34,026 nt of DNA. Source: Betaproteobacteria bacterium. GTDB taxonomy: Bacteria > Pseudomonadota > Gammaproteobacteria > Burkholderiales > SG8-41. The translations under genes were made by a program, and so were the position numbers. Positions 1 through 34,026 of this stretch are shown one piece after another. Position 1 is the first letter of the stretch, and every line of letters starts with the position of its first letter. The stretch is taken from NCBI GenBank assembly GCA_016199545.1, contig JACQGN010000158.1:1-34026 (forward strand), given 5' to 3'. The notes under the pieces are model-generated. The model made no database searches. It had not been told where the DNA came from and saw only the letters and a program-made list of their open reading frames with translations.

Positions 1-2
1 CG

Positions 3-752
3 CTTACGCTCGACGATCTTTCCAACCGGATGGGCTACTCGGCCGTGTTCATCGGCACCGGCGCGGGGCTCCCGCAATTCCTCGGAATTCCCGGCGAGAA
101 CCTGAACGGCGTAATGTCCGCGAACGAGTTCCTCACCCGCATCAACCTGATGCGCGGCTACGAATTTCCGGAGGCGGACACGCCGGTGCGCGTCGGCAAG
201 CGGGTGGCGGTGATCGGCGCGGGGAACACCGCGATGGACGCCGTGCGTACCTCCCTGCGCATGGGCGCGGAGGAGGCGATGATCGTTTATCGGCGCAGCG
301 ACAAGGAGATGAGCGCCCGTGTCGAGGAGTACCACCACGCGATCGAGGAAGGTGTGAAGTTCCACTGGCTCACCAACCCGCTCGAGGTCATCGACGATGG
401 CACGGGCTGGGTGAGCGGTCTCAAGTGCCAGAGAATGAAACTGGGCGAACCCGATGCCTCGGGCCGCGCACGGCCGATCCCGATCGCGGGCAGCGAATTC
501 GTGATTCCGGTGGAAAACGTGGTGCTGGCGATCGGGACGACCCCGAATCCGCTGTTGACCCGGACCACGTCGGGTCTGCTCACCAACAAGAAGGGCTGCC
601 TCGTGGCGGACGAAAAAACCGGGCTGACCTCGAAATCGCTCGTGTTCGCCGGCGGCGATGCGGTCACTGGCGCTGCTACGGTGATCCTGGCGGCGGGCGC
701 CGGCAAGCGTGCCGCTCACGCCATTCACGAGGCGCTTGCTTCACGCGCTTGA
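3..752 (+). CDS. GltD/NfnL-type NAD(P)-dependent flavoprotein oxidoreductase, 5' truncated
   Basis: The reading frame is open to the left edge of the window, so only about the last 250 residues are seen; the first in-frame ATG (30) is internal. The fragment begins in the FAD-domain motif GYSAVFIGTGAGLP. It continues into a second Rossmann motif (VAVIGAGNTAMDA), the MIVYRRS segment that contacts NADPH, and a C-terminal FAD-closing segment (VFAGGDAVTGAATVILA). This order is that of the small subunit of glutamate synthase and its relatives (GltA/SudA/NfnL), which move electrons from NAD(P)H through FAD, usually with N-terminal Fe-S clusters that would lie outside the window. Which partner or substrate it serves cannot be told from this part. 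A tRNA gene follows after 115 bases. Confidence 0.9.
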   Translation, partial: LTLDDLSNRMGYSAVFIGTGAGLPQFLGIPGENLNGVMSANEFLTRINLMRGYEFPEADTPVRVGKRVAVIGAGNTAMDAVRTSLRMGAEEAMIVYRRSDKEMSARVEEYHHAIEEGVKFHWLTNPLEVIDDGTGWVSGLKCQRMKLGEPDASGRARPIPIAGSEFVIPVENVVLAIGTTPNPLLTRTTSGLLTNKKGCLVADEKTGLTSKSLVFAGGDAVTGAATVILAAGAGKRAAHAIHEALASRA

Positions 753-851
753 ACCTCGCGCCCGCCCGAACGGCCTGCAATTTTCACCGCCGGTCGCGTT
801 GCGGGGCACTCCTGCAGTCCGTGACAACGATGCCTGCGCGACCTGCTCCGG

Positions 852-857
852 TATAAT
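852..857 (+). promoter_or_regulatory. -10 box of the tRNA promoter
   Basis: A perfect TATAAT lies 10 bases before the mature 5' end of the tRNA and is followed by a GC-rich discriminator, as is common for stable RNA promoters. No convincing -35 box occurs at 16-18 bases spacing; the best TTGACA-like match, GTGACA at 821-826, is too far upstream. Confidence 0.5.
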
Positions 858-867
858 TTCGGCGGCC

Positions 868-941
<74 letters not shown>

Positions 942-1033
942 CTCACGATCGGCAAGCTCCTGCGCGAATTCAGGAGAGGGACCGCGGCCGAAATCCCCTG
1001 CTGCGTCGAAGACGAAAACGGAAGGAAGGCGCA

Positions 1034-1333
1034 ATGAAAATCGCATTCGTCGTTCATACTCAATATCAGAGTGCCAGCGTGATGGAGATCCTGCGCGCGG
1101 CGGGCATCGATTACTACACGCGTTGGGAGCACGTCAAGGGCAAGGGCCACGGCACGGAGCCGCATCTGGGCTCGGGTGGATTCCCGAGCATGAATTCGGT
1201 GTTGATGATCGCGTTTCCCGAGAGCGGTCCGCTCGATGCGCTGATCCGCGAAATAACCGCGGCGAACCACCAGATCCAACGCACCGACGACAAGATACGG
1301 CTGTTCCAGTTGCCGCTGGAACGGATGATCTGA
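1034..1333 (+). CDS. PG0541-type small PII-like protein
   Basis: This 99-residue protein resembles the PG0541 family of transporter-associated proteins, which have a PII/CutA-like ferredoxin fold. The marks are an N-terminal beta strand (MKIAFVVH), the segment YYTRWEHVKGKGHGTEPHLG matching the family's VxGKGxxxGxxLG region, and a strand rich in hydrophobic residues (NSVLMIAF). The start at 1034 is preceded by a strong GGAAGG ribosome site at 1023-1028; the same frame is open upstream but runs into the tRNA gene. The stop TGA is immediately followed by the ATG of the next gene, so the pair is very likely co-translated. Family members often sit beside RND efflux genes, but none is present here, so the partner may be the adjacent membrane protein. 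Family assignment is from memory of sequence pattern. Confidence 0.75.
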   Translation: MKIAFVVHTQYQSASVMEILRAAGIDYYTRWEHVKGKGHGTEPHLGSGGFPSMNSVLMIAFPESGPLDALIREITAANHQIQRTDDKIRLFQLPLERMI

Positions 1334-1945
1334 ATGCGCATTGCCGGATTCCTCGAGTACGCCGCTCTGGTCGTGGGGGGGCTCGGGATGCTGGCGAGCC
1401 ACACGTTCGACCAGCCTAAGGGATTTCAATTGAGCCTGTCCGTGATCGGCGCCGGCATCGTACTGGGCGGCCTTGAGTCGATCTTCACCGGGCGCAGTGG
1501 ATTCCGCTGGGCGGGCGATTCGGGCGAGGCCTATGCCGGCGCGCCGGCGGTGGTGTGGGGTCTCATGTTGCTCACGGCGGGGTGTGCCGTGATCGGGTCG
1601 GCCTATCTCCTTGCGCAAGGCTCCTGGGGGTCGGCGACAGACTATCTCGTGCGCCGGCCCGGTCCGGCATTGATCGTGGCCGGATTGCTGCTCGCCGGCG
1701 CAGGATTCCTGCTGGTCCTCAACCCGCGCAGCCGCGGCGGCGTGGTGTGGACCCTCCTCGTGAGGGTCCCCAAGCTCGGGGTGGGCGTGGTGCTCCTGAA
1801 TCTGGGTTATATGGGCGTGGTGCTCGGCATCTGGGAATGGCTGGATCCCCGCGGCTTCGACCAGGTCGCAGCGACCTTCAGCCACACCTACGACCTGAAC
1901 GCGTTCGGGCGCTCGTGGCGGGGCTGGTTCGGGCTGCGCGGCTGA
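1334..1945 (+). CDS. Multi-pass membrane protein of unknown function
   Basis: A 203-residue protein that I do not recognise. It has about five hydrophobic segments, at roughly residues 5-22, 33-50, 70-95, 111-130 and 143-166, separated by short loops containing RRPGP and NPRSRGG. The C-terminal 35 residues (from WEWLDPRGFD) are soluble and aromatic-rich. Its ATG directly follows the stop codon of the PII-like gene with no spacer, so translation is probably coupled and the two products may act together, for example as a small regulator with its membrane target. There is no transport or catalytic motif that I can name. Confidence 0.8.
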   Translation: MRIAGFLEYAALVVGGLGMLASHTFDQPKGFQLSLSVIGAGIVLGGLESIFTGRSGFRWAGDSGEAYAGAPAVVWGLMLLTAGCAVIGSAYLLAQGSWGSATDYLVRRPGPALIVAGLLLAGAGFLLVLNPRSRGGVVWTLLVRVPKLGVGVVLLNLGYMGVVLGIWEWLDPRGFDQVAATFSHTYDLNAFGRSWRGWFGLRG

Positions 1946-1950
1946 CAGTT

Positions 1951-1977
1951 TTGCGCCGAAGCGCGGGGCTTTATACT
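1951..1977 (+). promoter_or_regulatory. Possible promoter of the ankyrin-repeat gene
   Basis: TATACT (1972-1977) is a five-of-six match to the -10 consensus. The upstream element is poor: TTGCGC at 1951-1956 leaves a 15-base spacer. It lies in the only gap before the ankyrin gene, about 80 bases ahead of its start. Confidence 0.3.
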
Positions 1978-2059
1978 ACGGCAGGCGCGCCGGCTGGACG
2001 GATGACCGGCGGATGCTGATGGTTGTCGAAACCTCAACGGACGTGAAGCGGTAGCGATC

Positions 2060-2944
2060 ATGCATTCAATGCTGGCAAGAATTCTCGAGGGATACATGCA
2101 TCAGTATCCGCACCACCTCGAAGACAAGTACCTCCGGATATTCAGCAGCATCATGAGCACCTGGGGAACGACGGAATGCGACGCGACCTTCGAGGACCTG
2201 TTCTACGACAATCGCGGCACCCGCCAGGGCTTCCCCGAAGAGGTGATGCGCGACATCCTCTTCCTTTCCCGCCTGCACGACAAGTTGAGGAACATGAGGC
2301 TTGGCACGAAGGACGAGGATGTCTGGGGCAACATCGAGTTCAAGGAGCGGATGGAGAAGGAATGCAACATCGAATTCTCGCCGCGGGGCTTTTTCTGGGC
2401 GACCGAGAAAGGCAACGAGAAAGCCATCGGCCTGTTCCTCGAAGCGGGCGTCGACGTCAACCTCAGGAACCAGTTCGACTGGACGCCGCTCATGGTTGCG
2501 ACCTTCATGGGGAGCGAGTCTTCGGCCAACAAGCTCATCAACGCCGGCGCCAACGTGAGCGTGCGCGACAAGCGCGGCTACGCCCCGCTGCACTGGGCGG
2601 TGCAGAGAGGTTTCGCGCGGGTGGCGGAACTGCTGATACAAAAGGGCGCCTATGTCGACGTGAGGAGCCTCAAGGGGATCACGCCTCTTATCCAGGCAGC
2701 AGCCTTCGGCCGTACGAATATTGCGCGAACCCTGATTGCCCACGGCGCATCGGTAAACGCGGCCGACCAGGAAGGCTGGACGGCGCTGCACAAGGCAACG
2801 GCCAACAAGCACCTTGAGATCATGCGGATGCTGCGCGCCGGCAATGCGGATCCGTACGCGGAGCATGCAAAATCAGGTGCGACACCGATGTCGATCGCCA
2901 CGGCATCGAAGGATGCCGAGGTCATCGCGGCCGTGAAGGGTTAG
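2060..2944 (+). CDS. Ankyrin-repeat protein
   Basis: A 294-residue protein with two parts. Residues 1 to about 100 form a charged, helical-looking region (LRIFSSIMSTWGT, then RQGFPEEVMRDILFLSRLHD) that I believe is shared by similar betaproteobacterial proteins but whose function I do not know. From about residue 107 there are six ankyrin units with the usual GWTALHKAT, GYAPLHWAV and GANVSVRD landmarks; the first is slightly degenerate. Ankyrin stacks bind other proteins; no enzyme domain or signal peptide is present, so a cytosolic scaffold or inhibitor role is likely. Starts at 2060, 2069 or 2096 are possible. The last has the best ribosome site (GAGGGA at 2087-2092), but homologous-looking sequence begins before it, so I keep 2060. 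Confidence 0.88.
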   Translation: MHSMLARILEGYMHQYPHHLEDKYLRIFSSIMSTWGTTECDATFEDLFYDNRGTRQGFPEEVMRDILFLSRLHDKLRNMRLGTKDEDVWGNIEFKERMEKECNIEFSPRGFFWATEKGNEKAIGLFLEAGVDVNLRNQFDWTPLMVATFMGSESSANKLINAGANVSVRDKRGYAPLHWAVQRGFARVAELLIQKGAYVDVRSLKGITPLIQAAAFGRTNIARTLIAHGASVNAADQEGWTALHKATANKHLEIMRMLRAGNADPYAEHAKSGATPMSIATASKDAEVIAAVKG

Positions 2945-3117
2945 CCCTGCGCACGGCCCCATCCGGCGCAAACGCGCCGGGATGATACTCGAGGCCTGCC
3001 GGAACGATCCCGGTCGCCCGCCGGCGGCTGCGTGGCGCTGGCTCGCCGAGAACTGCTGCTCGCAGCACGACACCGGGCAGTGGCGGCGCCAGCGGCGCCG
3101 CGCGTGAACAGGCGAGA

Positions 3118-3897
3118 TTACGCTGATGGCCGCCAGCTTGCCCCGCCGTTGACGCTCACTACGGTGCCGCTCACGTAAGAGGCGCGCGGTGAGGCCATGA
3201 ACACGATCACGTTCGCCAGCTCCTCCACGCTTGCCGGCCGGCCAAACGGCATGCCTTTGGTAAGCTCCGGCCAGCGATCGGGGTCGCCCAGTTTCTGCTT
3301 CGCGTCGTTGCGCCAGCGCTCGACGCCGCGGTCGGTCGCGGTCGCTCCCGGATTGACCGCAACCACGCGCACGCCGTGCTTGGGGCTGTCCGCGCCGAGC
3401 GCGCGCGACATCGTCATCAGCGCGGCATTGCCCATGCTGCCCGCCACGTAACCCGCGCTCGGCCGCTCGCCCGCCGAGCCGATCACGTTGACGATGACGC
3501 CGCTCTTGCGCTCGCACATCGCGCGGTATACCTCGCGCGTGAGGTTGATGAAGCCGAACACCTTGAGTTCCCACCCCGCGCGCCACGCCTTCTCGTCGAG
3601 CGCGGTAATCGTGCCCTGCGGGATCGCGCCCGCGTTGTTGACGAGGATGTCGAGCGGCCCGCACGCGTTCGCGAGCTTGACTGCGTTCTCGCTCACGCCC
3701 AGGTCGATCGCGTGGCACGTGACGCTGACCGGATGGGCGGCGGTGATCTTCTTGCGCGCCGCTTCGAGGTCGGCGGCGCTGCGGGCGGCAAGATGCAGAT
3801 TGCAGCCTTCGGCGGCGAACACCTGGGCCGCGCCGAAGCCGATGCCGCGCGAGCCGCCCGTGACGAGCGCGGTGCGTCCTTTAAGTCCGAGTTCCAT
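3118..3897 (-). CDS. SDR-family oxidoreductase with an altered active site
   Basis: A 259-residue classical-length short-chain dehydrogenase/reductase. The cofactor motif TGGSRGIG is at residues 13-20 and NNAG at 87-90. The C-terminal VSVNGGASW is typical of FabG-like members. The active site is unusual. Tyr150 is present, but the lysine four residues later is Ser154 (GYVAGSMG), and the usual catalytic serine before it aligns with Gly140 (NVIGSAG). NAD(P) should still bind; ordinary alcohol/ketone oxidoreduction is doubtful. I recall relatives with the same GYxAGSxGNAAL segment, so this may be a subfamily trait rather than decay. The start has a good AAGGAG site nine bases upstream. It is the last gene of the minus-strand catabolic block. 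A role as a BadH-like alcohol dehydrogenase was considered, but the missing residues argue against it. Confidence 0.9.
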   Translation of the reverse strand: MELGLKGRTALVTGGSRGIGFGAAQVFAAEGCNLHLAARSAADLEAARKKITAAHPVSVTCHAIDLGVSENAVKLANACGPLDILVNNAGAIPQGTITALDEKAWRAGWELKVFGFINLTREVYRAMCERKSGVIVNVIGSAGERPSAGYVAGSMGNAALMTMSRALGADSPKHGVRVVAVNPGATATDRGVERWRNDAKQKLGDPDRWPELTKGMPFGRPASVEELANVIVFMASPRASYVSGTVVSVNGGASWRPSA

Positions 3898-3997
3898 GGT
3901 CGTTTGCTCCTTGTGGGTATGAGGCGTGGGAGCGTAATGCTACCATTTCGACTCGCCCGCGGTGCCTGAGGACACGTGACCGATCAGGCCTCGCACA

Positions 3998-5413
3998 TCA
4001 GGGAAAGGCGCTCACGAGCGCTGCAGCGGCATCCGGCGCGCTTTCCAGATTCCGCACCGCTTCGGCCAGACAATCCGCCTGCGACATGGGCGTCCCGAGA
4101 CCAAATTCGAGACAGCCGCGGAATTTGCCGAGAACCTCTTCTTCGGTCATCGGCTCCTGCGGACTGCCCTTGATCGTATCGCGACTGATTTCGATGCTGC
4201 TGCCGTCCGCGAGCCCGAGTTTGACGCGCGCAGGCTCGATCGCAGCCGGTTCGATTTCGGGGTCGGACGCGATGACGGTGCGCGCCGCAAGCGCGACCAC
4301 GGCCGGATTGGTGATGCCGGGTTTCTGGAAGCTCCGCAGTCCGACCGCACCATCGGTGAGGGCGCGCGCGAAGCTGTAGGCGGCGTTGAACTGCGCGTGC
4401 ACGACCGAATCGCGCAGCGCATCGTAGGGCTCGCCCACCGTGAGCCAGTTGGTGTTGCCAAGGCGGACCTCGGCGGACTCCACTTTGCCGGCGCGGATTC
4501 CCGTGTTGTAGAGCTCGATGCCGATGCCGATCAGCGTGTGGTTACAGCGGCAGCAGGGATACGGCTTGAAGCTGTACTCAGGTATGCGCCACTTGGTGCC
4601 GAGCCCCTCGAAGAGAAACCCAGGATTGAACTCGCCGCGCTCGTACAGCGCAACGAGCCCGGCGTTGCCTTCCAGCGTGCGGCGGGTGCCGGTCAGCCCG
4701 TCCGCGGCGAGAAACGCCCCGAGCACCGCGGCGCGCGCGGCAAAGCCCGCGCCCAGCCGCTTCGACAGCACGGCGTCACGCATGCTCTGTGCCGAACCGC
4801 TTGCCTGATGAAACGCGAGCCCCAGGGCGTTGTTGAGTCCCGCGGCATCGAGCTTGAGCAGGCGACCCGCGCCGAGAGCGGCGCTCAACGTACCGAACAC
4901 CATGGTGGGATGCCAGCCTTTGCCGAGGCTGTTGTACGCCGCAAGCCCCAAGCGCGCGTGCAGCTCCGCGCTGATCGCGTAGCCGAGCAGGAATTCGCGC
5001 CCGCTGATGCTCCCGCAGTCCTCGGCGGTGGCAAGCAGCGCAGGAAGCGTCACGCAGTTGGTATGCACGCGCGCCGGATCGTGCTGGTCGTCGAAGTCGA
5101 GGGCGTGGCACGCGGCGCCGTTTGCAAGCGCGGCGGTGGGCGGCGAGTAGCGCCGCTTCCCGATCAGGCCGGTGGCGGAGCCCTGCGTCTCCCACCGCGA
5201 AAGGCGTGCGTTCAGTTCCGGTATCCCCGCTGCGCGAGCGGCGCCGCCGATCACGCCGAACGCGTCGATGATGAGCGTCTTCAGCATCTCGATCACCTCG
5301 CGCGGCAGATCCTCGTAGGTGAGGCGCGCAATCGTCTCGCACAGCTCGAGGCTCGCGCCGTCTGCTAGCAGATTCGCCGACGCCTCGGGCTTCAGCGGCA
5401 ACACCGATGCCAT
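3998..5413 (-). CDS. MmgE/PrpD family protein
   Basis: A 471-residue protein spanning the whole MmgE/PrpD fold. The helical N-terminal domain carries the LIIDAFGVIGGA and NGAACHALDFDDQHD segments and HPTMVFGTLSAALGAG. A smaller C-terminal domain starts near FKPYPCCRCNHTLIGIG. Known members include 2-methylcitrate dehydratase (PrpD) and cis-aconitate decarboxylase; most others are unassigned and often lie in degradation clusters with CaiB-type transferases and Bug receptors, as here. The ribosome site GGAAGGGG lies just upstream of the ATG. There is no PrpB or PrpC nearby, so a methylcitrate cycle role is unlikely. The substrate is probably a hydroxy- or unsaturated carboxylic acid from the same pathway, which is an inference. 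Confidence 0.92.
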   Translation of the reverse strand: MASVLPLKPEASANLLADGASLELCETIARLTYEDLPREVIEMLKTLIIDAFGVIGGAARAAGIPELNARLSRWETQGSATGLIGKRRYSPPTAALANGAACHALDFDDQHDPARVHTNCVTLPALLATAEDCGSISGREFLLGYAISAELHARLGLAAYNSLGKGWHPTMVFGTLSAALGAGRLLKLDAAGLNNALGLAFHQASGSAQSMRDAVLSKRLGAGFAARAAVLGAFLAADGLTGTRRTLEGNAGLVALYERGEFNPGFLFEGLGTKWRIPEYSFKPYPCCRCNHTLIGIGIELYNTGIRAGKVESAEVRLGNTNWLTVGEPYDALRDSVVHAQFNAAYSFARALTDGAVGLRSFQKPGITNPAVVALAARTVIASDPEIEPAAIEPARVKLGLADGSSIEISRDTIKGSPQEPMTEEEVLGKFRGCLEFGLGTPMSQADCLAEAVRNLESAPDAAAALVSAFP

Positions 5414-5441
5414 GAGTCACCCCTTCCCTTTGTCATGCCTC

Positions 5442-5526
5442 CGTAGGTTGGAATGAGCGACGCGAACCCCAACAAATTCGGTGCCCAGCGTTGGGTTTCC
5501 GCATGGGCGCCTCAACCCAACCTACG
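5442..5526 (-). repeat. Imperfect palindromic intergenic repeat (GTAGGTTGGGTTGAGGCG type)
   Basis: The left arm 5442-5473 begins CGTAGGTTGG and ends AACCCCAAC; the right arm 5490-5526 begins GTTGGGTTTCC and ends CAACCCAACCTACG. The arms are reverse complements with a few mismatches and an insertion, around a loop near 5474-5489. It fills much of the gap between the MmgE/PrpD gene and the quinone oxidoreductase gene. Sequences of this kind recur between genes in many proteobacteria, and their mobility mechanism is not known to me. Confidence 0.7.
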
Positions 5527-5580
5527 CAGAACCGGAGCCCGGGATTATATGCGTGCGCCGCAACCGCGTGGCGCGGGTCA

Positions 5581-6585
5581 TCACGCCGTTCCATCATCGC
5601 GCATTTCCAGCACGACCTTGCCCAGCACGCGGCGGTCCCGCACCGTCGCGAGCGCCTCACGGAAACCGGAAAGGGGATAACGCGCCATGACGTGAGGCTT
5701 GAGCTTCCCCTGCACGTACAGCTCGAACAGTTCCTGTTGCACGCGCTGCACCTTCTCCGGCTCACGGTCCCGGTAGTCGCTGCTCTGGAGTCCAATGATA
5801 GAGATGTTCTTGACCAGCACGTAGCCGGCCTTGATCTCGGGGACGCGGCCCGCGGCGAAGCCGACCACGACGAGCCGCCCGCACCATGCGATCGCGCGCA
5901 GGCTCGCATCGAACACATCTCCACCCACGGAATCGATGATGACATCGGCGCCGCGCTTGCCCACAGCGGCGAAAACCTGGGTGCGCAGGCTCTCGCGCAG
6001 GTCGGGCACGTTGGTGTAAACCACGTGATCGGCGCCGTTCCCGCGCGCAAGCGCAGCTTTTTCGTCGTTGCTCGCCGCTGCCACCACCGTCGCCCCGAGG
6101 GCCTTTGCGATCTGCACCGCGGCAAGCCCCACGCCGCCGGCGGCGCCGGTGACGAGCACGACCTCGCCGCGACTCACCTGCGCCCGCTCGACGAGAGCGA
6201 AATGCGCAGTGAGATAAGCGAGCCCCATGGCGGCCGCGTCTGCAAAACTCATTCCGGCCGGCATCCGGTGGCAGACGGTCTCCGGCGCAACCGCGCGCTC
6301 CGCGAACGCGCCATGCTCGACCTGCGCCATCACGCGATCGCCCGGCTTAACGCGACTCACCCCCGTGCCGACGGCGGCCACCGTTCCCGCCAGGTCCTTC
6401 CCCGGCACGAATGGTGCCGGCGGCAGGCGCTGATAAGAGCCGCCAATGACAAGAAGGTCCGGAAAATTCACGCTCGCGGCATGAACATCGATCAGCACCT
6501 CACCGGTGTGCGGACGCGGCTCCGGAAACTCTTCCAGTTGCACGGCATCGATCGAGCCGTGCCGGTGCACAACCACCGCGCGCAT
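5581..6585 (-). CDS. Zinc-independent MDR-family NAD(P)H:quinone oxidoreductase
   Basis: A 334-residue medium-chain dehydrogenase/reductase. The GroES-like domain (residues 1-120) has VHAASVNFPDLL and PGKDLAGTVAAVG. The Rossmann domain carries VTGAAGGVGLAAVQ at about 145-158. The catalytic and structural zinc cysteines of alcohol dehydrogenases are absent, as in quinone oxidoreductases and enoyl reductases (Qor type). It probably uses NADPH to reduce a quinone or an alpha,beta-unsaturated carbonyl compound. The frame stays open for another 233 codons, but those are antisense to the CoA-transferase gene and look non-coding; MRAVVVHRHG at 6585 is the natural start. The gap to the upstream CaiB-type gene holds a palindromic repeat (6605-6639). 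Confidence 0.9.
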   Translation of the reverse strand: MRAVVVHRHGSIDAVQLEEFPEPRPHTGEVLIDVHAASVNFPDLLVIGGSYQRLPPAPFVPGKDLAGTVAAVGTGVSRVKPGDRVMAQVEHGAFAERAVAPETVCHRMPAGMSFADAAAMGLAYLTAHFALVERAQVSRGEVVLVTGAAGGVGLAAVQIAKALGATVVAAASNDEKAALARGNGADHVVYTNVPDLRESLRTQVFAAVGKRGADVIIDSVGGDVFDASLRAIAWCGRLVVVGFAAGRVPEIKAGYVLVKNISIIGLQSSDYRDREPEKVQRVQQELFELYVQGKLKPHVMARYPLSGFREALATVRDRRVLGKVVLEMRDDGTA

Positions 6586-6604
6586 CACCTGCACCTGACA
6601 AGAG

Positions 6605-6639
6605 ACCCTCCCTCTCCCCCCGGGAGAGGGATCGAGGGT
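6605..6639. repeat. Nested palindromic intergenic repeat (CCCTCTCCC/GGGAGAGGG type)
   Basis: Two nested inverted pairs occur: ACCCTC (6605-6610) with GAGGGT (6634-6639), and CCTCTCCC (6611-6618) with GGGAGAGG (6622-6629). It is the same general type as the element at 23169-23206. It lies between the CaiB-type gene and the quinone oxidoreductase gene. Confidence 0.65.
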
Positions 6640-6682
6640 GAGGAAGGGTTTATGGAAAACGTGAGCACGGGAACAATGGGTG

Positions 6683-7825
6683 TCAGCTTCTTGGTTGTTC
6701 GTCCTGTCTCTGTTTTTGATCCAACAGTGCGTTCGCTTCCCCCAGCGCCGGATATCCGACGACCGCCTCCGCACCGCGAAAATTACGCGCGATCGGAAGC
6801 GGCAGCGCCGCGATGCTGTGCGCGCCGGCGACGAGCTTCGAGTCGAACAGGTGGCGCGCGACGAACTCAGAATCGGCGAGCGCTTCCTCGACCGAGCGCA
6901 CGACGTTGCAGCAGAGGTCTTTGCCGGCGAAGGCTGCGCGCCATTCGTCCGCCGTCCGCCGACGAATGCATTCAGCAACGGCACGTTTGACACCATCCGC
7001 GTCGCGCGTGTCGTCGCGCGCCGCGGCCGGCAGGCCGATCGCGTCGCAGAAGTTCCGCCAGAACTTTTCCTCCAGGGGAGCTGCGGCGATGAAACCGTCG
7101 TCCCGGGTGCGATAGATCTGATAGCGCGGGCTGCCCCCGGTGACGAGCGCCTGCCCCGGCCGCGGCCAGCGCCCTGCGGCGAGACCGTCGCCCATTGCCC
7201 AGTACATGAACGCAAACAGATTGTCCGCCATCGCCACGTCGAAATGGGAGCCGTGTCCCGTGCGGTCCCGCTCCCGCAGCGCAAGCAGGATGTTGATCAC
7301 CGCCGGATAGGTGCCGCCGGCGATATCGGCGATCAGCGCCGGGGGTATCACCGGCGCGCCGTCCGTGCCCGCGCAGAGCGCGAGCAGTCCGGTCTCCGCG
7401 ACGTAGTTGAGATCGTGGGCAGCGGTCATGGCGCGCCCGCCCGCCTGCCCATAGCCGGTGATCGAGCAGAAGACGATACGTGGATTGAGTTTCTCGACCG
7501 CTGCGTAGCCCAGCCCGAGCCGCTCCATGACGCCGGGCCGAAACTGCTCGACGATCACATCGGTGCCCTTGATCAGCGGCGTGAGCCGAGCAAGCGCATC
7601 GGGCGCCTTAAGATCAATCGCGATCGAGCGCTTGCCCCGGTTGAGCAGCGCGAAGTTCACGCTGTCGGCGCCGAACTTTGGCAGGTAGCTGCGCATCTCG
7701 TCGCCCGCCCCCGGGCGCTCGATCTTGATCACCTCCGCGCCGGATTCCGCGAGGAGCAGGGTGGCAAGCGGACCCGGCAGGAGCGTACTGAAGTCGAGGA
7801 CCCGCATTCCGGCAAGCGGTTGCAT
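6683..7825 (-). CDS. CaiB/BaiF-family protein with racemase-type (AMACR) active site
   Basis: A 380-residue class III CoA-transferase/racemase family protein. Its N-terminus, GMRVLDFSTLLPGPLATLLLAESGAEVIKIE, is the family hallmark. His137 (in HDLNY) and Asp167 (in IADIAGG) are 30 residues apart, the same spacing as the catalytic pair His126/Asp156 of alpha-methylacyl-CoA racemase from Mycobacterium. This suggests epimerisation of 2-methylacyl-CoA esters rather than CoA transfer, although the family cannot be divided securely by eye. The start codon is five bases beyond the stop of the upstream 3HCDH-like gene, so the two are almost certainly in one transcript. A racemase would fit a pathway degrading branched or alicyclic acids. 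Confidence 0.9.
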   Translation of the reverse strand: MQPLAGMRVLDFSTLLPGPLATLLLAESGAEVIKIERPGAGDEMRSYLPKFGADSVNFALLNRGKRSIAIDLKAPDALARLTPLIKGTDVIVEQFRPGVMERLGLGYAAVEKLNPRIVFCSITGYGQAGGRAMTAAHDLNYVAETGLLALCAGTDGAPVIPPALIADIAGGTYPAVINILLALRERDRTGHGSHFDVAMADNLFAFMYWAMGDGLAAGRWPRPGQALVTGGSPRYQIYRTRDDGFIAAAPLEEKFWRNFCDAIGLPAAARDDTRDADGVKRAVAECIRRRTADEWRAAFAGKDLCCNVVRSVEEALADSEFVARHLFDSKLVAGAHSIAALPLPIARNFRGAEAVVGYPALGEANALLDQKQRQDEQPRS

Positions 7826-7830
7826 GCCTA

Positions 7831-8487
7831 TCAGCTTTCCCGCCTTTGCCTGGCCACACGGGCGCGGCGCGCGGGCGCGTAGGCGGAATCGCCATAAGCG
7901 TCAAACAGCGCTTGTGTCACGTCGCAATGGTGAGCGAGACCCGTGCGCTCGAGGAGCTCGATTGGCCCTTCCGGATAGCCCAGCCCGAGCTTCAACGTGG
8001 TGTCGAGATCCTGCGCGCTGGCGAGCCCCTCGTCGAGCCGGCGCAGCGCCGCGTTGTAATAGGGGCGCACCAGCCGGTCGATGATGCGGCCGGGGAAATC
8101 GCCGCAAACCGCCACTTTGAGGCTCGCCTCCTCGAACACCTGTCGCGCGGCGGCGAGCGCCGCCTCCCCCGTGCGCGGCTGGCGCACCAACTCCACCAGG
8201 TCCGACGGCGCCGCGTCGCCCAGCCGGAAACGGGCAAAGCCCAGAACGTTCGAGCCTTCCTCGCCACGCGCCTCGCCCGTGTGCACGCCCAGGCATTCGG
8301 TGCCGAGCTCGATCAGGACAGCGAGGACAGCGGCTTTACGGTCCGTCTCGTCAAATTTCCGATACGCAGCGCCCGCGTCAGTGCCGACAATAATCACCAC
8401 CTCGCCGCTGTCCTTGCCACCCGCCATCAACGGGTGATCCTCAGGGAATGATCGGCTGTTTCCGGCGCGAATAATTTGATATTTCAT
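7831..8487 (-). CDS. Stand-alone 3-hydroxyacyl-CoA dehydrogenase C-terminal-domain protein
   Basis: A 218-residue protein. Residues about 129-205 (GDFPGRIIDRLVRPYYNAAL, then LGLGYPEGPIELLERTGL) match the helical C-terminal dimerisation/substrate domain of 3-hydroxyacyl-CoA dehydrogenases. Residues 1-128 have no GxGxxG dinucleotide motif, so it cannot work as a dehydrogenase alone; this part contains VVIIVGTDAG and looks like a degenerate or different domain. It follows a complete dehydrogenase gene in the same transcript and may be a partner subunit or a second-domain equivalent of the long PaaH-type enzymes, which carry two such C-terminal domains. Ribosome site weak. Name by homology only. 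Confidence 0.8.
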   Translation of the reverse strand: MKYQIIRAGNSRSFPEDHPLMAGGKDSGEVVIIVGTDAGAAYRKFDETDRKAAVLAVLIELGTECLGVHTGEARGEEGSNVLGFARFRLGDAAPSDLVELVRQPRTGEAALAAARQVFEEASLKVAVCGDFPGRIIDRLVRPYYNAALRRLDEGLASAQDLDTTLKLGLGYPEGPIELLERTGLAHHCDVTQALFDAYGDSAYAPARRARVARQRRES

Positions 8488-8508
8488 CTTCGTATCGGTT
8501 CTCGTTTA

Positions 8509-8532
8509 AGGTTGAGCGCTGGCGCTCAACCT
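8509..8532 (-). terminator. Perfect hairpin across the dehydrogenase stop codon
   Basis: Eleven-base arms (8509-8519 and 8522-8532, AGGTTGAGCGC and its complement) are separated by two bases. The TGA of the upstream 3-hydroxyacyl-CoA dehydrogenase gene (8526-8528) is inside one arm. On the minus strand only two T residues follow, so it is probably an intercistronic stem-loop that protects RNA or tunes expression rather than a full terminator. Confidence 0.5.
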
Positions 8533-9401
8533 CCGAACATCGCGCTGCCCTGGTATTTGTAGAACCCTTCACCCGCCTTGCGGCCGAGCTTGCCGGCGGC
8601 GATCATGCGCTTCACCAGCGCGGGCACCGCGGCGCGCGAGTCGTGCGTGGCCGCGTAGAGCGCCTCGGCTACCAGCAGGTGCGTGTCGAGCCCGACCAGG
8701 TCCAGCAGTTCCAGCGGCCCCATAGCGTAGCCCAGCGCGGTCTTGATCGCGCGGTCGATATCGGCCGGCGCGGCGACGCCGCTCTCGACCAGGCGGATGG
8801 CGTCGTTGTTGAACGGGATCAGAAAATAATTGAGGATGAAGCCGGGACTATCCTTGGTCCGGACCGGCACCTGGCCCATGGCCTTGCAGAATTCCCACGC
8901 GCGCTGAAACGTTTCCTCCGTGGTATTGAGGCCGGGCGACATTTCGACCAGTTTCATAAGCTGCGCCGGCAGGCAGAAATGCATGCCGACGAAACGACCG
9001 TCACGGTCCGAGCCGGCCGCGATCTCAGTGATGGACAGGGTGGAGGTGTTGGATGCAAAAATTGTGTGCGGCGGGCAGACGGGATCGATCTTCCTGAATA
9101 GTTCGTGCTTGACCCTGAGATCCTCGTATACGGCCTCGATCACGACATCGCACTGAGCGAACTGCCCCACATCTGTCGTTGCGCTGAGATCTCCGAGTAT
9201 GCGCTCGACCTCGTCCCGGGTGAGCTTCTTCCGCTCGACCGATTTCGCGAAGAAACCCTCGGTCTGCCTGCGTGCGCGAGCGAGCGCTTCGGTGTTCGTG
9301 TCGTAGACGATGGTCTTAAACCCTGCGCGGGCGGCGACGATCGCTATGCCCGCGCCCATCGTGCCGCTGCCGGCAACGCCTACCGTTTTAATCGCGGTCA
9401 T
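8526..9401 (-). CDS. 3-hydroxyacyl-CoA dehydrogenase (3-hydroxybutyryl-CoA type)
   Basis: A 291-residue NAD-dependent dehydrogenase that oxidises the 3-hydroxyl of acyl-CoA esters in beta-oxidation. The NAD motif VAGSGTMGAGIA covers residues 9-20. His141 in GMHFCLPAQLMKLVEM and Glu153, twelve residues later, form the expected catalytic dyad. The helical C-terminal domain holds SPGFILNYFLIPFNNDAIRL and GYAMGPLELLDLVGLD. Length matches the single-domain Hbd family. The longer start at 9407 has its ribosome site touching the codon, whereas AGGAA is six bases from the ATG at 9401, which I therefore choose. It is separated from the acyl-CoA dehydrogenase gene by a heptamer repeat array. Confidence 0.95.
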   Translation of the reverse strand: MTAIKTVGVAGSGTMGAGIAIVAARAGFKTIVYDTNTEALARARRQTEGFFAKSVERKKLTRDEVERILGDLSATTDVGQFAQCDVVIEAVYEDLRVKHELFRKIDPVCPPHTIFASNTSTLSITEIAAGSDRDGRFVGMHFCLPAQLMKLVEMSPGLNTTEETFQRAWEFCKAMGQVPVRTKDSPGFILNYFLIPFNNDAIRLVESGVAAPADIDRAIKTALGYAMGPLELLDLVGLDTHLLVAEALYAATHDSRAAVPALVKRMIAAGKLGRKAGEGFYKYQGSAMFGG

Positions 9402-9415
9402 GGTCATTTCCTGTA

Positions 9416-9519
9416 AGCAGTGAGCAGTGAGCGGTGAGCGGTGAGCAGTAAGCAGTGAGCAGGCAGCGGTTTCATGCTCCGGGGCCTTGTCCGCTTACCG
9501 TTCACCGCTCACCGCTTAT
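9416..9519. repeat. Heptamer tandem array with complementary second array
   Basis: Six tandem 7-base units of the form AGCRGTG (9416-9457) are followed, after a 34-base centre, by four units of the complementary type CGCTCAC/CGCTTAC (9492-9519). RNA from either strand can fold into a long hairpin. The array fills nearly the whole gap between two beta-oxidation genes and contains the acyl-CoA dehydrogenase stop codon (9516-9518). Confidence 0.75.
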
Positions 9520-10682
9520 TTCTTCACAAAGCTGCGGCCGATCAGCTGGCGGTGGATCTGGTTGGTGCCCTCCCAGATCTGCGTGATCTTGGCGTCGCGC
9601 ATCAGGCGCTCGACGCGGTAGTCCTTGCAATAGCCGTAGCCGCCGTGAAGCTGCACCGCGTCGGTCGCGATGCGCATCGCCAGATCCGAGGCTCTCAACT
9701 TCAACATGGAAGCCTCGATGCCGAAGTCGGTCGCCCCGCCGTCGATGAGCCGCGCGACGTGCCACAGCCAGGCTTCGCACTGGGCGAGCTCGGTCGCCAT
9801 GTCCGCCAGCATGAATTGTATGCCCTGGAACTCGACGATGCGGCGCCCCGATTGCCGGCGTTCGTTGATGTAGGCGACGGCATCCTCGAACGCCGCGCGT
9901 GCGATGCCCAGCGCGTGCGCCGCGATGCTCGGCCGCGAGAGGTTCAACGAGGCGAGCAGGATCTTCAGCCCGTCGCCGGGCCGGCCGAGCAGGTTGGCGC
10001 GCGGCACCCGGCAATTTTCGAACGCGAGTGACGCAGTGCTCGAGGCGCGCAGACCCATCTTGTCTTCCTCGCGCATGATCCTGAGGCCCGGCGTGCCTTT
10101 TTCCAGCACCAGCGCCGAGATCGACGCCCTGCTGTCCTCGATCTCGCTCCATTTGCCGAACAGCAGGTAGAGATCGGCGTGCGCGCCGTTGGTGATGAAG
10201 GTCTTGGCGCCATTCACCAGGATACGATCACCCTCGGGCGCGAAGCGCGTTGTCATGCCTGTCGCGTCGGATCCCGCAGTCGGCTCGGTGATGGTGAGCG
10301 AGCCGAGCCCGCCCTGCACCATGACCGGCAGCAGGCGCTGTTTTTGCTCGTCGCTGCCGAATTCGATCAACGGTTTCATCGAGTGAAAATTGGTCGCCCA
10401 GATCCCGCCGGTCGAGGCGCAGGCCTTGGAAATTTCCCGCACGCACCCGAGATACGCGGCGTACGACATCGGCGCGCCGCCGTAGCGTTCGGGTATGAAC
10501 ATGGCGTTGAGCCCCAATGCGTTGATCGCCTCGACGTTGGCCCACGGAAACGCTCCGCTGCGATCGTATTCGGCGGCGGCGGGCGCGAATTTCTCGCGCG
10601 CGAGCGAGCGCACGCTGTCGATCAACATGCGCTCTTCATCCGGGAACGCAACGCATGCGTCGAGTCGGTCGAAAACAGTCAT
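9516..10682 (-). CDS. Acyl-CoA dehydrogenase
   Basis: A 388-residue FAD enzyme that introduces a 2,3 double bond into acyl-CoA and passes electrons to ETF. The landmarks are in order: the N-terminal helical domain; TITEPTAGSDA, which contacts flavin and substrate; then QLHGGYGYCKDYRVERLMRD; and the catalytic-base motif IWEGTNQIHR with Glu371. The Glu in this position is the one used by short/medium-chain and AliB-like enzymes. Its ATG overlaps the TGA of the enoyl-CoA hydratase gene in an ATGA, so translation is coupled. In this setting it may act on a cyclohexanecarboxyl-CoA-like ester; that substrate is inferred from neighbours only. Confidence 0.95.
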   Translation of the reverse strand: MTVFDRLDACVAFPDEERMLIDSVRSLAREKFAPAAAEYDRSGAFPWANVEAINALGLNAMFIPERYGGAPMSYAAYLGCVREISKACASTGGIWATNFHSMKPLIEFGSDEQKQRLLPVMVQGGLGSLTITEPTAGSDATGMTTRFAPEGDRILVNGAKTFITNGAHADLYLLFGKWSEIEDSRASISALVLEKGTPGLRIMREEDKMGLRASSTASLAFENCRVPRANLLGRPGDGLKILLASLNLSRPSIAAHALGIARAAFEDAVAYINERRQSGRRIVEFQGIQFMLADMATELAQCEAWLWHVARLIDGGATDFGIEASMLKLRASDLAMRIATDAVQLHGGYGYCKDYRVERLMRDAKITQIWEGTNQIHRQLIGRSFVKK

Positions 10683-11446
10683 GAATCGCTGAACTTCGGC
10701 TTGCGTTTTTCCAGGAACGCCGCCATGCCCTCGGCCGCATCCCGCGTCTGGTAGGCGAGCGTGGAGAGATCGGCCTCGATCCTGAGCCCTTCGGCGAGCG
10801 GCGTCTCCGCGGCACGCGTCACGGCTTCACGGGCGTACCCCAGCACCGGCAGGCTGTAACCCGAGAACTCGCGCGCGAATGCGATGCCCTGGGTGACAGG
10901 ATCACCGTCGATCAGGCGGTTCACCAGTCCGCTGCGCAGCGCTTCCTCGGCATCGACCGTGCGTGCGGTCATGATCATCTCCAGCGCCCGCGCTTCCCCC
11001 ACCACGCGCGGCAGCCGTTGCGTGCCGCCGTAACCCGGGATGAGTCCCAGCTTGATCTCGGGCAAGCCCATGCGGGCGTTGCGGGTTGCGAGCCGGAAGG
11101 TGCAGGCGAGCGCGAGTTCCAGTCCGCCGCCAAAAGCATAACCATTGATTACTGCGATGGACGGCATTGGGAGCCGGTCGAGTGTCGAAAACACATTCTG
11201 CCCAAGCTCCGCCCCCTCTTTCTGCGCCATGACCGAGCGGCCCGTCAGCTCGCTCACGTCGGCGCCGGCGCAAAACGCCTTCGCGCCCGCCCCGGTGATG
11301 AGCAGCGCGCGCGCATCGCTGCCGGCGACCTCGTCAAACTTCCGGCCGAGCTCGCGTATCAGCGCGAACGACAGCGCATTCAGCGCATCGGGCCGGTTCA
11401 GCGTGATGACCGCGAATTCCTCGACCCGGGCAAGTTCAATGGACAT
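10679..11446 (-). CDS. Enoyl-CoA hydratase
   Basis: A 255-residue crotonase. Both catalytic glutamates are present and correctly spaced: Glu110 in GYAFGGGLELALAC and Glu130 in GLPEIKLGLIPGYGGTQRL, corresponding to Glu144 and Glu164 of rat mitochondrial hydratase. The oxyanion-hole segment is FCAGADVSEL near residues 58-67. It therefore should hydrate 2-enoyl-CoA esters. In a cyclohexanecarboxylate-type pathway it would be the BadK-equivalent step. It overlaps the acyl-CoA dehydrogenase gene by four bases. No clear ribosome site precedes the ATG; the upstream 40 bases are occupied by a heptamer repeat. Confidence 0.94.
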   Translation of the reverse strand: MSIELARVEEFAVITLNRPDALNALSFALIRELGRKFDEVAGSDARALLITGAGAKAFCAGADVSELTGRSVMAQKEGAELGQNVFSTLDRLPMPSIAVINGYAFGGGLELALACTFRLATRNARMGLPEIKLGLIPGYGGTQRLPRVVGEARALEMIMTARTVDAEEALRSGLVNRLIDGDPVTQGIAFAREFSGYSLPVLGYAREAVTRAAETPLAEGLRIEADLSTLAYQTRDAAEGMAAFLEKRKPKFSDS

Positions 11447-11454
11447 GCAAGTCA

Positions 11455-11546
11455 GGTGAACGGTGAACGGTGAAGGGTGAATGGTAATGGGTCTGGAGCC
11501 TGTCGTGGAACTGCCGGGTTACCGGTCACTGGTCACGGGTCACGCC
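11455..11546. repeat. Second heptamer array with complementary second array
   Basis: Five 7-base units GGTGAAC, GGTGAAC, GGTGAAG, GGTGAAT and GGTAATG (11455-11489) are followed by four complementary units around TCACNGG (11519-11546). The layout is as in 9416-9519 but with a different unit sequence. It fills the gap between the acyl-CoA ligase and hydratase genes and contains the ligase stop codon (11533-11535). Confidence 0.72.
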
Positions 11547-13221
11547 CTTCCCGCGGCGCCCAGCGCACCGGAGCAGGCGTGATGCGTCCCGCTTTCACCC
11601 ACTCAACGAGTTCGCGCTTCAGTATCTTGCCGCTTGCAGTAAGCGGAAACGCGTCGAGCGCGATGAAAAACTCCGGCATGTCGTATTTTGGCAGGCCGGC
11701 CGCGTGGAGATGTTCCAGGACTTCGCCGGCTGCCAGCGCCGCGCCCTCGCGCGCGATGACGGCGAGGCAGACGCGTTCGCCGAGGCGGCCGTCCGCGACC
11801 GGGAATGCGGCCGCCTTGAGCACGCCGGGGTGCTTCAGCGCCATCCCCTCGATGCGCCCGGGGTGGATATTGTAGCCGCCGCGGATGATGAGGTCCTTCT
11901 TGCGTCCCACGATCTGCAGGTTGCCATGGGCGTCGAAGCGTCCCAGATCACCGCTCATGAACCAGCCCCCGGCATTGAACGAATTCTCGGTCGCGATCTG
12001 GTTGTCGAAATAACCGAGCATGAGCAGCGCGCCGCGGGTGCCGATTTCGCCGATCTCCCCCGGCTTCGCCTCCACGTCGGGATTTTCCTGATCGAAGAGG
12101 CGGGTTTCGTAGCCGTGGCACGCCTTGCCGCAGGTGGACGTGATGACCTCCGCATCGTCGTCGGGGAGTGTGTACTGGTGCGAACCGTTTTCGGTCATGC
12201 CGTAGATGTTCTGCGGTTTGATTCCCATCGCGAGGAAAGACTGCGCGGTTTCGGGCGGGATGATCGATCCCGCCATGTAGAAGAGGCTCACCTTGCCCAG
12301 GCGTTCGAGGCCGCGCCGCTTCATGTCCGCGAGGACGTCGATCGCGTGCGTCGGCACGCCCATCACGTAGGTGGCGCCGGTCGCGATGATCCAGTCGAGC
12401 GGTTTCATCCCCGGTGGTGGATCGTTCACGACGAGCTCAAAGCCTGCCACGAGGCTCTGCTCGAGCGCCACCGTCGCGATGTGATGCGACAGCGGACTGT
12501 GGGTCAGAAGCACGGTGCGCTCATCGTGGCGCCAGTCCTTCACCATCGCGCGGCCGTTGGCGAGCAAGGTGTTGTCCGAGTGCAGCACGCCCTTCGGCGT
12601 GCCGGTCGTCCCGGACGTGAACGCGAGGTAGACGATCTTGTCGGGACTGGCATCCGGATCGGGAAGCGTGCCTTCAAGGGGCACGTTCCCGATGGGGGGA
12701 AAGGCAGCGTATCCGTGAGGAGCCTGCTTTTCAACATCTGCCGGAGCGAGCTGATAGATCCGTTTCATGCATGGGATCGACCGTGCTGCCGCGAACACGT
12801 CCTGCCGACCCGTGTCCGCGCCATGGCCGCGCTGGGCAAAGAACGCAGCCGTCTGTATGCGTTTCAGCAACTCAACGACTTCCGCCACAGTGTAATTCTG
12901 ATGCAGCGACGGATTGCACACGTAGCCGTTGCGCGAGCAGGCAAGCATGACGACCACTGCCTCGACCCGGTTGGGTAGCCAGACTGATACGCGCTGACCC
13001 CGCCGCAGTCCCGCCTGATGGAGGTCAGCTGCGAGCGCGTCCACCCACGCACGCAGTTGCGCCCATGTCAGACGGTGGCGGCTGTCGCGAAGCGCATAAG
13101 CCGTCCCCCGCTCGGCCGCGTGCCGCGCGAGCAGCGCGTACATCGTGTCCTCGCGCCAGAAGCCCGCCCCGTAATGCCGGCGCGCAGTCTGCGGATCATG
13201 GAGGGTGAGTATCGTGCTCAA
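11533..13221 (-). CDS. Acyl-CoA ligase (AMP-forming), cyclohexanecarboxylate-CoA-ligase-like
   Basis: A 562-residue adenylate-forming enzyme that activates a carboxylic acid to its CoA ester with ATP. The P-loop TSGTTGTPKG is at 202-211, the A5 motif at NIYGMTENGS, the A7/A8 hinge at MSGDLGRFD and GRKKDLIIRGGYNIHP, and the catalytic lysine Lys532 in LTASGKILKREL. The N-terminal stretch (HYGAGFWREDTMYALLARHA, and later CNPSLHQNYTVAEVVELL) resembles ligases annotated as cyclohexanecarboxylate-CoA ligase (AliA). The only plausible start is TTG at 13221; the next in-frame ATG is codon 27 and would remove conserved sequence. A 26-codon micro-ORF from a repeat ends with a TGA that overlaps this TTG, which could couple translation. 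Confidence 0.93.
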   Translation of the reverse strand: MSTILTLHDPQTARRHYGAGFWREDTMYALLARHAAERGTAYALRDSRHRLTWAQLRAWVDALAADLHQAGLRRGQRVSVWLPNRVEAVVVMLACSRNGYVCNPSLHQNYTVAEVVELLKRIQTAAFFAQRGHGADTGRQDVFAAARSIPCMKRIYQLAPADVEKQAPHGYAAFPPIGNVPLEGTLPDPDASPDKIVYLAFTSGTTGTPKGVLHSDNTLLANGRAMVKDWRHDERTVLLTHSPLSHHIATVALEQSLVAGFELVVNDPPPGMKPLDWIIATGATYVMGVPTHAIDVLADMKRRGLERLGKVSLFYMAGSIIPPETAQSFLAMGIKPQNIYGMTENGSHQYTLPDDDAEVITSTCGKACHGYETRLFDQENPDVEAKPGEIGEIGTRGALLMLGYFDNQIATENSFNAGGWFMSGDLGRFDAHGNLQIVGRKKDLIIRGGYNIHPGRIEGMALKHPGVLKAAAFPVADGRLGERVCLAVIAREGAALAAGEVLEHLHAAGLPKYDMPEFFIALDAFPLTASGKILKRELVEWVKAGRITPAPVRWAPREGRDP

Positions 13222-13298
13222 TGAACCGCCCAGCCGCCAGGAACGGCAGGACCATCAACCACAGAGTGCACGATGAACACGAATGGGAGGCGGTTCAT
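13221..13298. repeat. Intergenic repeat with 10-base inverted ends
   Basis: ATGAACCGCC (13221-13230) and its exact complement GGCGGTTCAT (13289-13298) enclose 58 bases. The interior read on the minus strand (TTCGTGTTCATCGTGCACTC then TGTGGTTGAT) resembles the widespread ATCTGTGTTCATCTGTGGTT intergenic repeat type. It occupies most of the gap between the BadI-like gene and the ligase gene and encodes the 26-residue micro-ORF noted with the ligase. Confidence 0.55.
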
Positions 13299-13318
13299 AT
13301 AAAAAATTCGGGCGCGCG

Positions 13319-14098
13319 CTATCGACCGAATTTTTCGGCGTCCGGCGGACGCTTCTCGCCAAATGCCTTGCCGAGTTCCTGCGACTCCTCGCTGTCGAGA
13401 TAGAGCCGCAGCAGGAGGTCGTGAGAGACGCGCGCGAGCCCCGACACCCCGCCGTGGCGCGCGGTGAACGCGGCTTTGAGTGCGGCGAGCGCGAACGCGC
13501 CGCGCTCGGAGATTTCGAGGGCCATCTTGCGCGTCTCCTCCTCAAGCTTGTCATCCGCCACGACCTTGTTGATGAGACCGATGGCGAGCGCCTCGCGCGC
13601 GGTCAACCGGGGATTCGTGAACCACAACTCCTTCGCCTTCTTCTTGCCGACGAGATCTTCGAGATACCACGTGCCGTAGCCCGCATCGAAGCTCCCCATC
13701 ATCGGGCCCACCTGCCGGAAGATTGCGCCTTCCTTCGCGATCGTGAGATCGCACATTACCTGCAGCACCTGGCCCCCGCCCACCGCGTAGCCGTTGACCG
13801 AGGCGATCACGGGTTTCTGCAGGCGTTCGATGCTCTCGTAGATCTCGAGCGTGGGCAGCATGCCGGCGTAAAGCGTCGAATCCTCCATGCCCTCCTTGCG
13901 GCCGCCGATGCAGAAATACCGGTCCCCCGCGCCGGTGATCACCAGCACGCGCGTTCGCGTCTCGCGGCGGATCGCATCGATGCAGTCGCGAATCTCGTGG
14001 CACATCGCGGGAGTGAACATGTTGCCGTCCTGCGGCCGATTGAGCGTCAACCAGCCGACCGGGCCGTCTTCGCGGTAGAGGATGGTCTCGTAAACCAT
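13319..14098 (-). CDS. MenB/BadI-like crotonase (probable ring-opening ketoacyl-CoA hydrolase)
   Basis: A 259-residue crotonase, the length of BadI (2-ketocyclohexanecarboxyl-CoA hydrolase). Residues 131-142, GPMMGSFDAGYG, reproduce the GPKxGSFDxGYG motif of MenB and BadI, including Asp138. KKKAKELWF follows, as in those enzymes. The hydratase-type glutamate pair is not present: the position after VGGG is Gln110. This sets it apart from the ordinary enoyl-CoA hydratase in the same block. BadI opens a six-membered ring by reverse Dieckmann cleavage to give pimeloyl-CoA; MenB catalyses the opposite kind of condensation, but no other menaquinone gene is here. The frame extends to 14203, but MVYETILYRED at 14098 is the family-type start. 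It is the first gene of the minus-strand block. Confidence 0.88.
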   Translation of the reverse strand: MVYETILYREDGPVGWLTLNRPQDGNMFTPAMCHEIRDCIDAIRRETRTRVLVITGAGDRYFCIGGRKEGMEDSTLYAGMLPTLEIYESIERLQKPVIASVNGYAVGGGQVLQVMCDLTIAKEGAIFRQVGPMMGSFDAGYGTWYLEDLVGKKKAKELWFTNPRLTAREALAIGLINKVVADDKLEEETRKMALEISERGAFALAALKAAFTARHGGVSGLARVSHDLLLRLYLDSEESQELGKAFGEKRPPDAEKFGR

Positions 14099-14113
14099 GG
14101 GATGGAACCTGCT

Positions 14114-14143
14114 TTGACGGGCAAAATGGCAGGCTCTTATACT
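14114..14143 (+). promoter_or_regulatory. Sigma70 promoter for the plus-strand block
   Basis: TTGACG (14114-14119) and TATACT (14138-14143) are each five-of-six matches to the -35 and -10 consensus, with an 18-base spacer. It lies in the 128-base divergent gap between the BadI-like gene and the racemase-family gene and points towards the latter. A regulator binding here could control both transcription units. Confidence 0.6.
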
Positions 14144-14226
14144 ACCGCACCTGGGTATCGCCCGCGCATCGCCGCCCGATCGTGGCGCGGGCGCGGCACC
14201 CACCGGAAATCCAGAGGAGATCTCAC

Positions 14227-14994
14227 ATGTACGGCTGGCGCGGACGCATCGGACTGCTGGTTCCTTCGATCAACACCACCATGGAAACGGAGTTCTGGCG
14301 CATCGCGCCCCCGGGCGTGTCGGTGCACAGCGCGCGCATCGCGGGCGGGCGCCACGGCACGCCTGAGGAACTGCGCAGCATGGAGAACGCGAGCAAGGCA
14401 GCCGCGCGCGACGTGGCGATGGTCGAGCCCGATGTGGTGGCGTACGGGTGCACCAGCGGCAGTTTCTTCGAGGGGCCGGAGTGGAACCGGAAGATCTGCG
14501 AACAGTTGACCGAAATTACCGGGGCGCCGACGGTGACGACCGCCGGCGCCATGGCGGCCTGCCTCGCGGCGGGCGGCCATCGCAAGGTCGATGTGGTGAC
14601 GCCGTACGTCGAACTCACCAACGAACGGTTGAAGCAGTTCCTGCGCGCGCACGGCATCGAAGTGAACCGCCTGGGTACTTTCGACATGCTCGACATGTTC
14701 GACCACGCCAAGATTCAGCCTGAAGAGATTTACCAGAAGGTGAAAGAGACCAACAGCGCCGACACCGAAGCGATCTTCGTCGCCTGCACCCAACTGCGCG
14801 CGCTGGAGGTGCTCGACATGCTGGAGCGCGACCTCGGCAAACCGGTCTACTCGGCGGTGCAGGCTTCGGCGTGGCAGGCCTACATGGAGATGGGGGTGGA
14901 TCCCCGCATCACCGACTGCGGCAGCCTGCTGCGCAAGCTTTCCGAACCCGGCGCGCTCAAGCAGCCGGCGAAGAAGTTGCGCAAGTCAGCGTGA
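14227..14994 (+). CDS. Asp/Glu racemase superfamily enzyme (maleate isomerase/arylmalonate decarboxylase-like)
   Basis: A 255-residue protein. The N-terminus GRIGLLVPSINTTMETEF and the motif VAYGCTSGSFFEG are typical of the maleate cis-trans isomerase/arylmalonate decarboxylase branch. Both active-site cysteines are present, Cys75 in YGCTSG and Cys187 in VACTQLRA. True arylmalonate decarboxylases keep only the second, so an isomerase or racemase is more likely. PxYSAVQASAWQAY near the C-terminus is also family-like. A GAGGAG site lies ten bases before the ATG at 14227; the longer frame from 14182 lacks one. This is the first gene of the plus-strand block and sits just behind a good promoter. 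The substrate is unknown; dicarboxylates, hydantoins or amino acids are options given HyuA/HyuB downstream. Confidence 0.9.
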   Translation: MYGWRGRIGLLVPSINTTMETEFWRIAPPGVSVHSARIAGGRHGTPEELRSMENASKAAARDVAMVEPDVVAYGCTSGSFFEGPEWNRKICEQLTEITGAPTVTTAGAMAACLAAGGHRKVDVVTPYVELTNERLKQFLRAHGIEVNRLGTFDMLDMFDHAKIQPEEIYQKVKETNSADTEAIFVACTQLRALEVLDMLERDLGKPVYSAVQASAWQAYMEMGVDPRITDCGSLLRKLSEPGALKQPAKKLRKSA

Positions 14995-15001
14995 AGCTTT
15001 G

Positions 15002-15090
15002 GGTGAACTGTGAACCGGCAAAGGCAAGGGCGTGAACCGTGAACCGACGAAGTCCAAAAGGACCTCGTCGGATCACGGATCACGAGTCAC
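15002..15090. repeat. Palindromic intergenic repeat (GTGAACCGTGAACC type)
   Basis: The left half carries GTGAACTGTGAACC and CGTGAACCGTGAACC. The core is CGACGA (15045-15050) with TCGTCG (15065-15070), and GTCC (15052-15055) with GGAC (15060-15063). The right half holds GGATCACGGATCACGAGTCAC. It is related in style to the heptamer array at 11455-11546. The rest of the gap (to 15180) continues with GGATCCCGGATCACG and no other recognisable signal. Confidence 0.65.
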
Positions 15091-15180
15091 GCATTTCAGC
15101 AGTCAGAATGCCGGATCCCGGATCACGCCGCCCGGCGCTTGATCCGTCGAGTTCATCCGCGATCATCGTGCGAGGCAACA

Positions 15181-16674
15181 GTGCCCACTGACGTTTTCGA
15201 CGTGGTGGTGGTGGGCGGCGGCGGCGCCGGGCTCGCGGCCGCGTCGGAAGCGGCGCGGCTCGGACGCAGCGTCGTTCTGCTTGAAAAGAATCCGGAGCCG
15301 GGCGGCTCGACCTCTTGGTCGGTGGGCTCGATCACCGCGACCAACACGCCGCACCAGAAGCGCGCCGGCATCCAGGATACGCCGCAGGAGCATTTCGAGG
15401 ACCTCGGCCGCTTCGCCGGTTCCCTGGCCCCGCGCGACAATCTGGCGCTGCGGCGCATCCTGGTGGAGCACACCAACGAAATCGTGGACTGGCTCATGGC
15501 GCACGGCGTCGTCTTCGTCGGCCCGGTGCCGGAGCCGCCGCATCGCTACGATCGCATGCACAACGTCGTGCCCAATTCCCGTTCGTTTGCCTATCACCTT
15601 GCACGCCATTGCCGCAGCCTCGGCGTGGACATCCGGGTCCATACTCATGTGAGCCGACTCGTGACCGAGGGCAAGCGCGTGATCGGCGTTGAAGCGAGGC
15701 ATGCCGGCGGAGCGGTGCGGCAATTCCATGCGCGCGGTGGAGTCGTCCTCGCGAGCGGCGATTACAGCGGCGACCGTACGTTGAAGACCGAGTTCGTATC
15801 GGCGGACCTGGGCGAAGTCGATGCCGTGAACGCCACCAACACCGGCGATGGCCATCACATGGCGCGGGAACTCGGCGCGGTGGTGCTGAACGGCGACGTC
15901 ATCTCCGGGCCGATCATGCGCTTCATCCCGCCCACGCGCGCGAATCTGCTGCGCGAGCTTCCCCCGTGGCGTCCGTTGGCGTGCTTGATGGCATGGTGTT
16001 ACGAGCATCTGCCGCCGTGGCTGCTGCGGCCGTTTCTGATGAGCTTTCTCACGACCGCGCTCGGGGCTTCGCCCAATCTCTTCAAGCACGGGGCGATCCT
16101 GGTGAACGGCAGCGGGGAACGCTACACGGATGAACTCGGCAATCCCAATCTCGATACCGCGAAGCAACCCGGCCGCATGGCATGGATCGTGTTCGACGAC
16201 GAAATCGCGCAGAGATTTTCGGCCTGGCCCAATTATGTTTCCACGGCGCCGGGCGTGGCCTACGCCTATCTCGCCGACTACCGGCGCAATCGCAGCGACA
16301 TCTATCATCAGTCAGGCACCCTCCTCGGCCTCGCGCGCAGCATGGGAGTACCAGAAGAGTCGCTTGCGCGCACGCTGGAAGACTACAATGCCACTGGGCG
16401 ACAGGCCCGCGCGGCGCTGGCGACCCCACCGTTCTACGCCTTGGGGCCGGTCAAGAGCTATGTGATCTTCACGGACGGCGGTCTCAAGGTGAGCGAGCGG
16501 CTCGAGGTGTTGCGCGGAGACGGGAGCGTGATCGAGGGGCTCTATGCCGCCGGGGCGACGGGGCAGGGCGGGTTGCTCCTCGAAGGCCACGGCCACCATC
16601 TCGGGTGGGCGTTCATCTCCGGCCGCATTGCGGGCCGCAACGCGGCGTTTGACGTGCCGCCGCGGGCCAAGTAA
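15181..16674 (+). CDS. FAD-dependent oxidoreductase, fumarate reductase/3-ketosteroid dehydrogenase type
   Basis: A 497-residue flavoprotein. The FAD motif VVVVGGGGAGLAAASEAARLG is near residues 8-28, with the ribose-binding Glu in VVLLEKN. A second family segment, ATGQGGLLLEGHGHHLGWAFISGRIAG, closes the FAD domain at the C-terminus. The overall arrangement matches the FAD_binding_2 family (fumarate reductase flavoprotein, KstD, urocanate reductase). There is no signal peptide or heme-binding motif. A hydrophobic stretch around residues 270-302 may sit at the membrane or cover the substrate pocket. I choose GTG at 15181, which has a GAGG site; the longer frame begins at TTG 15139 inside repeat-like sequence. 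It likely oxidises or reduces a C=C bond next to a carbonyl; the substrate is not readable. Confidence 0.9.
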   Translation: MPTDVFDVVVVGGGGAGLAAASEAARLGRSVVLLEKNPEPGGSTSWSVGSITATNTPHQKRAGIQDTPQEHFEDLGRFAGSLAPRDNLALRRILVEHTNEIVDWLMAHGVVFVGPVPEPPHRYDRMHNVVPNSRSFAYHLARHCRSLGVDIRVHTHVSRLVTEGKRVIGVEARHAGGAVRQFHARGGVVLASGDYSGDRTLKTEFVSADLGEVDAVNATNTGDGHHMARELGAVVLNGDVISGPIMRFIPPTRANLLRELPPWRPLACLMAWCYEHLPPWLLRPFLMSFLTTALGASPNLFKHGAILVNGSGERYTDELGNPNLDTAKQPGRMAWIVFDDEIAQRFSAWPNYVSTAPGVAYAYLADYRRNRSDIYHQSGTLLGLARSMGVPEESLARTLEDYNATGRQARAALATPPFYALGPVKSYVIFTDGGLKVSERLEVLRGDGSVIEGLYAAGATGQGGLLLEGHGHHLGWAFISGRIAGRNAAFDVPPRAK

Positions 16675-16683
16675 GGTGAAGCC

Positions 16684-17190
16684 ATGATCTTCATGTCGCA
16701 AAGCGGGCTCACCGACAATCGCCGCGCCGCGGATTGGGACCTGTGGTACATGGAGCATATTCGCATCATGCTGACGGTGCCGGGCATCTCCTCCGCGCAG
16801 CGGTTCATGACCGACTCGCCGGATCATTCGCCATCGCTTGCGATGTACACCATCGCCGGCGCCGGGGTGTTCGAAGACCCCTACTACCGCAGCGTGCGCG
16901 GCCTGGGCGAGTGGCTGCCGCTCGTGGACCGCCGCTACTACCAGCGCAATCTGTTCTCCGGGCTCGACCGGGCGCCGGCCGTTGCGAGCACTGCGTACCT
17001 GCTCGTTGCCGACCGCCCGCGCGAGGACGCGGCGCTCGCCGAGCTTGGGCTGACCTGGCTCGTCTGCGCCGGCATCGACCGCTCCACCGCGCTGCGTGGA
17101 ATCGCGGTGGTGGATGCGCCACCGCGCCCGCGCGGTGGCGTCGCGGTGTACCGCCCAGTGACCAAGCCCATGCACGCGGGCAATGCATGA
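16684..17190 (+). CDS. EthD/Dabb-like small protein
   Basis: A 168-residue protein with an EthD-like dimeric alpha-beta barrel pattern: DWDLWYMEHIRIMLTVPGIS (the helix with a Glu-His pair), then AQRFM, LAMYTIAGAGVFEDPYYRS, and YYQRNLF. The second half (from about residue 95) is less clear and may be a degenerate second barrel. Such proteins are small ring-handling or accessory enzymes in many catabolic clusters. It begins nine bases after the FAD oxidoreductase stop and has an AAGGTG site. Its last bases overlap the frame leading into the Bug receptor, whose own start is 19 bases further on. Shares the WYxxEHLPxLxxVxG-type pattern with the gene at 18237. Confidence 0.75.
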   Translation: MIFMSQSGLTDNRRAADWDLWYMEHIRIMLTVPGISSAQRFMTDSPDHSPSLAMYTIAGAGVFEDPYYRSVRGLGEWLPLVDRRYYQRNLFSGLDRAPAVASTAYLLVADRPREDAALAELGLTWLVCAGIDRSTALRGIAVVDAPPRPRGGVAVYRPVTKPMHAGNA

Positions 17191-17209
17191 AATTCCGAGG
17201 AGAGCAGGC

Positions 17210-18196
17210 ATGATGAAATTGCGCATCAAACAGTTGGCGCACATTGCAGGCGCCGTGATCGTCATCGCAGGTCCGCCGTTGCCCGCGGGCGCGCAGAGCG
17301 GCTACCCCACCAAATCCATCCGCTGGATCGTGCCATGGCCGCCGGGCGGCGGCGCCGATGTGTTGTCGCGGATGCTGAGTCCGAAGCTTGCCGAGGCGCT
17401 CAAACAGCAGATCGTGATCGATAATCGGGGCGGTGCAGCCGGCAACATCGGAGCCGAACTCGCGGCGAAATCGCCGCCCGACGGCCACACCGTCTTGTTT
17501 GCATACTCGGGCACCCATGCGATCAATCCCAGCATCTACAGCAGGATGCCATTCAAGGAGAGCGATTTCGCGCCGATCATCATGCTCTCATCGGTGCCGC
17601 AGGTGCTCGTTGTGCACCCATCCCTTCCGGCGAAGAACGTGAAGGAATTGATCGCTCTCGCCAGGACGCGGCCCGGGCAACTGACCTACGGCTCGAGCGG
17701 GAACGGTGCGTTCAACCATCTCACGGGCGCGCTGTTCGCAAACGTGGCGAAGGTCAACATCGTGCACGTCCCCTACAAGGGCGGCGGCCCGGCGGCAGTG
17801 GCGCTGCTCTCCGGCGAGATCACGATGATCCTCGGGGAGCCGGCCTCCATCGTCGGTTTCGTGAAGGCGGGCAAGGTGCGGGCGCTGGCGGTCACCGGGG
17901 AGAAGCGCGCGTTGGGCATGCCGGAACTGCCGACGATGGCGGAGGCGGGCGTTTCCGGTTACGCGGCCACGTCCTGGAACGGGATGCTCGCGCCCGCAGG
18001 CGTGCCGGCGCCGATCAGCAAGCGGCTGAACGACGAGTTCAACCGCATCATCAGCGATCCGGAGATGAGGAAGCGCATGCTCGGCAACGGCTACGAGCCT
18101 GTGGGCGGATCGCCCGAGAAATTCGGCGGGCACATCCGCGCCGAGATCGCGAAGTGGGCTCCAGTGGTCAAGGCGACCGGCGTGAGGGTCGATTGA
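17210..18196 (+). CDS. Bug/TctC-type periplasmic solute-binding receptor
   Basis: A 328-residue exported receptor of the tripartite tricarboxylate transporter family. A signal peptide covers about residues 1-30 (KLRIKQLAHIAGAVIVIAG then PLPAGAQS). The mature protein opens with YPTKSIRWIVPWPPGGGADVLSR, the family signature. IVIDNRGGAAGNIGAE and VNIVHVPYKGGGPAAVALLSGEI follow. These receptors bind carboxylated compounds through the two beta strand-helix loops. No TctA or TctB membrane subunit is nearby, as is usual for the many orphan Bug genes of Bordetella and Cupriavidus. The start at 17210 (or 17213) has GAGGAG 8-13 bases upstream. It may capture the substrate of the surrounding enzymes. 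Confidence 0.94.
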   Translation: MMKLRIKQLAHIAGAVIVIAGPPLPAGAQSGYPTKSIRWIVPWPPGGGADVLSRMLSPKLAEALKQQIVIDNRGGAAGNIGAELAAKSPPDGHTVLFAYSGTHAINPSIYSRMPFKESDFAPIIMLSSVPQVLVVHPSLPAKNVKELIALARTRPGQLTYGSSGNGAFNHLTGALFANVAKVNIVHVPYKGGGPAAVALLSGEITMILGEPASIVGFVKAGKVRALAVTGEKRALGMPELPTMAEAGVSGYAATSWNGMLAPAGVPAPISKRLNDEFNRIISDPEMRKRMLGNGYEPVGGSPEKFGGHIRAEIAKWAPVVKATGVRVD

Positions 18197-18236
18197 CGGC
18201 TGCGCGGCGCGGCCGGCGTATTCCGGGCGGGCGGGC

Positions 18237-18551
18237 ATGAGCCGGCCGATGGGGCTGCTCGTCGCCGGCTTCAACTACGTTGCGGTAAACGCCCGCGAGT
18301 TCAACGCCTGGTATGGAACCGAGCATCTGCCGCAGCTCTCGCAGGTGTCCGGATGCGTTACGGCACGCCGTTTTCGAGTCACTTCGGGTGCTCAGCGTTA
18401 CCTTGCGCTCTACCACCTGACGGGGCCGGAAGTCGTGGCCTCGAAGGCGTGGGAGGCGGTGGCCGCCACGCCGTGGACGCTCAGGCTTCGGCCCCATATC
18501 TGCGACCGGCTGCGCTTGGTACTGCGCCGCTACCGGCGCGATGCAGCCTAG
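18237..18551 (+). CDS. EthD/Dabb-like small protein
   Basis: A 104-residue single-barrel protein. NAREFNAWYGTEHLPQLSQV, then GCVTARRFRV, YLALYHLTGPEVVASKAWEAV and TPWTLRLRP fit the dimeric alpha-beta barrel (Dabb) pattern with the conserved Glu-His of the helix. It probably forms a homodimer; the reaction is unknown. It resembles the protein at 16684 and together they flank the Bug receptor. Its TAG stop codon forms the first bases of a 17-base-pair hairpin, so transcript 3' end formation or protection is likely directly at the gene end. Confidence 0.75.
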   Translation: MSRPMGLLVAGFNYVAVNAREFNAWYGTEHLPQLSQVSGCVTARRFRVTSGAQRYLALYHLTGPEVVASKAWEAVAATPWTLRLRPHICDRLRLVLRRYRRDAA

Positions 18552-18586
18552 CAGCCTGTCGGACTTAACAGTCCGACAGGCTGCTA
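18549..18586 (+). terminator. Seventeen-base-pair perfect hairpin at gene end
   Basis: The arms 18549-18565 (TAGCAGCCTGTCGGACT) and 18570-18586 are exact complements with a 4-base loop. The left arm includes the TAG stop of the EthD-like gene. No T-run follows directly, so it may be a repeat-type stem-loop rather than a classic Rho-independent terminator. It is the left end of the composite element described separately. Confidence 0.6.
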
Positions 18587-18758
18587 ACAGCAAAACCGCC
18601 CGAGAATTCGGGATGAAGCCGAACCAAATGATGCCTCGTGCCGCGTACTGAGAGACGGAAGCGCTATCGAACACACGTTTTTACACTCCTTTCCCCCTTT
18701 CTTGTTGCGGGCGGTTTTGCATCAGGAGTTTGTCGGGGCAAAGGCCGACAAACTCCTG
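18549..18758. mobile_element. Composite palindromic element, MITE/BIME-like, no coding capacity
   Basis: The 210-base structure is ordered: hairpin 1 (18549-18586); inverted repeat GCAAAACCGCCCG (18590-18602); 105 unique bases; its exact complement CGGGCGGTTTTGC (18708-18720); hairpin 2 (18723-18736 with 18745-18758, arm CAGGAGTTTGTCGG). Both hairpins contain a GTCGG/CCGAC core. The nested symmetry suggests a non-autonomous mobile unit or a pair of REP-like sequences. There is no transposase and I see no clear target-site duplication. The interior may also carry the promoter of the next gene. Confidence 0.45.
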
Positions 18759-18852
18759 GCGCGTCAACGGAATCCGCGGGCAGTGCGTTATGCGCATACG
18801 TCCGGGAAGACCGGATGGCGCGTTTTCATACCGACTACAGGAGAAGAAGGAC

Positions 18853-19203
18853 ATGAGCAAGCTGCTTTCAACGATCATCGCGGTCGCTTTCGCTGCCGCT
18901 TCCGCCACGGCCGCGGCGCAAGCCACCAAACCGGCCACACCCGCGACTCCGGCAACCCCTGCGGCTCCGGCCAAGGGCGACGCTGCGAAAGCCACCCCGG
19001 CGACTCCGGCGCAACGCGCGACCCCGGCGCAGCCCGACAAGTCGAAGGCCGACAAGCCCAAGGCCGAGAAGAAGAAGGGCAAAGCCAAGTCCAAAGGCGA
19101 CGGCAAGACCAAGTCCAAGAGCAAGGCCAAAGGCAAGAAGGCAGACGCCAAGAAAGCCGACGCTCCCAAGACTGACGCACCGAAGAGCGACGCGAAGAAG
19201 TAA
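18853..19203 (+). CDS. Small exported Lys/Ala/Pro-rich protein
   Basis: A 116-residue protein. The first 23 residues (MSKLLSTIIAVAFAAASATA) are a clear Sec signal peptide ending near AQA. The mature part is low complexity: first Ala/Thr/Pro-rich (TPATPATPAAPAK), then Lys-rich with KSKGDGKTKSKSKAKGKK and repeated KADA/KTDA/KSDA units. It is strongly basic and very probably unstructured, resembling histone H1-like tails but outside the cytoplasm. Binding to lipopolysaccharide, nucleic acid or other anions is a guess. GAAGAAGG lies four bases before the ATG at 18853; the longer frame from 18730 starts in the hairpin element. A strong terminator follows. It looks like an independent transcription unit unrelated to the enzymes. 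Confidence 0.8.
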   Translation: MSKLLSTIIAVAFAAASATAAAQATKPATPATPATPAAPAKGDAAKATPATPAQRATPAQPDKSKADKPKAEKKKGKAKSKGDGKTKSKSKAKGKKADAKKADAPKTDAPKSDAKK

Positions 19204-19210
19204 CGCTTCC

Positions 19211-19234
19211 AGGCCCGCAACGCAACGCGGGCCT
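19211..19234 (+). terminator. Stem-loop after the Lys/Ala-rich gene
   Basis: AGGCCCGC (19211-19218) pairs exactly with GCGGGCCT (19227-19234), starting seven bases after the stop. No T-run follows; it precedes the stronger terminator at 19247. Confidence 0.5.
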
Positions 19235-19246
19235 CTGGTATCACCC

Positions 19247-19273
19247 AAGGGCGGCTTCAGGCCGCCCTTTTTT
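19247..19273 (+). terminator. Rho-independent terminator
   Basis: The stem AAGGGCGGC (19247-19255) pairs with GCCGCCCTT (19261-19269), has a 5-base loop, and is followed by six T residues. It ends the Lys/Ala-rich gene unit and isolates hyuA from upstream transcription. Confidence 0.88.
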
Positions 19274-19372
19274 GCATGATGTCGCGTTCTGAGTTTGGCT
19301 CAAACCCGGTTCGCGCATCGCGGCAGAAGAATCCACGTGTTAAATTCCCTGCCGCTGGATTAGGATTCCAAG

Positions 19373-19428
19373 GTTGATTGATCAACGATTCGGCAGCGCC
19401 CACCTCAGCCGCGGGCGTTGATCAGCGC
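19373..19428 (+). promoter_or_regulatory. Two TTGATCA motifs upstream of the HyuA gene
   Basis: GTTGATTGATCAAC (19373-19386) is a near-perfect palindrome, and GCGTTGATCAGCGC (19415-19428) repeats the TTGATCA core within a second partly symmetric site. Both lie between the terminator and the HyuA start. They could be operator sites for a dimeric regulator; none is encoded next to them. No clear -35/-10 pair was found in the 170-base gap. Confidence 0.3.
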
Positions 19429-19442
19429 ATGCAGGGAGCGAC

Positions 19443-21524
19443 ATGAGCGGGATCTGGGTGGGGATAGACACTGGCGGCACGTTCACCGACCTGGTGCTGA
19501 TCGACTGGGCGAGCGGCGCCTATCACTATCACAAGCTGCCGACGACGACCGCCGACCCGTCGCGCGCCATTCTGGACGGTATCGCGCAGGTCATCGAGCA
19601 GGCGGGCGCGACGAAGCGCAAGGTCGAGTTTCTTGTGCTTGGCACCACCCTTGCCACCAACGCCGTGCTCGAAGGCAAGTGGGCGCGAACCGGACTCATC
19701 ACGACGAAAGGCTTCCGCGACGTGCTCGAACTGGCGCGGCAGCGCCGTCCCCACTACTTTAACCTCGATATTCCGAAGCCCATGCCGCCTGCCTCGCGGG
19801 ATTGCCGCCTCGAGGTCGCTGGCCGCATTGCGTTCGACGGCACCGAAGTGGCGCCCCTGGACGAAGCGGGCCTGCACCGCGCCGTCGCGAGGCTCAAAGA
19901 CGAGGGCGTCGAGGCGGTCGCCGTGTGCTTTCTGCATGCTTATGCCGATCCCGCCCACGAGCGCCGCGCGCGCGCGGTGCTTGCCGAACGCTGGCCGGAA
20001 GTCTATGCCTGCACGTCGAGCGAGGTACTCGCCGAATTCCGCGAGTTCGAGCGCTTTGCCACCACCACGGTCAACGCCAGTCTCATGCCCGTGATGGACC
20101 GCTATCTCGCACGCTTCGAGAGCGGGGTCAAGGCGATGGGCATCAGGGCGGTGCCGCGCGTGATGCAATCAAACGGCGGAGCGGTAAGCCCTGGCGCGGT
20201 GCGCCGGATTCCGATCAACACGTTCTTTTCCGGCCCCGCGGGCGGCGTGATCGGGAGCGTTGGGCTCGGGCGCCAGTCGAAGATCGGCAATCTGATCACG
20301 TTCGATATGGGCGGGACCAGTACGGACGTGTGCCTGATCCGCAATGGCGAGCCGGCCAAGAAAAGCGAACGGACCATGGGCGGATTCCCGGTGCGCACCC
20401 GCACGCTCGACATCCACACGATAGGCGCGGGCGGCGGGAGCATCGCGTGGGTCGATGCCGGGGGGTTGCTGAAGGTCGGGCCCATGAGCGCCGGCGCCCA
20501 ACCCGGTCCGGCGGCGTACGGGCGGGGCGGCGAAAAACCCACGGTCACCGACGCCAATGTCGTGTTGGGACGCCTCAACCCGAGGGCCCTGTTAGGCGGG
20601 CGCATGACCATGCATCCGGAGCGCGCGCGCCTCGCGATCGAACGCGAGCTCACAGAGCCGCTCGGCATCGATGCGATCAAGGCCGCCGCAGGCGTGATCG
20701 AGATCATCAACGTCAACATGATGGGTGCGGTGCGCGTCATATCGGTCGAGCAGGGCGAGGACCCGCGCGATTTCACGCTGGTGGCATTTGGCGGCGCGGG
20801 ACCGCTGCATGCCGCCGAGGTGGCGCGCAACATGGGCATGCGCCGTGTCCTGGTGCCGCCACGCCCGGGGCTGCTGTCGGCGCTGGGCCTGCTGCACGCA
20901 GACGTGCGGGGAGACTTCAGCCTGACGCGGCTCGTGCGCGCGGATGCGGGGAACCTCAAGACGCTCAATGCCGGATTCCAGGAACTGAAACGACGCGGGC
21001 AGGCATGGTTGAAGGGTGAAGGCGAGGCGCAGCGCCGCGCTCGTTTTGAGTGGCTCGCCGATCTGCGCTATTTCGGACAGAACTCGGAGCTCATCCTGAA
21101 GGCGGGCCGGGCGCGGCTCGGCGTGCCATCGCTCGCGCGGCTCATGGCGATGTTTCACAAACAGCACAAGGCGTTTTACGGCTACGACATGCCGGCGCAG
21201 CCGGTCGAGATCGTGACGCTGAGGCTGGTCGTGACGGCGCGGCGCAGGGCGCCGCCCGCAGAGCCGGCGAACCTCGGGCGCGGCAGTGCAAGCATGGCGG
21301 TAGTCGAAAAGCGCAAGGTATGGTTTGCCGGCACCGGATTCGTCGGCACGCCGGTGTATGATCGGGATCGGTTGCCCGCCCTTTGCCGCATCACCGGCCC
21401 TGCGATCATCGAGCAGATGGATACGACCACGGTGGTGCCGCCCGGGGCGCAAGTTAGGAACGACAAGCTGGGGTACCTGCACATGGAGTTGCCGCCGATC
21501 GCGGCTGGAGCGGGACGCACATGA
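19443..21524 (+). CDS. Hydantoinase/oxoprolinase family subunit A (HyuA-like)
   Basis: A 693-residue ATP-dependent amidohydrolase/carboxylase subunit. The N-terminal phosphate-1 motif GIDTGGTFTDLVLID is at residues 7-21. The domain swap region follows (GTTLATNAVLEGK), then the second ATPase half with TFDMGGTSTDVCLI and GAGGGSIAWVD, and SAGAQPGPAAYGRGG. FALVAFGGAGPLHA-type sequence (TLVAFGGAGPLHAAEVA) marks the C-terminal domain. It pairs with HyuB, whose ATG overlaps its TGA (ATGA at 21521-21524). Known complexes are N-methylhydantoinase, 5-oxoprolinase and acetone/acetophenone carboxylase; sequence alone does not tell which. No gamma subunit of acetone carboxylase is present, so a hydantoin- or lactam-type substrate is more likely. 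CAGGG lies upstream of the ATG. Confidence 0.95.
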   Translation: MSGIWVGIDTGGTFTDLVLIDWASGAYHYHKLPTTTADPSRAILDGIAQVIEQAGATKRKVEFLVLGTTLATNAVLEGKWARTGLITTKGFRDVLELARQRRPHYFNLDIPKPMPPASRDCRLEVAGRIAFDGTEVAPLDEAGLHRAVARLKDEGVEAVAVCFLHAYADPAHERRARAVLAERWPEVYACTSSEVLAEFREFERFATTTVNASLMPVMDRYLARFESGVKAMGIRAVPRVMQSNGGAVSPGAVRRIPINTFFSGPAGGVIGSVGLGRQSKIGNLITFDMGGTSTDVCLIRNGEPAKKSERTMGGFPVRTRTLDIHTIGAGGGSIAWVDAGGLLKVGPMSAGAQPGPAAYGRGGEKPTVTDANVVLGRLNPRALLGGRMTMHPERARLAIERELTEPLGIDAIKAAAGVIEIINVNMMGAVRVISVEQGEDPRDFTLVAFGGAGPLHAAEVARNMGMRRVLVPPRPGLLSALGLLHADVRGDFSLTRLVRADAGNLKTLNAGFQELKRRGQAWLKGEGEAQRRARFEWLADLRYFGQNSELILKAGRARLGVPSLARLMAMFHKQHKAFYGYDMPAQPVEIVTLRLVVTARRRAPPAEPANLGRGSASMAVVEKRKVWFAGTGFVGTPVYDRDRLPALCRITGPAIIEQMDTTTVVPPGAQVRNDKLGYLHMELPPIAAGAGRT

Positions 21525-23149
21525 GCCGGCGCGTGGATCCGATCAAGGCCGAAGTAGTCGCGCGTTTCCTGCTGGCGACAGCGGAGGAGATGGGCGCAAC
21601 GCTCATGCGCACGGCGTTTTCTCCCAACATCAAGGAGCGCGCCGATTGCTCGACCGCAGTGTTCGATGCTGCGGGACAGGTGATCGCGCTCGCGCAGCGC
21701 GTGCCGATCCACCTTGGTTCCATGGTCGGCGCGGTGGACGAAATTCTCAGGCGCTATCCGCGAGCGGAGATCCGGCCGGGCGACATGTTCATCGCCAACG
21801 ATCCCTATAACGGCGGCGGCACCCACCTGCCGGACATCACCGTGATCTCGCCTGTGTTTCAGGGCCACCGCATCGTCGCGTACGTGGCGAATATCGCGCA
21901 TCATGCCGACGTCGGCGGCATGGTTCCGGGATCGGAAGCGGCGGTATGCAAGTCCATTTATCAGGAAGGCCTCCGTATTCCGCCGGTGTACATCCAGCGC
22001 GCGGGACAGTTGAACCGCGACGTATTCGATCTCATCCTGCTCAATTCGCGCACGCCGGAAGAGCGTGTCGGCGACCTGAACGCGCAGTTTGCCGCCAACA
22101 CGGTGGGCGCGCGCAGCGTGACGGCGCTCGTTGATCGCTACGGCACGCGCGAGACTGCGGCCAATATCGCGGCCTACCTCGATTTCACCGAAAAGCGCTT
22201 CCGCGCCGCGATCAACCGCCTGCCGCGCGGCCGTTACCAGGCGGAAGATTTTCTTGATGGCGACCGGGAAGGCGAAACGTGCCGCATCCGCCTCGCGTTG
22301 ACGGTCGGCAAGGGCAGGCTCGATTTCGATTTCACCGGCTCCGATTCGCAGCTTGCCAGCGCGCGCAACATTCCGTACCGGGCGCTGCTCGCAACGGTCT
22401 ACACCGTTGCGAAGAGCCTGCTCGACCCGGAGGTACCGGCCAACGCCGGCTACTACCGGACGATGAACATCGTCGCGCCCCCGGGCTGCGTCGTCGGTCC
22501 CGTCCCGCCGGCGGCCATCGGCTGCCGCTCGATCTCCGCGAGCGTGCTGGGCGATGTCATCGCCCAGGCGATGTCGCAGGCGATACCGGACAAGGCGCTC
22601 GCGGGCAGCGGCCCCCATCATCTCTACGTGCTGGCAGGCACCGATCCGCGCAGCGGCAGCTACTTCGTCAACTATGAGACCCTTGCCGGCGGCATGGGCG
22701 CACGCGCCTACCGCAACGGTGTCGACGGCGTGCGCGTGCACGCTTCGGGTTCTTCCAACCTGCCGGTCGAAGCGCTGGAGCACGCGTATCCGTTCCGCGT
22801 CGAACGCTACGCATTGTGGGAAGGATCGAACGGCGGGGGCAGGTATCATGGGGGCATGGGCGTGGTGCGCGACTACCGGGTGCTGGCGGACGATATCGTG
22901 GTGAGCCTGTCGTCCGAACGCCAGCACGTCGCGGCGCGCGGGGCGTGCGGGGGCGGCGACGGTGCGACTGGGCGCTTCGTATTGAACCCGGGCGCGCCGG
23001 ATGAACGGACCTTGCCGTCGGCAGCGGCGGACGTGCCATTGCCGCGCGGCTCGGTGCTGCGGATCGCAACCCCGGGCGGAGGCGGATATGGTCGCGCCAC
23101 ACCACGCGATGCGACGGCGGCCACACGAGAAAATGTTCCTTTCCCTTGA
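21521..23149 (+). CDS. Hydantoinase B/oxoprolinase family subunit (HyuB-like)
   Basis: A 542-residue partner of HyuA, with the family opening DPIKAEVVARFLLATAEEMG and LMRTAFSPNIKERADCSTAV. The conserved metal/active-site region PGDMFIANDPYNGGGTHLPD and HHADVGGMVPG follows, with DFDFTGSDSQL in the middle and EGSNGGGRYHGGMG near the end. These are all standard. Overlap with HyuA by ATGA indicates coupled synthesis of the complex. The last residues (TRENVPFP) and the stop codon are encoded by bases belonging to a poly-G/poly-C intergenic repeat, so the C-terminal tail has probably been changed by the repeat. Confidence 0.95.
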   Translation: MSRRVDPIKAEVVARFLLATAEEMGATLMRTAFSPNIKERADCSTAVFDAAGQVIALAQRVPIHLGSMVGAVDEILRRYPRAEIRPGDMFIANDPYNGGGTHLPDITVISPVFQGHRIVAYVANIAHHADVGGMVPGSEAAVCKSIYQEGLRIPPVYIQRAGQLNRDVFDLILLNSRTPEERVGDLNAQFAANTVGARSVTALVDRYGTRETAANIAAYLDFTEKRFRAAINRLPRGRYQAEDFLDGDREGETCRIRLALTVGKGRLDFDFTGSDSQLASARNIPYRALLATVYTVAKSLLDPEVPANAGYYRTMNIVAPPGCVVGPVPPAAIGCRSISASVLGDVIAQAMSQAIPDKALAGSGPHHLYVLAGTDPRSGSYFVNYETLAGGMGARAYRNGVDGVRVHASGSSNLPVEALEHAYPFRVERYALWEGSNGGGRYHGGMGVVRDYRVLADDIVVSLSSERQHVAARGACGGGDGATGRFVLNPGAPDERTLPSAAADVPLPRGSVLRIATPGGGGYGRATPRDATAATRENVPFP

Positions 23150-23206
23150 TGGGGGGGCAACAACCATTCCCTCCCCCTTGATGGGGGAGGGTTAGGGTGG
23201 GGGTGA
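23141..23206. repeat. G/C-run palindromic repeat at the HyuB gene end
   Basis: CCCTCCCCC (23169-23177) pairs with GGGGGAGGG (23183-23191) around TTGAT. CCCTTGATGGGGG occurs twice, near 23143-23155 and 23175-23187. GTTAGGGTGGGGGTG closes the element. It is the same kind as 6605-6639, and contains the HyuB stop codon. Confidence 0.7.
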
Positions 23207-23228
23207 AAACGAGCATATGGGAGTTGCA

Positions 23229-24446
23229 ATGGATCAGGCGATGGCGGATACCCGGCTGCTGGCGCAGGCGCGCGGGTCGTTTCCCGCGCTCGAGCGCTGG
23301 ACCTATCTCGATCTTGGCGGGCGCGACGTGCTCTCGCGCGAGGTGCGCGCCGCGCTCGATGCGCACCTCGACGAACGCATGTTCAACGGCGCCGACAAGG
23401 ATCGCTTCTTCGCCATGACCGAGGAAGCGCGCGGGAAGTTTGCAAGACTCATCAACGCCGACGCCGACGAGATCGCGTATACGAAGAACATCTCTGACGG
23501 CCTCAACATGGTCGCGACCGGGCTCGAGTGGCGGCCGGGCGACAACGTCATACTTTGCGGCGAACTGGAACACCCCAACAACGTCTATCCGTGGCTCAAC
23601 CAGCGGGCGCGCGGGCTCGAAGCGCGGTTCGTGAAGCACCGCGACGGGCACATGCCGGTCGATGACATGATCGCGCGCATCGACGACGGGACCCGGGTCG
23701 TGACCTGCTCGACGGTGAGCTTTTCCCCGGGCTTTCGCACCGACATCGACCGGCTGGGGCGCGCCTGCCGCGAGCGCGGCGTGCTGTTCCTCGTCGATGC
23801 CGCGCAGTCCGCCGGCGTACTGCACACCGACGTGCGCGCAGCGAGCATCGACGCGCTCTCGGTATCGACCCAGAAGGGGCTGCTCGGTCTCTACGGCATG
23901 GGCTACCTCTACGTGCGGCGCGAGTGGGCGGAGCGGATGCGGCCCGCCTACCTCGCACGCTTCGGCGTCGATCTCGGCAGGGCCGACGTGCACGAGTCCG
24001 ACATCGGCGACCAGACCTACGACCTGATGCCGGCGGCGCGCCGCTTCGATCTCGGTAATTACAACTATATCGCCGTCGCAGCGGCGGATGCCGCAATGAA
24101 GTTCCTGCTGGAGCTCGACACGCGCAACATCGAGCCGTACGTGGTGCGCACCGCGCACGCGCTGGCGAACGGCCTGCACGATCTCGGTTTCCCGGTGTGC
24201 GGCGGCGCGCCCGGCCCGCATCTCGCGCACATCGTGTGCGTGGGCGTGTACGGCTCGGGCGGCGACAAGGGCGGCTCGGACGAACGCATGAACCGGTTCT
24301 ACCGGTTCCTGGTCGAGAACCGGGTCAAGCTCTCGATGCGGCGCGGCGTGCTGCGCCTCTCGCTCCACGTCTACAACAACCTGGACGACGTCGCGCGCGT
24401 GCTCGATCTCGCGAAGCAATTCATAGCCGCCGATAAACGCCGATAA
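23229..24446 (+). CDS. Class V aminotransferase-fold PLP enzyme
   Basis: A 405-residue fold-type I PLP enzyme of the cysteine desulfurase/isopenicillin-N-epimerase-like group. Asp190 in LVDAAQSAG pairs with the pyridine nitrogen, Gln193 follows, and Lys216 in SVSTQKGLLGLYGMG is the Schiff-base lysine. ELEHPNNVYPW holds the His that stacks on PLP. There is no flexible loop with the catalytic cysteine that desulfurases need (the region near the C-terminus reads RGVLRLSLHVYNN), so epimerase, lyase or aminotransferase activity is more likely. ATG at 23229 has GGAG five bases upstream; ATG at 23217 is also possible. Its C-terminal ADKRR and stop codon lie in the next repeat. Placed between HyuB and another PLP enzyme, it probably works on an amino acid in the same pathway. 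Confidence 0.9.
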   Translation: MDQAMADTRLLAQARGSFPALERWTYLDLGGRDVLSREVRAALDAHLDERMFNGADKDRFFAMTEEARGKFARLINADADEIAYTKNISDGLNMVATGLEWRPGDNVILCGELEHPNNVYPWLNQRARGLEARFVKHRDGHMPVDDMIARIDDGTRVVTCSTVSFSPGFRTDIDRLGRACRERGVLFLVDAAQSAGVLHTDVRAASIDALSVSTQKGLLGLYGMGYLYVRREWAERMRPAYLARFGVDLGRADVHESDIGDQTYDLMPAARRFDLGNYNYIAVAAADAAMKFLLELDTRNIEPYVVRTAHALANGLHDLGFPVCGGAPGPHLAHIVCVGVYGSGGDKGGSDERMNRFYRFLVENRVKLSMRRGVLRLSLHVYNNLDDVARVLDLAKQFIAADKRR

Positions 24447-24595
24447 ACGCCGATATGGCCTGCACCGCCAAAGCGCCAAGGACGATGCAGAAGAAGCGAT
24501 CATCAAGAGACGAACCAACGGGTACGTCGTTGCTGTTTGCGTTTTCTGGTTGATCCTCATCGGGTATATCTGCGTTCATCGGCGTTCATCGGCGG
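24427..24595. repeat. Long inverted repeat built of CGCCGATAAA units
   Basis: The left arm 24427-24456 (three units of CGCCGATAAA type) and right arm 24566-24595 (TTCATCGGCG units) are complementary at 27 of 30 positions and enclose 109 bases. The stop codon of the class V PLP enzyme (24444-24446) is within the left arm and the start of the next gene is 14 bases after the right arm. The centre includes CACCGCCAAAGCGCCAAGG, which resembles yet another common intergenic repeat. Confidence 0.75.
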
Positions 24596-24609
24596 TTCAA
24601 TAGTCAAGC

Positions 24610-25746
24610 GTGCATTACATCGATCCATCCACCGGCGCGACCTATCCGCTCGAGGCGGCACGCTGGCGCGCCGACAGCGGCCATTACCTCAATCTCGGAG
24701 CGGCGCCGGGACTGAAGCACGCGGACATCGATCACTCGTGCTACTCGGTCTGGCGCTATCACAAGGCGCTGCTGATTCCGCGCGCGAATGCCGTCACGCT
24801 GGGCGAAGGCTGGACCCCGCTCATCGATGGCGTCTGGGACAGGACGCCGGTCAAGTTCAAGCTCGAGTTCATGATGCCGACGGGTTCCTTCAAGGATCGC
24901 GGGATGACTGTCATGGTGAGCTATCTCAAACACCGCGGCGTCGACCACGTTCTCGAAGACTCGTCGGGCAACGCGGGCGCATCGCTCTCGGCGTATGCCG
25001 CCGCCGCGGGCATGCGCTGCCGCATCCTCGTCCCGGAGACCGCGTCCTATCCCAAGATCGCGCAGATCGCCGCGTGCGGCGCCGACGTGGTGACGATACG
25101 CGGCTCGCGGCAGGACGTGGCCGATGCCGCCATGGAGATGAGCCGCGAAATCTTCTACGCGAGCCACAACTGGCAGCCGTTTTTCGTCGAGGGCACCAAG
25201 ACACTCGCCTACGAACTGTGGGAACAGCTTGGTTTCCGTGAGCCCGACAACGTCGTGGTGCCGCTGGGCTACGGTAGCAACGTGCTCGGTTGCGAGCGCG
25301 GCTTCGCCGAGTTGCTGCGCAACGGCGAGATTGCCCGGATGCCGCGCATCTTCGGCGTGCAGGCCGCGAACTGCGCGCCATACTACGCGGCACATCAGTC
25401 GGGTGGTGAGGCGCTCGTCCCGACTACGATCGCGCCCACGATTGCGGAAGGGATCGCCTCGTCGCAACCGACGCGCGTGGCCGAAGTGCTGCGCGCCGTG
25501 CGTTCGAGTGGCGGCGGCATCGTCGCGGTGAGCGAAGAGGAAATCGTCACCGCGCTTGGGGTACTAGCGCGCATGGGGCTCTATGTCGAGCCTACCAGCG
25601 CGGCCGCGGCGGCCGGACTCAGCCTGCTGACCAAGAAAGGCGCGATCAATCAGGCAGAGACAACCGTGCTGGTGCTGACCGGGACCGGGCTCAAGACTTC
25701 GGAGCGGATCGGCCAACTTCTGAATCTCGGCGCCCGACACGGGTAG
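24610..25746 (+). CDS. Threonine-synthase-like PLP enzyme
   Basis: A 378-residue fold-type II PLP enzyme. Lys95 in PTGSFKDRG is the Schiff-base lysine, the substrate-binding SSGNAG loop is at 118-123, the phosphate-binding LGYGSN at 219-224, and VEPTSAAAAAGL at the C-terminus fits the threonine synthase family. The N-terminus reads HYIDPSTGATYPLEAARW and lacks the paired-cysteine zinc motif found in some archaeal-type threonine synthases. True threonine synthase genes usually lie with hom and thrB, absent here, so a related beta-elimination or replacement on a catabolic intermediate is plausible. The start is GTG at 24610 with no visible ribosome site; no other start preserves the conserved N-terminus. 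Confidence 0.88.
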   Translation: MHYIDPSTGATYPLEAARWRADSGHYLNLGAAPGLKHADIDHSCYSVWRYHKALLIPRANAVTLGEGWTPLIDGVWDRTPVKFKLEFMMPTGSFKDRGMTVMVSYLKHRGVDHVLEDSSGNAGASLSAYAAAAGMRCRILVPETASYPKIAQIAACGADVVTIRGSRQDVADAAMEMSREIFYASHNWQPFFVEGTKTLAYELWEQLGFREPDNVVVPLGYGSNVLGCERGFAELLRNGEIARMPRIFGVQAANCAPYYAAHQSGGEALVPTTIAPTIAEGIASSQPTRVAEVLRAVRSSGGGIVAVSEEEIVTALGVLARMGLYVEPTSAAAAAGLSLLTKKGAINQAETTVLVLTGTGLKTSERIGQLLNLGARHG

Positions 25747-25753
25747 CGGACGC

Positions 25754-25801
25754 CGTGCGCGGGCAAGCCGGTGGCCCGAGCGAGCGGCCAGCTTGCGCAC
25801 G
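25754..25801. terminator. Possible bidirectional terminator between convergent genes
   Basis: Between two facing genes there is an interrupted palindrome: CGTGC (25754-25758) with GCACG (25797-25801), GCAAGC (25763-25768) with GCTTGC (25791-25796), and TGGCC (25772-25776) with GGCCA (25786-25790). There is no T-run on either strand, so the evidence is symmetry and location only. Confidence 0.35.
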
Positions 25802-25812
25802 CCGGCGCTGCA

Positions 25813-26772
25813 TCACAGTTTCATTTCGCGGATGAGCTTGCTCCACTCGGATATCTCGGCGCGCACGAACGCACCGAATTCCTCGGGTGGATTGCCGACA
25901 GCGACGGCGCCCTCGACCGCGAGCCGTTTCACGGTGGCGGGGTCTTTCAGCACCTTGGCCATCGCTCCGTACACGTGGGCAACGATGGGTTCCGGCACCT
26001 TCGCCGGGGCGAACAACCCGAACCAGCCCGGCTTGTCGTACCCGGGCACGCCCGCCTCATCGATGGTCGGCATATCGGGCACGGCTGGCGATCGTTGCTT
26101 GGTGGTCACCGCAAGTCCGCGCATGCGGCCCGCTTTCATATGGGGGAGTCCGCCCAGAATGCCCACGAAAAGCACCTGCGTTTCGCCGCTGATGAGGCCG
26201 ATCGTGGCCGGACCGCCGCCTTTGTACGGTACATGCGTCAGGTTGATCTTGGCTTTGTACTTGAATAGCTCGGTGGTCATGAAGATGTTGCTGCCGCGCC
26301 CGGCGGAGGCGTAGTGAATTTCGCCGGGGCGCTTGCGCGCAAGAGCGAGCAGTTCCCTGACGCTCAACACCGGCAACGAGGGATGCACGACAAGGACGAG
26401 CGGCGCCTGCGCGAAATTCGTGATGGGTTTGAAGTCCTTCACCGCATCGTAGGCCAGATCCTTGTAGAGGCCCGGGGCGTAGGTGTAGCTCGCGGATGTC
26501 AAAAGCAGCGTGTAGCCGTCCGGCGCCGCTCGCGCGGCGATCGTACAGCCAAGCGTGCCGCCCCCACCGCCCCGATTGTCGATGATTATGCTGCCGCCGA
26601 GTGCCGCTTCGAGCTTGTCCTGCAAGCCGCGGGCCAGGATATCCGTGGCGCCTCCCGGCGGGAAGGGAATCAGGAGCCGGATCGGTTTTTCGGGATAGCC
26701 GGCGGCAAGGACCGACGGCGCGGACAGCGAGATCAGAGTGCAAAGCAGGGAAGTGCAGGCGATGCGGAACAT
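25813..26772 (-). CDS. Bug/TctC-type periplasmic solute-binding receptor
   Basis: A 319-residue receptor of the tripartite tricarboxylate transporter family, the second in the window. The signal peptide is about residues 1-24 (FRIACTSLLCTLISLSAPSV then LAAG). The mature start YPEKPIRLLIPFPPGGATDILAR and the later IIIDNRGGGGGTLG and INLTHVPYKGGGPATIGLISG are diagnostic. ATG at 26772 is chosen because GAGGAGGAG is directly upstream; the frame stays open to 26847. No membrane subunits adjoin. It is not a recent copy of the receptor at 17210: the two share family motifs but differ across most of their length. The ligand is probably a carboxylic acid. Confidence 0.94.
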   Translation of the reverse strand: MFRIACTSLLCTLISLSAPSVLAAGYPEKPIRLLIPFPPGGATDILARGLQDKLEAALGGSIIIDNRGGGGGTLGCTIAARAAPDGYTLLLTSASYTYAPGLYKDLAYDAVKDFKPITNFAQAPLVLVVHPSLPVLSVRELLALARKRPGEIHYASAGRGSNIFMTTELFKYKAKINLTHVPYKGGGPATIGLISGETQVLFVGILGGLPHMKAGRMRGLAVTTKQRSPAVPDMPTIDEAGVPGYDKPGWFGLFAPAKVPEPIVAHVYGAMAKVLKDPATVKRLAVEGAVAVGNPPEEFGAFVRAEISEWSKLIREMKL

Positions 26773-26845
26773 GTACTCCTCCTCGTTGTAATTGGTTTTG
26801 CCCGGCACCCTGACGCTGCCCTGGGGCATGGCGCCAGTCAGGTCC

Positions 26846-26874
26846 ATAATATGGACGCCGATTGCCAGAATAAA
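26846..26874 (-). promoter_or_regulatory. Possible promoter of the second Bug receptor
   Basis: On the minus strand TATTAT (26846-26851) is a five-of-six -10 match, 17 bases downstream of TTTATT (26869-26874), a weak -35. The -10 sits in the near-palindrome TCCATAATATGGA (26843-26855), which could be an operator. Confidence 0.3.
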
Positions 26875-27109
26875 ACTTTTTCACTGGCGTTGGAAGGGGG
26901 GGCGCGCACTTTCGCTCAGCCTCGATGTTCTTCTGGGCATTTCCGGCGTCGTGTCGGTCTCGGGGCGGCTAAATTAGGAGCAACAGGATTACGGCTGCTT
27001 TTGGCCGGTGGAAGCGCTGGCCGCTGGCAAGTTTCGATTTCCCCGAAAGCGGCCGTTGCCGGACTGGCGCGGCGATCCAAATCTGCCGTTCAGTCAATCA
27101 CTATTCGCG
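26875..27109. other. Non-coding stretch, nothing recognised
   Basis: This is part of a roughly 600-base gap between the Bug receptor and the ABC importer. The ORFs here have no recognisable domain. I see no RNA gene, terminator or strong repeat. The following 27110-27290 holds a decayed coding fragment, and 27291-27371 nothing identifiable. Confidence 0.5.
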
Positions 27110-27280
27110 TTACTGACCCCGTGGCGCCCCCAGTGAAAAAAACTGCGGATAGATACGTTCCGCCCAATCGAAAAGGCAAGCGGATCTGGTTATCGTCGAA
27201 ATGGGGCCGACAGTGATGCCGTTGCTACGCAGTTTTTCCTGCCACAGAGTGTATTCAGGGCTCGCGTGAATCGTCACTCG
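27110..27280 (-). pseudogene. Fragment of a secreted-protein domain (NWAExxYPxxF type)
   Basis: The minus-strand frame ending at 27110 reads VTIHASPEYTLWQEKLRSNG and later ACLFDWAERIYPQFFSLGAP before the stop. The segment C-L-F-D-W-A-E-R-I-Y-P-Q-F-F resembles a motif, LFNWAExxYPxxFxP, that I recall in secreted betaproteobacterial proteins, where it is followed by a tyrosine-rich YxYRYY and TYLG stretch. That continuation is missing here and upstream the frame runs into the permease gene, so it looks like a broken remnant. The assignment rests on motif memory. Confidence 0.35.
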
Positions 27281-27371
27281 CCTGACGCTTCGCCGGCCGG
27301 ACGATAGAGTGCTGCTCGGTGGAAAATGGGATTTGAATTTCGTATCAGCGCGCCACGGTCGGCAGGCCGGG

Positions 27372-28286
27372 CTAACGGGCGCGCAGCTTCGGGTCCAGCG
27401 TGTCCCGTAGGGCGTCGCCGAACAGGTTGAAAGCAAAAACCGCCAACGTGATGGCGAGCCCCGGAAAGACCGCAATCCACATCGCGCTCTCGGCGTACTC
27501 CTCCGCGCCGCCCTGCAGCATCAGACCCCACGCCGCATTGGGCTCCTGAACGCCGAGACCGAGGTATGACAGGGATGCCTCGGTCAGGATTGCCTGGCCA
27601 AGAAAGCTGGTCAGCATGATGAGGTAGGTCGCCATGCAATTCGGCACTATGTGCCGCAGAATAATGCGCAAGTTGCTGAAGCCCAGCGCGCGCGCGGCAT
27701 CGACGTAGGGCAACTCGCGAAGGGCCAGCGCACCGGCTCGCACCACGCGGGCGCATTCCGGGACAAACGGCAGGGCGATGGCGATGATCACCTTGTCCGT
27801 CCCGGTGCCGAAAACCGCGACCGCGACCAGCGCCAGGATAATCAGCGGAAACGCGAGAAACACGTCGATCATCCGCTGAATGACGAGATCGAACCAGCCG
27901 CCGATGTAGGCGCTGGCCACGCCCAGCACCAGCCCCAGTGTCGAGCCCAGAATGGCGCACGTAAAGCCGATGTACAGCGCCGTGCGTGCGCCCCAGATGA
28001 TGCGTGACAGAATATCGCGTCCGTACTGATCGGTGCCGAGCCAGTATTCGGCATTTGGTGCTGCGAGCATCTCATCGTAGTGCGGTACCACCGGATCGAA
28101 GGGCGAGAGCTGCGGCGCAAAGATCGCCATGAAGATCAAGAAAATAATGCCGAGCAGGCTCACGGTCCCGAGCGGCTGGTTGCGCACCCACGTGCCCAGC
28201 GCCTTGAAAAAAGGCCGTCTTGCAGCGGCAAGCTCGGCCTCTATGTCGGCACGTGGCAGCCGTACCGCGATCGCTTCTCCAGTCAC
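27372..28286 (-). CDS. Dpp/Opp-type ABC importer permease, C subunit (second copy)
   Basis: A 304-residue inner-membrane permease of the DppC/OppC type. It has an N-terminal cytoplasmic tail, a first membrane helix (GTVSLLGIIFLIFMAIFAP), the APNAEYWLGTDQYGRDILSRIIWGARTAL segment, about five more helices, and the EAA loop (ELPYVDAARALGFSNLRIILRHIVPN) that docks on the ATPases. It is a tandem copy of the gene at 28437: in the last 46 residues only three differ. The start is GTG at 28286 with GAGG upstream. Directly ahead of it are remnants of a D-type ATPase gene and of the 3' end of a B-type permease gene. Both C copies are intact, so they may have different substrate ranges or be a recent redundancy. 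Confidence 0.93.
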   Translation of the reverse strand: MTGEAIAVRLPRADIEAELAAARRPFFKALGTWVRNQPLGTVSLLGIIFLIFMAIFAPQLSPFDPVVPHYDEMLAAPNAEYWLGTDQYGRDILSRIIWGARTALYIGFTCAILGSTLGLVLGVASAYIGGWFDLVIQRMIDVFLAFPLIILALVAVAVFGTGTDKVIIAIALPFVPECARVVRAGALALRELPYVDAARALGFSNLRIILRHIVPNCMATYLIMLTSFLGQAILTEASLSYLGLGVQEPNAAWGLMLQGGAEEYAESAMWIAVFPGLAITLAVFAFNLFGDALRDTLDPKLRAR

Positions 28287-28295
28287 GGATCTCGC

Positions 28296-28410
28296 CTCAG
28301 TTATAGCGGATACGCGGATCTCCGCATCGCTCAGGGTGAGCAGGTCTCTCCCGGCAAAACGGATGCTGCCGCTCGCGATTCTACCCAGCGGATCAGGGCA
28401 CTGATCGTCT
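28296..28410 (-). pseudogene. Scar: fragment of a DppD-type ATPase gene joined to the end of a dppB-type gene
   Basis: On the minus strand, bases about 28410-28315 encode DPLGRIASGSIRFAGRDLLT followed by LSDAEIR. This matches the region after the Walker A motif of OppD/DppD ATPases (compare [22 protein letters not shown] in the gene at 33146). It has a frame change at its beginning (ISAL in another frame) and no Walker motifs or remainder. Immediately after, bases 28318-28295 read GATCCGCGTATCCGCTATAA then CTGA: in a second frame these encode DPRIRYN and stop, the exact C-terminus of the intact B permease. The two pieces meet at the shared GATCCGCG, suggesting a deletion or recombination at short homology. 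Confidence 0.6.
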
Positions 28411-28436
28411 GGAGTGCACGTCGACTCGACGCCGGG

Positions 28437-29363
28437 CTAACGGGCGCGCAGCTTCGGGTCCAGCGTGTCGCGTAGGGCGTCGCCTAACAGGTTGAAAGCG
28501 AAAACCGCTAGCGTGATGGCGAGCCCTGGAAATATCGCAATCCAAATCGCGCTCTCGGCGTATTCCTCCGCACCGCCCTGCAGCATCAGACCCCACGCCG
28601 CAGTGGGCTCCTGCACGCCAAGACCGAGGTATGACAGGGCTGCCTCGATCAGGATCGCCTGGCCGAGAAAGGTGGTGAGCATAATGAGGTAGACCGCCAT
28701 GCAGTTGGGCACCATATGCCGCATAATGATGCGCAGGTGGCCGTAGCCCAGCGCGCGCGCGGCATCGACGTAGGGCATCTCGCGAATCGCCAGCGCACCA
28801 GCTCGCACCACGCGGGCGCAGCGCGGAACAAACGGTAAGATGATCGCGATAATCACCTTGTCCGGCCCAGTGCCGAAAACCGCGACCGCGACCAGCGCCA
28901 TGATAATCAGCGGAAACGCGAGAAACACGTCCATCACCCGCTGGAAGATGAGGTCGAACCAACCGCTGAAATAGGCACTGGCCACGCCCAGCACCAGTCC
29001 CAGCGTCCCGCCCAGAATAGCGGCGGTAAAGCCGATGAACAGCGCCGTGCGCGCGCCCCAGATGATGCGCGACAGCACGTCGCGTCCGAACTGGTCGGTG
29101 CCGAGCCAGTATTCGGCATTCGGCGCCGTCATCATCGCATCGTAGTGGGCTTCCACCGGGTCGAAAGGCGCGATCTGCGGCGCGAACACCGCAACCAAGA
29201 TCAAAAAAATCACCATGATCCCGCTCACGGCCCCGAGCGGCTGGTCGCGCACCCACTTGCCCAGCGCCTTAAAGAATGGGCGCCGTGCCGCGACAAGTTC
29301 GGCCTCTGCATCGGCTCCAGGCAGCGCTCTGGGCAGCCCTACAGCAATCGCTTCTGTGTTCAC
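28437..29363 (-). CDS. Dpp/Opp-type ABC importer permease, C subunit (first copy)
   Basis: A 308-residue DppC/OppC-type permease with the same architecture as its neighbour: the first membrane helix AVSGIMVIFLILVAVFAP, then APNAEYWLGTDQFGRDVLSR, and the ATPase-contact EAA loop EMPYVDAARALGYGHLRIIMRH. I choose GTG at 29363 because AAGGAG stands seven bases upstream; the longer frame from 29426 is antisense-free but overlaps the B permease gene, which ends at 29374. It lies 10 bases after the B permease stop, so it is probably the original C gene of the operon and the copy at 27372 the derived one. It forms the membrane channel with the B subunit. Confidence 0.94.
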   Translation of the reverse strand: MNTEAIAVGLPRALPGADAEAELVAARRPFFKALGKWVRDQPLGAVSGIMVIFLILVAVFAPQIAPFDPVEAHYDAMMTAPNAEYWLGTDQFGRDVLSRIIWGARTALFIGFTAAILGGTLGLVLGVASAYFSGWFDLIFQRVMDVFLAFPLIIMALVAVAVFGTGPDKVIIAIILPFVPRCARVVRAGALAIREMPYVDAARALGYGHLRIIMRHMVPNCMAVYLIMLTTFLGQAILIEAALSYLGLGVQEPTAAWGLMLQGGAEEYAESAIWIAIFPGLAITLAVFAFNLLGDALRDTLDPKLRAR

Positions 29364-29373
29364 GGAACTCTCC

Positions 29374-30345
29374 TTAGTTATAGCGGATACGCGGATCCAG
29401 CCACGCGTAGCCGATGTCCACCGCAAAATTTACCATCACGAATATCATCACCACCAGCATCACCAGGGACTGGGTCATAGTGTAATCGTTGTTGAGCACC
29501 GACTCGATAAACAGCTTGCCGATCCCGTTGAGGTTGAACACCTGCTCGGTCACTACCAGTCCTCCCATCAGGAACGCGAACTCCAGGCCGATGATGGTCA
29601 CCACCGGCAGCATCGCATTCTTGAGGGCGTGCTTGCGGATGATGACCTTCTCCCACAGGCCTTTGGCGCGCGCGGTGCGCACGTAGTCCTCGCGCAGCAC
29701 CTCGAGCAGCGCCGAGCGCGTCATCCGCGTGACCACCGCCGAGTAACGGTAGCCGGTGGCCACCGTCGGCCAGATCAGCATGGAAAGATTGTAGACAGGG
29801 TCTTCCCAGATCGGTATGTAGGTAATGGGCGGCATCCACGGCGTCCCCAGAAAATGCTGCGTGCTCACGAGCAATCCGATGATGATCATGAGTCCGAGCC
29901 AGAACGCCGGCGTAGCGATGCCCGCGATGCTGAAGCCGCGCACCATGTAGTCGAGCCAGGTATTTTGCCTGACTGCGGAAATTATGCCGAGGGGGATGGC
30001 GATGATGACCCCAATGATCGTGGACATGATAGCTACCTGCAGCGAAAGCTCGAAGCGCAGCGCGACTTCCGTGAGAACGGGCTGGCCGGTCCACATGGAA
30101 GTGCCAAAGTCGAAACGCATGAGGCCCCATACGAAACTGACGAACTGTGTCAGCATCGGCTTGTTGGTTCCCATCTCCCCACGGCAGGTGTCGACCGCGG
30201 CCTTATCGAAATAGCCACCGTCTCCCGCCATGCGGATCTCGCAGATATCGCCGGGGATGAGCCGCAGCATTATAAACACGAGCGCCGCCGCTCCGAACAG
30301 GGTCGGAATCACCAGCAGCAGGCGCTTAAATATATATTTGCGCAT
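29374..30345 (-). CDS. Dpp/Opp-type ABC importer permease, B subunit
   Basis: A 323-residue permease. The N-terminal MRKYIFKRLLLVIPTLFGAA helix and the RLIPGD motif are the DppB/OppB hallmarks. A periplasmic segment (residues about 34-95) precedes five further helices. The EAA loop reads REDYVRTARAKGLWEKVIIR, and the protein ends AWLDPRIRYN. No strong ribosome site precedes the ATG; a stem-loop stands between it and the binding-protein gene and may lower its expression relative to that gene. It lies directly upstream of the first C permease. Substrate (peptide, nickel, glutathione, opine, sugar) cannot be read from the permease. Confidence 0.95.
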   Translation of the reverse strand: MRKYIFKRLLLVIPTLFGAAALVFIMLRLIPGDICEIRMAGDGGYFDKAAVDTCRGEMGTNKPMLTQFVSFVWGLMRFDFGTSMWTGQPVLTEVALRFELSLQVAIMSTIIGVIIAIPLGIISAVRQNTWLDYMVRGFSIAGIATPAFWLGLMIIIGLLVSTQHFLGTPWMPPITYIPIWEDPVYNLSMLIWPTVATGYRYSAVVTRMTRSALLEVLREDYVRTARAKGLWEKVIIRKHALKNAMLPVVTIIGLEFAFLMGGLVVTEQVFNLNGIGKLFIESVLNNDYTMTQSLVMLVVMIFVMVNFAVDIGYAWLDPRIRYN

Positions 30346-30357
30346 AATGTTAACTGA

Positions 30358-30400
30358 GCGCGCCGCCGCCCACGACCGGGAAGGACGTGGGCGGAGCGCG
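30358..30400 (-). terminator. Intercistronic stem-loop between binding-protein and permease genes
   Basis: CCGCCCACG (30366-30374) and CGTGGGCGG (30386-30394) pair perfectly, with GC-rich flanks able to extend the stem. It starts about 16 bases after the binding-protein stop codon in the direction of transcription. No T-run follows. Such hairpins commonly protect the receptor mRNA and reduce read-through into permease genes. Confidence 0.5.
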
Positions 30401-30415
30401 ATCGTTCCTCCTAAG

Positions 30416-32035
30416 TTACTTGTCCAGCCATACGTTATCGAGGTGCTGGTTCATGTGGTGGCTCGGGCTGATTTTCCATCCCTTTACATACGAGCGGTGG
30501 GGAACGATACGGTGCCACCACAGTATCGAGAACTGGTTGGCATGCGTGTCCAGCGTGAGCTTCGTAATATCGAGCATCAGCTTGCGCTGTTCCTTGACAT
30601 CGGTCAAGCGGATCATCTTGTCGTAGGCCGCATCGACATCGCGGTCAATGAATTGTCCGTACTGGATGCTGGAGCGGTCGGCCGAAAGGTACTTGGTGAC
30701 GTCCACCAACGGGTTGACTACGTAATTACAGGAGGCGTCGGTGGAGACGTCAAATTCCTTGGTCTGGCGCAGTATGTTCAAGTACGGTCCCGTCGGATGA
30801 GTCTCCTGCTTGAAATTGATCCCGACCTGTTTCCACTGGTCGACGAGCCAGGTGGCCACGATCTTGTAGGGCTGATCGACGCCGCGCACGAGGAACTTGT
30901 ACTCCTTCGACAAGTCAGCCCCCGACTCCTTGAGCAGCCTGCGCGCCTCTGCGCGCGATTTCTTGATGTCGGGCCACCAGCCTGCGATCTGCTGCATCTC
31001 CTCATTGGTCGGGGAGAGCGCATGGCCGGGGTAGGTTATGCCGCCCACAGTCTTGACAAGCGCGATCTTGGATAGATACTTGGAACCGCCCCAGCGATCC
31101 ACCGCCAGCGTGAGCGCGCGGCGCACGCGCACGTCGTCGAAGGGCTTACGCTTGTGATTCGGCACGAAGGAGATCCCGCAGTTCCACACGCTCTCCTGCA
31201 CGGTGATTTCCTTGCCGAGCGCTTTGACCAGGTCATCGCGCGCCGCCGGCGGGAAACCGCGGAACTCGATGGCGGCGCGGTCGCCGCGGATCGCCTGCAC
31301 CCGCAGCGACTCTTTCTTGGCGAAGATCGCCTTGAAGCCGTCGAGATAAGGCAGGCCCTTGTGGTGGTAGTCGGGGTTGCGCTCGCCGCGCATGAACGCG
31401 CCCGCCTCGCGTTCCTTGAAGATAAAGGGCCCGCTGCCGTTGATGTTCTTCTCGTACCAGTGCATGTCCTTGTCCAGCACGCTCTTCTGGTAGATCCAGT
31501 TAAAGGGTGAGGCGAGCGCCGGGATGAAGGCGTTGCTCGCGAACTTGAGCTTGAATACCACCGTGCTGTCGTCCGGGGCGTTCACGCTCTCGACCATGCT
31601 ATACATCTGACGGCGCTGGCTCCTCACGCCTTCCGGGGGCCAAATGATTTTCTTGTACGTGGCCACTACGTCCTGCGCCGTCAACTTTTCGCCGGTGTGG
31701 AATTTCACGTCGCCGCGGATCTTGAACGTGTAAGTAGTGTTGTCGTCAGTCGGCGCCGGCACCTTGCCCACGCACACGTCGCACACAATGTCCGTGAGCG
31801 AGGAAGGATTATCCGGATTTATCCGGATCAACAAGCTGTAAAAGGGGCCCACTGGATGGATCAACGCGAAGGTGCCCTCACGATGCCCATCGTAGCTGGG
31901 CGGCTCATCGGGAACGACAAACTCAAGGATGCCGCCACGCTTCGGAGTCTGTGCCCCTGCCGAGCCGGCTGCGCTGATGCCGAACGCGATGGCTGCCAGC
32001 GCGGTGCATACTGCTTTTCTGCGGATGCTTTTCAT
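30416..32035 (-). CDS. ABC importer periplasmic substrate-binding protein (SBP family 5)
   Basis: A 539-residue DppA/OppA-type receptor. The signal peptide covers residues 1-29 (KSIRRKAVCTALAAIAFGI then SAAGSAGAQT). The mature part contains the family-5 opening GGILEFVVPDEPPSYDGHRE, TYTFKIRGDVKFHTGEKLTAQDV, and VRRALTLAVDRWGG. It delivers its ligand to the B/C permease. ATG at 32035 is chosen because AGGAGG lies seven bases upstream; the frame continues to 32053. Unusually for the order D-F-A-B-C, the receptor gene is third, after both ATPases. One cysteine pair (CDVCVG near residue 90) is present in the mature protein and could form a disulfide. Confidence 0.94.
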   Translation of the reverse strand: MKSIRRKAVCTALAAIAFGISAAGSAGAQTPKRGGILEFVVPDEPPSYDGHREGTFALIHPVGPFYSLLIRINPDNPSSLTDIVCDVCVGKVPAPTDDNTTYTFKIRGDVKFHTGEKLTAQDVVATYKKIIWPPEGVRSQRRQMYSMVESVNAPDDSTVVFKLKFASNAFIPALASPFNWIYQKSVLDKDMHWYEKNINGSGPFIFKEREAGAFMRGERNPDYHHKGLPYLDGFKAIFAKKESLRVQAIRGDRAAIEFRGFPPAARDDLVKALGKEITVQESVWNCGISFVPNHKRKPFDDVRVRRALTLAVDRWGGSKYLSKIALVKTVGGITYPGHALSPTNEEMQQIAGWWPDIKKSRAEARRLLKESGADLSKEYKFLVRGVDQPYKIVATWLVDQWKQVGINFKQETHPTGPYLNILRQTKEFDVSTDASCNYVVNPLVDVTKYLSADRSSIQYGQFIDRDVDAAYDKMIRLTDVKEQRKLMLDITKLTLDTHANQFSILWWHRIVPHRSYVKGWKISPSHHMNQHLDNVWLDK

Positions 32036-32117
32036 AACTTCCTCCTCGCTCAAAAAATCATCTACTCCCCGACGATCGTCACGCTCCCTTGAATTTCACG
32101 GCAACTCGAAACATTGG

Positions 32118-33149
32118 CTACACGCGCGGGCAGGCCACCCAATGCCCTGGCTTCAGTTGCCGCAACTGCGGTACTTCCTGCCGGCAGCTATCGACCGCAA
32201 GCGGGCAGCGCGGATGAAACACGCAGCCGCCAGGCGGATTGATCGGACTCGGTATTTCGCCCTTCATGACGTTGCGGGCACGCAGTTTCTCGATATCCGG
32301 ATCCGGGATCGGCACGGCCTCGAGCAGCGCCCGGGTGTAGGGATGCAGCGGATTGGTGAACAGCTCGTCGGAATCGGCGAGTTCCACCAGCCGCCCGAGG
32401 TACATCACGGCGACCCGGTGGCACAAATGGCGCACCACGCTCAAATCATGGGCGATAAACAGATACGAAAGGTTGAACTGCTCGCGCAGGTCCTCCAGCA
32501 GATTGATCACCTGGGCCTGGATCGAAACGTCCAGAGCGGACACCGCCTCGTCGCAAATGATGAAATGTGGGTTGAGCGACAGTGCACGCGCGATGCCCAC
32601 CCGCTGGCGCTGTCCACCGCTCATTTCGTGCGGATAGCGGTCCATGAACTTCGGATTGAGCCCGCATACCGAAAGCAGCTCCGCCACGCGCTGGTCACGT
32701 TCTTTCCGTTTCGGGTAGATGCCATGGACCTTCATCGGTTCCCCGATAATGGAGCCCACCTTCATCCGCGGATTGAGCGAACTGAAGGGGTCCTGGAAAA
32801 TGACCTGCATCCGTTCGCGTTTTTCGTTTAAAGCGTCGCGGTCGAGATTGCAGAGGTTCTGGCCCTCGAAAATGATCTCGCCCGACGTCGGCTTTTCGAG
32901 ACGCAGGATGCAGCGCCCGGTGGTGGTCTTTCCGCAGCCGGATTCTCCGACCAACCCCAAGGCTTCGCCGCGCGCGATGGTGAAGCTCACGTCATCGACC
33001 GCCTTGATCCGTGCCGCCTTGTTGAGAGAGAAAATACCGCCCGCGACCGTAAAGTGCATTTTCAAATTCCGCACCTCGAGCAACGGGGGACGGGCCTGCG
33101 CCGTCCGGGGTGTATCGGGACGCAACGTTGCGCCTGCAACCGCGCTCAT
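32118..33149 (-). CDS. Dpp/Opp-type ABC importer ATPase, F subunit
   Basis: A 343-residue ATPase. Walker [10 protein letters not shown] is at residues 68-76, the Q-loop glutamine in [13 protein letters not shown] at 119, the signature [15 protein letters not shown] at 176-190, Walker [13 protein letters not shown] with Asp200 and Glu201, and the H-loop His234 in [11 protein letters not shown]. The C-terminal oligopeptide/dipeptide extension carries four cysteines ([16 protein letters not shown] and ACPRV), typical of the family. Its ATG overlaps the TGA of the D subunit (ATGA), so the two ATPases are made together. It energises import with the D subunit. Confidence 0.96.
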
Positions 33150-34026
33150 GAAGCCTCCTTCAGCAGACGCTCAAGCCGGGCCTTCTCAAAGCACGCCGAA
33201 GTGTGGTCACTCGCCACCGCTTCGAGCGGCGGCGTCCCCCGCACGCAACGCTCCACGGCGAAACTGCAGCGCGGCCGATAGGCGCAACCTTCGATTTCCC
33301 GGGTAAGGTCGGGTGGCTGACCGTCGATCGGGATCAAACGCTCGCCGCGCGGCCGGTCCATGCGCGGGATACTGTGCAAAAGTCCCAGCGTGTAGGGATG
33401 AACCGGCCGGTGATAAATGTCCGAGGCAACCCCGCTTTCCACAATCTTGCCTGCGTACATGACGTTGACGCGGTCGGCGTAACGGGCCACCACCCCGAGG
33501 TTGTGCGTGATGATGACGAGCGCGACCCCGAAGCGTTTCGTGAGGTCTCTCATCAACTCCAGGATTTGCGCCTGGATGGTCACATCCAGCGCGGTGGTCG
33601 GTTCATCGGCAATAATGAGCTTCGGCTGGCACGACAGCGCGAGTGCAATCATCACGCGCTGGCGCATGCCGCCACTCAGGTGATGGGGGTACTGTTGCAG
33701 TCGCCGCGCGGCCTCGGAGATTCCCACCATGTCGAGTAGTTCAGTCGCGCGAGCCTGCGCCTTGTCGGGGCTGAGATTAAGGTGCAGTTCCATGCCTTCG
33801 CAAAGCTGCTGGCCGATGGTCAGCACCGGATTGAGCGATGTCATCGGGTCTTGAAACACGAAGCCGATGCGCCCGCCGCGCACCTGGCGGATGTCGGCCT
33901 CGGTCATTTTGAGCAGGTCGCGCGAGCCGTAGCCGTCATGGAAGATGGCCTGACCGCCCTCGATCTTTGCCGGGGGATCGGGGAGCAGGCGAAGCATGGA
34001 CATCATGGTCACGCTCTTGCCGCAGC
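33146..34026 (-). CDS. Dpp/Opp-type ABC importer ATPase, D subunit, 5' truncated by the window end
   Basis: The frame runs off the right end of the window inside the Walker A motif: the last visible codons give C-G-K-S-V-T. What remains (about 293 codons) includes [12 protein letters not shown] (Q-loop), [15 protein letters not shown] (signature), [12 protein letters not shown] (Walker B), [14 protein letters not shown] (H-loop) and the C-terminal peptide-transporter extension with [16 protein letters not shown]. The missing part should be about 45 residues. The GTG at 34012 is internal and not the start. Residues after Walker A ([26 protein letters not shown]) are the region copied in the scar at 28296-28410. 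Confidence 0.95.

Follow-up and report, generated by a model that had tools for sequence, protein, structure and literature searches.

The window, the whole stretch of DNA analysed here, is an entire contig (C97) of 34,026 bases from an assembly of 349 contigs that is estimated to be 78.68% complete and 4.75% contaminated. Its minus strand encodes an operon in the order D-F-A-B-C1-spacer-C2 (Table 1), which combines an SBP_bac_5 binding protein, a B-type permease and two oligo_HPY ATPases and thus belongs among the peptide/nickel/opine ABC importers. It shares the five subunit types A, B, C, D and F with these importers but, unlike the usual members, has two C genes, giving D-F-A-B-C-C. Both C proteins score above the Pfam gathering scores for BPD_transp_1 and OppC_N. 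Among the matches listed, no operon protein reached an NCBIfam cut-off; for example, C1 and C2 scored 213.7 and 208.5 bits against the DppC equivalog (cut-off 483 bits) and 257 and 257.4 bits against GsiD, the glutathione permease (cut-off 484 bits), so the dpp name expresses mere resemblance.

Table 1 Operon genes, gene remnants and junction sequences in the window
Feature	Position	Strand	Basis or remark
C2, second C-type permease gene	27372..28286	-	BPD_transp_1 + OppC_N (Pfam)
C2 leader, homologous to the B-C1 intergenic leader	28287..28296	-	sequence match
B' tail, last seven B codons (DPRIRYN) and stop, 24 bp	28297..28320	-	match to intact B
8-bp microhomology GATCCGCG, common to D and B sequences at the junction	28313..28320	-	junction alignment
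D' fragment, about 28 codons from within the 5' part of a D-type ATPase gene	28313..28397	-	pairwise matches
39 nt from C1 stop to D' fragment	28398..28436	-	first 6 nt (CCCGGC) also in C2 3' flank
C1, C-type permease gene adjoining B	28437..29363	-	BPD_transp_1 + OppC_N (Pfam)
B-type permease gene, intact	29374..30345	-	BPD_transp_1 (Pfam)
A, family 5 solute-binding protein	30416..32053	-	SBP_bac_5 (Pfam)
F-type ATPase gene	32118..33149	-	ABC_tran + oligo_HPY (Pfam)
D-type ATPase gene, 5' end truncated at contig end	33146..34024	-	ABC_tran + oligo_HPY (Pfam)

The two C genes are intact and in tandem, as originally predicted, and share 86% DNA identity and 83% protein identity over 304 aligned residues. 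Their 3' ends are 90% identical over the final 300 nt, including 6 nt beyond the stop codon, with the string GTTAGCCCGGC common to both, and the protein tails differ at three residues (I/M, I/V and L/F), the number foreseen. The DNA likeness that had been proposed to reach past the stop and upstream does so on both sides: ahead of the genes it spans the leader and enters the 3' end of B (28255-28320 versus 29332-29397, 85% over 66 nt). C1 starts with GTG, and its mechanical open reading frame begins at 29426. Both genes lie in the same reading frame, separated by 50 open codons from the C1 stop to the C2 start (28287-28436) that hold no in-frame ATG, GTG or TTG; the C2 open frame, counted with these upstream codons, is 354 aa long. 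Hypothetical read-through of the C1 stop would yield a fused C1-C2 protein.

Remnants of D and B genes between the C copies

The spacer holds remnants of more than one operon gene in operon order, D' followed by B' and then C2. The 85 nt of D' match the start of a D gene on another contig of the same assembly, C112, at 78 positions (92%, E 6.3e-29; score 135, best of 1000 mononucleotide shuffles 26). At the protein level, D' matches the C112 D gene product (E 3.0e-11) and that of the relative L013 (79% over 29 aa, E 9e-11). The 44-aa D' translation has no Pfam or NCBIfam match, so its D-type identity rests on pairwise matches. A D-type ATPase piece had been proposed before C2 at 28296-28410, a region that does have these significant matches to D ATPases; the piece is real and is shorter than proposed (28313-28397).

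The proposed fusion of a B tail to this piece was likewise confirmed, as 28287-28320 agrees with the intact B end and the C1 leader at 31 of its 34 nt (score 53; shuffle maximum 25, n = 1000). The B' tail stops with TGA and intact B with TAA. Window C2 thereby retains what is usual at a B-C junction, with a B tail, a leader and the N-terminus in place. Beyond providing the C2 leader, the D' and B' fragments are probably inert. At the D'/B' junction the two sequences overlap by exactly 8 bp, GATCCGCG; overlaps of at least 8 bp occur in 0.025% of the 295,334 ways to join C112 D to window B, which here substitute for the true parents, now gone. For the 39 nt that separate D' from the C1 stop, a source was sought in C112 and the C2 3' flank, and nothing scored above shuffles.

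Gene order in relatives and the source of D'

Matches to the operon above a strict threshold were found in 4 of 74 genomes of the family, 3 of 399 of the order, 1 of 369 of the class (the window's own genome) and 1 of 4 of the family of genome G210. These samples overlap; those of the family, order and class include the window's own genome, and those of the order and class were drawn from larger groups, with only the best five or six candidates per genome scored in these two. The operon is thus rare and patchy among relatives. A D-F-A-B-C order with a single C of this type was present in the stretches read from G059, G011 and G337, and D-F-A-B-C1-C2 in two genomes besides the window's, G073 and G210. 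The G073 operon is on the contig of locus L013 (CADECM010000006.1), from a betaproteobacterial MAG. Across 13 loci compared, a tandem C pair of this type was present only in L013, and L014 to L020 have A-B-C with one C. No complete double operon was found among the matches from the 74 family, 399 order, 369 class and 4 G210-family genomes and the 13 loci, which are partial, overlapping samples. In G059, a second, diverged D-F pair directly follows C (D-F-A-B-C-D2-F2; L034:5577-7598), with D2 and F2 57% and 58% identical to window D and F.

The C1-C2 spacers of the three genomes differ. That of G210 (L062:2436-2780) is 345 nt long and includes 68 nt from the end of B (score 58; shuffle maximum 27, n = 1000). 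A transposase-like remnant of 124 nt splits this B piece at a TA and reads, on the other strand, like what we take to be the terminal part of an IS630-type transposase. Over its first 139 nt, the spacer matches nothing elsewhere in the G210 operon. The G073 spacer has no convincing remnant: the best of five leader tests gave p 0.0255, and of four operon-wide comparisons three fell below the shuffle mean and the fourth, to C112, was reached by 1 of 60 shuffles and lay outside D. The G073 and G210 spacers yielded no D piece, and D' was seen only in the window genome. A different spacer in relatives with two C genes had been named as evidence against the proposed rearrangement; the spacers are indeed different, yet that of G210 is itself a B remnant and thus supports it.

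The source of D' was approached by counting mismatches over 78 aligned bases against the D genes of C112, G210, G073, G059, G011 and G337, which gave 7, 12, 16, 21, 28 and 30, respectively. C112 D itself has 13 mismatches to G210 D and 17 to G073 D, and D' is nearer to it than either. To window D, in agreement with the earlier remark that the fragment is unlike the operon's own D, the match is barely above shuffles (score 31; maximum 29, n = 200). The link from D' to the window operon therefore runs via another contig. Derivation of D' from a second D located after C, as D2 in G059, was considered and rejected (score 22, below the shuffle maximum of 29, n = 200).

Contig C112 (4,477 bases) ends inside its own D gene (L033:4151-4477), which is of the type heading this operon in relatives; over 348 nt, its start shares 81.6% identity with the start of G073 D. 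In both C112 and G073, a gene on the opposite strand, presumably TctC-like, lies upstream of D. Over alignment columns 49-110, C112 D matches 54 of 58 residues of G073 D, 46 of G059 D and 43 of G011 D, and window D matches C112 D at 33 of 58. At the DNA level, C112 D and window D are 70-72% identical over the first 214 nt. With about 58% of residues and 70-72% of bases shared between the two D starts, C112 is not a mere overlap of the window contig end. It may be the true head of the window operon, the head of a second operon or a contig from another strain. A bin search found one A and one B of this subfamily (bin 78.68% complete).

It is window D that diverges in its 5' part (33146-34026), both from the D genes of relatives and from C112 D, and it has a 4-residue insertion, which may reflect divergence, a mosaic gene or an assembly artefact. 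Compared with the six other operon D genes aligned (gaps omitted), identity is 68-77% over its first 107 or so bases and 71-85% over the following 107; the contrast in DNA is milder than that in protein, and a reading of the first part as anomalous was dropped. The blastn alignment of window D to G059 extends to within 25 bases of the contig end.

Origin and possible role of the second C gene

In phylogenetic trees, the three C2 genes (window, G073 and G210) cluster with bootstrap supports of 88 (DNA) and 99 (protein), and the C1 and C2 genes jointly split from the single-C genes with supports of 100 (DNA) and 99 (protein). Placement of the C2 group among the C1 genes has supports of only 38-76. 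Within single genomes, the synonymous divergence (dS) that separates C1 from C2 amounts to 0.34 (window), 0.69 (G073) and 0.74 (G210). Between genomes, window C1 differs from C1 of G073 and G210 by 0.40 and 0.59, and window C2 from its counterparts by 0.50 and 0.57, respectively. The low dS within the window suggests that its copies were homogenised by gene conversion or that part of the duplication is younger than the lineage split.

Tandem duplication with later loss of part of the copied segment is a well-known process, and the window resembles it in having a duplicate segment, a lost middle and a short-homology junction, with no difference in kind. Most likely, C2 derives from a duplicated segment with at least B and C, and here also D, the middle of which was lost at different places in each lineage. 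In an ancestor with D-F-A-B-C, a segment from inside D at least to C would have been duplicated in tandem. The second D', F', A' and B', being redundant, would have been deleted at places that differ across lineages, and the second C would have been retained and then diverged. In the window genome, a deletion at the 8-bp common sequence would have brought D' up against the final 24 bp of B', leaving a D'/B' scar immediately before a C2 that has its own start and leader and is selectively maintained. We infer that the duplication was tandem rather than dispersed and that events took this order. Taken as a whole, from a tandem duplication spanning D' to C, through lineage-specific loss, to a C2 kept as an alternative C subunit, this history is probable. 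The original prediction that a wider copy of D, B and C had lost its middle at short homology is supported by the D-F-A-B-C order of relatives, the B end in G210 and the 8-bp junction. Given the B remnant in G210 and the grouping of the C2 genes, the simplest reading is that a segment with B and C was duplicated before the three lineages parted. It is also possible that a ready-made C1-C2 pair was transferred between lineages, which would leave the history of the segment unchanged.

The main weakness of a single-event account is that window C1 and C2 are too alike for an old duplication, as are D' and C112 D. Gene conversion before the loss, or a younger second round of duplication, would each explain this likeness. 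Two separate events are an unlikely alternative explanation, in which an old duplication of C alone, or of the B end and C, was followed, later and in this lineage, by the addition of D' through an unrelated short insertion or through gene conversion from a D gene. Such a sequence would fit three observations: D' was seen in the window genome only, its nearest match is a D gene within the same assembly, and no D piece turned up in the G073 and G210 spacers. It fits less well with the join of D and B at an exact 8-bp overlap, which is expected from one deletion within a D'..B' segment, or with the position of D': D is the operon's first gene, so a tandem operon copy would put D' just after C1.

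The extra C might instead have come from a second, diverged operon, paralogous or transferred, with C112 D perhaps at its head. The resemblance of D' to C112 D and not to window D would suit this, as would the patchy distribution of the operon (4/74 family and 3/399 order genomes above the strict threshold), and the remainder of such an operon could be absent from a 78.68% complete assembly. A diverged paralogous source had been suggested originally and is not favoured here. It is improbable because the trees set C1 and C2 together apart from the single-C genes in relatives, because G210 and G073 have a D of the D' type at the head of this operon, and because the bin (78.68% complete) yielded just one A and one B of the subfamily. 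A misjoin creating the spacer is conceivable in an assembly with this many contigs, incompleteness and contamination (349, 78.68% complete and 4.75%, respectively), but it is very improbable with the tandem C pair present in two further genomes, one of them with a B remnant in its spacer, and with D' identical to no other site found in the bin (best 92%).

Values of dN/dS are 0.17-0.19 among C2 genes and 0.16-0.27 among C1 genes; those among C2 genes are below 1, showing that C2 is maintained by purifying selection. C2 would most likely serve as an alternative partner of the single B, using the same A, D and F, so that B-C1 or B-C2 importers would form. At four positions, the three C2 genes share residues that none of the ten other aligned C genes has. 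One of these is Glu177, present in 3/3 C2 genes where 10/10 other C genes have Arg, a charge reversal located 19 residues before the DAA of a putative ATPase-coupling loop, which we take to be of the EAA type. Specialisation of a C2 with this charge reversal, altering the substrate or partner of the importer and possibly allowing a C1-C2 pair without B, is an improbable prospect.

The window offers a readable example of how an ABC importer may gain a second membrane subunit, by duplicating a long operon segment, deleting the redundant genes at short homology and keeping one. As one lineage has kept a scar and another a longer B remnant that differs from it, the history can be read, and three lineages with differently eroded spacers allow the order of events to be tested. 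This is ordinary genome evolution, unusually well recorded, and leaves the general view of operon evolution unchanged. In Pseudomonas aeruginosa, five binding proteins are reported to serve one DppBCDF (PMC4206461). The P. aeruginosa system resembles the window operon in having one importer core with a multiplied component, and differs in that the binding protein is multiplied there and the C permease here. A literature search at the level of titles returned no account of tandem C permeases separated by a D/B scar.

Outside the operon, the gene at 25813-26847 is 37-44% identical to several genes neighbouring the operon in G073 and G011. An NCBIfam search with this gene gave no match, and we assume it to be TctC-like. 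A 30-nt inverted repeat (24427-24456 and 24566-24595) has arms that are 90% complementary, the first of which overlaps the end of an aminotransferase-like gene.
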